64,000 nt of DNA from Dethiosulfovibrio faecalis (GTDB lineage: Bacteria > Synergistota > Synergistia > Synergistales > Dethiosulfovibrionaceae): positions 186,001-250,000 of the forward strand of contig NZ_JAKGUE010000003.1 in the NCBI RefSeq assembly GCF_021568795.1. Reading direction: 5' to 3'. Shown in pieces: positions 1-64,000 of the stretch. The stretch's first letter is position 1. Every line of letters begins with the position of its first letter. Position numbers and translations under genes: made by a program. The notes beneath the pieces are model-generated. The model saw only the letters and a list, made by a program, of their open reading frames with translations. It did no database searches and was not told the origin of the DNA.

Positions 1-139
1 CCTCCAGTATTTTGTAGACCGAAAGATAGGGGGTCAGAGCGAGTATGGCGCTCACGACCGACAGAACGCCGGAAAGCACCAGCAGCCCTCTCTTCTCCCC
101 TGCTATCTCCATAAGTCGGGCCACGCCCTTTTTTCTCAT
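1..139 (-). CDS. ABC transporter permease/ATP-binding protein, N-terminal fragment
   Basis: Only the first 46 codons lie in the window. They read as a basic cytoplasmic start (MRKKGVARLMEIAGEKR) followed by a hydrophobic segment (LLVLSGVLSVVSAILALTP). This is the usual opening of a half-size ABC exporter with a fused membrane domain and ATPase. The ATG overlaps the stop codon of the upstream methyltransferase gene by 4 bp (ATGA), and a good SD (AAAGGAGA) lies about 8 nt before it, so it is the third gene of a TetR-headed operon. ABC family membership is inferred from this short stretch; the substrate cannot be guessed. Confidence 0.6.
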   Translation of the reverse strand, partial: MRKKGVARLMEIAGEKRGLLVLSGVLSVVSAILALTPYLSVYKILE

Positions 140-969
140 ACGTTTCGTCTCCTTTCCGTCGACTCCGGCTTGAAGCGAAGGCGAACTATGTGGCACGAGG
201 TCATCCTCTTAAGCTTTGGGATGTACTTGAAGACCCTCATCCAGCGCCATCGGGATCCGCCGTAGTCGTAGAAGTTCCATTTGCCCGCGATCTCTATCGA
301 CCGGGACCAGCTTGCCATCGTCTCGGGATCTTCCGGGCCCCATAGAAACTCGGGGGTCTCGTCGATCTTGGACAGAGAATCGTGCCATCTCGCCTTTCCC
401 ACCACGCAGGGGGCGGTGGACTCCAGCAGCATCTCTCCTCTGGGAAAACGATTTGCCAGCTCCACCAGGAGGGATCGTACCTTTTCCTCCGGAAAGTACA
501 TCAGAAGCCCCTCTGCTATGAAAAGCACCGGCTCACCCCTGGTCTTCACCTCGTCCATCCAGGAGAAGTCGAAAACCGAGCGGGCTATGAATCGTCTGGT
601 GTCCGTCTCGCGGAAGAACCGCTGTCTGGTCTCTATTCCCTCAGGCAGGTCCAGGTCATACCATCTTGCGGAGTTCTTTCCGAGCCGCTCCATCCTGGAG
701 CTCAGCCCCGCACCTAGTTCCACGACGGTTCCGTTAGGGTGGTTTCGGAGAAAGCGCTTGGTCTCGCGATCCAGAATCATAGATCTTATCGCGACCCCCA
801 CCTGGGATTTCCAGCATCCTTCGAAAGTCGAGAAGTCGTAATCTATGGCCTTCATCATCTTTACCGCCTTGGGATCCCTCAATAGCGGTCTCTCCATGCC
901 GGTTTCCTTCGCCTTGGCCCAGAGGGTTATCAGCATAGTTCTCGGCAGGGCCGACATATCCTTTCCCAT
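136..969 (-). CDS. class I SAM-dependent methyltransferase, LCMT/PF04072-like
   Basis: This 277-residue soluble protein has the SAM-binding motif I (VVELGAGLSSR, about residues 82-92) and an acidic motif II (WYDLDLPEGIETRQRF). It also has a later segment, VLFIAEGLLMYFPEEKV, typical of the leucine carboxyl methyltransferase/polyketide O-methyltransferase family. In that family it transfers a methyl group from SAM to a carboxyl or hydroxyl on a small molecule or peptide; the substrate here is unknown. The chosen ATG has an SD (GGGAGGCG) upstream. It sits 29 bp after the TetR gene and overlaps the ABC exporter start, so it may modify something the transporter moves; that link is inference. Confidence 0.8.
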   Translation of the reverse strand: MGKDMSALPRTMLITLWAKAKETGMERPLLRDPKAVKMMKAIDYDFSTFEGCWKSQVGVAIRSMILDRETKRFLRNHPNGTVVELGAGLSSRMERLGKNSARWYDLDLPEGIETRQRFFRETDTRRFIARSVFDFSWMDEVKTRGEPVLFIAEGLLMYFPEEKVRSLLVELANRFPRGEMLLESTAPCVVGKARWHDSLSKIDETPEFLWGPEDPETMASWSRSIEIAGKWNFYDYGGSRWRWMRVFKYIPKLKRMTSCHIVRLRFKPESTERRRNV

Positions 970-998
970 GGGAAAATCGCCTCCCTTCAGCCCCGAAT

Positions 999-1610
999 CT
1001 ACGGGGTCAGTCCCTTCAATATGATGGCGGTTATCTGCTCGAGGTAATCGTCGTCCTTAACCTCGCTGTAGCTGCCCTGTCTTACGTGTTCCTCCATGTG
1101 TCCGTGAAACTCCCACCATACGTGAACCGTTCCGCACACCATCGCCGTGATCGTGAGGGGCGACACGTCGTTTCTTATCTCGCCACGGCTCTGGGCCTCC
1201 TTGATGGACGATTCGTACCAGTGGTGGATGTCCTCCTCGCCGCCCCAGGGGGCGTCGTCCCCCTCCAGCCTTCCCCAGTTGGCCATGCGGACCATCCTGG
1301 GGTTGTCCCTGTAGAAGGAGAAGGCCACTTCTATCATGTCCGAGACGAACTCCGGCCCCGCCCCGACGGGAATCGGCTTGGGCTGAAGCTTATCCCTCCA
1401 TCGATCGACTATCCCGTCCTTGACCGATTCGTACAGTCCCTCCTTGTTCTGAAAGTGAAACAGTATCAACGGCCCGGAGGCCCCGCTTTTCCTGGATATC
1501 TCGCTTATCGTGGCGCCTGCGAAGCCCTTGTCGGCGAAAACCTCCTCCGCCGCCTTCAATATGGCCCTCTTCGTCCCCTCCGGGTCTCTAGCAACTTTTC
1601 CCTCTTTCAT
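999..1610 (-). CDS. TetR/AcrR family transcriptional regulator
   Basis: About 203 residues. The N-terminus is a TetR helix-turn-helix (TKRAILKAAEEVFADKGF, then ATISEISRKSGASGPLILFHF and NKEGLYESV), followed by a helical ligand-binding domain. The start was set at the ATG at 1610 because GAGGTG lies 8 nt upstream of it; an in-frame GTG at 1622 would overlap that SD. It heads an operon with the methyltransferase and the ABC exporter. A TetR-style palindrome sits directly upstream over the predicted promoter, so it most likely represses its own operon and is released by a small ligand. Confidence 0.88.
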   Translation of the reverse strand: MKEGKVARDPEGTKRAILKAAEEVFADKGFAGATISEISRKSGASGPLILFHFQNKEGLYESVKDGIVDRWRDKLQPKPIPVGAGPEFVSDMIEVAFSFYRDNPRMVRMANWGRLEGDDAPWGGEEDIHHWYESSIKEAQSRGEIRNDVSPLTITAMVCGTVHVWWEFHGHMEEHVRQGSYSEVKDDDYLEQITAIILKGLTP

Positions 1611-1625
1611 AGTTAGAAACACCTC

Positions 1626-1672
1626 ACTTACTTATCGGTCAGTAAGTTAGTTCATATAAACAAAAATGTCAA
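1626..1672 (-). promoter_or_regulatory. promoter and TetR operator of the methyltransferase/ABC operon
   Basis: Positions 1626-1647 form a 22-bp imperfect palindrome with perfect outer arms ACTTAC/GTAAGT. On the minus strand a -35 TTGACA (1667-1672) and a -10 TAACTT (1644-1649) are 17 bp apart, so the palindrome overlaps the -10 and the likely transcription start. This is the classical arrangement for TetR autorepression. Confidence 0.6.
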
Positions 1673-1779
1673 GAGGCAAAGAGCCCGTTCCCGCTCAAGC
1701 GGCTGTACGAGATCTCTCGTTGAGGATATAATCTCTATTCGGTTGTGTAATTTATTTAAGGCAGGAGGAGATGGTGCTT

Positions 1780-3141
1780 ATGCGTTTTAGAACAATCGCA
1801 GGGTTCGTCTTTTTTATGGTGTCCTTTTTGTTCCGATCGGTGGCTTTCTCGGAAGAGGTCGACACGAATCGATTGAAAGAACTCGTAAACGGAGGGAACT
1901 GCGTTCTCGTGGATGTCAGGGACAGCGCTGCCTTCAATGGGTGGAAGCTGGATGGTGTCTCCAGAGGAGGCCATATCGCCGGAGCGGTCAATTTTGCCGC
2001 CTCATGGCTCGGCGTTGACCGTAAAGACCGAGAAGAGGTGCTGGACCAGGCGTTGGCGGACAAGGGAATCGCAAAGGATAAGACGGTCGTGTTGTACGAC
2101 GTGAACGGCCGTGATTCCGTCGAGGTGGAGAGATGGCTCGAGGGCAAGGGGTTTGAGAACGTATTGACCTACGACGGCAAAAAATGGATCGACGATCCCG
2201 ATCGGCCCGTTGAAGTCTTTTCCGGATATAGTCTGTTGATTCCTGCCGAGGTTTTGAAGGATCTCGTGGATGGCAAGAGACCGGAGACTTTCGAGAAGGC
2301 TGGAAATGTCCGTATACTCGAGGCGAGTTGGGGCGAGGAAAAGACCTCCTATGCCAAGGGGCATGTCCCCGGTTCCGTTCATGTCAATACCGATTGGGTG
2401 GAGCCTCCCGAGGAATACTTGCTGGAAGGCGATGATAAACCGGTTACCATGTGGATACTGGCCTCTTCGGATAAGCTGATCGATCTGGCACGAAGACTCG
2501 GAGTCTCGTCGAACGACACCGTGGTGGTCACAGGTGAGCATCAGATGGCGGCCTATCGTGTGGCTTTCGTGATGGAATATCTGGGAGTAGCGGATGTACG
2601 GGTTTTGGACGGTGGCAACGATGCATGGGTTAGGGCCGGTTATCCGTTGGAAAAAGATAGTGTGAAGCCCGAGCCAATAGACGATTTCGGAAGAACCTCT
2701 CCCGGCAGACCCGAGATTTTGGATACTATGGATGAGACCAGAGAAAGGCTTGTAGACGATCCCGATTTCGTGTTGGTGGATGTCAGAACCTGGGACGAGC
2801 ATATCGGCAAGGTTTCCGGTTATTCCTATCATCATAGAAAAGGGCGTATACCCGGATCCGTCTTCGCCTACGCTGGCAAGACCGATTCCAACTCTTTGGA
2901 TTACTATCGGAACGTGGACGGAACCATGAGGGAACCTAGAGAAATCCTCGCCATGTGGAAGGATTGCGGCGTAGACACCTCGAAACATCTATCGTTCATG
3001 TGCGGCAGTGGCTGGCGGGTGGCCGAGGTCTGGTTTTATTCCAGGACTATGGGGCTTCGGGACACGTCCATGTTCAGCGACGGTTGGATCGGCTGGAGCA
3101 ATGCCGGATATCCCTTCGAGACAGGGGAGCCGGCAAAATAA
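1780..3141 (+). CDS. exported protein with three rhodanese domains
   Basis: A signal peptide (MRFRTIAGFVFFMVSFLFRSVAFS) is followed by three rhodanese-like repeats at about residues 25-150, 155-300 and 305-450. Each has the VLVDVR or equivalent entry and an HIAGA/HVPGS/RIPGS segment. Only the third keeps a catalytic cysteine loop (SFMCGSGWR); the first has a Asp/Asn-containing loop (LYDVNGRD) and the second TGEHQM, so two domains are probably structural. Rhodaneses pass sulfane sulfur between thiols, and this one would act in the periplasm. The ATG at 1780 was chosen because AGGAGG sits 9-12 nt upstream, whereas the ATG at 1771 touches the SD. A terminator follows. Confidence 0.85.
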   Translation: MRFRTIAGFVFFMVSFLFRSVAFSEEVDTNRLKELVNGGNCVLVDVRDSAAFNGWKLDGVSRGGHIAGAVNFAASWLGVDRKDREEVLDQALADKGIAKDKTVVLYDVNGRDSVEVERWLEGKGFENVLTYDGKKWIDDPDRPVEVFSGYSLLIPAEVLKDLVDGKRPETFEKAGNVRILEASWGEEKTSYAKGHVPGSVHVNTDWVEPPEEYLLEGDDKPVTMWILASSDKLIDLARRLGVSSNDTVVVTGEHQMAAYRVAFVMEYLGVADVRVLDGGNDAWVRAGYPLEKDSVKPEPIDDFGRTSPGRPEILDTMDETRERLVDDPDFVLVDVRTWDEHIGKVSGYSYHHRKGRIPGSVFAYAGKTDSNSLDYYRNVDGTMREPREILAMWKDCGVDTSKHLSFMCGSGWRVAEVWFYSRTMGLRDTSMFSDGWIGWSNAGYPFETGEPAK

Positions 3142-3152
3142 ATGTTTTGATG

Positions 3153-3189
3153 AAAAAGCCCGGAACTGCCGGTCTCCGGGCTTTTTTTT
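3153..3189 (+). terminator. rho-independent terminator after the triple rhodanese
   Basis: AGCCCGGA and TCCGGGCT pair around a short loop and are followed by a run of eight T residues, 12 bp past the stop codon. Confidence 0.85.
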
Positions 3190-3272
3190 ACTGTGTCGTG
3201 CTTTTTACGCAGGGTATTTTTCTGGCTGTCTGTCCGATACTGCGCCGGCTTTGCGATGAGAGAGCCGGAGTG

Positions 3273-3608
3273 ATGAAACACGTGTATTACAGATCAGCCC
3301 AGCTGCGCCATGGAATCATGTCCGACGGCAATATCGCCTTCCTGTCCGCGGCGGCGCTTCTTGCGTCGTTGGTTTTGTTTTCGCTTTTTTGGGTAGGTAA
3401 AAAGAAATGGAGCCGAATTTGCCTTGCGGAGATTTTATGGGGAGTCTGTTTGAGCTTGTTTCTTGTCGCTGTTATTGACATGAGATGGTCTATGGATCAT
3501 GTTTCCTATCGTTACGTAATTATAGCGGTGTTTTGGGCGTGGATTATACAGCTTGTACCCCTGCTCTTAGGGACATGGAATTTTTTTGCTCGAGGTGGTC
3601 GTCTGTGA
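3273..3608 (+). CDS. small putative membrane protein
   Basis: An open frame of about 111 residues (from ATG 3273; ATG 3318 would give 96) with three hydrophobic segments: IAFLSAAALLASLVLFSLFW, ICLAEILWGVCLSLFLVAVI and YVIIAVFWAWIIQLVPLLLG. Its stop overlaps the GTG start of the next gene by 4 bp (GTGA), which argues that it is real and translationally coupled. The SD is weak (GGAG very close to 3273). I do not recognise the family. Confidence 0.5.
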   Translation: MKHVYYRSAQLRHGIMSDGNIAFLSAAALLASLVLFSLFWVGKKKWSRICLAEILWGVCLSLFLVAVIDMRWSMDHVSYRYVIIAVFWAWIIQLVPLLLGTWNFFARGGRL

Positions 3609-4324
3609 GAAGGTTTCTTAACAGGTCGTTTCTTTTGAGGGTCTTTCTGCCGGTGGTCCTGATAGCCGGGGTCGTGGCTTTCAAGCCGTCCAGAGATTGG
3701 ATAAAACAGGTTTTCTTGATGTTTCAGCTTCTGGACGTGAACCTTATTCGGGGATACATACTGTCGTTCGGAATCTGGGCTCCGGTCATGTCCTTTTTCC
3801 TCATGGTGTTTCAGTCGGTTATAGCTCCTCTTCCGGCGTTTCTGATAACCTTCGCCAACGCCGGGCTTTTCGGTTGGTGGAAGGGGGCTATCCTGTCCTG
3901 GTCGAGCGCCATGGCCGGTGCTGCTCTGTGTTTCTTTATCGCCAAATGGTACGGAAGAGGCCCGGTGGAGCGTCTCACCTCCAAGGCTGGGCTCGAAGGG
4001 GTAGACCGTTTCTTCGAACGCTACGGCAACTATGCCGTTTTCGTGGCGAGGCTTCTTCCCTTCGTGTCCTTCGATATCGTAAGCTACGGGGCCGGACTGA
4101 CCTCCATGAAGTTCTGGCCGTTCTTTCTGGCCACCGGATTAGGGCAGCTGCCGGCCACCGTAGTCTACTCTTACGTCGGGGGGATGTTGACCGAGGGGAC
4201 GAGACGTTTCGTCCTGGGCCTTTCCCTGCTTTTCGTCTTGACCGCTTTGGTCTCTCTGTGGAAAAAGATCTATAGGGATCGCAGGGATTCGGAAAGTTGC
4301 GTCGATCTATCCTCGGGAGATTGA
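3605..4324 (+). CDS. VTT-domain (TVP38/TMEM64, DedA-like) membrane protein
   Basis: 239 residues with about six hydrophobic segments. It has the VTT signature: a re-entrant region (QSVIAPLPAFLITFANAGLFG), the basic stretch FFIAKWYGRG, and the F-[x]-R motif region VARLLPFVSFDIVSYGAG. VTT/DedA proteins are implicated in lipid scrambling and envelope homeostasis. GTG 3605 was chosen because GAGGTGG lies 6 nt upstream and it overlaps the preceding stop (GTGA). It converges on the selenocysteine-rhodanese gene with only 10 bp between stops. A second VTT protein lies at 11439-12107, bracketing this neighbourhood. Confidence 0.82.
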   Translation: MRRFLNRSFLLRVFLPVVLIAGVVAFKPSRDWIKQVFLMFQLLDVNLIRGYILSFGIWAPVMSFFLMVFQSVIAPLPAFLITFANAGLFGWWKGAILSWSSAMAGAALCFFIAKWYGRGPVERLTSKAGLEGVDRFFERYGNYAVFVARLLPFVSFDIVSYGAGLTSMKFWPFFLATGLGQLPATVVYSYVGGMLTEGTRRFVLGLSLLFVLTALVSLWKKIYRDRRDSESCVDLSSGD

Positions 4325-4334
4325 TCGATAGACG

Positions 4335-5261
4335 CTATTTCTCTATCGGCATGTCCTCGTTTCCGCCCCACTCGTAGATGGATCCCTCGTAGTTTCTCAC
4401 CCGCTCAAAGCCGACGGCTCTGAGAACCGAGGTAACGTACCCCGATCTTATGCCCATCGTTCAGTAAACGGTGAAGGAATCCTGCGGAGTCAGTCCGAAT
4501 CTCTCTTTCATGATGGACTTTATCTCCTCCGCCGATTTGGGGCTGCCGTCTTTGTTCAGTATGTCCAGCCACAGCATCCACTTGGATCCGGCTATGTGGC
4601 CGCCTCTGGGTTCCCCGGCGTTGGTGCTGCCGTCGAACTCCTTTTTGGTCCTGGTATCGATGATGAGTTCCTTTCCCAAGGAGCTGTACACCTGGTCCAT
4701 TGTGGTGTACCAGGACGGATCGTATTCGTGAAGGGTGAGTGCCCCCTCGTCCGAGGGGGAGGGTTTCGCAACCTTTTTCGTAAGATCGTACCCCAGCGAA
4801 CGATAGAGGGGCAGTCCGCCGTAGAGGAGTTTGACGTTCTTCATCCCGGCCATCTTCAACTGCCAGAAGTTGCGTCCGTCCGCTCCGGGACCTTTGAACA
4901 TATTGGAATATAAGACCACTATGGAATCGTCGTTTACTCCCAGCTCTCTCAGTTTTTTCTCCAGACGATCTATTGGAAGGGACGTGCCCCAACCGGGGTC
5001 GCCAGGTCTTCCCACCGTTTTGGACAGGAAGTGAAAACCGATGTTTACCGCTCCAGGTATGTGTCCCTTCCGGTAGACCTTGGGATTGTTCCCGTCCAAC
5101 AGGACCAGCTTGGGGTCGCCTAAAATCGAGTGGAGCTTCTGCGGCGTGATGAAGTACTCGGGGTGGACGAATCCGGAAAGATCCGGCTCTCCGCCCCAGG
5201 CGGTCGCCGAGATGGTCAGCATGCATAACGCGAACCACACTCGGAGAAGAGTTTGCTTCAT
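4335..5261 (-). CDS. periplasmic two-domain rhodanese with in-frame TGA at the catalytic position (probable selenoprotein)
   Basis: A signal peptide (MKQTLLRVWFALCMLTISATAWG) is followed by two rhodanese domains. The frame runs 266 codons, meets TGA at 4461-4463, then continues 41 codons to TAG at 4335. The TGA stands exactly where the catalytic Cys of the second domain belongs: DSFTVY-[TGA]-TMGIRSGYV, the family loop being C-x-x-G-x-R-S. The downstream codons keep family features, ending NYEGSIYEWGG like the usual YdGSwxEWG tail. The natural reading is selenocysteine at residue 267 of 308. A suitable stem-loop follows the TGA. As a thiosulfate/3-mercaptopyruvate-type sulfurtransferase it would act in the periplasm. 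A standard gene finder would truncate it at 4461 and lose the active site. Confidence 0.82.
4429..4443 (-). promoter_or_regulatory. candidate bacterial SECIS stem-loop
   Basis: On the mRNA, 17 nt after the TGA, GGGGUA pairs with UACCUC (six pairs including one G-U) around the loop CGU. The loop guanine is 25 nt from the UGA, within the distance range described for bacterial SECIS elements, which carry a G in a small apical loop inside the coding region. Confidence 0.55.
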
Positions 5262-5378
5262 TTAAGTAACTCCTTTCATATTAAGGTGCTATCATCATGC
5301 GATCCCTACGAAAAGGGATTATACACATTATAACCTGTGGTGACCAGGGTTGCCGTGTGGATCGGAGGAGGTCGAAAG

Positions 5379-6476
5379 TTGAAGTTGAACGAGGCCGTTT
5401 GCCCGGAATTACGGGTTTTCGCCGATAAGTGTGTTGATTGCGGACTGTGTCTCAAGGGATGCATTATGTCCGACCAGTTGGAAGAGGGGCCGGGGAAGGT
5501 AGTATCGCATTTTCTTAAAAACGGCGTGATCGAGGACGACTGGGCCTTCCGTTGTTCCCTTTGCGGCTACTGTTCCAGCGTCTGTCCCGTCGGAGCGGAC
5601 CTAAGGTCCGTCATGACCGCCCTCAGAAAGAGGGCCTGTGCGAAGCCGTCCTTAAAAATGAGAAAGCTTTTCGCCGGGGTCCTCGCGTTTCAGTTTATGG
5701 CGGCCTGGGAACATATGGGAACGCCTCCGGTCTTCCCGAAGGGTAAGGGGCGTAGGCTGTTTTTCCCGGGGTGCGCCTTGGCGTCCTCCGATCCGGAGCT
5801 GGTGCTGATGACCTGGAGGGAGCTTCGTTCCCTGGATTCCGACATGGGCATCATGGTCGGTTGCTGCGGAACTCCCGCCGCGTCTCTCGGGCGAGACGAC
5901 GTTGCCGAAGGGATAAGGTCCGAATTGGCTAAAACCCTGATGTCCTGCGGGGTCGAGGAGATCGTGGTGGCCTGTCCGAACTGTCTGAAGGCCCTGTCGA
6001 GCCTTCCCGTGAAGGTGTCGTCCATATGGGGTTGTCTGGGAGGTAACGGATCCCTGTCCGGATCTCGACATGCCGAGTTGGAGGGGGCCATGTTCCACTC
6101 TCCCTGTCCCCTCAGGGACGACGAAAGGGAGTTGGCCGAGGTCGAGAGACTGGCGGAAGAGGTCTGCCCGTCCATACGCACCGATCCCTACGGTTCGAAG
6201 GGCGGACTTTGCTGCGGGGCGGGGGGAATGGTTCCCATCGTCCATCCCGAGGTACTGTCGTCCTGGTCCGAGAGGATATCCCGCTACAGACGTAACGGTG
6301 AGACGGTGGTCTGCTGCTGTCAGAGCTGCGTGGACTCTCTGGGGGGAGGCGACTCCGACGTGGTGCATCTCCTGAGGTTGATGCTGGGCGGTGCTTCGCC
6401 GCCTCCTCCTACGGGATTGTCCAGATGGACCAACCGCAGGAAACTGAGAAGGGCGATACTCGACGACGTTGAATAA
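5379..6476 (+). CDS. heterodisulfide-reductase-like (Fe-S)/CCG-domain oxidoreductase
   Basis: 365 residues. Two ferredoxin-type clusters open the protein: CVDCGLCLKGC and CSLCGYCSSVCPVG. Two cysteine-rich CCG-type segments follow (FFPGCAL...VGCCGTP...CPNC and SPCPL...GGLCCGAGG...CCCQSC), as in HdrB, GlpC and the glycolate oxidase Fe-S subunit. Such proteins pass electrons to or from thiol/disulfide or keto substrates. The TTG start at 5379 follows GGAGGAGGT by 6 nt; the upstream GTG frame has no SD. It is divergent from the selenocysteine-rhodanese and followed by the radical SAM gene. The partner and substrate are unknown. Confidence 0.8.
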   Translation: MKLNEAVCPELRVFADKCVDCGLCLKGCIMSDQLEEGPGKVVSHFLKNGVIEDDWAFRCSLCGYCSSVCPVGADLRSVMTALRKRACAKPSLKMRKLFAGVLAFQFMAAWEHMGTPPVFPKGKGRRLFFPGCALASSDPELVLMTWRELRSLDSDMGIMVGCCGTPAASLGRDDVAEGIRSELAKTLMSCGVEEIVVACPNCLKALSSLPVKVSSIWGCLGGNGSLSGSRHAELEGAMFHSPCPLRDDERELAEVERLAEEVCPSIRTDPYGSKGGLCCGAGGMVPIVHPEVLSSWSERISRYRRNGETVVCCCQSCVDSLGGGDSDVVHLLRLMLGGASPPPPTGLSRWTNRRKLRRAILDDVE

Positions 6477-6517
6477 GTTTTTTATATCATGTGTGATTTT
6501 TATCGGAGGGGTTCTGA

Positions 6518-7519
6518 ATGACTTGGAAAATAGCGCCTAAAACAGGGGAAATATTGAAGAAGGGCTCGGACGGCTCGGGAATCGACAGAGACGAGGCTCT
6601 CTATCTTATGGCCCTTCCCTTGAGATCCAAGGACACCTACGCCTTGATGGAAGCTGCCGATACCCTCTCCAGGGAGACCTTCGGCAACAAGGGGGAGAAT
6701 CATTTCCACATAGGGCTGAACGTGGCTCCCTGTCCTCTCAACTGTAGTTTCTGCTCCCTGACAGTGAAGGCCGGGATCTTCAAGGAGTCTATAGACTTCT
6801 CCGACGATCAGATTCTGGAGTGGGCGAGATACGGTGAATCCCGCAAGGCCGATTCGCTGAACCTCATGACCACCGGAAACTTCCCGATGGAACGGCTCCT
6901 CCACGTGGGCAGGCTCCTTCGGGACAACGTCGACGTTCCCCTGGTGGCAAACACCAGAGACATAACCCACGAGGAGGGAGAGGCCCTCCTGGAGGCCGGT
7001 TTCGTAGGGGCTTATCACGCCGTGCGGCTGGGCGAGGGCAGGGATACCCCTCTAAAAAGGGATAAGAGAATCGAGACCATCAAGGTCCTCAAAGACGTGG
7101 GGCTGAGATGGATGAACTGCGTGGAGCCTGTGGGGCCGGAGCACGAGGCGGAGGAGATAGTCGACCTTATGTTCCTGGCAAGGGATTACGGGGCCACCTA
7201 CAGCGGAGTAATGAGAAGGGTCAACTTTCCCGGTTCTCCCATGGAAAAATACGGCATGATAACCGAGAGAGAGATGGCCAGGATGGTGGCGGTGTCCCGG
7301 CTGGTGATGGGAACCGTTCCGAAGGCCCACTGCACCCACGAGCCCAACGCCCTCTCTCTGATAGCCGGGGGCAACCTCCTCTTTCCCGAGGTGGGGTCCA
7401 GCCCCAGAGACGGGGAGGCCGACACGGGCAAGGGAAGGGGAAACACCGTCGAAAACTGCGCCGGTATCCACCTGGAGACCGGATGGGATCCGACCGTAAA
7501 ATCGAACTGTTTCGCCTAA
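6518..7519 (+). CDS. BioB-like radical SAM enzyme
   Basis: 333 residues with the radical SAM cluster motif CX3CX2C (APCPLNCSFCSL, about residue 70) and a biotin-synthase-like TIM barrel and BATS region (TGNFPME, ANTRDITHEE, CVEPVGPEH, HEPNALSLIAGGN). It cleaves SAM to a 5'-deoxyadenosyl radical; BioB relatives insert sulfur or rearrange small molecules. It lacks enough context to be called biotin synthase: no other bio genes are nearby. It lies 41 bp after the Fe-S CCG-domain gene and 66 bp before an NMT1-type ABC importer, so the four downstream products may serve one pathway. Specific substrate unknown. Confidence 0.78.
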   Translation: MTWKIAPKTGEILKKGSDGSGIDRDEALYLMALPLRSKDTYALMEAADTLSRETFGNKGENHFHIGLNVAPCPLNCSFCSLTVKAGIFKESIDFSDDQILEWARYGESRKADSLNLMTTGNFPMERLLHVGRLLRDNVDVPLVANTRDITHEEGEALLEAGFVGAYHAVRLGEGRDTPLKRDKRIETIKVLKDVGLRWMNCVEPVGPEHEAEEIVDLMFLARDYGATYSGVMRRVNFPGSPMEKYGMITEREMARMVAVSRLVMGTVPKAHCTHEPNALSLIAGGNLLFPEVGSSPRDGEADTGKGRGNTVENCAGIHLETGWDPTVKSNCFA

Positions 7520-7585
7520 AGGGTGCCTCTAAAAACGCTAATCCCCGGACGTGAGATTTTTTAGATACCGAAAGGACGTGTCGAG

Positions 7586-8521
7586 ATGAAGAAACTATCC
7601 TTTTTGATGCTGCTGTGTCTATGTTTTGCAACTACCGTGTCGGCTGAAGAGGCCGTTAAGGTAGGGACCTGGAAAACCGCCCAGACCATACAGCCTTTTT
7701 TCTACGGCGATTACGCCTCCGAAGACGTGGAGGTCCTCTCCTTCACCAATCCGGCTGATCAGAAGACGGCTCTTCTGGCGGGAAGTCTCGGTATGTGCGG
7801 CACCACCATCGCTCACGCCATACACTCCGCCTCCATGGGGCAGCCGGTCGTTTTGGTGGCCTCCCTCTGCAACAGGTGCTCCGCCCTGGTGGTGGGAAAG
7901 GACGGCCCCATAGAGGAGATCTCTCAGCTCAGAGGTAAAAGGATAGGCTACGTTCCCGGGACTATGCACGAGATACTGCTGAGAGAGGCCCTGACCCGTA
8001 ACGGCCTGTCCCCGGAGAAGGACGTCAGCCTGGTCAGGATAGACTTCTTCGACATGGGAACCGCCCTCGCCCGAGGGAGTATAGACGCCTTTTTGTCCGG
8101 AGAGCCTTTCCCCACCCTAGCCGTGGCCGATGGATACGGTCGTGTACTGTCCTATCCCTATTACGACGATAGCGTGGGGACCATAAACGCCGGGATGTTG
8201 GTCACGGAGAGGCTCATAGAGGAGGATCCCGACATGGTGATGGACCTGGTGAGGGCTCACGTCAGGGCCACCGAGTTTTTAAGGTCCAATCCCGACGTAT
8301 GGCTGAAAAAGGCGGTCTCCTTCGGAACGGAAAAGGAGATACTGGAGAAGGCTTCGGCCAACATAGAACTTGCCTGGGACATGGACGACGCCTTCGTGGA
8401 GAGGGTCAAGGCACTCGGCGCCAGGATGGAGGAGCTTCACGTTATAGACCGCCAGCCCGACTACGAAAGGCTTTTCGACCTCTCCTTCGTCCGCAGGGTC
8501 AAGGAGGAAATGGGGTTTTGA
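7586..8521 (+). CDS. ABC importer substrate-binding protein, NMT1/TauA-SsuA-like
   Basis: 311 residues with a signal peptide (MKKLSFLMLLCLCFATTVSA). The mature part has the NMT1/SsuA layout: an N-terminal lobe with ALLAGSLGMCGTTIAHAI, the hinge segment LRGKRIGYVPGTMHEILLREAL and the C-terminal lobe with DAFLSGEPFPTLAV. These proteins capture sulfonates, nitrate, thiamine precursors or similar small anions in the periplasm. The stop overlaps the permease TTG by 4 bp. No residue pattern I can see fixes the ligand. Confidence 0.85.
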   Translation: MKKLSFLMLLCLCFATTVSAEEAVKVGTWKTAQTIQPFFYGDYASEDVEVLSFTNPADQKTALLAGSLGMCGTTIAHAIHSASMGQPVVLVASLCNRCSALVVGKDGPIEEISQLRGKRIGYVPGTMHEILLREALTRNGLSPEKDVSLVRIDFFDMGTALARGSIDAFLSGEPFPTLAVADGYGRVLSYPYYDDSVGTINAGMLVTERLIEEDPDMVMDLVRAHVRATEFLRSNPDVWLKKAVSFGTEKEILEKASANIELAWDMDDAFVERVKALGARMEELHVIDRQPDYERLFDLSFVRRVKEEMGF

Positions 8522-9309
8522 CCAAAAGGTCCCGGGCCTCTGCTTTTCTGCCCTGGATCGTTCCGACATGTCTTCTGGGAGCCTGGTTCTGGGTATGCCG
8601 CACCGGAATAGTCCCGACTTATCTGCTGCCCGACCCGATGGACATAGGAAGATCCGCTTGGGTCTACCTGTTCGGCGAGGTCGGATCCGCCCCATACGCC
8701 GGGAGATTCGTTACCGATCTATCGGCCAGCACCGGGAGGGTCGCCATGGGATTCGTCGCCGCGGTCGTCTTCGGGATACCTATGGGCGTGGTTTCCGGCA
8801 GGGTCCCGATCGTCAGGAGCCTGTTGGGAACCACCGTAAACGGACTCCGTTCCGTGCCGGGAATAAGCTGGCTGCCTCTGGCCATGGTGTGGTTCGGCGT
8901 GGGCATGAAGACCACCGTCTTCCTCGTCGCGTTGGCGTCGTTTTTCCCCGTGTACGTCAACACCGCCATTGGAGCGGGGAACGTCGATTTCATACTCTAC
9001 CAGGTAGGTGCCACCATGGGAGTCGGCAGGATAAGGGGCGTCTTCGACATACTGCTGCCCGCAGCCATGCCCCAGATAATGAGCGGTCTCAGACTGGGTC
9101 TTGGAACCTCCTGGGCGTATCTGGTTTTAGGGGAGCTGACCGGAGTTCCCTTTGGCCTGGGTGCCCTCATAATGGACGCCAGGATGATGGGAAGGATAGA
9201 CATGATAATAGTCGGCATAGTGGTCATAGCCGCTATGGGAAGGCTGAGCGATCTGCTGCTGTCTTCGGCCATGAGGTTTTTCTTCCGCTCGGCCCGGAGG
9301 ATGGCGTGA
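8518..9309 (+). CDS. ABC importer permease, SsuC/TauC-like
   Basis: 263 residues with about six membrane segments and the EAA-type loop (GATMGVGRIRGVFDILLPAA) that contacts the ATPase. The TTG at 8518 was chosen because AAGGAGG lies 10 nt upstream and the codon overlaps the preceding stop as TTGA; longer in-frame extensions read through the coding region of the binding protein. It pairs with the flanking binding protein and ATPase. Confidence 0.85.
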   Translation: MTKRSRASAFLPWIVPTCLLGAWFWVCRTGIVPTYLLPDPMDIGRSAWVYLFGEVGSAPYAGRFVTDLSASTGRVAMGFVAAVVFGIPMGVVSGRVPIVRSLLGTTVNGLRSVPGISWLPLAMVWFGVGMKTTVFLVALASFFPVYVNTAIGAGNVDFILYQVGATMGVGRIRGVFDILLPAAMPQIMSGLRLGLGTSWAYLVLGELTGVPFGLGALIMDARMMGRIDMIIVGIVVIAAMGRLSDLLLSSAMRFFFRSARRMA

Positions 9310-10049
9310 GCCGCCTGAACGGGACGGGACCGGCCGCTCTGTCGGTCCGAGGGGTCTGCAAGACCTTTCTGGAAAAAGGCGGCGAGCTTGATGTCCTCTC
9401 GGACGTGAGCTTCGATATAGAAAAAGGCGAGCTGGTCTGCGTTTTGGGGCCGAGCGGTTGCGGAAAGAGCACCCTGCTGAAGATAGTGGCGGGTCTTGAA
9501 TCCCCCGACCGGGGAGACGTGTCGGTGGATGGTCGGGCCGTATCTGGGCCGGGACGGGACAGATGCGTGGTCTTTCAGGAAGACGCCCTCTTTCCCTGGC
9601 TTACGGTGGCGGAGAACGTGGCCTTCGGGGCGAAGGGAAGGATGGCCAAGTCGGAGCTGAGGTCCGAGGTGAAGCGGCATCTCGAGATGACCGGACTGTC
9701 CCGTTTCGCCGATTACCTTCCCAGAGAGATATCCGGTGGCATGAAGCAGAGGGTCGCTCTGGCCAGGGTCCTGATACTGAAGCCCAAGGTCCTGCTGATG
9801 GACGAGCCCTTCGGCGCCCTGGACGCCCAGACCAGGGAGGCCATGCAGGAATTGCTTCTTTCCCTTATAGAGGACCATTCCTACACCGTGATGTTCATAA
9901 CCCACGACGTGGGCGAGGCCGCCGCCATAGCCGACCGGGTGATCGTGATGGATAGATCTCCGGGCGGGATCAAGGCATTCTTGTCCACCGACGGTCTCGA
10001 TCCGGCGGAGGTTCGAGCCGAGTTGCGGTCGATCATGAAGGCTCGGTGA
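9306..10049 (+). CDS. ABC importer ATP-binding protein, SsuB/TauB-like
   Basis: 247 residues. Walker A is GPSGCGKST, the Q-loop lies in VVFQEDALFPW, the signature is reduced to ISGGMKQR, Walker B is VLLMDEPFGALD and the switch His is in FITHDVGEAA. It is the cytoplasmic energy unit for the 8518-9309 permease. The GTG at 9306 overlaps the permease stop (GTGA) and has CGGAGG 5 nt upstream. Confidence 0.9.
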   Translation: MSRLNGTGPAALSVRGVCKTFLEKGGELDVLSDVSFDIEKGELVCVLGPSGCGKSTLLKIVAGLESPDRGDVSVDGRAVSGPGRDRCVVFQEDALFPWLTVAENVAFGAKGRMAKSELRSEVKRHLEMTGLSRFADYLPREISGGMKQRVALARVLILKPKVLLMDEPFGALDAQTREAMQELLLSLIEDHSYTVMFITHDVGEAAAIADRVIVMDRSPGGIKAFLSTDGLDPAEVRAELRSIMKAR

Positions 10050-10098
10050 CGGCGGTAACGCCGATATATAACGAGTCGATTTCTCAGAGGTGATTTCG

Positions 10099-11436
10099 TT
10101 GGACCGAGTTGTAGCTTTCGTCAAATGGCCCGAGCCGGGAAAGGCCAAGACCAGGCTTATACCTGCTTTGGGAGCCCATGGCGCGTCGGATCTCCACCGT
10201 CGGATGGCGGAAAGGACCCTGTCTTCCATAAGGCGTGGAGCGAGGATGGCCAGATGTTCCTCGGAAATCAGGTCCACCGGTTCGGACCCCGATCGCTTTC
10301 GGAACTGGCTCGGCGAAGATCTTTCCGTCAGGGACCAGGGGGACGGCGACCTGGGAAGCAGGATGGAGCTTTCGGTTTTGGACGCCCTCGAAGAAGGCGT
10401 GAAAAAGGTGCTGATCGTGGGAACCGACTGTCCCGACGTGGATCCGTCTTTTATACCCAGGGTCATGAGGCTGCTCGACGATTACCCCGTAGTGATGGGA
10501 CCGGCCTCCGACGGAGGATATTACTGTCTCGGCATAGACCTTGACTCCGTCGGAAAGAGGGCCTGCGGCCTCTTTCATGGGGTTCCCTGGAGTTCCGAAA
10601 GGACGGGCCGAGCCACGTTGGAGAGGGCCCGTTCCCTGGGTCTTGAGGTGGCCAGCCTTCCGGTCTTGAGCGACGTCGACAGGCCGGAGGACCTGGCCGT
10701 GTGGAATAGGGCCCGTCGAAAGATATCGGTGGTGATACCGACCCTGAACGAAAAGGACTCTATATCCCGTGCGGTACGTTCCGCCCTGGGAGCTATGGAC
10801 GTGGAGGTCATAGTCTCCGACGGAGGCAGCACCGACGGCACGGTGGAAGCGGCCGAGCTTTGCGGCGCGAGGGTGGTTCGGTCTTCCCGGGGCAGGGCTG
10901 CTCAGATGAACGCGGGGGCCGAAGCCACCTCGGGAGATCTCCTGCTGTTTCTGCACGGCGACAGCGTCCTTCCCTGGGGATACAGCGGATCGGTCCGTAA
11001 GGTTTTGAGCGACGAAAGGGTTTCTCTAGGGGCCTTCTCCCTTCGGATAGGGCTGTGCGGCGAGCTGAAAGACCCCGAGTTCCGCTCATCTATGGCGACT
11101 ATCTCCTTCTGGGCCAACGCCAGGTCCAGGTGGCTGTCTCTGCCCTATGGAGACCAGGGCCTTTTCCTTCGCAGGTCGGTTTTTCTCGACCTGGGGGGCT
11201 TTCCCGAGATGCCCCTGCTGGAGGACGTGTCGCTGGTGAGGTCAGCCTCGAGGGCTGGTAAGGTCACGACCCTTTCAAGGGAAGTACGTACCTCCGCCCG
11301 CCGCTGGAAAAGGCTGGGCGTGGCCAGGACCTCCTTGCGCAATTTCATGATAATGCTCGCTTGGGGAATGGGAATCTCTCCGTCAAGGTTGGCGGCCTGG
11401 TACAGGGCCGGAAGTTCCATAAAAGGGGGATCGTAA
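10099..11436 (+). CDS. fusion of rSAM/selenodomain-associated transferases 1 and 2 (TIGR04282 + TIGR04283-like glycosyltransferases)
   Basis: 445 residues in two halves. Residues 1-205 match the DUF2064/TIGR04282 type (FVKWPEPGKAKTRL, VLIVGTDCPDV, GPASDGGYYCLG). Residues 207-445 match a family-2 glycosyltransferase of the TIGR04283 type (SVVIPTLNEKDSI, VIVSDGGSTDGT, RGRAAQMNAGA, LLFLHGDS, YGDQGLFLRR). These families were named because they accompany a radical SAM protein with a selenocysteine-containing domain (TIGR04167/ArsS type); that partner is not in this window. TTG 10099 follows AGAGGTGA by 5 nt. A VTT membrane protein gene starts 2 bp after its stop codon. Fusion of the two usually separate proteins is clear in one open frame. 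Confidence 0.82.
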   Translation: MDRVVAFVKWPEPGKAKTRLIPALGAHGASDLHRRMAERTLSSIRRGARMARCSSEIRSTGSDPDRFRNWLGEDLSVRDQGDGDLGSRMELSVLDALEEGVKKVLIVGTDCPDVDPSFIPRVMRLLDDYPVVMGPASDGGYYCLGIDLDSVGKRACGLFHGVPWSSERTGRATLERARSLGLEVASLPVLSDVDRPEDLAVWNRARRKISVVIPTLNEKDSISRAVRSALGAMDVEVIVSDGGSTDGTVEAAELCGARVVRSSRGRAAQMNAGAEATSGDLLLFLHGDSVLPWGYSGSVRKVLSDERVSLGAFSLRIGLCGELKDPEFRSSMATISFWANARSRWLSLPYGDQGLFLRRSVFLDLGGFPEMPLLEDVSLVRSASRAGKVTTLSREVRTSARRWKRLGVARTSLRNFMIMLAWGMGISPSRLAAWYRAGSSIKGGS

Positions 11437-11438
11437 CG

Positions 11439-12107
11439 ATGAAGGGTAACTCCAGGGTGAGGCTTGCAATAGTAATCGGAGGACTGTTGACCCTGTTCGT
11501 GGTCTTTCGGATGTGCGGCATAGACAAAAGCTGGTTTACCGAGGAGCACCTTCGTTCGTTCGGGCCGATGGCTCCGGCGGTGTTCACCGCCATGTTCGCC
11601 GTGGCTGTGATTCTGGCCGTTCCAGGCGGGCCTATAACGATCCTGGCAGGCAGCCTTTTCGGCGTGTTTTACGGAACCGTCGTGGTCTCAGCGGGGTCTA
11701 CTCTGGGAGCGGCGGCGGCCTTTCTGATAGCCCGATACGCGGCCAGGGATCAGGTCTCCCGATGGCTGGCCCGAAACCCTAGATTCGTGAAGCTGGACGA
11801 CATGATCCGAGAGAAGGGTTTCCTCGTCATTGCGATAGTGAGGCTCATCCCCCTCTTTCCCTTCAACCTGGTGAACTACGGGATGGGGCTGACGTCGGTC
11901 TCTTTCGGGTATTACGTGCTGATGTCGTGGCTGTGCATGCTCCCGGGGACGGTCCTCTACGTGGCCGGAGGGGACGTCTTCAAGAGGGCTCTGATGGAGG
12001 GGTGCGTACCCTGGCGAACCGTCAGTCTCTGCGTGGTGATACTGATATGCCTGACGGTGGGCTATCTCGGCCTCAGAGGTTCGCTGAGCGAAAAGAGGGG
12101 AGAATAA
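11439..12107 (+). CDS. VTT-domain (TVP38/TMEM64) membrane protein
   Basis: 222 residues with five or six hydrophobic segments. It has the VTT core: AVPGGPITILAGSLFGVFYG (re-entrant loop), SAGSTLGAAAAFLIARY and VRLIPLFPFNLVNYGMGLT. Probable inner-membrane lipid or solute transporter of the DedA superfamily. The ATG at 11439 sits 2 bp past the glycosyltransferase stop, with AAGGGGG upstream. VTT proteins often accompany the two transferases fused upstream. A shared terminator follows. Confidence 0.85.
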   Translation: MKGNSRVRLAIVIGGLLTLFVVFRMCGIDKSWFTEEHLRSFGPMAPAVFTAMFAVAVILAVPGGPITILAGSLFGVFYGTVVVSAGSTLGAAAAFLIARYAARDQVSRWLARNPRFVKLDDMIREKGFLVIAIVRLIPLFPFNLVNYGMGLTSVSFGYYVLMSWLCMLPGTVLYVAGGDVFKRALMEGCVPWRTVSLCVVILICLTVGYLGLRGSLSEKRGE

Positions 12108-12111
12108 CGGA

Positions 12112-12146
12112 AGAAGGCGGCCGGATCTCCCGGCCGCCTTCTTGTC
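12112..12146. terminator. bidirectional rho-independent terminator
   Basis: AGAAGGCGGCCGG and CCGGCCGCCTTCTT form a 13-bp stem with a short ATCT(C) loop. A-rich and T-rich flanks serve both the rightward VTT gene and the leftward chemoreceptor gene, whose stop is at 12154. Confidence 0.8.
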
Positions 12147-12153
12147 ATGTGTC

Positions 12154-14190
12154 TTATCCTTTCAGAGTGGCTATTTCCGAGCTTTCCGTCTTGAACCTCT
12201 TCAGCTCTTCGTCTATGGACCGGGCCAGTCCAGCCAGTCTCTCCGCCTCCTGGGCCACCCCGTCGGAGCCCTTAGCGGTCTCTACGGTGGAGGACTTTAT
12301 GGATTCCACCTTCTGGGCCATCTCCACCGTGGACTTGGATGCCTGATCGACGGCTCCGGCCATCTCGTTGGACGATGCCGCCTGTTCCTCCGAGGTGGCG
12401 GCGATGTTCTGCATGGCCACGTTTACCCTCTTTATGCTCTCCAGAGTCTCGTCCAGTCCCCTTCTGGCCTCGGAGGCGTTGGCGACGGTGTCCTTCATCA
12501 CCTCGGCTGTCTCCTTGGTCACCGATATGGACTCGCCTGTCTGTTTCTGGAGATCCCCTATGAGGGCGTCTATCTTTCCAGCGGCTTTGGCCGATTCCTC
12601 CGCCAGCTTTCGGACCTCCTCCGCCACCACGGCGAAACCCCTTCCGGCCTCTCCCGCTCTGGCTGCCTCTATGGCGGCGTTCAGGGCCAGGAGGTTGGTC
12701 TGATCCGCTATGGAGTTTATGGTCTCTATGAAGCCCGTTATCTGTTGGACCGACTCGCCCAGGGCGTTCATCCTGGCTATGGTGTCGTCGGACTTACGTC
12801 CCACCGACTCCACTCCCTCTATGACTACCTCGACAAGCCCCGCCGCCTTCTCCGACGTCTCAGTGGCCGACTCGGTCGCCTCGGTTCCCTCCGTTGCCGA
12901 TTCCGCCGCCAGATGGGCGCTTGAGGATACCTCCTCGACCCCTGCGTTGGTCTCCTCCAGCGAGGCGGCGTTCGTCTCGGCCAGAACGGCTATCTCCTCG
13001 ACGGCCCTCTTCGCCTCGTCCATGGAGGCGTTGGCCTGTTCGCTTATGGCGGCCAGTCCGGAGGAGCTTTGGTTTATGCTGTCCGCCTCGGAGGTTATCT
13101 TGCCTATGGTAGCGCGGATGTTCTCCACCATGTCCGCCAGGGCCGTTATCATGTTACCCAGCTCGTCTTTGGCGTCGTAGCCTATGGAGCGGAGGTCCAC
13201 CGTGAGGTCCCGTTCCTTCATCAGCCCGGCCATGTCGGAGACCTTCTTGAGAGGCGAGGCTATGCCCCTGTAGGTGAAGATCACCACGGCCAAGGTCAGT
13301 ATCAGGGCTATCACTGATATTACGATCAAAGGCAGGGTCAGAGAGTGCACCAGAGCCGCTATGGCGCTGACCGGGTAGAGTATCGCCAGAGATACCCCCC
13401 ATTTCGTCGGGGTGTAGAACGCGGTGTGGCTTCCGTTCAGGTTTACCTCCATGAAGCCCGATTTGCCGTCGGTCATCTTTCCGCCCAGTTCCGCCATGTC
13501 CGCCTCGGGTTTTTCCGAGAGCTTTCTGGTCATGACGTCCTCCTCGATCGGTCCCGCTATGACCATCCCTTCGGTGCTGAGCAAGATCCCTTTGCCCTGC
13601 CCCAGTATGGTCAGCTTTTTGGTGAACTCTACCAGGTGGCCTATGCCGACGTCGGCTCCGACGCATCCCACCAGCTTGCCTTCGTCGTCGTAGACGAGCT
13701 TACTCAGCGCTATGACCGGCTTGTTAGTGACTACGTCCATGTACGGTTCGGAGAGAGCCACCCTGTCTCTGCCCAGCTTGGAAGCCATGAGGTACCAGCT
13801 TCTCTTTCTCGAGTCAAACCCTTTCGGGGGGACGAATCTGTGACTGGTGGCTAAGTCTCCGTTGATCTCGAAGCCGAAGTAGATGTCCTGAAAACCCCAT
13901 CTTTCGTTGACCTCAAGGGAATCGACCATGAGATCCTGTATCTGGACGAACTCTCTCTTGTTCTCCCTCCAGGCCTGATCTACGGCCAGAACGATGTTGT
14001 CTATTATCCCTGCCAGCATGTCGAAGTGCTGGCCCACCGTTTCTGCCGACCCCTTTACGGTCTCGAAGCCGGTTTTGGTCACCTGCCCCTTCAGGATATC
14101 TCCCCCCTTGAAGAAGATGGCGATCCCTATTCCCGACAGGGTTAGGATCAGTATTATCAACAACATGGCGAATCGTCGACCTATAGTCAT
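12154..14190 (-). CDS. methyl-accepting chemotaxis protein with dCache-type sensor
   Basis: 678 residues: an N-terminal membrane helix (about 8-28), a 250-residue periplasmic double-Cache-like domain ([49 protein letters not shown]), a second helix near residue 290, a HAMP linker, and a long coiled-coil signalling domain. The hairpin tip ([20 protein letters not shown], then [16 protein letters not shown]) binds CheA/CheW. dCache domains often bind amino acids or small carboxylates, which suits a peptide-fermenting lifestyle, but the ligand is not known. Transcribed alone; a TATAAT is visible on the minus strand at 14234-14239 without a clear -35. Confidence 0.93.
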
Positions 14191-14242
14191 ATGAACGGAC
14201 CTCCTGGGAAAAGATATATCGTAACCTTCCCTTATTATACTC

Positions 14243-14905
14243 CTATGGCATCGAGTTAGTGCCCCGATAACTAGGATGGCCTATCTTAATCTCCGAGGAG
14301 GTCACCCTGCGGAGGAAGTCCGGTTCGTGAGAGGCTATCAGATAACCTCCGGAAAAATTCCTCAAGGCCGTTATCAGCCTCTCGACGGCGTCGTCGTCCA
14401 GCCCCGCCGAAGGCTCGTCCAGCAATATGAACGAAGGCGACATGGACAGCACCGTCGCCAGGGCCCCGAGCTTCTTCTGTCCTCCGGACAGGCTGTAGGG
14501 AGGTCGGTCCGCCAGATTCTCTATTCCCAAGGCCCGGAGGGTCGAGAGGGACAGCTCCCCGGCTTCCTTTCGCTTGATCCCCATGTTCATCGGCCCGAAT
14601 GCCACGTCCTCCAGGAGGGTGGGGCAGAACAGCTGGTCGTCCGGGTCCTGGAAGACCATTCCGACCTCTCGCCTCAGTTGGCGCCAGTCCTCGTCGTCGG
14701 AGATCTCCTTTCCGTCCAGAGCTATATATCCCCTTTGGGGTTTCAGCAGTCCCATGGTAACCCTGAAGAGGGTGGTCTTGCCCGAGCCGTTGGGGCCGGT
14801 CAGGGCCAGTCTGTCCTCGTCGGTAAGGCAAAGGGAGAGGTCCTTAAGCACCGGGGCTTCCTCCCTGTAGTGAAAGGAGAGCTCCCTCAATTCAAGAGAT
14901 CTCAA
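14243..14905 (-). CDS. cbiO: ECF-type nickel/cobalt transporter ATPase (CbiO/NikO)
   Basis: 220 residues. Walker A is [10 protein letters not shown]-loop [10 protein letters not shown] (the PDDQ form typical of CbiO), signature [13 protein letters not shown], Walker [13 protein letters not shown], switch His in IASHEPDFL. It powers the metal importer built by the three upstream genes. The start was set at TTG 14905, which overlaps the cbiQ stop (TTGA) with a GGGGGG SD 10 nt before; a longer frame to 14950 would run inside cbiQ. Last gene of the operon. Confidence 0.9.
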
Positions 14906-15621
14906 AAGACCAGACACCCCCCGAAAAGGACCACGATGCCTCCGAACCACGCCAGGTCAGGAAGGGCCGCCCTGGAAGGCTCGTGCACCGACGGGAACGT
15001 GCCGTCGAAGCCCCGTAAGAGCAGTGCGTCGTTTACCCGGACCGATCGGTCGTAGCTCTTAACCAGCAAAGAGGCTACCATCGAGGCGGTGGTCCTCAGT
15101 CCTCTCGGGGTTATTCCCGGTCTGTAGCCTCGTAGGGCTGCCGCCTCGTGGATGCGCCTGTTCTCGTCGGTTATGACGTGTATGTATCGGGAGCAGAAGT
15201 GGAGCAATGTCACCAGCTTCGTGGACAGGCCAAGCTCTTTCAGGCCTCTCATCACCAGATGGGTCTGGCTGGTCCCCAGCAGGGCCATCAGCACCAGCAC
15301 CATGGCGGAGCTTTTGAGGGTTATGTTCCCCGCCAGGTCGATGCCCTCCAACGACAGATCCAGTCCGGCCAGCCTTACCGTCTCGCCTCCGGTGGTCAGA
15401 GGCAGGGTCAGCCACAGGGTTATCAGCAGTCCGTTTACGGCTCCCAGTCTTTTCAGGGTCTCCTTCGGCGACAGTCGTCCTAAAAACGCCAGAAATACTC
15501 CGTAGCCCAGCAAAAGGGCCGAGCTGTGGATCTCTCTGGAGAAGGAGACCACGATGGCCACGGCGAAGGCGAGGAGGATCTTCCAGCGGGGGTCTATTCT
15601 CCCTAAAGGGGAATCAGACAC
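14902..15621 (-). CDS. cbiQ: ECF-type nickel/cobalt transporter permease (CbiQ/NikQ)
   Basis: 239 residues with four or five hydrophobic segments and the CbiQ coupling-helix region (EAAALRGYRPGITPRGLRTT, then VRVNDALLLRGFDG, the two A-R-G style motifs that contact the ATPases). It is the transmembrane (T) component linking the CbiM/NikM substrate unit to CbiO. Its start overlaps the end of the upstream NikL-like gene by 8 bp. Confidence 0.9.
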   Translation of the reverse strand: MSDSPLGRIDPRWKILLAFAVAIVVSFSREIHSSALLLGYGVFLAFLGRLSPKETLKRLGAVNGLLITLWLTLPLTTGGETVRLAGLDLSLEGIDLAGNITLKSSAMVLVLMALLGTSQTHLVMRGLKELGLSTKLVTLLHFCSRYIHVITDENRRIHEAAALRGYRPGITPRGLRTTASMVASLLVKSYDRSVRVNDALLLRGFDGTFPSVHEPSRAALPDLAWFGGIVVLFGGCLVF

Positions 15622-16162
15622 GTTTCGATCTGCCCCACATGAAGGCCCCGACTATCCCGATTATGTAGCCTATGCCTCCCAGGATTTTAGGCATGTCCGG
15701 TTTTGACTGAGCCCTCTCCATATCCATGACCATCTTCTTCACCGGCGCTATCTCGGAGGCCACCGCCTTTTTTACGTCCTCCAGTGAGACGCCTGGGACG
15801 GACGTCTCGGCGGTAGCCTTTGCCTGTGGCTCCGTGGCTGTCGATGGCTCCGGAGCTCCCTCTCTGGCTATGTCCTCGTGGGCCACGTGTCCCATGCCTG
15901 CGTTTATGGTGACCTTGGCGGACAGGACTCCCTTCGGTATGGCTATTGAAAAGGCCCCGTTTTCGTCTGTCTTGCCCTGTCCGATCTCCTCTCCGTTGGA
16001 CTCCACCGTTACGGGGCTGCCGACGATCGGGTCTCCCGTGGAGAAGTAGGCCTCTCCCGTTATCGAATCGCCCTCGAAGGAGGAGAGCATACATACCTTG
16101 TGGGCCCAGGCCGGGGACACCAGAAGGACCATCAACGCCAAAGTAGCCGCTATCTTTTTCAT
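15614..16162 (-). CDS. NikL/CbiL-like accessory component of the metal importer
   Basis: 182 residues: a signal peptide ending AWA, a mature N-terminus beginning HKVCMLSSFEGDSITGEAYF, a beta-sandwich (DUF4198/carboxypeptidase-regulatory-like: GQGKTDENGAFSIAIPKG), an Ala/Glu/Thr-rich linker, a coiled segment and a C-terminal membrane anchor (IGYIIGIVGAFMWGRSKR). This matches NikL of NikMLQO nickel importers, in which L replaces CbiN. The presence of L rather than N argues for nickel. The start overlaps the NikM stop by 4 bp. Confidence 0.78.
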   Translation of the reverse strand: MKKIAATLALMVLLVSPAWAHKVCMLSSFEGDSITGEAYFSTGDPIVGSPVTVESNGEEIGQGKTDENGAFSIAIPKGVLSAKVTINAGMGHVAHEDIAREGAPEPSTATEPQAKATAETSVPGVSLEDVKKAVASEIAPVKKMVMDMERAQSKPDMPKILGGIGYIIGIVGAFMWGRSKRV

Positions 16163-16776
16163 AGAAGTTCACCTTGCTTTCTTCCGATCATGTCCGGTCG
16201 AACCTTGGCCAGGAAAAGCACCGCCATGGCTCCTACGAAGCCCTCTATCAGGGCTACCGGGATATGAGCCCATACTATCAGTTTCGCCGCCGCCATGAAG
16301 CCCTCGCCGTTCAGTGCCAGAACTCCCGCCGTCATGAGGGCCGTCAGAATGACCCCTCCTGCGCTGCACAGAAAACCGCCCAGCAGCAGAGCCCATTTCC
16401 CTCTGGATACGAAGAGCAGCCTGAACAGAGCCCCGAATATCAGCCCAGGAAAGGCCATGTCCATAACGTTGACCCCCAGTACCGCCAACCCTCCGAACTG
16501 GAACAGCAGGGCCTGGAGGAAAAGGGCCACCACGCAGGCCGGGAAGATCGCCCATCCAAGAATGGCCCCGGAAATGCCGTTCAGCAGCAAGTGCACGCTG
16601 GACGGACCCAGGGATACGTGTATGAGCGACGCTACGAATAGCCCCGCCGAGACGATTCCCGTGGCAGGCACGTCCTCCGCCTTCATGGACCTCAGTCCCT
16701 GGGCGGTGAAGCCCACCGTCAGGGCGGCTCCCGCAGCCAGTATGGGAACGGACAGAACTCCTTCCGATATATGCAT
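16159..16776 (-). CDS. cbiM: ECF-type nickel/cobalt substrate-binding membrane component (CbiM/NikM)
   Basis: 205 residues, about six membrane segments, beginning MHISEGVLS. The His at position 2 and the free N-terminus form the metal site in the CbiM/NikM family, so the ATG at 16776 is certain; SD GGAGGTGA precedes it. Conserved SLGPSSVHLLLNGISGAILG and ALMTAGVLAL also fit. It specifies Ni2+ or Co2+; the NikL partner favours Ni2+, which an anaerobe would need for hydrogenase, CODH or glyoxalase-type enzymes. Confidence 0.9.
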   Translation of the reverse strand: MHISEGVLSVPILAAGAALTVGFTAQGLRSMKAEDVPATGIVSAGLFVASLIHVSLGPSSVHLLLNGISGAILGWAIFPACVVALFLQALLFQFGGLAVLGVNVMDMAFPGLIFGALFRLLFVSRGKWALLLGGFLCSAGGVILTALMTAGVLALNGEGFMAAAKLIVWAHIPVALIEGFVGAMAVLFLAKVRPDMIGRKQGELL

Positions 16777-16822
16777 CTAGTCACCTCCGAAATTAGTTTG
16801 TTGAGTAAAACAAATCCACAAG

Positions 16823-16851
16823 AGAATACACCGCCGGGTGCCTTTTTGCAA
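16823..16851 (-). promoter_or_regulatory. candidate promoter of the nickel/cobalt importer operon
   Basis: On the minus strand TTGCAA (16846-16851) and TATTCT (16823-16828) are separated by 17 bp, about 47 bp upstream of the cbiM ATG. No NikR-type palindrome was recognised. Confidence 0.4.
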
Positions 16852-16919
16852 CGGTTTGGTGAAAACGTGTCACAGCTATGTACAAAGAAAATAAAGTGAT
16901 TATACTGTTTCGTAAGAGA

Positions 16920-17045
16920 AACAGGGGAGCTCCTGAGTCTGGGGCTGAGAGTACGGGGGAACCCGTAGACCCTTCGAACCTGAGCGTGTGATCACGCTGT
17001 CGTCTCGTTACGACGACACCGGGTAATGCCGGCGCAGGAAGAAGA
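16920..17045 (+). ncRNA. TPP riboswitch (THI element)
   Basis: The thiamine pyrophosphate aptamer is clear from its conserved blocks in order: GGGGAGCTCC, GGGGCTGAGAGTACGG, ACCCTTCGAACCTGA, and CCGGGTAATGCCGGCGCAGGAA (split here as CCGGGTAATGCCGG then CGCAGGAA). The variable P3 side carries two extra small hairpins (GCGTGTGATCACGC and GTCGTCTCGTTACGACGAC). A TATACT -10 lies at 16901-16906. An intrinsic terminator follows at 17074, so control is most likely by transcription attenuation: TPP bound, terminator formed, thi4 off. Confidence 0.96.
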
Positions 17046-17073
17046 GTAATAGGATATCTCATCTCAGACGTCC

Positions 17074-17110
17074 ACGTCGCCTCCCCTAGCTTGGGAGGCG
17101 ACGTCTTTTC
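17074..17110 (+). terminator. attenuator terminator of the TPP riboswitch
   Basis: ACGTCGCCTCCC and GGGAGGCGACGT make a perfect 12-bp stem around a 7-nt loop, followed by CTTTT. It lies between the aptamer and the thi4 SD, the expected place for a regulated terminator. Confidence 0.85.
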
Positions 17111-17152
17111 TCCCTGTCTTTCCGAAAAAATCACTAAAAAGGAGAGGGTATC

Positions 17153-17944
17153 ATGGATTTGGACGAGAGGGTTATTTCCAAGGCCATCGTAAGCCGTTTT
17201 TTCGAGAGGCTTACGGATCATCTGGAAAACGACGTGGTCATAGTTGGAGGTGGCCCGGCCGGATTGGTGGCGGGGTACGTCTTGGCTGACGCGGGGGTAA
17301 AGGTATCCCTCTTCGACAGGCGGTTAAGCCTGGGGGGAGGCATGTGGGGCGGCGGCATGCTTTTCAACGAGATAGTAGTGCAGTCCGAAGGTGCGAGGAT
17401 ACTGGACGGTCTGGGGGTCTCCCTCAGGGAGTTCGAACCGGGATACTACACCGCCGGGTCTGTGGAGGCCGTCTCCACCCTGATCTCCTCGGCCGTCAGG
17501 GCCGGGGTCACTGTGTTCAACGGTATGGTTGCGGAGGACGTGGTGATGAGAGAGGACCGGGTTATAGGGTTGGTGATCAACTGGTCCACAGTCGAGGCTT
17601 CCGGCCTTCTGGTCGATCCATTGGCTGTTAGAAGCGATTTCATCATCGACGCCACGGGACACGACTCCAACGTGACCTCTACCGTGGAGAAAAAGGTGCC
17701 GGGAAGGCTATTGACGGAAACCGGCAAGGTGGAGGGAGAGAAGTCTCTTTGGTGCGAGAGGGCGGAAAAACTGACCGTGGATAACACAAAAGAGGTCTAC
17801 CCCGGTCTGTTCGTCGCGGGAATGAGCGCCAACGCCGTTTTTGGAGGTCCCCGAATGGGACCGATCTTCGGGGGAATGCTTCTTTCCGGCGAAAAGGCTG
17901 CTAAGGAGATCCTCCTCAGATTGAACGGTAAAAAGGCTTCCTGA
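17153..17944 (+). CDS. thi4: sulfide-dependent thiazole synthase, Thi4 family
   Basis: 263 residues, FAD/NAD-fold with VVIVGGGPAGLVAGYVLA near residue 28, the Thi4 block SLGGGMWGGGMLFN, and GMSANAVFGGPRMGPIFGGM at the C-terminus. The segment DATGHDSNVT has His where eukaryotic suicide-type Thi4 proteins have the sulfur-donating Cys. Archaeal-type His enzymes use free sulfide and NAD with glycine to make the ADP-thiazole and turn over repeatedly. This fits a sulfide-rich anaerobe. SD AAGGAGAGGG precedes the ATG. Monocistronic, under the TPP riboswitch upstream. Confidence 0.93.
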   Translation: MDLDERVISKAIVSRFFERLTDHLENDVVIVGGGPAGLVAGYVLADAGVKVSLFDRRLSLGGGMWGGGMLFNEIVVQSEGARILDGLGVSLREFEPGYYTAGSVEAVSTLISSAVRAGVTVFNGMVAEDVVMREDRVIGLVINWSTVEASGLLVDPLAVRSDFIIDATGHDSNVTSTVEKKVPGRLLTETGKVEGEKSLWCERAEKLTVDNTKEVYPGLFVAGMSANAVFGGPRMGPIFGGMLLSGEKAAKEILLRLNGKKAS

Positions 17945-17955
17945 TCCCAATTTTG

Positions 17956-17993
17956 AACGGTTTTTCCGGATTTTTCCGGGGAGGCCGTTTTTT
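17956..17993 (+). terminator. probable terminator after thi4
   Basis: AACGG pairs with CCGTT, with an inner TCCGGA/TTCCGG hairpin, and a run of six T follows. It lies 12 bp past the thi4 stop. Confidence 0.6.
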
Positions 17994-18023
17994 CGTCGTT
18001 CCTGTGGTATTATCCCTTGGGTG

Positions 18024-18067
18024 GTCGATTTAGCGAAACGTCTCTTGACCTCGTCGTCGATTTAGCG
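18024..18067 (+). repeat. two direct copies of GTCGATTTAGCG upstream of the YfcC-type carrier
   Basis: The 12-mer GTCGATTTAGCG occurs at 18024-18035 and again at 18056-18067, 32 bp apart (three helical turns), 48 bp before the carrier ATG. Spacing and position suit a regulator binding one face of the DNA, but no regulator is identified. Confidence 0.4.
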
Positions 18068-18114
18068 CGAAAAAGGGGTCGGGTCTCGAATAAACTCAAG
18101 GAGGTAGTATCTAT

Positions 18115-19533
18115 ATGTCGTCTCAAGTCAACAACGCCGCAAATAATCCGAAGAAAAGGAAACTGTCGGTACCACACGTCTACGTGCTGCTGGTCTCTCT
18201 GACCATACTGGCGGCGGTGGGTAGCTGGATCCTTCCGGCCGGGGAGTTCACCAGGGAGATGAACGAGACCATCAACAGGACCGTAGTCGTCCCCGGGTCG
18301 TTCAAGGAGATAGCCTCCACCCCAGTAGGTCCTTTTCAGACCTTCATAGCCATACAAAAAGGGCTGGTCGACGCCGCCGAGGTGTTTTTCTTCGTCTTTC
18401 TGGCCTACGCTTCTTGGTTCGTCGTGCTGGAGACCAAGGCCCTAAACGCCTTCATCGGGTGGATGCTCCGTCTGTTCAAGGGCAAGAGCGACTACATACT
18501 GGTCGCCTTCGTGTACATCTTCGGCATGGCGGCCTCCGTGTTCGGCATGTTCGAGGAGACCTTCGGCTTTCTTCCCCTTTTCGTCGGAATGTCCATAGCG
18601 ATGGGATACGACGCCATAGTAGGATTGGCCACCATCGGCATGGCCGTGGGGATAGGCTACACAGCGGCGGTGATGAACCCCTTCACCGTCATTCTGGCAC
18701 AGAACTTCGCAGGCATATCTCTGCTGTCCGGATGGGCCTTCCGTCTGGTCACCTGGTTCGTCATGGAGACCTTGGCCTGCTGGTGGATACTCCGTTACGC
18801 CAGAAGCATCAAGAAAGACCCCGCTAAAAGCTACATGGCCGGTATAGATATGGGAGATCTACAGCTGGATCACGACGAACTGGTAAAAACCCCCTTCACC
18901 GCCAGGACCAGGGCCGTCTGCGGAGTGGTCGTGGTGTCCATAGTCGCACTGATCTGGGGGGTGACCCAGAAGGGGTGGTACTTCAACGAGCTGGCCGGAC
19001 TCTTCATAGTTATGGGGATCCTTTCCGGCCTCATAGGCGGCTTCAACCCGAACAGACTGGCCGACGTCTACGTCAAGGGACTCAGGGACATAGTTTTCGG
19101 ATGTATGATAATCGGTCTATCAAGGGGAGTGCTGGTGGTCATGAGAGAGGGACACATCGTGGACACGGTGGTTTACTATCTCTCCCTTCCCCTTCAGGAT
19201 CTGCCCCGATGGCTGGCCGCCGAGGGGATGCTGGCGGTTCAGAACGTGATAAACTTCCTGATTCCCTCAGGAAGCGGTCAGGCTGTGGTCACCATGCCAA
19301 TAATGGCTCCTCTCTCGGACGTCCTGGGGATCAGCCGTCAGGTGGCGGTCCTGGCCTTCCAGTTCGGCGACGGGCTTTCCAACCTGCTCTGGCCGACGGC
19401 GCTCATCCCTATCATGTGTGCCATAGCCCACGTTCCGCTGGAGAAGTGGTATCGCTTCTTCCTGCCCTTCTTTCTGATAGCAGTGGCTTTTCAGGGGTTT
19501 TTCATAGCGGCCGCGGTGGCCCTGGGGGTGTGA
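18115..19533 (+). CDS. YfcC-family (DcuC/PF03606-like) membrane carrier
   Basis: 472 residues with about 11-12 membrane segments and family features: GSWILPAGEFTRE near the N-terminus, FVYIFGMAASVFGMFEETFG, GMAVGIGYTAAVMNPFTV, and NFLIPSGSGQAVVTMPIMAP. YfcC relatives are predicted to move amino acids, peptides or dicarboxylates. It is followed 4 bp later by an M20 amidohydrolase, a common pairing in which the carrier brings in an acylated amino acid or peptide that the hydrolase cleaves. SD AAGGAGGTA lies upstream. Exact substrate unknown. Confidence 0.85.
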   Translation: MSSQVNNAANNPKKRKLSVPHVYVLLVSLTILAAVGSWILPAGEFTREMNETINRTVVVPGSFKEIASTPVGPFQTFIAIQKGLVDAAEVFFFVFLAYASWFVVLETKALNAFIGWMLRLFKGKSDYILVAFVYIFGMAASVFGMFEETFGFLPLFVGMSIAMGYDAIVGLATIGMAVGIGYTAAVMNPFTVILAQNFAGISLLSGWAFRLVTWFVMETLACWWILRYARSIKKDPAKSYMAGIDMGDLQLDHDELVKTPFTARTRAVCGVVVVSIVALIWGVTQKGWYFNELAGLFIVMGILSGLIGGFNPNRLADVYVKGLRDIVFGCMIIGLSRGVLVVMREGHIVDTVVYYLSLPLQDLPRWLAAEGMLAVQNVINFLIPSGSGQAVVTMPIMAPLSDVLGISRQVAVLAFQFGDGLSNLLWPTALIPIMCAIAHVPLEKWYRFFLPFFLIAVAFQGFFIAAAVALGV

Positions 19534-19537
19534 TGCG

Positions 19538-20722
19538 GTGTCTCTCATGGATTATGGGCGGGCCTGCTCCAGGCTGGACGAAGGGGTAGAGAGGTTTCTA
19601 GGCGAAGCCGTGGCTCTGTCGGACTGGATGGCTGCCAACCCGGAGCTTTCCGGAGAGGAGTTCGAGGCCACCGATAGGATAGTCGCCCTTCTGTCTCGAG
19701 AGGGCTTCTCGGTGGAGCGACCCTACGGTGGCCTGCCCACGGCGTTCAAGGCCTCCATAGGGGACGAGGACGGACCGAAGGTGGCGATAATGGTCGAGTG
19801 CGACGCCCTTCCCGGTCTGGGGCACGGCTGCGGCCACTGCGTTCACGGATCCATGTCGGTCCTGGCCGGTCTGGCTCTGTCGGAGATCGTGGGATCTCTG
19901 GGAGGGGCGGTGCACGTTGTGGGGACCCCGGCGGAGGAGACCGACGGCGCCAAGTGCTCCATGTCTAAGGCCGGGCTGTTCGACGGCTACGATCTGGCTC
20001 TGATGATCCACTCTTCCGGAGGGATGAACACCACCGCCTTCCGTTCACTGGCTATGGACGGCTATCGTTTCATCTTTACGGGAAAATCCTCCCACGCCGC
20101 AGGTGCTCCCTGGGAGGGTAAAAACGCCCTCAACGGGGTTCAGCTCATGTTCCACGCGGTGGATATGCTCAGGCAACACTCCATACCGGAGGCCAGGATT
20201 CACGGAGTGGTCGACGACGGAGGAAAGGCGCCGAACATAGTTCCGGACAGGGCCGTCTGTCGCTTCGAGTTCAGGGCTCCGGAGCGGAGCTATCTCGACG
20301 GGCTGACCTCCCGCTGCATGGATTGCGCCAGAGGAGCCGCTTTGGCCACGGGAACGGAGGTTTCCTGGGAAACGTTCGAGTCCAGCTTCGACGACATGGT
20401 TCCCAACCCTCCGGGAGAGGCCATGATAGGAGAGATATACGACGAGCTTGGCGTTTCATTCGATCCCCCTGCGGCTCCTGCCGGATCCACCGACGTCGGC
20501 AACGTATCCCGCAGATGTCCGACCCTTCAGCCTCTGCTCGCCATAACGCCGGAGCGGTACGCCCTCCATACGGTGGATTTCGCCGACTCGGTGACAAAGC
20601 CCGAGGCCCACCAAGCCCTGGCCCTGGGAGCCAGGGTCATAGGCAGAGTGGTTGTGAAAACCCTTCTGGACAGGGATCTCGCGAGAGCCATGAAGGGTGT
20701 CGTTCCCGAAAAAGGCGTTTAA
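19538..20722 (+). CDS. M20 family amidohydrolase/peptidase (AbgB-like)
   Basis: 394 residues with the two-domain M20 layout. Metal-site segments include VECDALPGLGHGCGHCVHG, GTPAEETDG (catalytic Glu pair) and MIHSSGG, with the dimerisation domain inserted at about 180-300 (FTGKSSHAAGAPWEGKNAL). It hydrolyses amide bonds of N-acyl amino acids, short peptides or p-aminobenzoyl-glutamate-like compounds in the cytoplasm. It follows the YfcC-type carrier in one transcript and ends at a strong terminator. GTG 19538 has GGGGGTG 7 nt upstream. Confidence 0.88.
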   Translation: MSLMDYGRACSRLDEGVERFLGEAVALSDWMAANPELSGEEFEATDRIVALLSREGFSVERPYGGLPTAFKASIGDEDGPKVAIMVECDALPGLGHGCGHCVHGSMSVLAGLALSEIVGSLGGAVHVVGTPAEETDGAKCSMSKAGLFDGYDLALMIHSSGGMNTTAFRSLAMDGYRFIFTGKSSHAAGAPWEGKNALNGVQLMFHAVDMLRQHSIPEARIHGVVDDGGKAPNIVPDRAVCRFEFRAPERSYLDGLTSRCMDCARGAALATGTEVSWETFESSFDDMVPNPPGEAMIGEIYDELGVSFDPPAAPAGSTDVGNVSRRCPTLQPLLAITPERYALHTVDFADSVTKPEAHQALALGARVIGRVVVKTLLDRDLARAMKGVVPEKGV

Positions 20723-20728
20723 AATCGT

Positions 20729-20760
20729 AGCCCCCGACCGTTTACGGTCGGGGGCTTTTA
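20729..20760. terminator. rho-independent terminator
   Basis: AGCCCCCGACCG and CGGTCGGGGGCT form a 12-bp stem with a TTTA loop and T tail. It lies between the convergent M20 gene and the small flavoprotein gene. Confidence 0.88.
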
Positions 20761-20773
20761 TGTCGGAGCTTTT

Positions 20774-21184
20774 TCAGACTGAGACAGTCTCGAAGATCTC
20801 GTCTATGTAGATCGTGGCCTCTTTGGCCTCGAACTTCAGGACGCAGTATTCCGGGTCGTCCTCTCCCTTGGGGAAGTGCTCTATGAACCAGTCCTGCCAC
20901 AGGTCGTGCTTTATCTCCTTGTCGGAGATCACCGATATGTTTCCGACAAGCGTCAGGCTGTCTCCTCCGGAGTAGGTGCAGACGCTGGCTTTCGGGTTTT
21001 TTAGAAAATGGGCGGTTTTCCTGGAGTGAGTTCCTGTGGCCATCCAGATCGTCTTTATCCCCTCCGATTTTACGTTGGCCATGGCGCAGATGCGGGGAAA
21101 GCCGTTCTCGTTGACCGAGGCCAAGGTGACCACCTCCGATTTAGCCATCAGATTTTCCGCCAGATTCACTATATTTTTCTTCAT
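20774..21184 (-). CDS. pyridoxamine 5'-phosphate oxidase-fold (putative FMN-binding) protein
   Basis: 136 residues with the split-barrel pattern of the general stress protein 26/PNPOx group: VTLASVNENGFPRICAM at about 18-34, IWMATGTHSRKTAHFLKNPKA and KASVCTYSGGDSLTLVGN. These small proteins bind FMN or F420 and reduce small molecules; the exact role is unknown. It is 16 bp downstream of the 21201-21806 gene and probably co-transcribed. A second protein of the same fold lies at 22413. Confidence 0.8.
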   Translation of the reverse strand: MKKNIVNLAENLMAKSEVVTLASVNENGFPRICAMANVKSEGIKTIWMATGTHSRKTAHFLKNPKASVCTYSGGDSLTLVGNISVISDKEIKHDLWQDWFIEHFPKGEDDPEYCVLKFEAKEATIYIDEIFETVSV

Positions 21185-21200
21185 ACTTCCTTCCTCCTTA

Positions 21201-21806
21201 TCAGTCGTCGCGGCCTGGGATCCATGAGGATAGCTCTCCCATTTTGTTTTCCCTCAGCCAGGATTTCAGATCCGAGGGAGTCCTGACCCCTCCCTTCATG
21301 ACCGCTCGGTAGAGATCTATGGAGGGGCATTCTATCTCCGGGTCCATCCGTCTGTGCCACTTTAGATACAGAATGGCCTTTCTGGTCTCGTCGGTCAAGG
21401 CCTCTATCATGGGTTTTACGAAGTGTTCGCTTCTGGGAAGAGGGTAATCCTCCGGTGCCGACCACATGTCCACCTTCCAGGGAATTCCGTCTTTGACTAT
21501 CGACAGCTTCCAATAGAGGGCTCCGTCCGGCCCTCCCAGGTGGTTTTGAAAGGAGCATCCCTTGACGAGGTCGCTTTTCTTGCCGCAAAGACGGGAAAAG
21601 ACCTCGAATCCGTCCTCGATTTTAAGGGTGGGACAGTAGATCTCCATGTCTATGTCGCAATCGAGCACCAGATCGTAAGCTACGGCTCCGACCAGAACGG
21701 GCCTGCCGTATTTTCCCCAGGTCTTCATGAGCTCCAGGGTGGAGAGAATATCGAGGGCCTCTCTTCGTCGGCGATCTGAGCTTTCAAGGATTTCTTTCAA
21801 GTTCAT
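21201..21806 (-). CDS. nucleotidyltransferase-like conserved protein
   Basis: 201 residues. The region RPVLVGAVAYDLVLDCDIDMEIY resembles the G(S/A)...DxDxD metal-binding core of nucleotidyltransferase-fold proteins. The remainder is helical with conserved Trp/Lys residues (IPWKVDMWSAPEDY, AILYLKWHRRMD). I do not recognise a named family, so the enzymatic call is tentative. It could be an AadA/LinB-like relative or a degenerate fold. It is probably in an operon with the flavin-fold gene after it. Confidence 0.55.
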   Translation of the reverse strand: MNLKEILESSDRRRREALDILSTLELMKTWGKYGRPVLVGAVAYDLVLDCDIDMEIYCPTLKIEDGFEVFSRLCGKKSDLVKGCSFQNHLGGPDGALYWKLSIVKDGIPWKVDMWSAPEDYPLPRSEHFVKPMIEALTDETRKAILYLKWHRRMDPEIECPSIDLYRAVMKGGVRTPSDLKSWLRENKMGELSSWIPGRDD

Positions 21807-21855
21807 CGCTTTCCTCCTGAAAAAATATAGTAGGACCTACTTTGATATTTTTAAG

Positions 21856-22248
21856 CTAATCAGCGGGATCTTTAAAGAAATAATCGCATTTTTGACATTG
21901 AGACATTCTCAAATCGTTTCCCTCTATGTGGTATGCTCCGGACCAACGGCAAATACTCTGTAATATAGGGATCACCGATTTTCCTTTTTTCGTTAGACTG
22001 TACTCTACTTTTGGTGGGATTTCATCGTATGATTTACGGAGAATCATCTGATCTGCCATTAGCTCCTTCAGAGTAGAGGCTAGAACTGCGTCGGTGATGT
22101 TCATCATCTCCTTGCGTAGCGAGCTGTATCTTAGAACGCCTTTTTCCGCCAACACGCATATCACTCGAGACTTCCATTTTCCTCCGAATATTTTAAGTCC
22201 GTATTCTAGAGGGCATCTTATCTCTCTCTTCAATTTAGGCTGATACAA
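21856..22248 (-). CDS. HxlR family transcriptional regulator
   Basis: 130 residues of the HxlR winged-helix type: CPLEYGLKIFGGKWKSRVIC, LRYSSLRKEMMNITDAVLASTLKEL, and PPKVEYSLTKKGKSVIPIL. A C-terminal CQKCDYFF extension could bind a metal or sense redox state. HxlR proteins answer to thiol-reactive or electrophilic compounds. It is divergent from the small flavin-fold protein at 22413, its likely target, with a 164-bp shared upstream region. The gene and this region are visibly more AT-rich than their neighbours. Confidence 0.87.
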   Translation of the reverse strand: MYQPKLKREIRCPLEYGLKIFGGKWKSRVICVLAEKGVLRYSSLRKEMMNITDAVLASTLKELMADQMILRKSYDEIPPKVEYSLTKKGKSVIPILQSICRWSGAYHIEGNDLRMSQCQKCDYFFKDPAD

Positions 22249-22412
22249 ACCGTCACCTCCGTAGCTAGAGTGTATGCCTAAGCTTCTTTTTTGACAAGTT
22301 GCTATTAAAATAAATAGTAACTAAGGAATTTGCTTATATATTGAAAGCTTGTAGCAAAAGAGTTATCCTGAGTTTCGTTGTAGAAGTTGAATTGTATAAG
22401 GAGGTCTTTCAT

Positions 22413-22808
22413 ATGAACGAAAAAGTTGTGCATTTGCTTAATGATCAGATGTGGTATCTGGCTACCTATTCCGATGAACCCAACGCCGTTCCGGTGGCTT
22501 TCAAGGACGTGACGGACGATGGGAAATTGTTGGTAGGTGATGTTTTTCTCGACACGACATTGAAAAATATAGAGAAGAACGGTCAAATAGCGGTTTCCGT
22601 CAGCGATGGGGCCAACATGGAAGGTTACCAGATAAAGGGAACCGCCGAATACTTGACCGAAGGGCCAATAGTGGATTTCTTTAAGAAGGCGGTCTCAGAT
22701 CTTTTCGACGGAGCTATTACGGCTAAAGGCGCTGTAGTGATAACGCCTAAAAAGGTTATAGTGACCACTCCAGGGCCGGACAATAAAAAGGAGCTTGCTT
22801 TATCGTAG
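22413..22808 (+). CDS. pyridoxamine 5'-phosphate oxidase-fold (putative FMN-binding) protein
   Basis: 131 residues: a split barrel with LATYSDEPNAVPVAFKDV, VGDVFLDTTLKNIEKNGQIA and YQIKGTAEYLTEGP, as in small FMN-binding proteins. It would act as a flavin reductase or detoxifier. The ATG at 22413 follows a perfect AAGGAGGTC. The longer frame from 22341 has no SD. Likely controlled by the divergent HxlR regulator. Confidence 0.82.
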   Translation: MNEKVVHLLNDQMWYLATYSDEPNAVPVAFKDVTDDGKLLVGDVFLDTTLKNIEKNGQIAVSVSDGANMEGYQIKGTAEYLTEGPIVDFFKKAVSDLFDGAITAKGAVVITPKKVIVTTPGPDNKKELALS

Positions 22809-22839
22809 TGGTCGTCGGGATCTTCTAGTTTGCGAATTC

Positions 22840-22873
22840 GGGCAGATCGAGAATTCTCGATCTGCCCTTTTTT
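22840..22873 (+). terminator. rho-independent terminator (perfect palindrome)
   Basis: GGGCAGATCGAGA pairs with its complement without mismatches across 22840-22867, followed by TTTTTT. Confidence 0.85.
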
Positions 22874-23013
22874 GTTCGTTTACAGGAAAACCTATATCTC
22901 GATCTAAAATAATCGAGACAGTTCTAGATCTCTCCACCCTGAGACACTAGGCCGGGGTTTCTTTCTCTGATATTCTTTTATCGATTAGAGCGATGAATTC
23001 GGAGGATGATCTC

Positions 23014-24048
23014 ATGAACATGAAAAAAATAAATCTCCCAAAGTGGTCTTTGTGGGCTCTTTCGAGTCTGGTTTTGCTTCTGACCGTAGGGGTCGCGGAT
23101 GCAAAGGTCTCCAGGGCGGCGATGGAGAGGGCCTGGGCCAGGCTGTCCAGGACCACCGGTTTCGAGGCATCCCTCCATCTGGAGGAGAAGGACGAGACCA
23201 ACGCCTATATAACCATGGAGGACGGCAAGTACAGGATAGTGGTGTTCCAGGGTCTGTTGGACGTCATGGATACGGAGGATCAGATCGCCGGGGTCATCGC
23301 CCACGAGATCGGTCACGGAATGCACGGTCACCTGGAATCGGGGCAGAAACGCAACGCCGGGATAGGAATCCTTGCCGCAGTGCTGAGCGAGCTTCTGGAC
23401 AGCGACACGGGAGACATAGCCATAGGTATCGGCGCCACTCTGGCGGTTCAGGGATACAGCAGAGAGCAGGAGGTGGAGGCCGACGACGCCGGAGTGGAAT
23501 ACTCGTACAAGGCGGGATACTCGGCCTGGTCGCTTTACAATGCCATAAAGAGGATGGCCGACGACGGCCTGGTGACCTCTCCCAGCGGCTTCAACTCCCA
23601 CCCTCCCACGGAGCGCAGGATGACCAGATTGGCCGCCCAGGCCAAACGCTGGGAGGAGAGCGGAGTCGTAAAAAAGAAAGTCAATCTGCCCGAGGTCTCG
23701 GTTTCCCGGCCGAAATCCACCCCAGTGGTGGGCGTCGACCCCGACCGATCCGATCAGGGCGACGTCATATCGACCTATCCCGTAGACGGCGGGCTCAAAA
23801 ACGTACTGGAAATAATACACAGAGAAGGATATGCCAGATATTCTTCCGGAGAGTTCGAAAAAGCTGTAGTTTCCTTTGAAAAAGGGGTAAAATCCTACAG
23901 CGGAAACTATCTCGCAGCCCTGTGGGCAGCCAGATCGGCCTATAAAGCCGGAGACGAGGAGAAGGCCGGGCGATGGATAGAGAGGGCTCTGTCCATAAAT
24001 GGAAGTTACGAGCCGGCGCTGAAGCTTCGGGACGAACTTTTAAAATGA
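23014..24048 (+). CDS. exported M48-family metalloprotease with TPR-like C-terminus
   Basis: 344 residues. After a signal peptide (residues about 5-30) comes the M48 catalytic region with zinc motif HEIGH (in GVIAHEIGHGMHGHL) and a downstream Glu (SREQEVEADDAGVEY, third ligand). The last 85 residues contain TPR-like helices (YARYSSGEFEKAVVSFEKG, AARSAYKAGDEEKAGRWIE). Similar to BepA/YfgC-type periplasmic proteases that take part in outer-membrane protein quality control. ATG 23014 was chosen because GGAGG lies 8 nt before it. Confidence 0.88.
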   Translation: MNMKKINLPKWSLWALSSLVLLLTVGVADAKVSRAAMERAWARLSRTTGFEASLHLEEKDETNAYITMEDGKYRIVVFQGLLDVMDTEDQIAGVIAHEIGHGMHGHLESGQKRNAGIGILAAVLSELLDSDTGDIAIGIGATLAVQGYSREQEVEADDAGVEYSYKAGYSAWSLYNAIKRMADDGLVTSPSGFNSHPPTERRMTRLAAQAKRWEESGVVKKKVNLPEVSVSRPKSTPVVGVDPDRSDQGDVISTYPVDGGLKNVLEIIHREGYARYSSGEFEKAVVSFEKGVKSYSGNYLAALWAARSAYKAGDEEKAGRWIERALSINGSYEPALKLRDELLK

Positions 24049-24080
24049 TTTTTTAGCCCTGAGAGGGGCAGAAAGGTAGT

Positions 24081-24533
24081 GTGTTCATGAAGAAGTTTGT
24101 ATGTCTGTTGGCCGTGGCTATCCTGTGTATGTCGTTCTGCTCCGCCGCCTTTGCGGATTCGACGACTTTGGTGGAGAAGATCTCTCTGCAGGACCTCAAC
24201 GATTTCTTGGCCGAGGAGGGTTATCGTCCGGAGATCAAAGACGACAGAAATTGCGAGTTCAAGTTGAAGGGCCTTATCGTCCAGATGTTTCTCTACGACG
24301 ATGGAACCTCCGTTCAGTTTCACTGCGGATGGAACAACACTGACGTGACGATAGAGGACGTCAACAAATGGAACTCGGAATGGCGTCTGGCCAAGGCATA
24401 CCTGGACGACGACGGAGATCCCCATCTGGAGCTGGACATGGACCTGGACGGCGGAATAACGGTGCAGCGTCTCAGAAATTTCATGAAAAACTGTTCGCTC
24501 TTTCTCGATAAATTCGTCTCGTGGATGAACTGA
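24081..24533 (+). CDS. small exported YbjN-like protein
   Basis: 150 residues or fewer: signal peptide (MKKFVCLLAVAILCMSFCSAAFA), then a short alpha/beta domain (LQDLNDFLAEEGYRPEIKDD, VNKWNSEWRLAKAYLDDDGDPHLELDMDLDGG) characteristic of YbjN-type sensory-transduction-like proteins. Function unknown. The start may be GTG 24081 or ATG 24087; the signal peptide is intact either way. It sits 32 bp after the M48 protease gene and may be co-expressed. Confidence 0.7.
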   Translation: MFMKKFVCLLAVAILCMSFCSAAFADSTTLVEKISLQDLNDFLAEEGYRPEIKDDRNCEFKLKGLIVQMFLYDDGTSVQFHCGWNNTDVTIEDVNKWNSEWRLAKAYLDDDGDPHLELDMDLDGGITVQRLRNFMKNCSLFLDKFVSWMN

Positions 24534-24545
24534 GCTCCGTATCGA

Positions 24546-25346
24546 TCAGAAATACACCCCGAACCTGAGTCCCATTTTTCTACAGTGGGAGCGGATCTCC
24601 CATGAGAGCTCGTCCCAGTAGCCGTAGTCTTTTTCCACGAAGATCCGGCGATACAGCGGGATCAGTTCGGGATATTCCCTCCGTATCATCTCCAGCACCC
24701 TGGGTCTGAAGGGGCCGTTCAACTTCAGGTTCTCGAAACCGTACTCGCAGGTCCAGGGTCTGGTCGCATCGATCACCGCCCTGAAGTCGGTTATCCCCGG
24801 AAAGATGGGGGACATGAAGACCCAGGTCTCGAGCCCCGCCTCTCTCAGCAGCCTGAGGGCCTCCAGCCTTTTTCTCACCGAGGAGGCCCTGGGCTCCGCC
24901 TTGGCCCTGAACGAGTCGTCCAGAGAGTTTATCGAGATTCCCACCTTGGCCTTCAACTTCAAAAACAGATCTATATCTCGGACCACCGCGTATCCCTTGG
25001 TCAATATCATAAGGTCGAAATCGCACTGGCTGAAGACCATGTCCTCCAGTATCTCCCTGGTGGCCTCGAAGCGAAGTTCCAGCGGGTTGTAGCCGTCGGT
25101 GGAGGAACACATCACCACGGTCTTTCCCTGCATCTTCTTGTAGGGGAGCCTGGCGTGACACCTCTTGACGTCCATGAAATCTCCCCAGTCCTCGGTATGG
25201 TCGGTATGCTGCTTTATGAACTCGGCGTAGCAGTATATGCACTTGTGGGGGCATCCCACGTAGGGGTTCACCGTGAAATCCACACCGGGAATTTTCGAAA
25301 CGGAGATCAGGCTTTTGGTCCATACCTCTCCCAGAGATATCGTCAT
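24546..25346 (-). CDS. SplB-like radical SAM protein
   Basis: 266 residues with CX3CX2C in GCPHKCIYCYAEF (about residue 32), followed by VVMCSSTDGYNPLE and ILTKGYAVVRDIDLF, as in the SPL family of spore photoproduct lyase-like radical SAM proteins. Family members of this short type are of unknown function and occur in non-sporulating bacteria. Its start overlaps the MerR gene stop by 4 bp, so it belongs to a three-gene operon transcribed away from the peptide-modification cluster. Confidence 0.83.
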   Translation of the reverse strand: MTISLGEVWTKSLISVSKIPGVDFTVNPYVGCPHKCIYCYAEFIKQHTDHTEDWGDFMDVKRCHARLPYKKMQGKTVVMCSSTDGYNPLELRFEATREILEDMVFSQCDFDLMILTKGYAVVRDIDLFLKLKAKVGISINSLDDSFRAKAEPRASSVRKRLEALRLLREAGLETWVFMSPIFPGITDFRAVIDATRPWTCEYGFENLKLNGPFRPRVLEMIRREYPELIPLYRRIFVEKDYGYWDELSWEIRSHCRKMGLRFGVYF

Positions 25347-25756
25347 CGGTCGGGGTTCCCCGGGAGGCCGGACGCTTCGGTGGGGGGGGCCTCCTCGTCA
25401 CCCAGCTCCGCCTCCAGCTCGTCCAGTATTCTCAACGAGTCCTCCAGCGACCCCATCCTGTTTATGAGGTTTTCCCGCTGCTCCAAGATAAGACTTCGAA
25501 AGCCTTTTCCCCCGTCTCCGCATATGATGCGTCTAACGTCGTCGACGGAGAAATCCGCCCTCCTGAGCCGCAGAAGGCGTTCGGCTTCCTCCAGCTGCGA
25601 GTCGCTGTAGTATCGATATCCCGTGTCGGAGTCAGTGTGGGTCGGGGTGAGTATGCCCTGTTCCGCGTAGAACCTCAGCATCCGAGGCGAAAGGCCGCTG
25701 AGCTTGGAGAACTGTCCTATAAGAAGCGTAGAGGCGGAGGGATCTTGGCGGGTCAT
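25343..25756 (-). CDS. MerR family transcriptional regulator
   Basis: 137 residues: MerR helix-turn-helix (LLIGQFSKLSGLSPRMLRFYAEQGIL), the wing (TDSDTGYRYYSDSQLEEAERL) and a dimerisation coiled coil (RENLINRMGSLEDSLRILDELEAEL), then a short acidic tail with no obvious sensor domain. MerR proteins twist promoters with over-long spacers. The operon promoter has exactly a 19-bp spacer with a dyad in it. Neighbours: overlaps both flanking genes by 4 bp. Confidence 0.88.
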   Translation of the reverse strand: MTRQDPSASTLLIGQFSKLSGLSPRMLRFYAEQGILTPTHTDSDTGYRYYSDSQLEEAERLLRLRRADFSVDDVRRIICGDGGKGFRSLILEQRENLINRMGSLEDSLRILDELEAELGDEEAPPTEASGLPGNPDR

Positions 25757-26034
25757 GGTTTTACGATCCGCTCTTCTCCTGCTGCGCTCAGGAGCTCCAT
25801 ATCGTCGTCGGAAAGCTCTCCGTCGTCGCCGTCATTAGCCGATTTCCGGGCCATCGCGGCTATGGCCTCCCGAAGATCCTCCAGTTCCAGCTTTTTCAGC
25901 GCTATACGTGACTCCTCCTTCGCCAGCATGGCGAGGACCTTCTCCGATTCGCCCTTGTCCAGGAGTTCTCTGGTCGATCGAACGTTCAGGCCGAAGGAGC
26001 GTAACAGTCGATCCATCTCTCGTATATCGTTCAT
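25753..26034 (-). CDS. small acidic helical protein of unknown function
   Basis: 93 residues, first gene of the MerR operon, SD GGAGGGG before the ATG. Predicted mostly helical with charged residues (STRELLDKGESEKVLAMLAKE, LKKLELEDLREAIAAMARK). Its tail GELSDDDMELLSAAGEE resembles the end of Nif11/NHLP leader peptides, as in the precursor at 30394 (PELSDEELEAVVGG), but there is no Gly-Gly cut site and no core. No family recognised. Confidence 0.65.
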   Translation of the reverse strand: MNDIREMDRLLRSFGLNVRSTRELLDKGESEKVLAMLAKEESRIALKKLELEDLREAIAAMARKSANDGDDGELSDDDMELLSAAGEERIVKP

Positions 26035-26054
26035 GATTATCCCCTCCGCTGTTT

Positions 26055-26085
26055 ATTCTACATCCCGACACAGTGTCAAGGTCAA
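26055..26085 (-). promoter_or_regulatory. MerR-type promoter of the MerR operon
   Basis: On the minus strand TTGACC (26080-26085) and TAGAAT (26055-26060) are separated by 19 bp, the long spacer used by MerR regulators. A dyad GACACAGTGTC (26067-26077) lies in the spacer. The predicted start is very close to the SD, giving a short leader. Confidence 0.55.
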
Positions 26086-26179
26086 GCAGTATGTCCTCTC
26101 CGAGGAAACTCGGACGTGGTTTTTTAGATGTGTCCTACAGCGAGGATGGCCGGTGTTTTTTCGAACTTTCCTCTTGACT

Positions 26180-26209
26180 TTGACATTATGTCAAGCTTTA
26201 TGGTTTATA
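26180..26209 (+). promoter_or_regulatory. promoter and dyad in front of the RiPP biosynthetic cluster
   Basis: TTGACA (26180-26185) and TTTATA (26204-26209) are 18 bp apart (19 bp if TTATAT is the -10). A perfect dyad TTGACATTATGTCAA (26180-26194) overlaps the -35. The 13-mer TTGACAYTRTGTC is shared with the divergent MerR promoter. Confidence 0.6.
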
Positions 26210-26249
26210 TGTAAGAAGATTGCGACCGATCATGAAGGGAAGTGTGCCG

Positions 26250-27590
26250 ATGTCCGAGAACTTCCGTATCGCCTCTCCCGTGAACTTTAGGGGAGCCGAG
26301 CTCAGTCTTGAAAAAAGGACGGACAAAGAGGGAACCTCCGCCCATCCAGTCGGATACGACGAGGCCTGGAGACTCTTCGATCCGTTTCTTCGGGAGACAG
26401 GGGTCACCAGGGTATCGGACATAACGGGGCTGGACCGTATAGGAATTCCGGTGTTCAACGTCATAAGGCCCAGCATGGACGGCTATACCGCGGCCCACGG
26501 CAAGGGATTCACCGCTGCTGCGGCCCGTCTGTCCGCCGCCGGCGAGTCGCTGGAACGGTGGTACGGCACGAGGGATATTCCGGGAGCCTTCAGGTCTACC
26601 TGGAGGGAGCTTTCCTCCTCCTACTCAATGGTTCCCCTGGAGCGTCTAGCTCTGACCCCTCATTCCTTTTTTCACGAAAACCTGGAGACATGGTGGGTCC
26701 TATGTTGGGATATCGTCGGACAGGAGGAGATACCCGTACCTCTGGAACTGGTTCGCCTGTCGCCGGGCGGCCGTGATGACAGGCTGATGGATCTGTCGGA
26801 GGGCATGCTCTTTCAGTCCAGTTCCAACGGACTGGCCTGCGGCGTTCACATACTGGAGGCCATATCCCAGGCTCTTCTGGAGGTGGTGGAGAGGGACTCC
26901 GTTACCTGCGCCACCCTGGCCTCCAGGGCGATGGGGTGCGCCGCTCCGGTCTTTAGAGTCGCCGACCAGAAGACCATACCTTTTTCGAGGGTGACGGAGC
27001 TTCTGGAACGGATCAGGGCGGCCGGGATAGAGCCTATTTTGGCCGATAACGGCACCGACGTGAGGATACCTACCTGGAACTGCTATCTTTTCGATCTGGA
27101 GGATCCCAGATCCCTGGGCAGCGTCGCCCACGGGATGGGAAGCTCTCTCGATCATGAAACCGCCATGATAAGGGCGGTAACCGAGGCGGTTCAGGGAAGA
27201 TGCGCTTTCCTGTCCGGCGTGAGGGATCTCGTGCCGTCCAAGGAGTTCTTCCGATCGATGAACGGAAACGGAAAGCTGTCCCTCGAGCTTATGGGACGGA
27301 ACGTAAGGGAAACCATGGATCTCTCAGATGTGGTCGAGCAGGTCCGATCGTACTTCGAGGAAGACGTAAATTTATGTGTGGACCGTCTGAGCGCCGTGGG
27401 GCTCGACCGAGTGCTGGTTTTCCGGTTCTCCGAAGACGGCGATCCCGTGGAGGCCGTAAAGGTGATAGTCCCCGGTGCCGAGGGCTATATTTTCCCCTAC
27501 TATCGTCCATGGGAGAGGGGCATCAGCTCCATCCGTCTTAAAACCGGTCGGGGCGGTCCTCTTTTCAGAGAGGAGGGATTCCGTTGGTGA
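26250..27590 (+). CDS. YcaO-domain peptide cyclodehydratase/thioamidation enzyme
   Basis: About 446 residues. YcaO family features include the ATP-site block SSNGLACGVHILEAISQALL then EVVERDS (near residues 195-220), AHGKGFTAAAARLSAAGESLERW, and AHGMGSSLDHETAMIRAVTEAVQGR. YcaO enzymes phosphorylate a peptide backbone amide so that a nucleophile can attack: with an E1-like partner they make azolines, with TfuA they make thioamides. Here TfuA follows directly (overlapping frames) and no azoline partner or dehydrogenase is present, so backbone thioamidation of the 30394 precursor is the best inference. Start set at ATG 26250 (AGGGAAG about 8 nt upstream); ATG 26232 is an alternative. Confidence 0.9.
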   Translation: MSENFRIASPVNFRGAELSLEKRTDKEGTSAHPVGYDEAWRLFDPFLRETGVTRVSDITGLDRIGIPVFNVIRPSMDGYTAAHGKGFTAAAARLSAAGESLERWYGTRDIPGAFRSTWRELSSSYSMVPLERLALTPHSFFHENLETWWVLCWDIVGQEEIPVPLELVRLSPGGRDDRLMDLSEGMLFQSSSNGLACGVHILEAISQALLEVVERDSVTCATLASRAMGCAAPVFRVADQKTIPFSRVTELLERIRAAGIEPILADNGTDVRIPTWNCYLFDLEDPRSLGSVAHGMGSSLDHETAMIRAVTEAVQGRCAFLSGVRDLVPSKEFFRSMNGNGKLSLELMGRNVRETMDLSDVVEQVRSYFEEDVNLCVDRLSAVGLDRVLVFRFSEDGDPVEAVKVIVPGAEGYIFPYYRPWERGISSIRLKTGRGGPLFREEGFRW

Positions 27591-28993
27591 CCCTGGTTTT
27601 CGGAGGTCCCTCCCTTATCGGTCTGGACCTTTCGGGAAGGGACATGATCTTTCTGCCTCCGGCGGTCCAGGGAGATCTGTTGAGGTACGAGAGGGAACTG
27701 CGTCCGGACGCGATAGGTCTTCTGGATTGCGAGCTGCCCTACAGGGGGCTGCCGACATGGCACAAGGAGATCCTGGCCGTCATGGATGCCGGAGTGTACG
27801 TGGCCGGAGCCTCTGGAGTCGGAGCCCATCGGGCCTGCGAGCTAGCTCCGTTCGGCATGGAGGGGGTCGGAACCATCTTCGAAAGGGTGGCGTCCGGAGA
27901 GCTGGAGAGGGACGACGAGGTCCTCTGCGACTGGGTTGGGGAACCCTCCGGGGTGAGGCTTCTCTCGGTTCCTCTCGTCGTGATTCGGGACGTCCTGAAA
28001 GAGGCGGAGGCTGAAGGAATTCTCTCCGCCGAGAGCGGGGCTGGACTTATCTCCATGGCGGAAGGGTTTTTCTGGCGGCTGCGCACCTGGGAATCACTTC
28101 TGAAAAAAGCCGCCTCCGCAGGAGTCGACCCTGGAGAACTGGATCTCCTGACCGACTGGCTTCCTCGGGCGTCGAACGCCGTAAAAAACGACTCGGAGGC
28201 CCTTCTGAACCGCCTGGAGGAACCGGCCCGAAAGGGAATAAAAGCCAGAGATCGACGGAAGATATCCTCGAAACGGAGGAACTCCGCCATATTCAAATCC
28301 ATGGATCGGCGGGACCGTCCGGTAGACTCCGAATACGGCCCGGTGAGGCAGTGGGCGGTGGCGGACATGGTAACCTTCTCCCATCCCGACGGGGAGGATC
28401 TCAACCGCGGGGGGCTGAACCGTAAACTCGCTCTCATGCTGGGGGAGCACCTGTGGAACATCGATCCGTCGATCGGAGCCGTTAAATCGGAGGAACGCCG
28501 TCTCAAGCGCCGTCTGGGGATCGAGTCGGACGAAGACCTTTCCGTCTGGATGGCCGATAACGATGTGGACGACGGCGATTTTCGCCGACTGGTAAGAGAG
28601 GAGGCCATACTGCACCATCTGCATAGATGGCTTATGCAGGGACGGGTAAGCGAGAAGAACAGCGGAATCGTCCTGGACGAGCTGAAGCTGCGGGGGGATT
28701 ACGTCCGCTGGAAGAGAAAGGCCGCCCGAAGAGAGAGCCTTCTGGAGACCGACAGAGACGTCTATCTGGAGGAGGCGGACAGAGACTTCGCCGCGCCGTT
28801 TATGGACAGGCTGAGAGATCATCTCAGGGCGGAGGGGCTGCCCTGGAAGGCGTCCCTGATCGAGATGCTTTCGGAGACCGGCATGGAGATCTCCGATTTC
28901 GGCCATGAGATGACCCTTTCCAAGGTAGCTCGAACCTGCATAGGTCGGACCCTGGGATTATCCCCGAACGACGGGGATACCGTCGATGACTAG
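27584..28993 (+). CDS. TfuA-like protein with long C-terminal extension
   Basis: 469 residues. The first 150 match TfuA (PF07812): VFGGPSLIG, PTWHKEILAVMDAGVYVAGA, GVGAHRACELAPFGMEGVG, ERDDEVLCDW. TfuA partners YcaO in thioamide formation, in known cases helping deliver sulfur. The remaining 250 or more residues are highly charged and helical (KGIKARDRRKISSKRRNSAI; AILHHLHRWLMQGRV; RRESLLETDRDVYLEEADRD) and I do not recognise them; in part they resemble helical extensions reported on some RiPP TfuA proteins. Start TTG 27584 or GTG 27587, both overlapping the ycaO stop; AGGAGGG lies upstream. Confidence 0.85.
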   Translation: MVTLVFGGPSLIGLDLSGRDMIFLPPAVQGDLLRYERELRPDAIGLLDCELPYRGLPTWHKEILAVMDAGVYVAGASGVGAHRACELAPFGMEGVGTIFERVASGELERDDEVLCDWVGEPSGVRLLSVPLVVIRDVLKEAEAEGILSAESGAGLISMAEGFFWRLRTWESLLKKAASAGVDPGELDLLTDWLPRASNAVKNDSEALLNRLEEPARKGIKARDRRKISSKRRNSAIFKSMDRRDRPVDSEYGPVRQWAVADMVTFSHPDGEDLNRGGLNRKLALMLGEHLWNIDPSIGAVKSEERRLKRRLGIESDEDLSVWMADNDVDDGDFRRLVREEAILHHLHRWLMQGRVSEKNSGIVLDELKLRGDYVRWKRKAARRESLLETDRDVYLEEADRDFAAPFMDRLRDHLRAEGLPWKASLIEMLSETGMEISDFGHEMTLSKVARTCIGRTLGLSPNDGDTVDD

Positions 28994-30350
28994 TCGATAC
29001 GGGCAGCCGACGATCTACGCTCCCTTCGAGGGAGGGGTTGCGGTCGGTCGCTCCTATCGCGAGATATTCGATACGGGGAAGGTCCGCAAGGTCTGGCGCC
29101 GGGAGGCCCTGTTGGATTTTCTCTCCTCCGGAACGGTGGTTTTTCCCGACGGAGCGACCTTTTTCGAGGGGGTTTTCGAGGTGCCGCCGGGCGGAGAGCT
29201 TCACGTGGAGGGAGGCGACGCCCGGATTTCCGAGCCGAACCCCCTTCCCGATCCCTCGGAGGAGCTGGGAGAGGAGATCCTGCCCCTTTTCCGCGAGGCT
29301 CTGATCGGTTCTTTGGGGGACATACCGGAAGACGCCGGTCTGTGTCTCAGCGGAGGACTGGACTCCTCCGCCATAGCCGCCGCCTGGTCGTCCGTCGGAA
29401 ATCCCGGGTGCTTCGTTTACTCCGTGTCCAACACTCTCGACGAAAAGCTTGCCCTCGAGACGGCGGAGGCCCTGGGGACCGATCCGTCGGTGGTGAAGGG
29501 AGACCAAGTCGTCTCGTTGGAGGAGCTGGAGAATATGTGCAGGATTCTGGAGATACCGGTTCACATACCTCTGGGCCCTCTGCCTCAGTTCAGGCTCCTC
29601 TCCGCCATGTCCCGCCGGGGAATAAAGACGGTCTACAGCGGTCAGGGAGGCGACGAGGTGCTATGCGGTTATCCCTGGCACTTCCCTATGGCCATGGACA
29701 GACTGGCCGTCGGGGATCGAGAGAAGGCGGAGTTATGGAAGAAGGCCCAGATGGAATCTCCCCCTATGGGAGTGTTGACCCTTCGACTGGTCAGGCGGTG
29801 CTTCACCAGGACCAGCAGCTGGGTCAACCTGAACGACGGCGGTGCCTGCGCCGTGTTGGGGCTGTCCAGAGAGGAGGTCTGCCGGCGAAGGGGAGTTCGT
29901 TTTTTCGCGGCGGACTGTTCCGATTGGGAGTCGGTCAGAAGGCAGGACCTTCTGAACAGGACTCTCCGTTACCTGCTCCACTACGACGTAAGCCTTGCGG
30001 ATCACTTCGGAATGGAGGTAAGGGCCCCCTTTCTGTCCGACGTCATCGTCGATCTGGTCTCCCGGTTCAGACTGGATTTCCTCTATGGGAAGGGAACTCT
30101 CAAATATCCCCTGAGGACGGTCTTTCCCGAGGTTCCGGAAAAGGTCCGTTTTAACAACGTAAAGACCGGCTTTTGGCACAACGGATCGGGGTTGCCCGAA
30201 CTGATGCCGTCGGTAAAGCGCATGTTGGAGGAAACCTCTCTGGGCGATCTCGTGAAGGTTCCGGGTATGGTAGATAAGATGTCCCCTCTGGCGCTTTGGC
30301 GGTTTTACTCCGCCGGGGTGTTGCTGGAGGATGGCGGAATAACGGCGTAG
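28986..30350 (+). CDS. asparagine-synthetase-like ATP-dependent ligase of the RiPP cluster
   Basis: 454 residues. The ATP-pyrophosphatase domain of AsnB is clear: LCLSGGLDSSAIAAAWSS (PP-loop, about 120-137), VYSGQGGDEVLCGY, and the C-terminal HFGMEVRAPFLSDVIVDL. The N-terminal domain is only about 95 residues and lacks the Cys2 nucleophile (starts MTSRYG), so it cannot take ammonia from glutamine. Such AsnB-like proteins in peptide clusters activate an Asp/Glu carboxyl as the acyl-adenylate to form an amide or macrolactam (as in lasso cyclases). The candidate residues in this precursor are two adjacent Asp near the core N-terminus. Overlaps the TfuA gene by 8 bp. Confidence 0.86.
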   Translation: MTSRYGQPTIYAPFEGGVAVGRSYREIFDTGKVRKVWRREALLDFLSSGTVVFPDGATFFEGVFEVPPGGELHVEGGDARISEPNPLPDPSEELGEEILPLFREALIGSLGDIPEDAGLCLSGGLDSSAIAAAWSSVGNPGCFVYSVSNTLDEKLALETAEALGTDPSVVKGDQVVSLEELENMCRILEIPVHIPLGPLPQFRLLSAMSRRGIKTVYSGQGGDEVLCGYPWHFPMAMDRLAVGDREKAELWKKAQMESPPMGVLTLRLVRRCFTRTSSWVNLNDGGACAVLGLSREEVCRRRGVRFFAADCSDWESVRRQDLLNRTLRYLLHYDVSLADHFGMEVRAPFLSDVIVDLVSRFRLDFLYGKGTLKYPLRTVFPEVPEKVRFNNVKTGFWHNGSGLPELMPSVKRMLEETSLGDLVKVPGMVDKMSPLALWRFYSAGVLLEDGGITA

Positions 30351-30393
30351 GAAACGTGGTCTGTGATTATCGAATACGAAGGAGGCGATGTGT

Positions 30394-30702
30394 ATGTCCA
30401 TGGAATCGGCGATTAGTTTCTACGAGAGGCTGGAGTCCGACGGCGAGCTGTCCGAACGCATCAAGGAGCTGGGCGACAGGGAGAGCATAAGCCGCTACGT
30501 CAAGGAAGACCTGGGCTACGACTTCTCCGAGGAGGAGATGCAGAAGGTGGTCTTCGAGAGGAACCCGGAGCTCTCCGACGAGGAGCTGGAGGCGGTGGTC
30601 GGAGGGACGTCGGACGACATGATTTACGGAATCTCCATAGGAATCGGTATAGGTGGAGGTATGGGCATCATCGCCCTCGCCATCGCCGCCGCCGGTGCGT
30701 GA
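30394..30702 (+). CDS. Nif11-like RiPP precursor peptide with double-Gly leader
   Basis: 102 residues. The leader (about 71) has the Nif11 pattern: ISFYERLESDGELSERIKEL, a middle RYVKEDLGYDFSEEEMQKVV and the end PELSDEELEAVVGG. Cleavage after Gly-Gly by the C39 peptidase at 33440 would release a 31-residue core: TSDDMIYGISIGIGIGGGMG followed by IIALAIAAAGA. The core has 8 Gly, 8 Ile, 6 Ala, two Asp, two Ser, one Thr, one Tyr and no Cys, so lanthionine and thiazole chemistry are excluded. ATG 30394 follows AAGGAGGCG at about 8 nt; ATG 30388 is too close. It is 43 bp after the AsnB-like gene and before a strong terminator. Confidence 0.9.
   Translation: MSMESAISFYERLESDGELSERIKELGDRESISRYVKEDLGYDFSEEEMQKVVFERNPELSDEELEAVVGGTSDDMIYGISIGIGIGGGMGIIALAIAAAGA
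30607..30699 (+). other. predicted core peptide region of the precursor
   Basis: Codons for the 31 residues after the GG site. The N-terminal part (TSDDMIY) is polar and the rest is a hydrophobic helix- or strand-like run with Ile-Gly alternation. The Gly-rich backbone offers many unhindered amides for thioamide formation. Confidence 0.75.
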
Positions 30703-30725
30703 CGTTCTCGGGATGGAAACTGCCC

Positions 30726-30761
30726 AAAGGGCCTTACTCCTTCGGAGAAGGCCCTTTTTTT
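30726..30761. terminator. rho-independent terminator between precursor and TolC genes
   Basis: AAAGGGCCTT and AAGGCCCTTT flank an inner CTCC/GGAG hairpin with a TTC loop, followed by T residues. It terminates the biosynthetic transcript from the left. The end of the leftward TolC gene (stop 30734) lies inside it. Confidence 0.85.
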
Positions 30762-32041
30762 GGTTCCGACGTGAATCGGGAGACGTAGCGTCCGGCCACT
30801 CTGTCCGCCTCGGAGAGAACCAGCCACAGTTCCTGAATCGCCGACAGATGGTCGCCTCTGGTCTGCTGATCTCTCTCCTGGGCGTTTATCAGGTCCAGCT
30901 GAGAGGCCAGACCCTCCCGATAGAGCATCTCCGCGATCTTCAGCTCTTTCGACGATCCCTCAATCTGGCTCCGTCTCAGGGTCTCCAGCTCTCGTCCTCT
31001 GTCCCAGCGGTTTCGGACGAGCTCGATCTCCTTGGCGATGTCGTCCTGTCGGGCCCTCAGCTCTCGATCGGCCTTTTCCTCCGTCAGCCTGGCGGCCTCG
31101 ACGGCGTTTTCGGTCTGGTTCCCGTCGGAGATGGGAACGGAAAGCACCGCCGTCAGCATCAGCTCTCCCTGGTTGTCCTCCGCGAAGGGAGACCGGTAGT
31201 CCTCTCCGAGCCTCCAGCCTATGGACAGGTCCAAAAGGGGGGAAAGGCCTCTGGCCGCCAGGGATTTTCTGACCCCCGCCTGTTCGATCGCGAGCCTTAG
31301 AGCCTCGATCTCCGGGCGCCCTTCCATCGCGGAGTTCAGATCTATCGACAGATCTAGGGACGTCGGATCCGGCACCTCCACGACGGGGTTTACCTCGGCG
31401 TTTCCGACGAAGGACCGCATCTCTATCAACCTCTGTTCGTAGTCCCTATGGGCACCGAGAAAAAGGGCCTCTCCCTCGTCCCTCTGAGATCGGGCCCTTA
31501 GAAGGTCCAGCAGTGGAACGAGTTCCTTCTCGAATTTTTCCCTGGTTACCTCCAGGGATTTTTCACGATGTTCCAGAATGTCCTCTCTCATCTTCAGGTT
31601 CAACCCGGCCATGACCGCTCTTCTGTAGGTCGACGACGCTCCGGCCAGGGTATCGTTTACCGATCCGTAAAAACTCTGTCTCAATATGTCCAGTCCGATC
31701 AGAAGATCCCTTTCCTGTAGGCCGTACCTGCCGGAAAGGTCGATACGGTGGGAGAGAGCCAGGTCGAGGTATCGGTCTCCTCTGTCCCTGTTCATCCAGC
31801 GATCGATCTCGGTGGCCAACTTCAAAGAGGGTCGCTGCGTTCCCATCTCGGACCTTGCAGAGAAGACCCCGGCGTCGATCTCCCTTCCCATGGCGGCAAG
31901 GTCCTCGTTTCTCTCCAGAACCAGGCTCAGATAGGCATCTTCGGTCAGAACCGTCTCCCCGAAGGACCCGGAGGGCCATAGGAGAGCGAGGACCGCCACT
32001 AGGGCCACGATCGCGATGGGCTGTGAAGAAAGAAATCTCAT
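30734..32041 (-). CDS. TolC-family outer membrane efflux protein of the RiPP cluster
   Basis: 435 residues: signal peptide (to about residue 28), then the two OEP repeats rich in coiled coils (LTEDAYLSLVLERNEDLAAM; AARLTEEKADRELRARQDDI; YREGLASQLDLINAQERDQQ). It forms the outer-membrane channel of a tripartite exporter. It sits between the precursor gene and the HlyD/ABC genes on the opposite strand, which suggests it completes the peptide export path. SD GGGAGGT precedes ATG 32041. The residues at 42-120 look divergent from classical TolC. Confidence 0.85.
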   Translation of the reverse strand: MRFLSSQPIAIVALVAVLALLWPSGSFGETVLTEDAYLSLVLERNEDLAAMGREIDAGVFSARSEMGTQRPSLKLATEIDRWMNRDRGDRYLDLALSHRIDLSGRYGLQERDLLIGLDILRQSFYGSVNDTLAGASSTYRRAVMAGLNLKMREDILEHREKSLEVTREKFEKELVPLLDLLRARSQRDEGEALFLGAHRDYEQRLIEMRSFVGNAEVNPVVEVPDPTSLDLSIDLNSAMEGRPEIEALRLAIEQAGVRKSLAARGLSPLLDLSIGWRLGEDYRSPFAEDNQGELMLTAVLSVPISDGNQTENAVEAARLTEEKADRELRARQDDIAKEIELVRNRWDRGRELETLRRSQIEGSSKELKIAEMLYREGLASQLDLINAQERDQQTRGDHLSAIQELWLVLSEADRVAGRYVSRFTSEPKKGPSPKE

Positions 32042-32151
32042 CCAATACCTCCCGGTGATCGATGCGTAATTTTCAGATATGTCTTATTATATTATAGATG
32101 ACGTGCTCTTTCATGATATGAAGAAGGGCCTCTTGAAGGTGGTTTTCGTAG

Positions 32152-33447
32152 ATGAAAAAACAGCTATTCCGCCAGTCCGCTCTGGATCGACTTTCGTCAC
32201 CGGATCAGCTGGACGTCCCGTTTCGCATAGTTCGACCGGCCTCTTGGGTCGCCCTGGCTGCGGTGACGCTTCTTCTGGCTCTGCTGATCTGGTGGGGATT
32301 TTTCGGAACCGTAGCCACCAAGGTAACAGGTCAGGGTATTCTGCTGAGGGAAGGGGCCTTGGAGGAGGCGTCCTCCCCGGGCGACGGCCAGTTAAACGTC
32401 GTCCTGGTCGACGTGGACGACCGGGTCGAGACGGGACAGGTCGTGGCTAGAATTTCCCAGCCGGACCTGATACACAGTATCGCCGAACTGGAGGCCAAGC
32501 TCGACTTGCTCGAGCTCGAGAGGGACACCGGCGAGGAGATGGGCGACGACAGGAAAAGCCTGGAGTCCGAGTATCTGGCCAGAAGAAGACAGACCCTGAC
32601 GGCCTCCCTTCAGGTGGCTCGCGAGAGGGCGGCATCTCTTAAGGAACAGCTCGAGAGGTACGACGAGCTGTTTCGCAAGAAGTACATAACCCGCAGTCAG
32701 TATCTGGACGTCAAGGAAAAATATAACGGAGCCCTTCAGGACATACTTTCCCGAAGGGAGGAGCTGGCCAGAGTGCCTATGACGGCGGTGGACTCTTCCT
32801 CCCAGCTGGAAAGGGAGAAGATGGACGTCGATATGAGGATAATGGCCTCTAAAGAGCAGCTGCGGGCTCTGAGGGATCGTCTGGAACTGGAGAGCGTTAT
32901 CAGGAGCCCGGCGGACGGACGGGTTTTGGAGGTCTTCAAGACCAGAGGACAGGTAATCCGCTCCGGAGAGGCTCTGCTGTCGGTGGAGAAAGAGGACGAC
33001 GGAAGAACCCCCCTCTATCTGCACGCCTTCGTCCAGCCCCGGCAGGGTAAGAAGATCTCCGCCGGTATGGAGGCCCAGGTCTCTCCCTCGGTGGTCAAAC
33101 AGGAGGAGTTCGGCGTCATCCTGGGACAAGTCACCAGGGTCTCCCGTTTTCCCGCGTCCTCCAGGGGAATGAAGCGGGTTCTGGGAAACGACGAGCTGGT
33201 TAAGAGCCTGTCTCAGGGCGGATCCCCCATAACCCTGACCGTAGCCATGCGAAGATCGATGAAGACCGAGACCGGCTATGAATGGTCCTCCGGAGGCGGA
33301 CCGCCTCTGACGCTGCAGAGCGGGACCCTGGCCGGGGTCACCGTCGTGGTCCGTAGACAGGCCCCTGTGACCCTCGTCCTGCCCTTCCTCAAAAACTTCT
33401 TCCTGGGGGTTGGAGAGGAACCTCACGGGGAGGACCCAGATGACTAG
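32152..33447 (+). CDS. NHLM-type bacteriocin secretion protein, HlyD family
   Basis: 431 residues: one N-terminal membrane helix (WVALAAVTLLLALLIWWGFF, about 32-51), barrel/lipoyl half motifs (GDGQLNVVLVDVDDRVETGQ and ELESVIRSPADGRVLEVFKT), and a long coiled-coil hairpin between. It bridges the inner-membrane ABC proteins to TolC across the periplasm. The arrangement HlyD - peptidase ABC - ABC is that of the NHLM (nitrile hydratase leader microcin) export systems (TIGR03794-like). Its stop overlaps the next start by 8 bp. Confidence 0.87.
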   Translation: MKKQLFRQSALDRLSSPDQLDVPFRIVRPASWVALAAVTLLLALLIWWGFFGTVATKVTGQGILLREGALEEASSPGDGQLNVVLVDVDDRVETGQVVARISQPDLIHSIAELEAKLDLLELERDTGEEMGDDRKSLESEYLARRRQTLTASLQVARERAASLKEQLERYDELFRKKYITRSQYLDVKEKYNGALQDILSRREELARVPMTAVDSSSQLEREKMDVDMRIMASKEQLRALRDRLELESVIRSPADGRVLEVFKTRGQVIRSGEALLSVEKEDDGRTPLYLHAFVQPRQGKKISAGMEAQVSPSVVKQEEFGVILGQVTRVSRFPASSRGMKRVLGNDELVKSLSQGGSPITLTVAMRRSMKTETGYEWSSGGGPPLTLQSGTLAGVTVVVRRQAPVTLVLPFLKNFFLGVGEEPHGEDPDD

Positions 33448-35590
33448 ACGGGTGAAGACCCCCACGGTGATCCAGATGGAGGCGTCGGAATGCGGGGCCG
33501 CGGCCTTGGCCATAGTCCTGGGATATTACGGCGTCCACGTTCCTCTCGAGGTTCTGAGGGAGGACTGCGGCATAGGCCGTGACGGCAGCAAGGCGGTAAA
33601 CGTCCTGAAGGCCGCCCGGAAGTACGGCATGGTGGCCAAGGGCTACAGAAAGGAGACGGACCGCCTGAGCGATCTGACCTTTCCGACGGTGCTGTTCTGG
33701 AACTTCAACCATTTTCTCGTCCTGGAGGGAATGAAGGGGGACAGGGTATACCTCAACGACCCGGCCTCCGGGCCCAGAACTGTCGATAGGGAGACCCTGG
33801 ACCGCTGCTTCACCGGCGTCGCTCTGTCGATAACGCCTGGACCGGATTTTCGCCCGGAGGGAAAACCCAGAAGCACCTGGGCCTCCTTGAGAAAAAGGCT
33901 CTACGGTGCCAGATGGGCCGTGACCTTCGCCGTACTGGCGGGACTGGCTCTGGTCGTGCCCGGAATCCTCAACTCGTCTTTTCAGCAGATTTTCGTGGAT
34001 CGGCTTCTCGTGGAGGGACGGATGGAGTGGTTCCGTCCCCTTCTGTCCCTGATGGCAGCCATGGCCCTGGTGAAGGCCGTCCTCACCTGGCTCCAGAGCT
34101 CCTCCCTGCTGAGGCAGGAGACGTCCATGGCCCTTCGGGACTCGGCAGGGTTCATGGTCCATCTCTTCCGTCTTCCCTACGTTTTTTTTCTTCAACGCTA
34201 CGCCGGGGAGATCGGAAACAGGGTTCAGCTTAACGACCAGGTAGCTCAGCTGATATCCCGAGATCTGGCCAGCACGGTGCTTCAGTGCCTGATGGTCGGG
34301 TTCTACGGCGTCGTGATAGTTCTCTACGACCCGCCTCTGGCCCTCGTCGCGGTGGGTGCCTGTGTCGCGGCTCTGATAATGTTGGCCGCCATGAACCGCC
34401 GAAGGTCCGATCTGAACGAAAGGCTTACCAACGAGATAGGCCGTTTCGCCGGTACCGCCATGGGAGGGCTTAACGTCATAGAAACGGTCAAGTCCTTCGG
34501 AGGCGAGGACGATCAGTTCGCCCGACTGGCGGGGCACATGGCCAAGGTATTGGAGGCCAGGACCTCCCTCGGGCTCTTCTCCGCCAGGGTGGAGCCCGTG
34601 ATGCCCATGCTCTCGTCCCTTTCCGCCGCTGCGATCCTCTGCTTCGGAGGGCTCAGGGCGATGGACGGCGTGCTCACCATGGGGATGCTTCTGGCCATCC
34701 AGGTCCTCATGCAGCAGACCCTTTCGCCTATGTCCGATCTGGTCGGCCTGTGGAGCTCTTTCGAGAGCGCCAGGGGAAACGTCAACAGGCTGGACGACGT
34801 TCTTCGCTATCCTCCATCGAGGCCCCGTCCGGCAATGGAGGAAGGCGGCATGGTCGGACTGAGCCAGGTCCGTCTGTCCGGCCGTCTGGAGCTCCGAAAC
34901 GTCTCGTTCGGCTACTCTCCTCTGAACCCTCCGCTTTTGGAAGAGTTTTCTCTGAACCTGGTTCCAGGATCCCGAGTCGCCCTGGTGGGAGGTTCCGGAT
35001 CGGGGAAATCCACCGTGGCCCGGATAATCTGCGGGCTCTTCTCCCCCTGGTCCGGCGAGGTCCTGCTGGACGGTCGCCCTCTGGCGGAGATTCCCAGAGA
35101 ACAGCTGATAATGTCCTTTTCCTTCGTGGATCAGGAGATATCCCTCTACGAGGGCACCGTTCGGGAAAACCTCACCCTGTGGGACGACACCATACCCATG
35201 GAGTTGTTGGTGGAGGCCTGTAAGGACGCCGAGATCCACGGAGACATCGTCGAGCGCAGCGGCGGATACGACGCCATGGTCGAGGAGAACGGCCGTAATT
35301 TCAGCGGAGGTCAGAGACAGAGGCTGGAGATAGCCAGGGCCCTGGTCCGCCGACCGTCGCTTATAGTTCTGGACGAGGCCACGAGTGCCCTGGACTCTCC
35401 CACCGAGGAGGCGATAGACAGGGCCCTCCGTCGGAGGGGATGCACCTGTCTGATAGTTGCCCACAGGTTATCCACCATAAGGGACTGCGACGAGATCGTC
35501 GTCATGAAAAGCGGCAAGGTGGAGGAGCGGGGAACCCACGAGGAGCTGATCGCTCTGGGCGGAAGATACGCCGATCTCATCGAGAACTGA
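33440..35590 (+). CDS. NHLM-type peptidase-containing ABC exporter (C39 peptidase, TMD, NBD)
   Basis: 716 residues. The N-terminal C39 peptidase has Cys18 (QMEASECGAAALAIVLGYYG), His in FNHFLVLEG and Asp in YLNDPASG. A six-helix membrane domain spans about 150-430. The ATPase has Walker A GGSGSGKST, signature FSGGQRQR, Walker B LIVLDEATSALD and H-loop VAHRLST. It cuts the leader after Gly-Gly and exports the core (TIGR03796-like). ATG 33440 follows GGGGAGG by 6 nt. Confidence 0.93.
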   Translation: MTRRVKTPTVIQMEASECGAAALAIVLGYYGVHVPLEVLREDCGIGRDGSKAVNVLKAARKYGMVAKGYRKETDRLSDLTFPTVLFWNFNHFLVLEGMKGDRVYLNDPASGPRTVDRETLDRCFTGVALSITPGPDFRPEGKPRSTWASLRKRLYGARWAVTFAVLAGLALVVPGILNSSFQQIFVDRLLVEGRMEWFRPLLSLMAAMALVKAVLTWLQSSSLLRQETSMALRDSAGFMVHLFRLPYVFFLQRYAGEIGNRVQLNDQVAQLISRDLASTVLQCLMVGFYGVVIVLYDPPLALVAVGACVAALIMLAAMNRRRSDLNERLTNEIGRFAGTAMGGLNVIETVKSFGGEDDQFARLAGHMAKVLEARTSLGLFSARVEPVMPMLSSLSAAAILCFGGLRAMDGVLTMGMLLAIQVLMQQTLSPMSDLVGLWSSFESARGNVNRLDDVLRYPPSRPRPAMEEGGMVGLSQVRLSGRLELRNVSFGYSPLNPPLLEEFSLNLVPGSRVALVGGSGSGKSTVARIICGLFSPWSGEVLLDGRPLAEIPREQLIMSFSFVDQEISLYEGTVRENLTLWDDTIPMELLVEACKDAEIHGDIVERSGGYDAMVEENGRNFSGGQRQRLEIARALVRRPSLIVLDEATSALDSPTEEAIDRALRRRGCTCLIVAHRLSTIRDCDEIVVMKSGKVEERGTHEELIALGGRYADLIEN

Positions 35591-35609
35591 CCTTATGGGA
35601 GGCGACGAC

Positions 35610-38474
35610 GTGAACCATCTCTTTAAGATCCTGGAGCCGATGGGGAAATCCCTGGAGATGACCGGAAAAACCCCGTTTTTCCTCGACGACCCCGAAAAAG
35701 TATGGTGCGTGGTCGGTGGAGAGGTCCACGTCTACGTGGTCTCCCGATCCGGGGACGTCCAGACCGGCAGAAGAGACTATCTGTTCTCCTCCGGCCCCGG
35801 CAGTATCCTGCTCGGCGTGGACACCGGTTTCTTCGGAAAAGCCACAGGGCTTCTGGTCAGCGGAGTTCCCGGCACCTCCGTGGTGGAGCTGTCCCGGTCG
35901 GACTTCCTGGAGGCGGCCCGAACCGAGGCCTCCGAGGCGGCGTCTCTCGTCGACGGTTTTCTGGAGGGGCTGGGCCGTGGAATAATCAAGGACATAGTCC
36001 CTTTGCCCAGAATCCGTCAGGAGATAGTCCCGGGAGACGCCGAGCTTCAGGCCGATCGTCCTGCCGGCAGCGCCTCGTCGCTCTGGATCGAGCTCCGGAC
36101 CGGACGGGCCCTCTTCGTGGGGACCGAGGACATGGCCCCGGGCGGCGGCTTTTTCGCCCTGCCGTCGAACTGTTGGATACTTCCTCTCGAGGGATGTTCC
36201 CTGTTCTCCGTCTCCACGGAAGATCTTATCGTTCAGGGAGACTTCTCCTCCTACTTCGACCGTTTTTCCGAGGTCGTCTTTTCGTCTCTGGCCATGAACT
36301 CCCGAATGAAGGCCGCCGACGACGTAGGGGAGCTCAGGGAGATGCAGCGTTCCAGGAGGACTGCGATGTCCTCCGGCATGGGTCGTCTTTTTTCACATCT
36401 GTCGGGAGATGAAAGGGCGAGCGAAGTTCGGAAGGACGACCCAGTCTCCGTCGCCTGCTCCGCGGTGGCGGCTTTTCTGGGGGTCGATATCCCTCGATCT
36501 ACCGGCGAACGGAACGGCGACGTCCCGGACGTCCTTCGCAGGGCCGATCTGCGAACGAGGAAGATAACCCTGGCCGGAGATTGGTGGATCTCCGACGGAG
36601 ACCCTATGATAGCCTTCAGGGAGGATCGTCCTGTGGCCCTGATCCCCAAGGGAAGAGGAGGCTACCGCATGGTCGGTTGCGACGGGGAGCTCGACGTCGA
36701 CCGAACAGTGGCCGAGTCTATCTCCCCGGAGGGGCTTCACGTCTACCTCCCTATGCCGACCCGGTCCTTGAACGCTTGGGATCTGCTCCGTTTCGGAATC
36801 TCCGGCCGCGGCCGCGATATAGCCCTGACCTTCGTCTTCGGCACGGTTCTGGCTTTATTGGGACTTATCCCTCCGGAGATCAACGGTATAGTCTTCAGCG
36901 AGGTCATCCCCCAGGCCGAGAGGGGACGGATGATCCAGCTTTTCGCCATCCTGGTGGGAGTGGCCCTGTCGTCGGCGCTGCTCCGCTTCGCCCAGGCCGT
37001 CGCCTTCTTGCGAACGGAGACGATCCTGGACCACAGGGTGTCGACCGGCGTCTGGGACCGGATACTTCGCCTTCCGGTGGACTTCTTCAGGAAGACCACC
37101 TCGGGAGATCTGGCCAACAGGGCCCTGGGGCTGTACATGCTTCGCTCTCTGGCCTCCATGGCGGTCAGGACCTTCATCGTGGAGGGCATCTTCGTCCTGT
37201 TCTACGCCGCCCAGTCCATCTGGTACGACTGGCGGATCGCTCTGGCGGGACTGGGCTGTCTGACCATTCAGGGAGCGGTGATGCTGGTGGTGAACCTGTT
37301 CCAGCTTCGGCTTCAGCGCCCTATGATTGCCCTGCAGAACAGGATCTCCGCCCTTACCTTTCAGCTCCTTACGGGGATAGCCAAAATCAGGATAGCCGGA
37401 GCGGAGGAGCTGTCCTTCTTTCGTTGGGCCGCTTCCTTCGGAGAGCAGAGAAAGCTGTCCTCCAGGGCCCGAAAGCTGGAGAACGGCATGAACTCCGCCA
37501 TGGCGCTCATCTCCGGGGTAACCACCATAGCGGTGGTGTACGTTCTCGTCCGCTGGAGCTCCGACGACGGAGCCTACGACACCGGACGATTCATGGCCTT
37601 CTGGACGGCCTTCGGGGCTCTACAGACGTCCTTTCTCAAGGTGGTGAGCTCCGTTACCACGACCTTGAACGTCCTTCCCCTGGTGGAAAACCTGGCGCCG
37701 ATCCTGAGGACCGAGCCGGAGACCGGCGGGGGAAAGACCGACCCGGGGGATATAACCGGCAGCGTCGAGCTCGACCGGGTGACCTTCCGCTACAGGAGCG
37801 ACGGCCCCCCGGTGTTGAAGGACCTGAGCTTTTCCGTCTCCCCCGGGGAATTCGTAGCCATAGTGGGCCCCTCCGGAGCGGGAAAGTCGACGATCATACG
37901 GATGCTTCTGGGGTTCGACCGTCCCGAATCGGGGGGTATCTTCTTCGACCATAAGGAGATAGGCGAGCTGGACCTCAAGAAGCTCAGAGAGCAGATAGGG
38001 GTCGTCCTGCAGGGCGGCGGGCTGCTGCCGGGAAGCATCGCCTCCAACGTCAGGTGTTCCAGGGACCTTTCCGTCGACGACGTGGAGGAGGCCCTGGCGA
38101 AGGCGGGGATGAAGGACGACATCTCGGAGATGCCCATGGGAATCCATACGGTGCTCACCGAAGGGGCCAACACCATATCCGGAGGCCAGAAGCAGAGACT
38201 GCTCATAGCCAGGGCGATAGCCGGAAAACCCCGGGTCCTGATCTTCGACGAGGCCACCAGCGCCCTGGATAACAGGACCCAGGAGCTGGTGAGCGAAAGT
38301 CTCGAGGCCATCGACGCCACCCGCATAGTCGTAGCCCACCGTCTTTCCACCGTCATGGGGGCGGACCGGATTCTCGTCATGGATCGCGGTGCCGTGGCGG
38401 AGGAGGGAACCTACGACGAGCTGATGGAGGAGGATGGGCTCTTCGCCGATCTGGTCAGACGGCAGATGGCCTAG
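35610..38474 (+). CDS. NHLM-type second ABC exporter with long N-terminal domain
   Basis: About 954 residues. The first 380 form a soluble region with a cNMP-binding/inactive-peptidase-like look (VWCVVGGEVHVYVVS; GPGSILLGVD; ISDGDPMIAFREDRPVALIP). Then a six-helix membrane domain (FGTVLALLGLIPPEINGIVF onward) and an ATPase with Walker A GPSGAGKST, signature ISGGQKQR, Walker B VLIFDEATSALD and H-loop VAHRLST. This is the ATP-binding partner of NHLM systems (TIGR03797-like), expected to form a heterodimer with the 33440 product. GTG 35610 follows GGGAGG by 7 nt; ATG 35595 has no SD. Confidence 0.9.
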   Translation: MNHLFKILEPMGKSLEMTGKTPFFLDDPEKVWCVVGGEVHVYVVSRSGDVQTGRRDYLFSSGPGSILLGVDTGFFGKATGLLVSGVPGTSVVELSRSDFLEAARTEASEAASLVDGFLEGLGRGIIKDIVPLPRIRQEIVPGDAELQADRPAGSASSLWIELRTGRALFVGTEDMAPGGGFFALPSNCWILPLEGCSLFSVSTEDLIVQGDFSSYFDRFSEVVFSSLAMNSRMKAADDVGELREMQRSRRTAMSSGMGRLFSHLSGDERASEVRKDDPVSVACSAVAAFLGVDIPRSTGERNGDVPDVLRRADLRTRKITLAGDWWISDGDPMIAFREDRPVALIPKGRGGYRMVGCDGELDVDRTVAESISPEGLHVYLPMPTRSLNAWDLLRFGISGRGRDIALTFVFGTVLALLGLIPPEINGIVFSEVIPQAERGRMIQLFAILVGVALSSALLRFAQAVAFLRTETILDHRVSTGVWDRILRLPVDFFRKTTSGDLANRALGLYMLRSLASMAVRTFIVEGIFVLFYAAQSIWYDWRIALAGLGCLTIQGAVMLVVNLFQLRLQRPMIALQNRISALTFQLLTGIAKIRIAGAEELSFFRWAASFGEQRKLSSRARKLENGMNSAMALISGVTTIAVVYVLVRWSSDDGAYDTGRFMAFWTAFGALQTSFLKVVSSVTTTLNVLPLVENLAPILRTEPETGGGKTDPGDITGSVELDRVTFRYRSDGPPVLKDLSFSVSPGEFVAIVGPSGAGKSTIIRMLLGFDRPESGGIFFDHKEIGELDLKKLREQIGVVLQGGGLLPGSIASNVRCSRDLSVDDVEEALAKAGMKDDISEMPMGIHTVLTEGANTISGGQKQRLLIARAIAGKPRVLIFDEATSALDNRTQELVSESLEAIDATRIVVAHRLSTVMGADRILVMDRGAVAEEGTYDELMEEDGLFADLVRRQMA

Positions 38475-38486
38475 GCCGGTCCCGGC

Positions 38487-39707
38487 CTATTCGTGTCTGA
38501 GGGCGTCTATCGGGTTCAGCCTGGCCGCCTTGGCAGCCGGGTAGTAGCCGAAGAACATCCCAGTCGCGGCGGATACCCCTACGGCCAGCACCACCGCGAA
38601 GACCGGCACGGACGTGTTCCAGCCGGTGAATCTCGTTATGGAGAATGCCCCTCCCCAGCCCAGGGCGACCCCTACCAGACCGCCTATCAGAGACAGGAGC
38701 AGCGCCTCCGTCATGAACTGGATCCTTATGTCCGTGGCGGTGGCTCCTACCGCCATGCGGATGCCTATCTCCCTGGTCCTCTCGGTGACTGAGACCAGCA
38801 TTATGTTCATTATCCCTATGCCTCCCACCAGAAGAGAGACCGACGCCACGGCAGTGAGGAGCATGGTCATGACCCCCGTGGCGGACTTGGTGGCCTCGAC
38901 CATCTGGGTGACGTTCTGCACCCTGAAATCGTCCTCGGCTCCCTCCTTTATCCTGTGTCTCTGCCGGAGCAGGGCCTCTATCTCCTTCTGGGCGGCGTTG
39001 AGCCTTTCGGGGGAGGACGACTTTACGAATATCGACCCCACCCGACCGGGGGTCCTGGAAGGGGACAGCCTCTTCCTGGCGGTGGTGAAGGGAACCAGGA
39101 CTATGTCGTCCTCGTCTCCCATCATGGACTCTCCCTTGCTCTTCAGCAGACCTATCACCTTGAAGGGAACCTTCCCTATCCGGACCGACGCCCCTATGGG
39201 GTCCTCCGAGCCGAAGAGCTCATCCGCCACGGTCTCTCCGAGAAGGCACACCTTGGCGGCCCCTCTCTCCTCGGTGGAGGTGAAATTCCGTCCGTCCTCT
39301 ATCTCCCAGTCCTTGACCGTGAGGAACGGGCCGGTTGTTCCGGTTATTCTGGTGGACCAGTTCGTGTTCCCCTGGACCACCTGGGCGGAGAAGTTCACCA
39401 CCGGGGCCACGGCGGTCACGGAGGGGCACTCGATCCCTATGGCCTCGGCGTCCTTGACGTTAAGCGTCTGCACCGAACCGGACCGGACCCCTCCGGTACG
39501 GAACACGTCGGGGCGTATGAAGAGCATGTTGCTCCCCAGGGAGTTCATCTTGGCCGATATCTCCTCCCTGGCTCCCGTCCCTACGGCGAACATTATTATC
39601 ACCGCCACCACGCCTATCACTATGCCCAGCACGGTCAGGGCCGACCTCATCTTGTTTGCCCACAGGGCCTTGGTGGCTATATGGGCGGTCTGGATGGGGG
39701 ATATCAC
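38487..39707 (-). CDS. MacB-type ABC efflux permease
   Basis: 406 residues with the MacB/FtsX layout: an N-terminal helix (RSALTVLGIVIGVVAVIIMFAV), a large periplasmic domain, and three C-terminal helices (LLVGGIGIMNIMLVSVTERTREIG; LLLSLIGGLVGVALGWGG; PVFAVVLAVGVSAATGMFFGY). The motif ERTREIGIRMAVGAT is diagnostic. It works with the separate ATPase (39704) and adaptor (40371) to expel peptides, macrolides or lipids using the TolC at 41557. The operon faces the RiPP cluster tail to tail, 12 bp apart. Confidence 0.92.
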   Translation of the reverse strand: MISPIQTAHIATKALWANKMRSALTVLGIVIGVVAVIIMFAVGTGAREEISAKMNSLGSNMLFIRPDVFRTGGVRSGSVQTLNVKDAEAIGIECPSVTAVAPVVNFSAQVVQGNTNWSTRITGTTGPFLTVKDWEIEDGRNFTSTEERGAAKVCLLGETVADELFGSEDPIGASVRIGKVPFKVIGLLKSKGESMMGDEDDIVLVPFTTARKRLSPSRTPGRVGSIFVKSSSPERLNAAQKEIEALLRQRHRIKEGAEDDFRVQNVTQMVEATKSATGVMTMLLTAVASVSLLVGGIGIMNIMLVSVTERTREIGIRMAVGATATDIRIQFMTEALLLSLIGGLVGVALGWGGAFSITRFTGWNTSVPVFAVVLAVGVSAATGMFFGYYPAAKAARLNPIDALRHE

Positions 39708-40399
39708 GATTCCTGCCTCCTGTCCTCGACGAGTCTGCCGTCCCTGAAGGTTATCACCCTCTTGGCGAACACCGCCATGTCCGGCTCGTGGGTTATCAGT
39801 ATCACCGTGATACCCTGCTTGTCGTTGAGGGTCCTGAAAAGCCTCATTATGTCCTCGCTGTTGGCGCTGTCCAGGTTCCCCGTGGGCTCGTCGGCCAGTA
39901 TCAGAGGAGCCCGGTTGACCAGGGCCCTGGCTATGGCCACCCTCTGCTGCTGTCCTCCGGACATCTGGTGCGGCATGTGATCCATCCTGTCTCCCAATCC
40001 CACCAGGTCCAGCGACTCGGCGGCCCTCCTGTGGCGTTCCGAGGGGGACACCCCGGCGTAGACCATGGGCAGCTCCACGTTCTCCAGGGCGCTGGTTCGT
40101 GAGAGCAGGTTGAAACCCTGGAATACGAAGCCTATGGAGTCGCGCCTCACGTGGGCCAGCTCGTCCGGCTTCATCTCCGCCACGTCCCTGCCGTCCAGAA
40201 CGTAGCTTCCGGACGTCGGCACGTCCAGACAGCCCAGCATGTTCATCATGGTCGACTTTCCCGAGCCGGAGGGCCCCATTATGGCGGCGAACTCGCCCCG
40301 GTCCACCTTGAAGCTGACCCCCTGAAGGGCGTGGACCTCCTGGCTTCCCAGGACGTAGCTTTTCCTCAGATCACGGACGTCTACCAGGGCCTGGTCCAA
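39704..40399 (-). CDS. MacB-type ABC efflux ATPase (LolD/MacB-like)
   Basis: 231 residues. Walker A GPSGSGKST, Q-loop FVFQGFNLLS, signature MSGGQQQR, Walker B LILADEPTGNLD, H-loop ITHEPDMA. In E. coli MacB this domain is fused to the permease; here it is separate. The gene overlaps the permease start by 4 bp and the adaptor end by 29 bp. Confidence 0.92.
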   Translation of the reverse strand: MDQALVDVRDLRKSYVLGSQEVHALQGVSFKVDRGEFAAIMGPSGSGKSTMMNMLGCLDVPTSGSYVLDGRDVAEMKPDELAHVRRDSIGFVFQGFNLLSRTSALENVELPMVYAGVSPSERHRRAAESLDLVGLGDRMDHMPHQMSGGQQQRVAIARALVNRAPLILADEPTGNLDSANSEDIMRLFRTLNDKQGITVILITHEPDMAVFAKRVITFRDGRLVEDRRQES

Positions 40400-41552
40400 A
40401 GAGTCCGCCCCCCTTCTCCTCCGACGATCCGTCGGACAGAACCTCGACCACCACCCGGGTCTCCTCGGACACCTCTCCGGAAACCTGAACCCATCTGTTC
40501 TCGGCCAGACCGGTCTTCACCGGTACGGGAACGGGACTGTCGCCGGACAGTGTGAATAGTACGCCGCTGCCGTTGAGGGATCCGCCGTGGGGCTCTCCTT
40601 CCTGTGTGGGTATGTCCACCCTGAGGGCGGCGGACGGGGCCATGAGCACGTCCTCTCGACGGTCCGTCACGACCGCCACCTCCGCCGTCATGCCGGGATA
40701 GAGGGACAGGTCGTCGTTGGAGACCCCTATCTCCACCGTGTAGGTCACCACGTTGTCCGTCTCCGTAGGAGCCAGCCTTATCCTGTCCACCTTGCCGGAG
40801 AAGGTCCGGCTGGGGTAGGCGTCAACGGTGAAGGACACGTCCTGACCTTCCTTTATGGAACCTATATCGGCCTCGTCTATGTCGGCCTCGACCCTCATCC
40901 GTCTCAGGTCCTCCGCTATGGTGAAGAGCTCCGGGGCTGACAGGCTGGCCGCCACCGTCTGTCCCTCGTCCACCTCCTTGGCCGTCACCACCCCGTTTAT
41001 GGGGGACACTATCTCCGTGTGGGCCAGATCGGTCTTTGCGCTGCTGAGGGACGCTTTGGCCTGGGCCACCTTGCCCTCCAGAGCCCTAAGGCTGGCCCTG
41101 GCCGTAGCAACCGAGAGCTCCGCGTCGTCCAGGTCCACCTTGGCTATAAGATTCCGCCCCACCAGCTCTTTCTTTCTAGCCAGGGCCCTGTTTGCGTGTG
41201 CCAGAGATGCCCTGCCCTCGGCCAGGTCGGCCTGGGCGGTCAGAAGGGCCGCTTCGGCCTTGTCCACGTTCGCCTGAAACAGAGTGGGGTCTATCCTGGC
41301 CAGAAGCTGTCCCTTAGTCACCTCGTCGTTGTAGTCCACCAGCACCTCCGAGAGGTTGCCCGACACCTGGCTTCCGACCAGAACGGTGTTTATCGCCTCC
41401 AGCGTCCCTGTGGCGGACACCGTCTTCACCATGTCGCCCCTTCGAAGCGACTCGGTCCTGTAGGAAATCCTCTGCTTCTCTCCGTCGCCCCTATACCACC
41501 AGATCCCCGCTCCGATCGCCGCGATCAGAACCAGTGCAAATAGTTTTTTCAT
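40371..41552 (-). CDS. MacA-type periplasmic adaptor (HlyD/RND family)
   Basis: 393 residues: a signal/anchor helix (KKLFALVLIAAIGAGIWWY), lipoyl half motifs (GSQVSGNLSEVLVDYNDEVT and AHTEIVSPINGVVTAKEVDE), a helical hairpin between them, and beta-barrel and membrane-proximal domains. It couples the MacB-like complex to TolC. It starts 4 bp after the upstream TolC-family stop. Confidence 0.9.
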   Translation of the reverse strand: MKKLFALVLIAAIGAGIWWYRGDGEKQRISYRTESLRRGDMVKTVSATGTLEAINTVLVGSQVSGNLSEVLVDYNDEVTKGQLLARIDPTLFQANVDKAEAALLTAQADLAEGRASLAHANRALARKKELVGRNLIAKVDLDDAELSVATARASLRALEGKVAQAKASLSSAKTDLAHTEIVSPINGVVTAKEVDEGQTVAASLSAPELFTIAEDLRRMRVEADIDEADIGSIKEGQDVSFTVDAYPSRTFSGKVDRIRLAPTETDNVVTYTVEIGVSNDDLSLYPGMTAEVAVVTDRREDVLMAPSAALRVDIPTQEGEPHGGSLNGSGVLFTLSGDSPVPVPVKTGLAENRWVQVSGEVSEETRVVVEVLSDGSSEEKGGGLFGPGPGRRP

Positions 41553-41556
41553 GATC

Positions 41557-42801
41557 CTACATCCTTCCCATGGCCTGTTTCAGAGCGGCCAGAGCTGTCT
41601 CCCTGTCGTATCTGGCCTGGGAGAGGGAGAGTCTCGCCTCTCCGTAGGTCGTCACTGCGTCGGCCACCTCGGTGGGGCTTCCCTCTCCCACCTCGTACCG
41701 TCCGTTGGCCAGTTTAAGGTTCGCCTCCGCCTGTTCCACAGTCTCTTTTGCCACCGTCACGCTCTGATCCGCCTCGTCCAGCGCCAGCCAGGCCTTTCTC
41801 ACAGCCAGCTCCACCTTCTGACGCTCCGACTCGGCCTTCGCCTCGGCGGACTTGAGGTTTCCTCTGGCCTCGTCGGTGTCCGCCGTAGTCTGGCCTCCGT
41901 CCGATATGGGAACGGTTCCCTTGACGCTTACGGACCATTCCCCGTCCTCGAAGGGGGCGTCTCCGTTCCAGGAAAAGCCTCCGGTCGCGCTTATCGTGGG
42001 GGACAGGCCTCTGGCCGCCAGCTTCAGAGAGCTCTTGGCCTTGGCCACCGAGTGGCCGTAGGACTTTAGGTCCGGATGTTCCGCCATGGCCGTCGATATG
42101 GCCTCGACGAGGGTCTCCACCGGACGGCGTTCCGGCGCCAGGTCCGCTATCTCGTAGGGCTCCATGTCCGGACGGCCCATGGAGTGGTTCAGCTGCTGCC
42201 TCGCCAGCTCCGCGGCGTGCCTGGCCTTCACCAGGTCGAGCTGGGCCTTGCTCAGGTTGACCCTGGCCTGGGTGACGTCTATCAGGGCCTTCTCCCCCAC
42301 GTCGTAGAAGCCCTTGGCTATCTCCAGATGCTTGACGTCCTGTTCGACTATCTCCTCGGCTATCGACCGGGCCTCCAGAGAGTCCAGCAGGTCGCAGTAG
42401 GCCTCGACTATGGAATATCTGAGCCCCTGAAGGGTGGAGATTCCGTCCGCCTCGGTGGACATCATCCCCTCCCGGCTGGCCTGTACCGAGAGCCTGGTCT
42501 GGCCCGAGTCGAATATACGCTGGGTCAGTCCCACCGAGCCGGAGTGGCCTCCGTCGTCTCCCTCGGAGCGGCTGTACTGGTCCGAACCCGATATGGTGGT
42601 TCTCCAGCCGGAGGCAGAGCCGGACACCCTGGCCCTGGCCGCGTCCAGGTCGCCCTCCGCGGATATCAGGTCCGGGTGGGTGGAGGCCATCTTTAGACAG
42701 TCCTCCAGCGTAAGTATCCTGGTCTCCGCCGATGCGGCCCCCGCCGCTATCGCCACCGTCGCCACAGCGGCGATCAGGCGAACGGTCACTCTATCGATCA
42801 T
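41557..42801 (-). CDS. TolC-family outer membrane protein of the MacAB-like pump
   Basis: 414 residues: signal peptide (to AASA), N-terminal LTLEDCLKMASTHPDLISAEGDL, and two OEP repeats with long coiled coils (GEKALIDVTQARVNLSKAQLDL; GSPTEVADAVTTYGEARLSL). First gene of the tolC-macA-macB operon. The start was taken at ATG 42801, where AGAGGAG lies about 11 nt upstream; an in-frame ATG at 42837 would add 12 residues before the signal peptide. Confidence 0.86.
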   Translation of the reverse strand: MIDRVTVRLIAAVATVAIAAGAASAETRILTLEDCLKMASTHPDLISAEGDLDAARARVSGSASGWRTTISGSDQYSRSEGDDGGHSGSVGLTQRIFDSGQTRLSVQASREGMMSTEADGISTLQGLRYSIVEAYCDLLDSLEARSIAEEIVEQDVKHLEIAKGFYDVGEKALIDVTQARVNLSKAQLDLVKARHAAELARQQLNHSMGRPDMEPYEIADLAPERRPVETLVEAISTAMAEHPDLKSYGHSVAKAKSSLKLAARGLSPTISATGGFSWNGDAPFEDGEWSVSVKGTVPISDGGQTTADTDEARGNLKSAEAKAESERQKVELAVRKAWLALDEADQSVTVAKETVEQAEANLKLANGRYEVGEGSPTEVADAVTTYGEARLSLSQARYDRETALAALKQAMGRM

Positions 42802-43004
42802 GAAGGGATCATCTCCTCTTGTCCGTATTCGACTCATATAATACTCGCAAAGGAACTCTCGGTCCGTAAAGAAATGTCATGGTCTGCATCGGCTTGGGGT
42901 GGGTGCTGTCGCCTCGATCCATTATCAACGGTTTTATTCGTGCCACTATCGCCCCTAGTTTGTGATACTTCTACGTGAAAGGAAAAAAGATGGAGGTGAA
43001 AGAC

Positions 43005-43739
43005 TTGATCGAGACCCTGGCGGTGATACCGGCTCGGTACGGCAGCACGAGGCTTCCGGCCAAGCCCCTGATGGAGATAGGAGGGGTCCCCTTGGTGATC
43101 AGGGTGCTTCGCAACGCCCTGAGGTGCCGTGGCGTGGACAGGACCCTGGTGGCCACCGACGACGATAGGATCGCCTCGGTCGTCGAGGACTGGGGCGGAG
43201 AGGCCATGATGACCCCGAAGGACCTCCCCTCGGGAGGGGATCGGGTGGCCTACGTGGCGGAGCGAATAGAGTCCAGATACGTGCTGAACATCCAGGGAGA
43301 CGATCCCCTGGTCGGGCCGGAGATGGTGGACCCTCTGATGGAAGCCCTCAAGGGAGATCCCTCGGTGCCCCTCGCCGTGCTGGCCAAGAGGATAGAACGG
43401 CCCGATGAGGTCGACTCGCCCGACATAGTGAAGATGGTCTTCGACGGAAGGGGAAACGCCCTATATTTTAGCCGTTCTCCCATACCGTACCGTAGAGTCG
43501 GAGAGGCCGTCTGCTACAAGCACATAGGGCCCTACGCATATAGGAGAGATTTTCTGCTGCGTTTTTCCAGCTGGGATCAGACCGAGCTGGAGCGCTCCGA
43601 GAGCCTGGAGATGCTTCGGGTCCTCGAGAGGGGATACCCCATCAGGTGCGTGGAGACCTACAGGGACACCATAGAGATAGACACCATGGAGGACGTAAAG
43701 TCCTTAGAGAGATATCTTCGGGAGGTAGAGGACGAATGA
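43005..43739 (+). CDS. kdsB: CMP-Kdo / CMP-Kdo8N synthetase (KdsB)
   Basis: 244 residues. Opening LAVIPARYGSTRLPAKPL is the KdsB nucleotide-binding signature, followed by VATDDDRIASVVEDWGG, GGDRVAYVAE, NIQGDDPLVGPEMVD and YKHIGPYAYRRDFLLRF. It activates the 3-deoxy-octulosonate sugar with CTP for LPS core assembly. TTG 43005 follows GGAGGTGA by 5 nt; upstream in-frame GTG/ATG codons would bury that SD. Co-transcribed with kdnB and kdnA, so the in vivo substrate is probably the 8-amino sugar. Confidence 0.92.
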   Translation: MIETLAVIPARYGSTRLPAKPLMEIGGVPLVIRVLRNALRCRGVDRTLVATDDDRIASVVEDWGGEAMMTPKDLPSGGDRVAYVAERIESRYVLNIQGDDPLVGPEMVDPLMEALKGDPSVPLAVLAKRIERPDEVDSPDIVKMVFDGRGNALYFSRSPIPYRRVGEAVCYKHIGPYAYRRDFLLRFSSWDQTELERSESLEMLRVLERGYPIRCVETYRDTIEIDTMEDVKSLERYLREVEDE

Positions 43740-44893
43740 ATTTCGATATGTTCATGGCTGGAAGGATCTCCTTCGGTGCCGGAGTGTCGGCTACGGTAGG
43801 GGAAAAGGCGAAGGCCCTGGGGGCATCCAAGGTCATGTTGGTGACCGACGAGACAATGGTCTCCATAGGAACGGCTGAACGTATAACCTCCCATCTGGAG
43901 GAGGCGGGCCTTCCCGTGGAGGTCTTCTCCCAGGTGGAGCCGGAGCCGTCGGTGGAGACGGTAGACCTGGCGGCGGACCGGCTCAAGGCCACAGGATGCG
44001 ACCTCGTGGTGGGGCTGGGAGGAGGAAGCTCCATGGACGTTGCCAAGGCGGTCAGCGTCCTGGCAACCAACGAGGGTTCCGCCGGGGCCTATCAGGGACT
44101 GGGTCTCGTCGAGAGCCCCGGCATCCCGAAGATAACCATACCGACGACCGCCGGTACCGGTTCGGAGGTCACCTTTACCGCCGTGTTGATCCGCAAGAGC
44201 GACGGAGTCAAGGGCGGAATAAACTCGGACTACCTATATCCGGACTGTAGCCTGTTGGACCCGGAGCTCACCCTATCCATGCCCAAAAAGATTACAGCCG
44301 AGACCGGCATGGACGCCCTGGCCCACGCCCTGGAGGCCTACACCAGCCGCCAGGCCTCTCCCTTCAGCGACATGATGGCCGAGGCCGCAATAGCCAGGAT
44401 CGGCAGATACCTCAGGGTCGCAGCCTTGAGAGGGAACGATATCGAGGCCAGAGGCGAGATGATGCTTGCCGCCCTCTTCGGAGGAGTAGCCCTGGCCAAC
44501 GCCGGGGTCACCGCCTGTCACTCCATGGCCTACCCCTTGGGAGCCCTCTACGGCGTGGGGCACGGCCTCTCCAACGCCCTGCTCCTTCCCTACGTCGTCC
44601 GGTTCAACGCCATGGCGGCGCCGGAGAAATTCGCCAGGGCCGCGGAGCTCCTGGGCGGCCCTAACTACTCGGAGGGGCTCTTCGACAGGGCCGTCGAGTG
44701 TGCCGACCGGCTGGACGAGCTGGTCCACGATCTGGATCTGCCGACGAGTCTGAGAGAGCTGGAGGTCGGCATAGCCCCGGAGAACTTCGAGGACATGGCG
44801 AAAAGGGCCATGGCCGTCGCCAGACCTATGGAGAACAACCCCAGGGACGTATCTCTGGAGCAAGTCATATCTATTTACGAGGAGGCCTTTTAA
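43736..44893 (+). CDS. kdnB: Kdo 8-oxidase, iron-type alcohol dehydrogenase (KdnB)
   Basis: 385 residues of the group III iron-dependent alcohol dehydrogenase family: NAD site GLGGGSSMDVAKAVS, TIPTTAGTGSEVT, and metal ligands in ETGMDALAHALEAY and ACHSMAYPLGALYGVGHGL. In Shewanella, KdnB oxidises the C8 hydroxyl of Kdo to an aldehyde for KdnA. The specific call rests on its place between kdsB (ATGA overlap) and an aminotransferase gene that starts immediately after its stop. Confidence 0.85.
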   Translation: MNFDMFMAGRISFGAGVSATVGEKAKALGASKVMLVTDETMVSIGTAERITSHLEEAGLPVEVFSQVEPEPSVETVDLAADRLKATGCDLVVGLGGGSSMDVAKAVSVLATNEGSAGAYQGLGLVESPGIPKITIPTTAGTGSEVTFTAVLIRKSDGVKGGINSDYLYPDCSLLDPELTLSMPKKITAETGMDALAHALEAYTSRQASPFSDMMAEAAIARIGRYLRVAALRGNDIEARGEMMLAALFGGVALANAGVTACHSMAYPLGALYGVGHGLSNALLLPYVVRFNAMAAPEKFARAAELLGGPNYSEGLFDRAVECADRLDELVHDLDLPTSLRELEVGIAPENFEDMAKRAMAVARPMENNPRDVSLEQVISIYEEAF

Positions 44894-46078
44894 ATGCCCG
44901 GTTTCGAGTTTTTCGATCAGAGAGAGATAGACGCGGTAGCGGACGTCATCGGTAGAAAGATGGTCCATCGCTACTCCTTCAACGACTGCCGCGACGGCAT
45001 ATACAGGGTTGAGGAGTTCGAGAACGCCGTGGCCGAAATGGTCGGATCCCGCTTCTGCCTCGCGGTCAGCAGCGGAACAGCCGCCCTTTACGTCGGTCTC
45101 AAGGCCATGGGAATAGAGCCGGGAGACCGGATAATCACCTCTCCCTTCACCTTCATAGCCACGGTGGAGGCCATGGCCGAGTGCGGCGCCGTGCCTGTCT
45201 TCGCCGACGTGGACGAAAGCCTGAACATGGATCCCCGGTCTGTCGAGTCCCTCATAGACGACAGGACCAAGGCTGTGATGCCGGTCCACATGTTCGGTTC
45301 CGCGGCGGACATGGACCCAATAGCGAAAATATGTTCCGCCCACGGCCTGAAACTCCTGGAGGACTCGTGCCAGGCCATGGGCGCCACCTACAAGGGCAGA
45401 TACGTCGGGACCATCGGAGCCTGGGGGTCCTACAGCCTCGATCCCTACAAGCTTCTCACAGTAGGAGAGGGGGGGCTCGTGGTCACGGACGACGAGGAGC
45501 TTTACCGGACAATGGAATACTCCCACGACCACGGCCACGTCCACGACAAATCGATCGACCGCGGCGCCGAGCGCAAGAGCGGTCTGGGCATGAACTTCAG
45601 GATGAGCGAGATCCAGGGCGCAATCGGTCTGGTCCAGGTGGACAAAATGCTCGGTGCCGTAAAGGCCCTCAGGGAGAACAAGGCCAAGGTCCTGAAATCG
45701 GTGGGAGACGTCCCCGGCCTTGTCCGCCGCTCCTTCGCGGACCAGGACGGCGAGATAGCCACCCAGCTGGTCTACATCCTTCCGGACGGAGAGTCTGCGA
45801 AGAGGTTCCAGGCCGCCTCCGCCGAGGCCGGAGTGGGGTGCGGTATCCTCTCGGGCAACACCTGGCACTACGCCAGGCATTGGGATTCCCTGAGAGACTG
45901 GGCCGAAAGGTCGAGGGCCCGGGGTGTCGATGCTCCCGAGTATCTTCCGGAGGACATGGCGATCACGGAGGGAATCCTCTCCAGGGCGGTGGTCTACGGC
46001 ATAAGAGTGACCGCCTCGGACGAATCGCTGGAGACCATGGCGAAAGCCATAAAGGCCGGAGCCGCCGCGGCCCTTTAA
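44894..46078 (+). CDS. kdnA: Kdo8N aminotransferase, DegT/DnrJ family (KdnA)
   Basis: 394 residues. PLP-dependent DegT family: SSGTAALYVGLKAMGI, HMFGSAADMD, EDSCQAMGATYKG and the PLP lysine in YSLDPYKLLTVGEGG. In the Shewanella pathway KdnA transaminates 8-oxo-Kdo with glutamate to give 8-amino-3,8-dideoxy-octulosonate (Kdo8N), which KdsB activates. The ATG lies directly after the kdnB stop (TAAATG) with GAGGAGG 8 nt before it. Last gene of the operon; the folded RNA region follows. Confidence 0.87.
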   Translation: MPGFEFFDQREIDAVADVIGRKMVHRYSFNDCRDGIYRVEEFENAVAEMVGSRFCLAVSSGTAALYVGLKAMGIEPGDRIITSPFTFIATVEAMAECGAVPVFADVDESLNMDPRSVESLIDDRTKAVMPVHMFGSAADMDPIAKICSAHGLKLLEDSCQAMGATYKGRYVGTIGAWGSYSLDPYKLLTVGEGGLVVTDDEELYRTMEYSHDHGHVHDKSIDRGAERKSGLGMNFRMSEIQGAIGLVQVDKMLGAVKALRENKAKVLKSVGDVPGLVRRSFADQDGEIATQLVYILPDGESAKRFQAASAEAGVGCGILSGNTWHYARHWDSLRDWAERSRARGVDAPEYLPEDMAITEGILSRAVVYGIRVTASDESLETMAKAIKAGAAAAL

Positions 46079-46080
46079 AT

Positions 46081-46357
46081 CTTTACGAGAGCTTCTGAAA
46101 CGTAAAGCCTCGGTCAGGTTGCCCCGACGGAGCCCGTTCGAGCCCGTATTTTAGACCTGCCGTCGTGTAGGACGGATGGGGCGACAGGACGTCGCCCCAA
46201 GCCGAGGGGGCACAGGACGTGCCCTCGGAGGCGGTCCGTTCGGAACAGGCAGGTCGAAAATACGCTCGGGCGAGACAGGGCTCGGGCGGGGCGACCTGAC
46301 CGAGGCGATTCGGTAGTCCGGTAAAGAACCGTGTAGGTTCTCTGCCGGACTTTTTTT
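46081..46357 (+). ncRNA. candidate structured RNA of unknown class with CAGGACG loops
   Basis: No gene fits here. A 20-bp near-perfect stem joins 46107-46126 to 46287-46306 (one G-U). It continues inward with GAGCCC/GGGCTC, GTATTTT/AAAATAC and GACCTGCC/GGCAGGTC, so the two arms pair over about 55 nt with small bulges. The apical region holds two adjacent hairpins, 46179-46199 (GGGGCGAC/GTCGCCCC) and about 46203-46229 (CCGAGG..GCAC/GTGC..CCTCGG), both with the loop AGGAC closed by C-G. A further TAGGACGG sits at 46168-46175 and ACGGA/TCCGT closes the branch. A small hairpin (CTTTACG/CGTAAAG) precedes it and a strong terminator ends it. The reverse complement folds similarly, but the terminator points right. 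Confidence 0.65.
46315..46357 (+). terminator. rho-independent terminator of the candidate RNA
   Basis: AGTCCGG and CCGGACT pair around an inner GAACC/GGTTC hairpin, followed by seven T. It ends either a free-standing RNA or the long kdsB-kdnB-kdnA transcript. Confidence 0.85.
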
Positions 46358-46373
46358 ACCCTGTCGAAACATT

Positions 46374-46408
46374 GGTCGCTTGACTAAAATAGGTCGACCG
46401 TATAAAAT
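46374..46408 (+). promoter_or_regulatory. promoter of the TetR/RND operon
   Basis: TTGACT (46380-46385) and TAAAAT (46403-46408) are 17 bp apart. An inverted pair GGTCG (46374-46378) / CGACC (46395-46399) brackets the -35 and spacer and could be the operator for the TetR protein encoded next. Confidence 0.55.
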
Positions 46409-46440
46409 TCTTCTCCGTAAAGATCCATGGAGGTGACGGC

Positions 46441-47127
46441 ATGGCAGGATATTCCAGCGGAGACAGGACCAGGGAAAACCTCGTGAACGCCGCGGGAGAG
46501 CTCGCGGCGGAACTGGGTTTCTCCAGGGTGACCACCAGGGAGGTGGCCAAAAGGGCCGGAGAGAACGTCGGCAGCATCCACTATCACTTCGGCAGCAAGG
46601 AAAAGCTCTTCGAGGCGGTGGTCTACAAGGCTATAGATCCTCAGCTGAAAAACCCCCTTTCCGATGTTCTCGCTCCCTATATGGATCGCCTGGACGATCG
46701 AACGGTGCAGGCCGAGGCTGTGGTGTCGGCGATCCATTGGTTTATGGGAAAGCTTTTCGACGAAGACCGACCGCGCTGGTGCTGTCGTGTCGTATATCAG
46801 TTGCTTCAGAGCCCCGGGCATCTCAGGGATCTCGTCTTTTCTGTTGCCATGATGCCCGGCGTCGAGGTTTTCAGAGGATTGCTTCGTCGCATAGACGGAA
46901 CGATGAGCCTGGAGGACTCGGCCTGCGAGATGTTGATAATATGCGCGCCCATATTCTTCCACGCCGACTACAGGGACATAATCACCTGCGAGCTCGGTAT
47001 GGATCGATATAACCCCGAGTATCTGGAAGGGCTCGAAAGACGGATCGTAAGCAGGGCGCTTTTCGGGCTGGGACTTCACGATTTGGAAGAAGAGTATTCG
47101 ATATGCAGGAAAAGAGGAGGAGAGTAG
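46441..47127 (+). CDS. TetR/AcrR family regulator of the RND pump
   Basis: 228 residues. Helix-turn-helix: RTRENLVNAAGELAAELGF, then VTTREVAKRAGENVGSIHYHFGSKEKLFEAVV. The C-terminal ligand domain is longer than usual and of the CecR/DUF1956 style. It heads the operon with the adaptor (stop and next TTG nearly touching), RND pump and chromate-type carrier, and probably represses it. SD TGGAGGTGA precedes the ATG. Confidence 0.9.
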   Translation: MAGYSSGDRTRENLVNAAGELAAELGFSRVTTREVAKRAGENVGSIHYHFGSKEKLFEAVVYKAIDPQLKNPLSDVLAPYMDRLDDRTVQAEAVVSAIHWFMGKLFDEDRPRWCCRVVYQLLQSPGHLRDLVFSVAMMPGVEVFRGLLRRIDGTMSLEDSACEMLIICAPIFFHADYRDIITCELGMDRYNPEYLEGLERRIVSRALFGLGLHDLEEEYSICRKRGGE

Positions 47128-47129
47128 AG

Positions 47130-48260
47130 TTGAACAAGAAAATCCTATGGGTTTGTGCCGTCCTGTTCCTGGCACTGGGATCCTGGTTTCTGTGGAGCCA
47201 CGTCGTTATGGCCTCGGAAAAAAGTTCGGATAAGGCGTTAGCTAAGGCCTCCGGCCCAAGGCCGGTGGCTCTTGAAACCGTTGGAGTCGGTGCTATCCGA
47301 TCGAATCGTCGCTACCCCGGCGTGGTGGAGGCCGATCAGGAGGCCTTTCTTGCCTTCCGGGTAGCCGGTCCCCTGACCAAGGTGGACGTTCAGCTGGGAG
47401 ACCTGGTGAAGAAGGGGCAGAGGCTCGCCCAGGTAGACTCCAGGGATTTCAGGGACGAGATAGAGGTGCTGAAGGCCCAGCTCGAGGGAGCCAGGGCGAC
47501 CCTCGAAAACGCCCAGACCGATTACGACAGGTCCAAGTCGCTTCTTAAGGAAAAGGTCATAGCCCAGGCCGAATACGACGGGGCCAAGAAGGCCGTCACG
47601 ACGGCCAGATCGTCGGTCAGGAACATCTCGGCCCAGCTGGACATAGCCGGACACAGGCTTCAGGACACGGAGCTGAAGGCCCCCTTCGACGGAATAGTGT
47701 CGGAGAGAAAGGTGGAAAACCACGAGATGGTCTCGGCGGGACAGGTGGTCATGGGGCTTCTGGACATATCTACCCTCAAGGTTACAGCCAACGTCCCCGA
47801 GGGGGCCCTGGTCCGAGGTTCCCTGTCGGAGGGGACTAAGGCGGAGCTGTCCTTCCCGTCCATACCGGATCTCAAGCTGATCGGGACCCTCGAGGAATGG
47901 AGCTCCTCTCCCGATCCGGCCACCAGGACCTACTCGGTGTCCTTTGTCTTTCCGGCGCCGGAGGGGGTCAGGGTGCTCCCGGGAATGACCGCCGAGGTCC
48001 TCTGGAACGGCGAGGAGGGCTCCTCCGAGGTCGTAACGGTGCCTCTGGGGGCGGTTGTATCCCGAGGAGACGGCGGATCGTCCGTCTGGGTCTACGATCC
48101 TGACGAAAAGGTGGTGCGATCCAGGTCGGTATCGCTAGGCAAGGTCGGAGGAGACGACAGGCTGCCGGTGATCGACGGTCTCAGACCCGGCGAGAGTATA
48201 GTGGTCGCCGGAGTGGATTTTATTACCGAGGGCATGTCCGTCAGCCCTCTTGAACGATGA
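47130..48260 (+). CDS. RND efflux periplasmic adaptor
   Basis: 376 residues: N-terminal signal/anchor (NKKILWVCAVLFLALGSWFL), lipoyl halves (VAGPLTKVDVQLGDLVKKGQ and DTELKAPFDGIVSERKVENH), an alpha-hairpin and beta-barrel domains, ending in a membrane-proximal domain. It links the RND pump to an outer-membrane channel; no TolC gene is in this operon, so one is shared. TTG 47130 has AGGAGG about 9-10 nt before it. Overlaps the pump start by 4 bp. Confidence 0.9.
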   Translation: MNKKILWVCAVLFLALGSWFLWSHVVMASEKSSDKALAKASGPRPVALETVGVGAIRSNRRYPGVVEADQEAFLAFRVAGPLTKVDVQLGDLVKKGQRLAQVDSRDFRDEIEVLKAQLEGARATLENAQTDYDRSKSLLKEKVIAQAEYDGAKKAVTTARSSVRNISAQLDIAGHRLQDTELKAPFDGIVSERKVENHEMVSAGQVVMGLLDISTLKVTANVPEGALVRGSLSEGTKAELSFPSIPDLKLIGTLEEWSSSPDPATRTYSVSFVFPAPEGVRVLPGMTAEVLWNGEEGSSEVVTVPLGAVVSRGDGGSSVWVYDPDEKVVRSRSVSLGKVGGDDRLPVIDGLRPGESIVVAGVDFITEGMSVSPLER

Positions 48261-51200
48261 GCAATCCCGCTTCCTTCGCCTTAAGAAAGAGGACCTTCAT
48301 GGCGGTTATAACCGTCATGATAGTGGCCGCCGGTATAATCGCCTACGGAAAGCTGGGTAGGCTGGAGGATCCCACCTTCACCATAAAGACCGCCCTGGTG
48401 GTGACCCCCTATCCAGGAGCCTCCCCCTCGGAGGTCGAGGAGGAGGTCACGGACGTGGTGGAGGAGGCCGTCCAGTCCATGGGACAGGTCAAAGAGGTCC
48501 GATCCACCTCTCAGGAAGGACTGTCCCTGGTCTACGTGGATATGCAGGACGACTACCGCTCTCACGAGCTGCCCCAGATATGGGACGAGCTCAGAAAAAA
48601 GGTGTCCGACGTTCGAGGACAGCTGCCCCCCGGGGCCGGTCCCTCCATAGTCAACGACGACTTCGGCGACGTCTACGGAGTCTTCTTCGCCCTGACCGGA
48701 AAGGGCTACACCATGAAGCAGCTGGAGGACTACGCAAAGGACCTCAAGAAGGAACTGCTTCTGTGCGACGACGTGGCAAAGGTGTCCATATGGGGAACCA
48801 GGGAGGAGCGGATATACGTCGAGTTCAAACGGTCCCGACTGACCGAACTTGGCATACCTCCGGCAAGCATATACGCCACCCTCTCGGGGCAGAATCTGGT
48901 GGAGACGGCGGGAAAGGTCGACATAGACGGAGAGTACGTCCGTATCTCTCCCACCGGCGCCTTTCCTGACGAGTCGGCCATAGGCGATCTGCTCATAGGC
49001 GGAATGAAAGGGCTGGTTCGGCTGGGCGACGTCGCCACGGTCACCAGGGGCTATCAGGACCCGCCGGATAAGACTATGGAGTTCGACGGAAAACCCGCCG
49101 TAGGAATAGGGATCTCCACCGTTACCGGCGGCAACGTCATAACCATGGGAAACTCCATAAGGGAGACCCTGGCCGAAATAGAGTCGAACAGACCTCTGGG
49201 GATGGAGCTTTCGCCGGTCTACTATCAGAGCGACATAGTGACAGAGTCTGTGTCGGTATTCATAACCAACCTCGCCGAGGCGGTGGGAATAGTCATAGCG
49301 GTGCTTATGGTCTTCATGGGATGGCAGAGCGGTCTTCTTATCGGCTTTATACTGCTTCTCACCATACTCGCCACCTTCTTGGGGATGTTGCTGCTCGACA
49401 TCGACCTTCAGAAGGTCTCTCTAGGGGCCCTCATTCTGGCCCTGGGAATGCTGGTGGACAACGCCATAGTCGTGGCCGACGGCATACTGGTCAAGGTGGA
49501 GAAAGGCGAGACCAGAGAGCAGGCGGCGGTGGACATAGTGAGAGACACCCAGTGGCCCCTTCTGGGAGCCACGTTGGTGGCCATATTGGCCTTCACCGCC
49601 ATAGGGTTCGCCCCGGGAAACATAGGCGAGTTCTGCCGAAGCCTCTTCGAGGTGATGGCCCTGTCTCTGTCCATAAGCTGGATACTGGCGGTCACCGTGA
49701 CGCCCCTTCTGTGCGTGTGGTTTCTGAAGATACCCAAGGAGAGTACCGACCCCTACGACAGGCCTCTCTACCGGTTCTACCGAAGGGCGCTTCGATCCTG
49801 TCTGGCCCATCGGTGGATCACGATCGGGGCGGTCCTGGCGATGCTGATCGTCGCCCTGATAGGCTTCGGGGCCGTGCCTCAGACCTTCTTCCCCGACTCG
49901 ACGCAGAAACGGTTCTACGTCAACTACTGGAAACCTCAGGGATCCCACATAGACGAAACCCGTTCGGACATGTCATCCATAGGCGAGTTCGTATCGGAAC
50001 TGGAGGGGGTGGAGTCGGTGGCGTCCTTCGTGGGAGAGGGAACCCTGCGCTTCGTGCTTTCCTACAACTACGAGTCTCCCAACGGCAGCTACGGTCAGCT
50101 TCTGGTCCAGGTGGACGACGTCTCCAGGATCGACGGACTGATAGACCGAATAGAGGAGCATATATACGAAAACTATCCCGACTCGGAGTCCCACTGCACC
50201 AAGCTGCCCAACGGTCCGGGGCTGGAGTACAAGGTGGGGGTCCGTTTCAGAGGCCCCGACGTCGAGGTGTTGAAGGACCTGGCGGATCGGGCCTTGAAGG
50301 TAATGAGGGATACCCCCAACGTGGCCGACCTGCGCACCGACTGGAGGCAGCCTGTACACGTCTTGAGGCCGATTTTCTCCGAGAGCAAGGCCAGACAGGC
50401 CGGAGTCAGCAGAAACAACCTCCATCAGGCCCTTCAGTGGACCTACGGCGGAAGCAGGGTGGGAATCTACCGTGAGGGAGACGATCTTATACCGATAGTC
50501 TCCCGTCCTCCCGAGGACGAGAGGACCTCTGTAGGTTCCCTGGGAGACGTGCAGGTATGGAGCGACGGGGCTATGGCCTTCGTCCCCCTGTCCAAGGTGA
50601 CCGACGGAGAGGAACTGATCTGGGAGGACCCTCTGATAAAGAGGCACGACCGTCAGAGGGCCATCTCGGTGGAGTGCAACCCCGTCACCGGCCTGGCCGA
50701 GCCCCTGAGGCGACAGCTTCTTCCGGGGATGGACGGGATAGATCTCCCTCCAGGCTACTCTATGGACTGGATAGGCGAGTACGAGGATTCCCTGGAGGCC
50801 CAGGAACCCCTCCAGAAGACGTTCCCGATCTGTCTTGTGGCGATGTTCGTAACTGTTGTGTGGCTGTTCAACTCCCTGAGAAGACCGGTGGTCATCTTCC
50901 TCACCGTACCTCTTTCCATAATAGGGGTGGTGGGAGGAATGCTGCTTTTCGGAATACCCTTCGGGTTCATGTCCATACTGGGCTTCCTGGGGCTTTCGGG
51001 AATGCTCATAAAGAACGCCATAGTCCTGATAGACGAACTGGACCTACAGCTCAAGGAGGGCAAGGAACCCTATCACGCCGTGGTGGACTCTGCGGTTAGC
51101 CGACTCCGTCCCGTCGCGATGGCGGCGGCGACCACCATATTGGGAATGGCCCCTCTCCTCTTCGACCCGATGTACTCGGGGATGTCGATAACCATAATGG

Positions 51201-51283
51201 GAGGTCTCTTCGTCGGCACCTTCCTGACCCTCATAGTCGTGCCGGTGCTATACTCGGTCTTTCACGGGGTCACTGAGGCATAA
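48257..51283 (+). CDS. RND family efflux transporter (AcrB/MexB superfamily)
   Basis: 1008 residues with 12 membrane helices in two repeats and two large periplasmic loops. Typical segments: helix 1 KRTFMAVITVMIVAAGIIAY, TVVTPYPGASPSEVEEEVT-like VVTPYPGASPSEVEEEVTD, helix 4 LILALGMLVDNAIVVADGIL (proton-relay Asp), helix 10 LGLSGMLIKNAIVLIDEL. It uses the proton motive force to expel drugs, bile-like compounds or metabolites. It lies between its adaptor and a chromate-type carrier in a TetR-headed operon. Confidence 0.95.
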   Translation: MSNPASFALRKRTFMAVITVMIVAAGIIAYGKLGRLEDPTFTIKTALVVTPYPGASPSEVEEEVTDVVEEAVQSMGQVKEVRSTSQEGLSLVYVDMQDDYRSHELPQIWDELRKKVSDVRGQLPPGAGPSIVNDDFGDVYGVFFALTGKGYTMKQLEDYAKDLKKELLLCDDVAKVSIWGTREERIYVEFKRSRLTELGIPPASIYATLSGQNLVETAGKVDIDGEYVRISPTGAFPDESAIGDLLIGGMKGLVRLGDVATVTRGYQDPPDKTMEFDGKPAVGIGISTVTGGNVITMGNSIRETLAEIESNRPLGMELSPVYYQSDIVTESVSVFITNLAEAVGIVIAVLMVFMGWQSGLLIGFILLLTILATFLGMLLLDIDLQKVSLGALILALGMLVDNAIVVADGILVKVEKGETREQAAVDIVRDTQWPLLGATLVAILAFTAIGFAPGNIGEFCRSLFEVMALSLSISWILAVTVTPLLCVWFLKIPKESTDPYDRPLYRFYRRALRSCLAHRWITIGAVLAMLIVALIGFGAVPQTFFPDSTQKRFYVNYWKPQGSHIDETRSDMSSIGEFVSELEGVESVASFVGEGTLRFVLSYNYESPNGSYGQLLVQVDDVSRIDGLIDRIEEHIYENYPDSESHCTKLPNGPGLEYKVGVRFRGPDVEVLKDLADRALKVMRDTPNVADLRTDWRQPVHVLRPIFSESKARQAGVSRNNLHQALQWTYGGSRVGIYREGDDLIPIVSRPPEDERTSVGSLGDVQVWSDGAMAFVPLSKVTDGEELIWEDPLIKRHDRQRAISVECNPVTGLAEPLRRQLLPGMDGIDLPPGYSMDWIGEYEDSLEAQEPLQKTFPICLVAMFVTVVWLFNSLRRPVVIFLTVPLSIIGVVGGMLLFGIPFGFMSILGFLGLSGMLIKNAIVLIDELDLQLKEGKEPYHAVVDSAVSRLRPVAMAAATTILGMAPLLFDPMYSGMSITIMGGLFVGTFLTLIVVPVLYSVFHGVTEA

Positions 51284-51307
51284 TCGACGAACGAGGAGGC
51301 GAGGTCT

Positions 51308-52765
51308 TTGATATTAAAGGTCTTTGCGGCTTTTCTGAGGGCCGGTTTTCTGGGATTCGGAGGAGGGGCCGCCATAGCCCCGGCGATACATAAAGAGGCT
51401 GTCGATAGATATGGCTGGGTGGACGACGGAACCTTCAACGACGTGCTGGCGCTGTCGAACACCCTGCCGGGGCCGGCGGCCCCTCAGATGGCGGCGGTCA
51501 TAGGCTACAGGGCGGCGGGAATCGGCGGAATGCTGGCGGCCGTCTCCGCTCTAGTGGTGCCCATGGCGGTGTTGGTGGTGGTCCTAATATCCTGGATCTT
51601 CTCCGCCGTGGGGGAGAGCGCCGACAAGATGCTGATCCTGAAGAGGAGCACCGTGGCAGTGTTCCCCCTGGTGTCGGCCATGCTCTGTCGACTGATGCTC
51701 AAGTTCTACCGTCAGGGATCGGAGGCCATAGGGCCGGTCAGGACGGTGCTGTTCTCTCTGGTGTGTCTGGCTCTGCTCTACCTGGGGGTGGACAACGGCT
51801 TCGTCATATTGGCCATGATCTCCCTGGCGATCACCTCTGCCGCTCCCTGGCCCAGGTGGCTCTGCTACGGCATGGTGGTGCCGGTGGCTGCTCTGCTGTT
51901 CGTCCACAGCGACCTCGTTTCGACTCTGAGCATGGCCGTTCCGGATTACCTGGAATGGTCGGTGGTGCTGTGGCTTCTGGTAGCGGGGGGCGTCGGGCTT
52001 TGGACCACCCCTGCGGAAGGTGATCTGCCGAACTCGACCGGCGAGGCAGGGCTGCGTCCGGTTCTAGGAGACCTCGGGCGGATCTGGGCGGCGGTGCTGG
52101 CTGTCTGCGTGCCGTTGGTGATGCTCTGTCCTCTTCTTCGATCCTCGGCCTACCTGGCGCTTCTGGCCGGGATGACCTTTACCGGACTCATGACCTTCGG
52201 AGGCGGACCGGTGTTCATCCCGCTTGCCATAGGGCTTCTGGCCGGGCCGTCGTCCCAGATATTCCTCTACACCAGGGAAAGGCTCATGCAGTACATAGCC
52301 ATAGTGAACGCCTTGCCGTCCCCCATAATATCCAAGCTCTCCGCCGTCTCCGGCTGGGACATGGTGCAGAGGGTGGCCGATTCGGGAACGGCCTACTCCG
52401 GCCCTCTTTGGCTTTGGGCGTCGGCGGGGGGAGCCATCCTGGTGGTCGCCATGGTGCTCCCGGCGGTCACGAACTCGTTGGTCGCCTTCTCCTGTCTCGA
52501 CAGAATAAAGAGATCTCCGGGTATGAAGGCCATGACCAAATTTATCCTTCCCGTTCTCATGGCCATATTCCTGTCGGTCTTCATCTCCTTCATGGAGACC
52601 ACCTTTCACACCGTAGCCTCCTTCCCGGGGCAGTCGGCTATATCGTCGGGGTTACAGTGCGTCTGGCTCTTCTGCCTCTTCCTCTGGCTACAGACCCGCC
52701 TGCGCAGGATACCCGACCCCCTTTTGATATTGGCCGCCGTGGCCTACGGAATTCTGATCCTCTGA
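51308..52765 (+). CDS. chromate transporter (CHR family, two-domain)
   Basis: 485 residues with two homologous halves, each opened by the CHR motif: GFLGFGGGAAIAPAIHKE at the N-terminus and GLMTFGGGPVFIPLAIG near residue 297, plus NTLPGPAAPQMAAVIGY and NALPSPIISKLSAV. CHR proteins export chromate or other oxyanions in exchange for sulfate-like ions. The TTG start follows a GAGGAGGCGAGG purine run. It is 24 bp after the RND gene and likely co-transcribed. The native substrate in an anaerobe is uncertain. Confidence 0.88.
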   Translation: MILKVFAAFLRAGFLGFGGGAAIAPAIHKEAVDRYGWVDDGTFNDVLALSNTLPGPAAPQMAAVIGYRAAGIGGMLAAVSALVVPMAVLVVVLISWIFSAVGESADKMLILKRSTVAVFPLVSAMLCRLMLKFYRQGSEAIGPVRTVLFSLVCLALLYLGVDNGFVILAMISLAITSAAPWPRWLCYGMVVPVAALLFVHSDLVSTLSMAVPDYLEWSVVLWLLVAGGVGLWTTPAEGDLPNSTGEAGLRPVLGDLGRIWAAVLAVCVPLVMLCPLLRSSAYLALLAGMTFTGLMTFGGGPVFIPLAIGLLAGPSSQIFLYTRERLMQYIAIVNALPSPIISKLSAVSGWDMVQRVADSGTAYSGPLWLWASAGGAILVVAMVLPAVTNSLVAFSCLDRIKRSPGMKAMTKFILPVLMAIFLSVFISFMETTFHTVASFPGQSAISSGLQCVWLFCLFLWLQTRLRRIPDPLLILAAVAYGILIL

Positions 52766-52801
52766 ACCCATCCTCTTTCATTATGAAAGAGGATGGGTTC
52801 A
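52763..52801. repeat. perfect 19-bp inverted repeat starting at the stop codon
   Basis: TGAACCCATCCTCTTTCAT is followed by one T and then its exact complement. The TGA is the chromate-carrier stop codon. There is no T run after it, so it is not by itself a terminator; a separate terminator follows 5 bp later. It could block 3' exonucleases. Confidence 0.6.
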
Positions 52802-52806
52802 AAGGA

Positions 52807-52845
52807 AATCCCTAAAGGTCCTTTTCGACCTCTAGGGGTTTTTTA
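52807..52845 (+). terminator. rho-independent terminator after the RND/CHR operon
   Basis: AATCCCTAAAGGTC and GACCTCTAGGGGTT pair around a CTTTTC loop, followed by TTTT. The stretch from here to 52964 shows no gene or other clear signal. Confidence 0.8.
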
Positions 52846-52964
52846 TATTTCGCTTCGGCCTCCTCTGTCGCCGTTGAATCCTGGGTCCTTTTTCTCCGTG
52901 GGCATTAGGTCTCGATCTCTAGGGTATTTGGGATCGACTTCCCCATGTGGTATGGATACCTACA

Positions 52965-52992
52965 TTGACGGTCTTTTCGGTTCGGGGATAAT
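52965..52992 (+). promoter_or_regulatory. candidate promoter of the second chemoreceptor
   Basis: TTGACG (52965-52970) and GATAAT (52987-52992) are 16 bp apart, about 87 bp before the ATG. No sigma-28 motif was recognised. Confidence 0.4.
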
Positions 52993-53078
52993 GGTTTTCA
53001 TCGACCGATGTTGAACGCTGTAGACAGAAAATACAGTTTTTCGTGGCGGTGGCAGGGATTAGAGGAGGATGTTCGTTC

Positions 53079-55241
53079 ATGCGTTTGAGGCTTAGAGGCA
53101 GGATGTTGGCTTTACTTTTGGGAGGACTGCTGGCGGTCCAGGGAACAATAGTCGTCTATCTGGCCCTTACGGTAAGGGGAAATGCCGTGGATCAGGCGGA
53201 GAAGACGGTTCAGGCGGAGGCGGAGGGGAGTGCATCCGACGTCTCAAGGGCCATGGAGCGCTTCACGGTGGCGGCCAGGACCCTGGCGTCCTCCCTCGAG
53301 GGTGTGGACGGCTCCACGTCAGGGGCCAGATCGACCGTGCTGGATATTGTCCGTAGCGTGTTGGAGCGAACTCCCGGGGCCTTGTCGGTGTGGTTCGTCT
53401 TCGAGCCCGACGCCTTCGACGGGAAGGACGGTCAGTTTGCCGGGGTCGACGGTTTTCAGGACACCGGTCGTTTCGAGGGAACCTTCATCCGAGAGGGCGG
53501 TTCCGTGGTCAGGACCTACGACACCACCGAGGAGAGTCTCAAGGACGGGGACTGGTACTATGGGGTCCTCCGGTCCGGCAGACCGGTCATGGCCGAGCCC
53601 TGCCGCTATTCCTACACCGATGACGAGAGCCGGTCTCACTTCATAACCGGTGTGTCCATTCCATTGGAGAAGGACGGTAAGATCGTAGGGGTGGCTGGGG
53701 TCGATCTGGATCTGGGGATCTTTTCCGAGCTGATGGAGTCAATCTCTGTGACGGATCATAGCTACGCCTCTCTCTTTTCGGACGACGGTTACGTCATATA
53801 TCATCCCGATGAGGATCTGGTGGAGAAGAACCTTCAGGAGATGGGATCGGACCGGGTCCACGATCTGGGGCACGTTCTGAACGTTCTCTCTTCCGGGGGC
53901 GATGAGGTATCGGTTTACCGGGATCCCGAGCTGGGAGAGGAGGCCCTCAAGGCCCGCATTCCCGTGTCCTTCGGGTTAGGCCTGAATCCCTGGAGCCTGG
54001 CCATAACCGTTCCCCTCTCGGACGTAACAGCGAAAGCCGATGCGGTCGTCCGTGACGTTATTCTGGCGTCTCTGGCCGGGTTGCTTATCCTCGCGGTGGT
54101 GATGTTTTTCGTCACAGGCAGGATAGTGAGACCGATAGAGGGAATTTCGGAGATTCTGAAGAAGTTCTCCCAACTTGACTTTAAGTCGGACGGGTCTAGA
54201 TCCTGGCTTTTCAAGTATCGCAACGACGAGATCGCCGATGCGGTCCAATCTCTCGTGGATATGCAGATCAAGGTGAGCGATTTCGTCCGTGCGATCCAAA
54301 AGGAATCCGGCGTTTTCTCCGGCACCTCCCAGTCCTTGGCCGCCCTGGCCCAGGAGACCGTGGCGTCCATGGAGGAGGTCAAGTCCTCGGTGGACCATGT
54401 GGGAGACCTTTCGGAGGCCAACTCGGCGGCCCTGGAGGAGACCACCGTCGGAGTGGAGGAGGTCTCGGCCGGGGCTTCCGGTGCGGCGGATAGCGCGGCG
54501 GAGGGCTCCGAGGAATCGGCCGAGATGAGTCGCATCAGCGGGGAGGCCGTTAAGAACGTCAGGGCCATGGTGGAGATGATAAAGTCCGTGGGAGAGAGGT
54601 CCGAGAGGACCGTCGATAGCATGAGTCAGGTTGAGGGGTCGGTGGAGTCCATCACATCCTTCGTGGATACCATCGCATCCATAGCGGACCAGACCAATCT
54701 GCTGGCTTTGAACGCCGCCATAGAGGCCGCCCGGGCGGGAGAACACGGGCGGGGGTTTGCCGTTGTCGCCGAGGAGGTCCGCAAGCTGGCGGAGGAGAGC
54801 AACAAAGCGGCCAAGGAGGTCGCCGATCTGATAGGTTCCCTCAGGGAAAACGCATCGTCGTCCACCTCTTCCATGAAGGAGGTCGACCAGCTGGTCGATC
54901 GGATAGTGTCGGCATCCGATTCGGCCATATCCAACCTGGACGACGCTCTGGTGCGTATCTCCAAGGTGGAGGACGTGATGCAGAACATCGCCGCCCTGGC
55001 GGAGGAGCAGGCTGCTGCCAGCCAGGAGATGGCCTCCGGGATCGATCAGGCCACCAAGGGGACCGTGGAGATCACGGAGATACTGCTGAACGTGAAGAAG
55101 GGAAGCGAGGATACCGCTTCGGCCTCGGATCAGGTGGCTCAGGAAGCTCAGGCACTCTCTTCCGGTGCTGAACGTCTCAGCTCGATAGCCGCTCGGTTTG
55201 CCCTGGACCAGGAGAACGATCTGTCGTTGAGAAAAGAATAG
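53079..55241 (+). CDS. methyl-accepting chemotaxis protein with Cache-type sensor
   Basis: 720 residues: membrane helix 1 ([22 protein letters not shown]), a periplasmic dCache-like domain of about 300 residues ([25 protein letters not shown]-like [32 protein letters not shown]), helix 2 ([21 protein letters not shown]), HAMP, and the signalling domain with tip [20 protein letters not shown] and [16 protein letters not shown]. It signals to CheA/CheW. ATG 53079 has GAGGAGG about 10 nt upstream. It differs from the 12154 receptor in sensor sequence, so probably in ligand. Confidence 0.92.
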
Positions 55242-55254
55242 TCCACCAGGTAGC

Positions 55255-55770
55255 TTATTTTTCGGGGGTGCACCTCTTTATGGGATATTTCGGCAGGTAG
55301 CACCTCCAGCCGTCCACCGTCACAACGGCGCAGTCCTTCACGTAGGGATGGCTCCAGGGCCGGTCGGACTCCCATCTCAGCTTGGAGAGGATCCTCTCCT
55401 TGGTGGCCAGAAGCTGGGCCGCCTCCACAGGGGTCCTCTCCAGACCCAGAAGAAGCACGAACAGGATGGGCTTATCGTCCAGTCCCATGAGGTGCAGGTA
55501 GCAGTAGCTGTCCCTGGCCTTGGGGATCAGCCTTCCCGCCAGGTACTCGTCTCCCGAAAGCCGTCTCACGAAGGAATGCCTCTCCCTCTCCGGGGCGCCC
55601 TGATCCGACGGGTCCTTGACCTCCACCATTATGGTTCGTTCCCTTTCCATTATGACGAAGTCCACCAGGGCCATGCCTATGGGACGGGCCTCTCCCGGCT
55701 CGTCCAGCTTTATCCAGCTCTCCGCCGCCGAGAGGTTTAGAAACAGCTCCTTCTCCCTGGTCCAGCTCAA
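55255..55770 (-). CDS. small PD-(D/E)xK-nuclease-like protein paired with an AAA ATPase
   Basis: 171 residues. The central segment MALVDFVIMERERTIMVEVKD carries D-(about 12)-E-x-K spacing typical of the PD-(D/E)xK nuclease fold. The C-terminus is basic and aromatic (LRWESDRPWSHPYVKDC, YLPKYPIKRC). The start is TTG 55770, overlapping the ATPase stop (TTGA) with GGAGGAGGG upstream; the much longer open frame upstream is the opposite-phase reading of the ATPase gene. Nuclease activity is inferred from this motif only. It could instead be a non-catalytic fold relative. Confidence 0.6.
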   Translation of the reverse strand: MSWTREKELFLNLSAAESWIKLDEPGEARPIGMALVDFVIMERERTIMVEVKDPSDQGAPERERHSFVRRLSGDEYLAGRLIPKARDSYCYLHLMGLDDKPILFVLLLGLERTPVEAAQLLATKERILSKLRWESDRPWSHPYVKDCAVVTVDGWRCYLPKYPIKRCTPEK

Positions 55771-56810
55771 CTCTCTCCCTCCTCCGATTCCAGAAGGGCC
55801 CTGGTGGCGTCCCTGTGGTAGAGGTCCATGAAGACCTGGGATATCACGTTGGGGTGAAGCGACGGATAGTCCTCCGTAGAGGATATGTCTATCCCCCTGC
55901 CGTTTCGGAACAGGGCGTGGAAGCGAATGTCGTCCTCCTCCTTTGCCCTGAGGTCCAGCTCCTTTAGCACCACGTAATCGTGGGTGGCCAGAAAAACCTG
56001 GACCCCTCTTCTCTGTATCGCCAGGACGATCTCCATCATAGGTCCTATGGCCGACGGGTTTACGTTCGCCTCCGGCTCGTCCCAGAAGAGGACGCTCCCT
56101 CCCGTGAGGGTGCCGTTTCGTATCAGCCTCCAGAGAACGCCGAGCTTTCTCAGCCCCTCCGCCATCAGGGAGAACTCCAGATCGTCGTATTCGGACTGAA
56201 GGAAAAAGCCTCCCTCTCTCTCCACCACCTGACCGCCTATACGCCGCTCCAGATCCAGGGCCAGCTCCGTCATGTCCTCGTCCAGAGGTGCGTCCGGCTG
56301 GGCCATGGCCCTCTCTATCACGTCGGCGTAGGTGTCGTCGAAGGCCAGCCGCCCCGCCCGGTGAAGCGCCGTGAAGTTCGGAGCGTGGACCAGCATCTCC
56401 TTCACAGGCAGAAAAACGCTCTCGAGGGGATGGGCCAGCCACTCCCTCTCTCCCACCATCTCAACCTCGCTCGGGCTATCCGCACTATCGTCGAAGGAAC
56501 ATAGAATGTGGTCCTCTCCGCCGTCTCTCGTCTTCCTGACCTCTATGGCACCGGAGGACAGCTCCTCTCCCCTCCGCACCAGACGTCCGATCCGTCCGCC
56601 CAGGGGCATGAACAGCCTGGTCAGCTTCTCGGGGAAACTCCTCTGGCCCAGCGAGGCCTCGCAGGCTCCGTAGAGAAACTTCATCATGTGAGACTTGCCC
56701 GAACCTCCCTCTCCCACCAGCACGTTCAGTCCCGGTGAAAAACGACCTGTGACGGAGGAGAAGGCGGTCAGGTTTTTCAACGTCACCGACGAAAGGTAAC
56801 CCTTGTTCAT
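55767..56810 (-). CDS. AAA (ABC/SMC-like) ATPase, OLD/RecF-type
   Basis: 347 residues. Opens with YLSSVTLKNLTAFSSVTGRF and Walker A GEGGSGKSH, the style of AAA_15/AAA_21 ATPases. The rest of the ATP site is near the C-terminus: Walker B VLFWDEPEANVNPS and switch His ATHDYVVLKEL. There is no long coiled coil. Related ATPases pair with nucleases in defence or repair modules (Gabija/OLD, Septu types). ATG 56810 follows AAAGGGGTG by 6 nt. The downstream gene overlaps by 4 bp and is the likely partner. Confidence 0.8.
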   Translation of the reverse strand: MNKGYLSSVTLKNLTAFSSVTGRFSPGLNVLVGEGGSGKSHMMKFLYGACEASLGQRSFPEKLTRLFMPLGGRIGRLVRRGEELSSGAIEVRKTRDGGEDHILCSFDDSADSPSEVEMVGEREWLAHPLESVFLPVKEMLVHAPNFTALHRAGRLAFDDTYADVIERAMAQPDAPLDEDMTELALDLERRIGGQVVEREGGFFLQSEYDDLEFSLMAEGLRKLGVLWRLIRNGTLTGGSVLFWDEPEANVNPSAIGPMMEIVLAIQRRGVQVFLATHDYVVLKELDLRAKEEDDIRFHALFRNGRGIDISSTEDYPSLHPNVISQVFMDLYHRDATRALLESEEGES

Positions 56811-56928
56811 GTCCATCACCCCTTTGGGCTATTGTAGGACAAAAACCTTACGATTTCCTATCGATATTTATCTTCCATCGTATAATGGAAGATGAAGTCG
56901 GAGATTCATACAAGGAGGGAGATAAGGG

Positions 56929-58536
56929 ATGAAGGCTTTCGATCCTCAGCGCTACAGATATCCGTCCAGACGGGCTCTGGTCTACGGTTCCCGTGGAATG
57001 GTGGCTACCTCCCATCCTCAGGCCGCCCAGGCCGGTCTGGATACGCTCAAAAAAGGTGGAAATGCCGTGGACGCGGCAATCGCCACCGCTGCGGCCTTGA
57101 CGGTGGTGGAGCCCACCAGCAACGGCCTGGGTAGCGACGCCTTCGCCATAATATGCAAAGACGGAAGGCTCTACGGCATAAACGGCAGCGGACCTTCCCC
57201 CAAGACTCTTACGAGAGACTTATTAAATAAGAAGGGACTTTCCCGGCTGCCCTCCATGGGGTGGCTTCCCGTATGCGTTCCCGGAGCCGTCGCAACCTGG
57301 GCGGCCATGTCAAAGAGGATGGGCCGTCTGCCCCTATCGGAGGTCCTGGCCCCTGCGGTGGACCTGGCTAAACAGGGCGTGGCCGTGCCTCCTACGGTGT
57401 CGAAAAACTGGAATCTGGCCCTGGATAAATACGGAACCTCCGGCGACCCCGCCCTTTCCCCGTGGAAAGACACCTTCGTGTTCGACGGAAAAACCCCCGA
57501 GCCGGGAGATATCGTCCGTCTGGTGCATCACGGAAAAACATTGGAGCTGATAGCCCGTTCCGACGGCAGGGATCTTTATCAGGGCGAGCTGGCCGATAGG
57601 ATCGTCTCCTTCGCCTCCGAGACAGGCGGTCTCCTCGCCTTCGAGGACCTGGTGGAATACACTCCCGAATGGGTGGAGCCCCTCTCGGTGGACTACGGAG
57701 GCCTTACCGCCTGGGAGCTGCCGCCGAACGGCCAGGGCATGGTCGCCCTGATGGCCCTGGGGATACTGAACGGTCCGGAGCCCTCCGATCCTAACTCGCC
57801 CGAGTCGGTCCACCGCTCCATAGAGGCTCTGAAGCTGGCCTTCGCGGACGGACACCGCTACATATGCGATCCCCATATGGCGGATGTTCCGGTGGACCGG
57901 CTGCTGTCCGACGGTTATCTTGCCGAGCGGAGTCGCCTGCTGGGAGACAGGGCCGCTCGGCCCGAACCCGGCGATCCCAACTCGGGCGGCACCGTCTACC
58001 TGGCGACGGCCGACGGCTTCGGCAACATGGTCTCAATGATACAGAGCAACTACACCGGCTTCGGTTCCGGCGTCGTCGTCCCCGGAACGGGAATAGCCCT
58101 CAACAACAGGGGGCTGGGCTTCTCGATGGAGCCGGGCCATCCCAACGAGATCATGCCGGGAAAGAGGCCCTATCACACCATAATTCCCGGCTTTCTCACC
58201 AAGGGCGGCGAGCCCCTGGGTCCCTTCGGTGTAATGGGAGGCTACATGCAGCCTCAGGGCCACCTTCAGGTTATAACCAACCTGGTCCGGAGGGGAATGA
58301 ACCCTCAGGAGGCCCTGGATGCCCCCAGATGGCAGTGGACCGGCGGGCTGGACGTCTCGGTGGAGCAGTCCTTCCCGTCCGACATGGCTCGGGCCCTCTC
58401 CCGGATGGGTCACCATATAACGGTTGTCCTCGAGCCGGACTCCTTCGGCAGAGGACAGATAATACTGAAAACCGACAAAGGCAGCCTGGTAGGAGCCACC
58501 GAGCCCAGAGCCGACGGAACAGTGGCGACCTGGTGA
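56929..58536 (+). CDS. gamma-glutamyltransferase family protein
   Basis: 535 residues, N-terminal nucleophile hydrolase of the GGT family: ATSHPQAAQAGLDTLKKGGN, AIATAAALTVVEPTSNGLGS, and the autocleavage/nucleophile Thr in NSGGTVYLATADGFGNMVS, with SGVVVPGTGIALNNRG and GVMGGYMQPQGH. The enzyme is made as one chain and splits before the Thr. No signal peptide is visible, unlike periplasmic GGT, so it may act on intracellular gamma-glutamyl or peptide amides (YwrD-like). SD AAGGAGGGAGA precedes the ATG. Probably monocistronic. Confidence 0.9.
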   Translation: MKAFDPQRYRYPSRRALVYGSRGMVATSHPQAAQAGLDTLKKGGNAVDAAIATAAALTVVEPTSNGLGSDAFAIICKDGRLYGINGSGPSPKTLTRDLLNKKGLSRLPSMGWLPVCVPGAVATWAAMSKRMGRLPLSEVLAPAVDLAKQGVAVPPTVSKNWNLALDKYGTSGDPALSPWKDTFVFDGKTPEPGDIVRLVHHGKTLELIARSDGRDLYQGELADRIVSFASETGGLLAFEDLVEYTPEWVEPLSVDYGGLTAWELPPNGQGMVALMALGILNGPEPSDPNSPESVHRSIEALKLAFADGHRYICDPHMADVPVDRLLSDGYLAERSRLLGDRAARPEPGDPNSGGTVYLATADGFGNMVSMIQSNYTGFGSGVVVPGTGIALNNRGLGFSMEPGHPNEIMPGKRPYHTIIPGFLTKGGEPLGPFGVMGGYMQPQGHLQVITNLVRRGMNPQEALDAPRWQWTGGLDVSVEQSFPSDMARALSRMGHHITVVLEPDSFGRGQIILKTDKGSLVGATEPRADGTVATW

Positions 58537-58668
58537 GATGGTCTTTATATCCTTATGGGCACTGGAGTCGACTGTCTCATCGATGTCTTGAAATATATCT
58601 TCTCAGTTGATCCGAAAATTTGTCCGATGTAAGATGAATAATATTCTATGATGCTGGGAGTGATTTGT

Positions 58669-59655
58669 GTGATCAGGATAAGAAAAGCGATTCTGACTGC
58701 GATTGCTGCGGTCGTTCTTTCTGCCGGGACACTGTATGCCGATGAACCGGTCAAGATAAAGGCGTTGGTAATGGCGATGTTCGAGATAGGAGACTACTCG
58801 GGAGATTTCGCCGGGGAATTTCAACATTTTTACGAGGGCTATCTGTCCGATGCAGTCTCTTACGATGTGAAGGGGGCTCCCAATCCTTTGTTCGTGGCGG
58901 AGTCCGGCGTAGCGGGAGCGGTAGTGGGAGAGGGTAAGGCTCAGGCGGCGTCGACCCTGACTGCTATTCTCTCCGATCCGCGGTTCGATTTCGACGGAAC
59001 CTATTTCATAACCTCCGGTTGTGCCGGAGCCTCTCCCGAAAGGAGTACCCTGGGGTCGGTAGTTATCTGCGATGCCGTGGTGGACTACGAGCTGGGGCAT
59101 GGATGGAAGCAGTCGGACTGTCTTCCGGGAACCCCGACTTTCATGGCGATGGACGACTTCGCCGAGGTCGGATATATCTCGTTGAATCGCGAGTTGTTAA
59201 AAAAAGCTAGAGAAGCCTGTGACGAGGTCGAATTGGCAGATTGTTCCGAGGCAAAGGCATATAGGGCTCTGTACCCTCAGAAGGTGGCGAACGGAGTTCC
59301 GTCGATTCAGTACGGCGTTTCCGTAACGGGAGATTCCTACTGGCACGGCAGAGGTAGTTCCGTGGCGGCCGATCACGTATGTGCAGTTTATGGAGCCGAA
59401 ACCTATATGGTTACCCAGATGGAGGACAGCGCTTTTGCGGCGGTGCTTAGAAATTTCGGATATCTAAATCGTTATCTGGTGATAAGAGACGTGGTTAATT
59501 TCGATCGTCCCCATCCCGGGCAGACCGTTAGGGAAAGTCTGAAGGCTTCTTCCGGAGGATTCTCCATTGGTATGACGAACGGATACAGAGTCGCTTCCGC
59601 CGTATTGGACCATATTCTGGCGAATCCAAGGGAGTGGGAGGAGATTACGCGGTAA
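58669..59655 (+). CDS. exported NUP-family (purine nucleoside permease-like) protein
   Basis: 328 residues with a signal peptide (IRKAILTAIAAVVLSAGTLYA) and the NUP pattern (PF06516): VMAMFEIGDYSGDFAGEFQHF, YFITSGCAGASPERSTLGSV, GDSYWHGRG and VTQMEDSAFAAVL. Structurally these resemble nucleoside phosphorylases rather than permeases and act outside the cytoplasmic membrane. GTG 58669 was chosen since GGGAGTGA lies 5 nt before; the ATG at 58648 would lengthen the signal peptide. Base composition is somewhat more AT-rich than the neighbours. Confidence 0.82.
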   Translation: MIRIRKAILTAIAAVVLSAGTLYADEPVKIKALVMAMFEIGDYSGDFAGEFQHFYEGYLSDAVSYDVKGAPNPLFVAESGVAGAVVGEGKAQAASTLTAILSDPRFDFDGTYFITSGCAGASPERSTLGSVVICDAVVDYELGHGWKQSDCLPGTPTFMAMDDFAEVGYISLNRELLKKAREACDEVELADCSEAKAYRALYPQKVANGVPSIQYGVSVTGDSYWHGRGSSVAADHVCAVYGAETYMVTQMEDSAFAAVLRNFGYLNRYLVIRDVVNFDRPHPGQTVRESLKASSGGFSIGMTNGYRVASAVLDHILANPREWEEITR

Positions 59656-59704
59656 AAGATTGTATTTTTTATTGACACTTTCGTCGGTGTCGTTGTTAAA
59701 TAGA

Positions 59705-59744
59705 AACGAAGGGCCTCTTCCGATGTCGGAGGCCCTTCGTCTTT
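59705..59744 (+). terminator. rho-independent terminator
   Basis: ACGAAGGGCCTC and GAGGCCCTTCGT make a 12-bp stem followed by CTTT. Confidence 0.82.
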
Positions 59745-59791
59745 AAGCTGACGAGATGAACTTATCGAAAACGAGAAAGGGGAGTAGGTAC

Positions 59792-61669
59792 ATGAAAAAT
59801 TTGGTAAAAATACTTCTATGTGCCGTAATAGTCATGGCGAGCGCGGTCGCTGTCTGGGCAGACGTGGCCCCGTTAAACCCCGCCTTCGAAAGCTACATGG
59901 AAAGGCAGTCGGAAGAGGGTAAAGTCGCCGCAGACGGTAACGTTTATAGGGGAAGGATTCCCTCTCCGGTGGACCTTAGCCATCTGGCGGGAGCGTCGGT
60001 GTTCGATTCGGAAGGTAAGGGAGCGTCGTCGTTCCCTGTAAACTACGATCTGAGGACCCTCGGACTGGTTTCCCCCGTCAGGGATCAGGATCCCTACGGT
60101 GCCTGCTGGACCTTCAGCGCAACGGCATCCATGGAATCGACCTCCCTCAAGGCGGGAGTGGTCGATCCCGATTACGCCGAGCAGTTTCTTGCCTACTACG
60201 GCTACGTAAATCAGTCCAACGAGCTCGTCGGGTTCGGGAACTACGGTTTATACGACTTCCCCGATCTCATGGACAACGGAGGAGACGACTTCAAGGCCAT
60301 AGCCCTCCTGGTCCGGGGGACCGGAGCCGTCAACGAATCGGAAGCCCCCTACGGTGCGGTAGCTCCGGCAGCCTCCACCGTCCTGTCCAGATCCCTCAGG
60401 AACGTCTATTACTTTTACTACGACAGTTCCACTAGATATCAGAAGGCCAGCGTGGAAAACATCAAGACCGCCCTCATGAACTACGGAGCCGTTTCGGTGG
60501 GCATGTACGCCGGCGATCCACAAGGTGGAAACTGGGTCGGATCTCCCTATTTCAACCCTTCCACCTACGCGTCCTACACTCCCTCGGACAACCCCGACGG
60601 GTTTTCTTTGGGTTCCGCCAACCACGCCGTCACGGTGGTCGGCTGGGACGACAACTACTCCAGGACCAACTTCAATCCGGCCAACCAGCCGTCCTCCGAC
60701 GGAGCCTGGATAGTTAAGAACTCCTGGGGTGCCGATTGGGGCGACAAGGGCTATTTCTACCTGTCCTACGAGGACGCCGTCATGGACACCGGTGCCGCCT
60801 ACGTAGGCAGCGATCCTATAACCTACGACGTCGTATATCAATACGATCCTCTGGGATGGTGCAATTCCGTCACACCCACAGGAATGTCCACCGACACGGC
60901 ATGGATGGCCAACGTCTTCACGGCCAGAGGGAACGAAACGATAAGGGCCGTCTCCTTTTACGCCGGAGGAGTCGGTAACACCTATTCCATCTCCGTCTAT
61001 ACGGGCGTCACCGGTGATCCCACTACGGGAACCCCAGTGGTATACGGACAGACCGGCACCGCTCAGGAGCCCGGCTACCACACGGTGGAGCTCTACAAGC
61101 CCGTTACCGTCGCGGCGGGAGAGAGATTCTCCGTGGTGATTCACCTGACCACTCCTGGTTACTCTTTCCCCGTAGCGGTCGAATATCGGATCGCCGGATA
61201 CACCGACAAGGCCACGGCCTCGGCCGGTCAAAGCTATCTCTCCTCCGACGGGACGAGCTGGACCGATGCGACCTCGTCGGTAGACGGCACGGCTAACGTC
61301 TGTATCAAGGCCTTTGGAACCGAGTCGTCCTTTGCGTCATACGGATCTCTCAAGGTACTCATAGAGCCCGCGGCCGTCGTTACCGCCGGGGCCGCATGGT
61401 CCATCGACGAAGGACGCACCTGGTATTCCTCCGGTACGACGGTTCCGTCCCTTCCACCGGGAGATTACTCCGTCCAGTTCAAACAGGTCGTCGGATGGCG
61501 GATCGATAGCCCTCAGAACATGGTCGTCCTTAACGGAGGGTCCGGCACTTTAACCGGAACCTATGAACGAAGCTCCGGTTCCTCCGGCGGCGGCGGATGT
61601 TCCGTCGGATTCGCTCCGGCGGCTCTCCTCCTGGGTCTGCCCATGTTGGCCCTTTTCGGCAGGAGATAG
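59792..61669 (+). CDS. secreted papain-family (C1) peptidase with Synergist-CTERM tail
   Basis: 625 residues: signal peptide (KNLVKILLCAVIVMASAVAVWA); C1 catalytic domain at about 85-350 with Cys in SPVRDQDPYGACWTFSATAS, His in GSANHAVTVVGWDDN and Asn in AWIVKNSWGADWGDKGYFYL. A beta-rich module (about 355-525) and a small repeat-like domain follow. The C-terminus GGGGCSVGFAPAALLLGLPM then LALFGRR fits the Synergist-CTERM sorting signal: Gly/Ser linker, invariant Cys, hydrophobic helix, basic end. It is probably exported, processed at the Cys and surface-anchored, digesting proteins for amino-acid fermentation. ATG 59792 follows AAAGGGGAG. Confidence 0.93.
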   Translation: MKNLVKILLCAVIVMASAVAVWADVAPLNPAFESYMERQSEEGKVAADGNVYRGRIPSPVDLSHLAGASVFDSEGKGASSFPVNYDLRTLGLVSPVRDQDPYGACWTFSATASMESTSLKAGVVDPDYAEQFLAYYGYVNQSNELVGFGNYGLYDFPDLMDNGGDDFKAIALLVRGTGAVNESEAPYGAVAPAASTVLSRSLRNVYYFYYDSSTRYQKASVENIKTALMNYGAVSVGMYAGDPQGGNWVGSPYFNPSTYASYTPSDNPDGFSLGSANHAVTVVGWDDNYSRTNFNPANQPSSDGAWIVKNSWGADWGDKGYFYLSYEDAVMDTGAAYVGSDPITYDVVYQYDPLGWCNSVTPTGMSTDTAWMANVFTARGNETIRAVSFYAGGVGNTYSISVYTGVTGDPTTGTPVVYGQTGTAQEPGYHTVELYKPVTVAAGERFSVVIHLTTPGYSFPVAVEYRIAGYTDKATASAGQSYLSSDGTSWTDATSSVDGTANVCIKAFGTESSFASYGSLKVLIEPAAVVTAGAAWSIDEGRTWYSSGTTVPSLPPGDYSVQFKQVVGWRIDSPQNMVVLNGGSGTLTGTYERSSGSSGGGGCSVGFAPAALLLGLPMLALFGRR

Positions 61670-61693
61670 ATAAACCCGAAAAGAACCTCTCTT

Positions 61694-61726
61694 AGGAGCT
61701 CCCCTTAAAAGGGGCGCTCCTTTTTT
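61694..61726 (+). terminator. rho-independent terminator after the peptidase gene
   Basis: AGGAGC/GCTCCT outer and CCCC/GGGG inner stems around TTAAAA, followed by T residues. Confidence 0.82.
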
Positions 61727-61815
61727 GTAGCCTGGACTACAGATTTCAAAAAATACATTGTCTATACTTATGTGTATGTTCTTGAATCGCCAGGAGAGAT
61801 GGAGGCGAGATAACG

Positions 61816-62520
61816 GTGAACGAAGGAAAAAACTACTACCGCGAGGTCTTCGACGAGAAGAAGCAGCTGGAGATGAGGAACTACTTCAAGGAAACTCTGG
61901 CCCCTCGGGGAAAACTCAAGAGATACCCTAGAAACGACGTCGTGGAGCCTGGAAGGCGGGGAAAATGTTTCGGCATCGTGGTGGAAGGAAAGATCTCCAA
62001 GGCCATCATAAGCTCCTCGGGCAGGGAGAAATTGCTCTACGTCCTCCGCCCCGGCGAATTGTTCGGCGAGATGGACCTCATCGACGGAGGCTCGCTCAAC
62101 TACGTCCTCTACGCCAAGGAACCCTCCGCCGTATCCTACATCGGCCAGGCGGTCCTGGATGGAGAGCTCCGGGACAACCCCGAGGCCTACCGCTACTTCA
62201 TCCACAGCATGACCAGGAAATTCCGCATAGTCACGTTGCAGCTTGCAAACAACGTCTTCAACGACTCCACCGGACGGGTGGCCGACGCTCTCATACGGCT
62301 TTACGCCTGCTCCGACACGGAGGACGCCGAGATGACCGAGGGAATGATAACCACCGCCCTCACCCAGAGCGAACTGGCCTACAACGTAGGCTGTTCCAGG
62401 ATCACCATATCCAGGATACTGAAATCCTTTTTCGAAGAGGGACTTCTGGAAAAGGTAAACAGAAAAATCGTCATAAAGGACATGAAGGGACTGGCGAAGT
62501 ACACCGACAGGGTCCAGTGA
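61816..62520 (+). CDS. Crp/Fnr family transcriptional regulator
   Basis: 234 residues: an N-terminal cNMP-binding-like barrel (GKCFGIVVEGKISKAIISSS, VLRPGELFGEMDLIDGGS) and a C-terminal winged helix (ALTQSELAYNVGCSRITISR, ILKSFFEEGLLEKVNRKIVI). It has no N-terminal Cys cluster of the FNR type, so it is not an oxygen-sensing Fe-S protein. GTG start with GGAGGCGAG upstream. It precedes the DUF969/DUF979 genes by 35 bp and may control them. Confidence 0.87.
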   Translation: MNEGKNYYREVFDEKKQLEMRNYFKETLAPRGKLKRYPRNDVVEPGRRGKCFGIVVEGKISKAIISSSGREKLLYVLRPGELFGEMDLIDGGSLNYVLYAKEPSAVSYIGQAVLDGELRDNPEAYRYFIHSMTRKFRIVTLQLANNVFNDSTGRVADALIRLYACSDTEDAEMTEGMITTALTQSELAYNVGCSRITISRILKSFFEEGLLEKVNRKIVIKDMKGLAKYTDRVQ

Positions 62521-62555
62521 AAGCGTTTCCTGTCGTAATCGAAAGGGGATAGAAA

Positions 62556-63236
62556 ATGATCAGGTTGGTAGGCGTGTTGGTCGTCATAGTGGGATTGGGG
62601 CTGAGGCTCAACCCTCTACTCGTCGTCATAGTGGCGGGGTTCTCCTCCGGTCTGGCCGGAGGAATGGGACCCTATGAGATACTGGAGGCCATAGGAACCG
62701 CCTTCGTGACCAATCGGTATATGTCTCTCTTCATCTTGACCTTGCCGGTCATAGGGCTGCTCGAACGTCACGGTCTCAGGGAGCAGGCGGAGCTCTTCAT
62801 AATGAAGCTGAAAGGCGCCACTGCGGGAAGGATAATGCTTCTCTACATGGTGTTCCGCCAGGCCACCAGCGCCGTGGGGCTCCAGCTCGGAGGACACCCC
62901 ACCTTCATAAGACCCATAATCTCACCCATGGCGGAAGGGGCGGTTGCCAAAGGTAGAACTCTTCCCCAAGCCGTGTTGGACGAGATAAGGGGAATGGCCG
63001 CGGCGGCGGAGAACTACGGCAACTTCTTCGGTCAGCTCATATTCATAGCGGCCGGAGGGCTTCTGCTCATAAAGGGAGTCATGGAACAGGCCGGATACTC
63101 GGTCGACCTGCTGTCCATGGCGCTCTACGCCGTTCCCACCGCTCTGGCCGCTCTGGCCCTCGCGACGGTGCGTTACACCATGTTCGATCGCAGGATGAAG
63201 AATCTGTCTCTGGAATCGGAGGAGGAAAACCGATGA
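62556..63236 (+). CDS. DUF969-family membrane protein
   Basis: 226 residues, about six membrane helices, with the DUF969 pattern (VGLGLRLNPLLVVIVAGFSS, LPVIGLLERHGLREQAELFI, SAVGLQLGGHPTFIRPIISP). It overlaps the DUF979 gene by 4 bp (ATGA). In other bacteria this pair lies beside pyrrolidone-carboxylate peptidase genes, which suggests transport of 5-oxoproline or a related compound; that gene is not in view. Confidence 0.85.
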   Translation: MIRLVGVLVVIVGLGLRLNPLLVVIVAGFSSGLAGGMGPYEILEAIGTAFVTNRYMSLFILTLPVIGLLERHGLREQAELFIMKLKGATAGRIMLLYMVFRQATSAVGLQLGGHPTFIRPIISPMAEGAVAKGRTLPQAVLDEIRGMAAAAENYGNFFGQLIFIAAGGLLLIKGVMEQAGYSVDLLSMALYAVPTALAALALATVRYTMFDRRMKNLSLESEEENR

Positions 63237-64000
63237 AGATAACTCTGGATCACATGTACGTCGTCACGGGGCTTCTGCTGATGGTCTTCGCCCTTCGATC
63301 CTTCCTGGACAAAAACAACGCCAAGAGGGTCGGCACGGCGGTCTTCTGGGCCCTTTACGGCGTCACCTTCCTATTCGGCAAAATCATACCGGACGGAATA
63401 ATCGGGGGCATGGTGGTCCTGATGGCGGTGATAGCGAGCTGCAAGGGCCTGGGGTCCGGATTCTACGGCGAAGCGTCCAAAGAGGAGAAGACCAGGGAAG
63501 CTAAAAAGTTCGGCAACAGACTCTTCCTCCCCACCCTGATAATACCGGTCGTCACGTTTCTGGTGGCCAAGTTCACCTCGCTGGGAGCTCTGGTAGGCTT
63601 GGGATTGGGTTCCATCGCCGGGTTGATAGCCGTCGTACTCCTGACCGGCAACGGAATCGGCACGGCGGTAAACGAGGGACGCCGTCTCATCGACGCCATA
63701 GGATGGGCCGTCATACTGTCCCAGTTTCTGGCGGCGTTGGGCTTCCTTTTCGACAAGGCCGGCGTCGGAGGGGTCATAGCCCAGATGGTCTCGTCGGTGG
63801 TCCCGACCGGAAGCGCTCTGGCTACCGTGATCGCCTACTGCGTCGGAATGGCCCTTTTCACCATGATAATGGGCAACGCTTTCGCCGCCTTCGCCGTTAT
63901 CACCACGGGAATAGGCATCCCCCTGGTGATAGTTATGCACGGAGCCAACCCCGCCATAGCCGGTGTTATAGGGATGCTCTCCGGCTACTGCGGCACCCTC
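63233..64000 (+). CDS. DUF979-family membrane protein, cut by the window edge
   Basis: First 256 codons, running off the end. Multiple membrane helices, opening ITLDHMYVVTGLLLMVFALR, then SCKGLGSGFYGEASKEEKTR, GLGLGSIAGLIAVVLLTGNG, MIMGNAFAAFAVITTGIG. It forms the second half of a probable two-component carrier with the DUF969 protein. Confidence 0.85.
   Translation, partial: MKITLDHMYVVTGLLLMVFALRSFLDKNNAKRVGTAVFWALYGVTFLFGKIIPDGIIGGMVVLMAVIASCKGLGSGFYGEASKEEKTREAKKFGNRLFLPTLIIPVVTFLVAKFTSLGALVGLGLGSIAGLIAVVLLTGNGIGTAVNEGRRLIDAIGWAVILSQFLAALGFLFDKAGVGGVIAQMVSSVVPTGSALATVIAYCVGMALFTMIMGNAFAAFAVITTGIGIPLVIVMHGANPAIAGVIGMLSGYCGTL

What the first reader, a model, noticed from the sequence alone, without database searches (positions are those of the whole stretch)
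4335..5261. Rhodanese with TGA in place of the catalytic cysteine: probable selenoprotein missed by standard annotation
Seen: the frame stops at TGA exactly at the catalytic loop (VY-TGA-TMGIRS). The next 41 codons encode the conserved end of a rhodanese domain (GY...YEGSIYEWGG) before a TAG. Known: Sec commonly replaces catalytic Cys, and rhodanese-fold selenoproteins have been reported. Inference: a periplasmic Sec-rhodanese with higher reactivity toward sulfane sulfur or selenium.
Basis: partly seen in the sequence, partly recalled or inferred. Interest (0 to 1): 0.87.

Follow-up and report, generated by a model that had tools for sequence, protein, structure and literature searches.

The report
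Exported rhodanese using selenocysteine
A thiosulfate-reducing anaerobic bacterium (genus Dethiosulfovibrio) encodes an exported sulfur-transfer enzyme whose catalytic cysteine is almost certainly selenocysteine, written as a TGA that reads as a stop under the standard code; this is a real but not unprecedented kind of selenoprotein.

Summary
A minus-strand gene (5261..4335) encodes a signal peptide and two rhodanese domains. It meets TGA at codon 267 (4463..4461), exactly at the active-site cysteine of SseA/RhdA-type rhodaneses, then runs 41 more codons to TAG. The genome has tRNA-Sec, selA, selB and selD, and selD carries its own in-frame TGA. Four further Dethiosulfovibrio genomes keep the TGA, the frame and the 308-residue length at 84-97% identity. 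The 41 codons after the TGA are more conserved than those before it. A hairpin fitting the bacterial SECIS model lies 23 nt after the UGA; it fits strictly in three orthologs and has one deviation (G third in the loop) in two. Two same-genus genomes lack the gene, one by clean absence at the syntenic site. Distant Synergistota homologs carry Cys or, unexpectedly, Asp at the site. The selenoprotein reading is therefore well supported. Novelty is limited: Sec-rhodaneses are a known group (five forms catalogued, one in the same COG2897/SseA family with the same UxxG spacing), and Synergistota are known to be selenoprotein-rich. The enzymatic role, periplasmic sulfane-sulfur transfer in a thiosulfate- and sulfur-reducing genus, is inferred and untested.

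The parts
4335..5261 (-). Coding sequence of an exported two-domain rhodanese selenoprotein, 308 residues, Sec at 267, stop TAG 4337..4335
   Evidence: translation; Pfam Rhodanese E=1.3e-28, two stretches; orthologs of identical length
4461..4463 (-). In-frame TGA = selenocysteine codon 267 at the catalytic position
   Evidence: aligned with the active-site Cys of 1uar and 1e0c; TGA in all orthologs
4425..4447 (-). Candidate bacterial SECIS hairpin GAUCGGGGUA-CGU-UACCUCGGUU, 10 bp, apical loop 4435..4437, 23 nt after the UGA
   Evidence: MFE -10.6 kcal/mol, meets the bSECIS constraints (model in PMC13188914)
4338..4460 (-). 41 codons after the TGA: TMGIRS active-site loop and C-terminal end of the rhodanese domain
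   Evidence: 0-2 nonsynonymous differences between orthologs
5193..5261 (-). Probable Sec-type signal peptide (MKQTLLRVWFALCMLTISATAWG); cleavage probably after AWG (AWA in L028)
   Evidence: sequence; inference from hydrophobic stretch and -3/-1 small residues
5265..5280 (-). Ribosome-binding site, AAGGAG within the stretch just upstream of the ATG
   Evidence: sequence, present in the orthologs
5318..5346 (-). Sigma-70-like promoter TGGTCA-17-TATAAT
   Evidence: consensus scan, 1 found against 0.5 expected: weak
3485..4324 (+). Neighbour: VTT/DedA-family membrane protein, syntenic in orthologs; its own stop codon is TGA
5337..6476 (+). Neighbour, divergent: 4Fe-4S dicluster / CCG-domain protein, syntenic in orthologs

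Best explanation
The TGA is read as selenocysteine by the cell's own SelA/SelB/SelD/tRNA-Sec system, helped by a stem-loop just downstream, giving a 308-residue protein. That protein is exported by its signal peptide and folds as a two-domain SseA/RhdA-like rhodanese, with an inactive N-terminal domain and a catalytic C-terminal domain. The mature protein contains no cysteine, so the selenol of Sec267 is its only chalcogen nucleophile. Inferred chemistry: the selenol takes the outer sulfur from thiosulfate, polysulfide or a similar sulfane-sulfur donor, forms a selenosulfide (Se-S) intermediate, and passes the sulfur to a reductant or acceptor in the cell envelope, feeding H2S production from thiosulfate or sulfur. 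Sec insertion is strongly supported by sequence (the confidence given is for that part); the substrate and acceptor are inferred (about 0.5).
For: Exact position of the TGA at the catalytic Cys. tRNA-Sec 68.8 bits, over cut-off; selB 357.7 bits; selA 556.9 bits; selD 322.6 bits, itself with an in-frame TGA at its canonical Sec/Cys site (TSG*AAKIG). TGA, frame and length conserved in four further Dethiosulfovibrio genomes, with purifying selection after the TGA. SECIS hairpin 23 nt after the UGA at -10.6 kcal/mol; 1.25% of 400 synonymous recodings and 3.6% of 500 ordinary coding positions do as well under the same constraints. Cys at the aligned site in homologs such as L054 and L055 (YCTIGIRSGF against YUTMGIRSGY). 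The only Cys codon in the frame is in the signal peptide. [quoted passage not shown] PMC3035263).
Against: No proteomics or 75Se data. In the two more divergent orthologs the G is third, not first or second, in a 5-nt loop, so the strict SECIS model fails there by one position. About 13% of random coding positions pass the strict SECIS thresholds, and a plain dinucleotide shuffle gives only z=-1.64, so the hairpin is supporting and not decisive. No gene neighbour specifically ties the protein to thiosulfate reduction. The many Asp-site relatives show the family can dispense with a chalcogen at this site.
Confidence: 0.93

Rival explanations
1. Pseudogene or sequencing error: the TGA is a recent nonsense mutation or base-call error.
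For: The frame stops at TGA under the standard code.
Against: The same TGA occurs in independently assembled genomes at 84-97% identity; there is no other stop or frameshift, and constraint is stronger after the TGA than before it.
Confidence: 0.01
2. A truncated 266-residue protein is the real product and the post-TGA frame is kept for another reason, such as a separate 40-residue ORF starting at ATG codon 269 or an overlapping element.
For: There is an ATG two codons after the TGA.
Against: The conserved part is exactly the C-terminal end of the rhodanese domain, colinear with solved structures. Truncation would remove the catalytic residue and the closing secondary structure.
Confidence: 0.03
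3. The UGA is translated, but as another residue (Cys or Trp by suppression or recoding), not as Sec.
For: Cys homologs exist.
Against: The genome has a complete Sec system and a Sec-type selD. TGA is used as an ordinary stop next door: the VTT/DedA gene ends in TGA.
Confidence: 0.03
4. It is a Sec protein, but its job is not sulfur transfer for thiosulfate or sulfur reduction: for example selenium handling, cyanide detoxification, peroxide or persulfide redox sensing, or thiol-disulfide chemistry in the envelope.
For: The active-site loop TMGIR fits neither the classical TST loop (CRKGVT) nor the MST loop (CG[ST]G[VT]T) (general knowledge). No dedicated thiosulfate-reduction gene adjoins. Most predicted Sec proteins are thought to be redox proteins (PMC9312934).
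Against: The fold is an unambiguous rhodanese and the genus is a specialist sulfur and thiosulfate reducer.
Confidence: 0.45

Closest known systems
Rhodanese-like selenoprotein 'form 4' (COG2897/SseA type, UxxG), Sargasso Sea metagenome (PMC1088965; listed in PMC9312934 and PMC13188914)
   Same: Two-domain SseA-type COG family, Sec at the catalytic Cys, UxxG spacing (here UTMG)
   Different: Here in Dethiosulfovibrio (Synergistota), with a signal peptide and a conserved genus-specific locus; the published sequences could not be fetched for direct comparison
Rhodanese-like selenoproteins forms 1, 2, 3 and 5 (UxxS, UxxG, CxU, TsoB UxxxxU; PMC13188914)
   Same: Sec in a rhodanese domain
   Different: Catalogued under other rhodanese families (COG0607/PspE, NF041203, a rhodanese/DsbD fusion) or with another motif spacing
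Azotobacter vinelandii RhdA (1e0c) and Thermus thermophilus rhodanese (1uar)
   Same: Full-length two-domain homology (E about 1e-28) with the catalytic Cys at the Sec position
   Different: Cys, not Sec; no signal peptide in the solved chains
Synergistota two-domain exported rhodaneses with Cys (L054, L055) or Asp (for example L029, L032) at the site
   Same: Nearest homologs found (33-36% identity), same two-domain core
   Different: Cys or Asp in place of Sec

Membership tests
Bacterial selenoprotein | In-frame UGA aligned with a catalytic or conserved Cys in homologs | tested here: met
Bacterial selenoprotein | Complete Sec machinery in the genome (selA, selB, selC, selD) | tested here: met
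Bacterial selenoprotein | bSECIS hairpin: loop 3-9 nt, stem 4-16 bp, 16-37 nt from the UGA, G in the first two loop positions, MFE <= -7.5 | tested here: met
   Window and two orthologs meet all points; two divergent orthologs have G third in the loop (model)
Bacterial selenoprotein | UGA and downstream frame conserved in related species | tested here: met
Bacterial selenoprotein | Sec physically present in the protein | not testable with these tools
   needs 75Se labelling or mass spectrometry
Rhodanese superfamily, COG2897/SseA-type two-domain | Two rhodanese domains, catalytic residue in the second | tested here: met
   Pfam PF00581, two stretches; full-length alignment with 1uar and 1e0c
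3-mercaptopyruvate sulfurtransferase (NF008557) | Score over the curated cut-off of 250 bits | tested here: not met
   79.2 bits, so not filed as an MST
Sec-rhodanese form 4 (UxxG, SseA type) | UxxG at the active site of a COG2897-type protein, common descent with published members | tested here: inconclusive
   The motif UTMG and the fold fit; published members were not available for alignment, so common descent was not tested

The most novel reading that the evidence does not exclude
A genus-specific, exported and otherwise cysteine-free Sec-rhodanese acts as a dedicated envelope thiosulfate or polysulfide sulfurtransferase in sulfur reduction, making selenium a requirement for efficient thiosulfate or sulfur reduction in Dethiosulfovibrio.
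Probability: 0.2. Interest if true: 0.6.

Novelty: new member of a known kind. Interest (0 to 1): 0.35.

Why it matters
It adds a well-supported selenoprotein that standard gene calling would truncate just before its catalytic residue, in a genus defined by thiosulfate and sulfur reduction. It gives a testable link between selenium supply and sulfur chemistry in the cell envelope. The family also offers a natural U/C/D comparison at one catalytic position.

Tried and rejected
Pseudogene, sequencing error and recoding to another residue were tested and rejected. A second hairpin (CUCAGAGCC-GUC-GGCUUUGAG) was considered as the SECIS and rejected because its loop starts 45 nt after the UGA, beyond the 16-37 nt range. 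The structure prediction from a five-row alignment was poor (pLDDT 42), so no fold search was run on it. A search for Sec orthologs outside Synergistota was not possible at scale: the genome-contig scan returned only one Dethiosulfovibrio locus, and plasmids gave only homologs below 60% identity, about 29-32% among the ten listed. One literature search failed or timed out.

Full report
What is there. On the minus strand, ATG at 5261 opens a frame of 266 codons that meets TGA at 4463..4461, followed by 41 codons and TAG at 4337..4335. The product has a hydrophobic N-terminal signal sequence and two rhodanese domains (Pfam PF00581, E 1.3e-28). A ribosome-binding site (AAGGAG) precedes the ATG and a weak promoter match lies at 5346-5318.

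The TGA is at the catalytic residue. phmmer alignment places U267 on the active-site Cys of Thermus thermophilus rhodanese (1uar, VYCRIAERS) and Azotobacter RhdA (1e0c, HCQTHHRSG), over nearly the whole length of both (E about 1e-28). Apart from one Cys codon inside the signal peptide (absent in the divergent orthologs), the frame has no Cys, so Sec267 would be the only chalcogen nucleophile of the mature protein.

Sec machinery. In the same genome: tRNA-Sec (68.8 bits, gathering 47), SelB (357.7 bits, cut-off 242), SelA (556.9 bits, cut-off 268; just upstream of selB) and SelD (322.6 bits, cut-off 125). SelD is itself interrupted by a TGA at its canonical site (TSG*AAKIG), an independent in-genome case of a probable Sec codon. 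TGA is also an ordinary stop here: the neighbouring VTT/DedA gene ends in TGA.

Comparative evidence. Four further genomes of the genus (G001, G002, G003, G005) keep the TGA, the frame and the length, at 84-97% identity. L023, a named Dethiosulfovibrio MAG contig of 7446 bases, appears to be the same contig as in G002; the genus assignment of the window rests on it. Against L028 there are 46 nonsynonymous differences in 266 codons before the TGA and 1 in 41 after it; synonymous differences are 99/266 and 11/41. A dead reading frame would show the opposite. The gene sits in a conserved order (VTT/DedA - Sec-rhodanese - 4Fe-4S/CCG protein - radical SAM - ABC transporter). In G004 the VTT/DedA and CCG orthologs are directly adjacent with no remnant between them; G006 has no homolog by this search. 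So the gene is present or cleanly absent, not decaying.

SECIS. A 10-bp hairpin (GAUCGGGGUA-CGU-UACCUCGGUU) has its loop 23 nt after the UGA, G in the second loop position followed by U, and -10.6 kcal/mol. It meets all four points of the published bacterial model (PMC13188914). Two divergent orthologs keep a 9-bp stem but have a 5-nt loop with G third, a one-position departure. The stem is unusual among synonymous recodings (1.25% of 400 as good under the same constraints) and among ordinary coding positions (3.6% of 500), but about 13% of random positions pass the bare thresholds and a dinucleotide shuffle gives z=-1.64. It is supporting evidence, not proof. The selD TGA in the same genome has a comparable hairpin (17 nt after the UGA, loop GGC, -8.7).

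Relatives and origin. Across 188 Synergistota genomes, 72 have a match at E<=1e-15. Only the five genus members have a TGA in the match; the rest are 27-36% identical and uninterrupted. At the aligned site, among the fetched homologs, some carry Cys (closest in motif: L054 and L055, YCTIGIRSGF) and 24 carry Asp (YDTAGVRSA). In an unrooted tree the Sec proteins form one fully supported group next to the Cys pair and the Asp group; the branches are long and polarity is not resolved.

How it most likely works. Shown by sequence: signal peptide, fold family, position of the TGA, machinery, conservation. Inferred: Sec267 attacks a sulfane-sulfur donor to give a selenosulfide and passes the sulfur on in the envelope. 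[quoted passage not shown] The active-site loop fits neither the classical TST nor MST pattern (general knowledge), and the MST equivalog model is not met (79 against 250 bits), so the substrate stays open.

Relation to what is known. Rhodanese selenoproteins have been catalogued in five forms (PMC13188914). One is of the same COG2897/SseA type with UxxG, found in the Sargasso Sea data (PMC1088965). Synergistetes are a recognised selenoprotein-rich phylum (PMC5029168). I found no paper describing this Dethiosulfovibrio protein, but supplementary tables were not readable, so it may already be listed. The right label is a new member of a known kind.

Noticed in passing
L018 / L085 (G000:C1:168512-169444): selD of this genome is itself a probable Sec gene: in-frame TGA at TSG-TGA-AAKIG with a SECIS-like hairpin 17 nt downstream.
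   Followed up: partly
L029-L035, L038, L056-L071 and others (24 loci): In many Synergistota the homologous exported two-domain rhodanese has Asp at the catalytic Cys position (YDTAGVRSA), forming one group of 24; a family with Sec, Cys and Asp at one catalytic site is odd, and the Asp proteins are kept and conserved.
   Followed up: partly
window 1771-3141 (+): Exported triple-rhodanese protein close by: Asp (LYDVNGRDS) and no Cys (VVTGEHQMA) at the first two active-site positions, Cys (FMCGSGWRVA) only in the third; weak similarity to ExtH of selenite/tellurite reduction operons.
   Followed up: partly
window 46125-46278 (+): TwoAYGGAY RNA (Rfam RF01731), 56.4 bits, a cis-regulatory RNA candidate.
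   Followed up: no
L076 (G004:C1), 1440-1560: Clean absence of the Sec-rhodanese between the VTT/DedA and CCG orthologs in one genus member: gain or loss without a remnant.
   Followed up: partly
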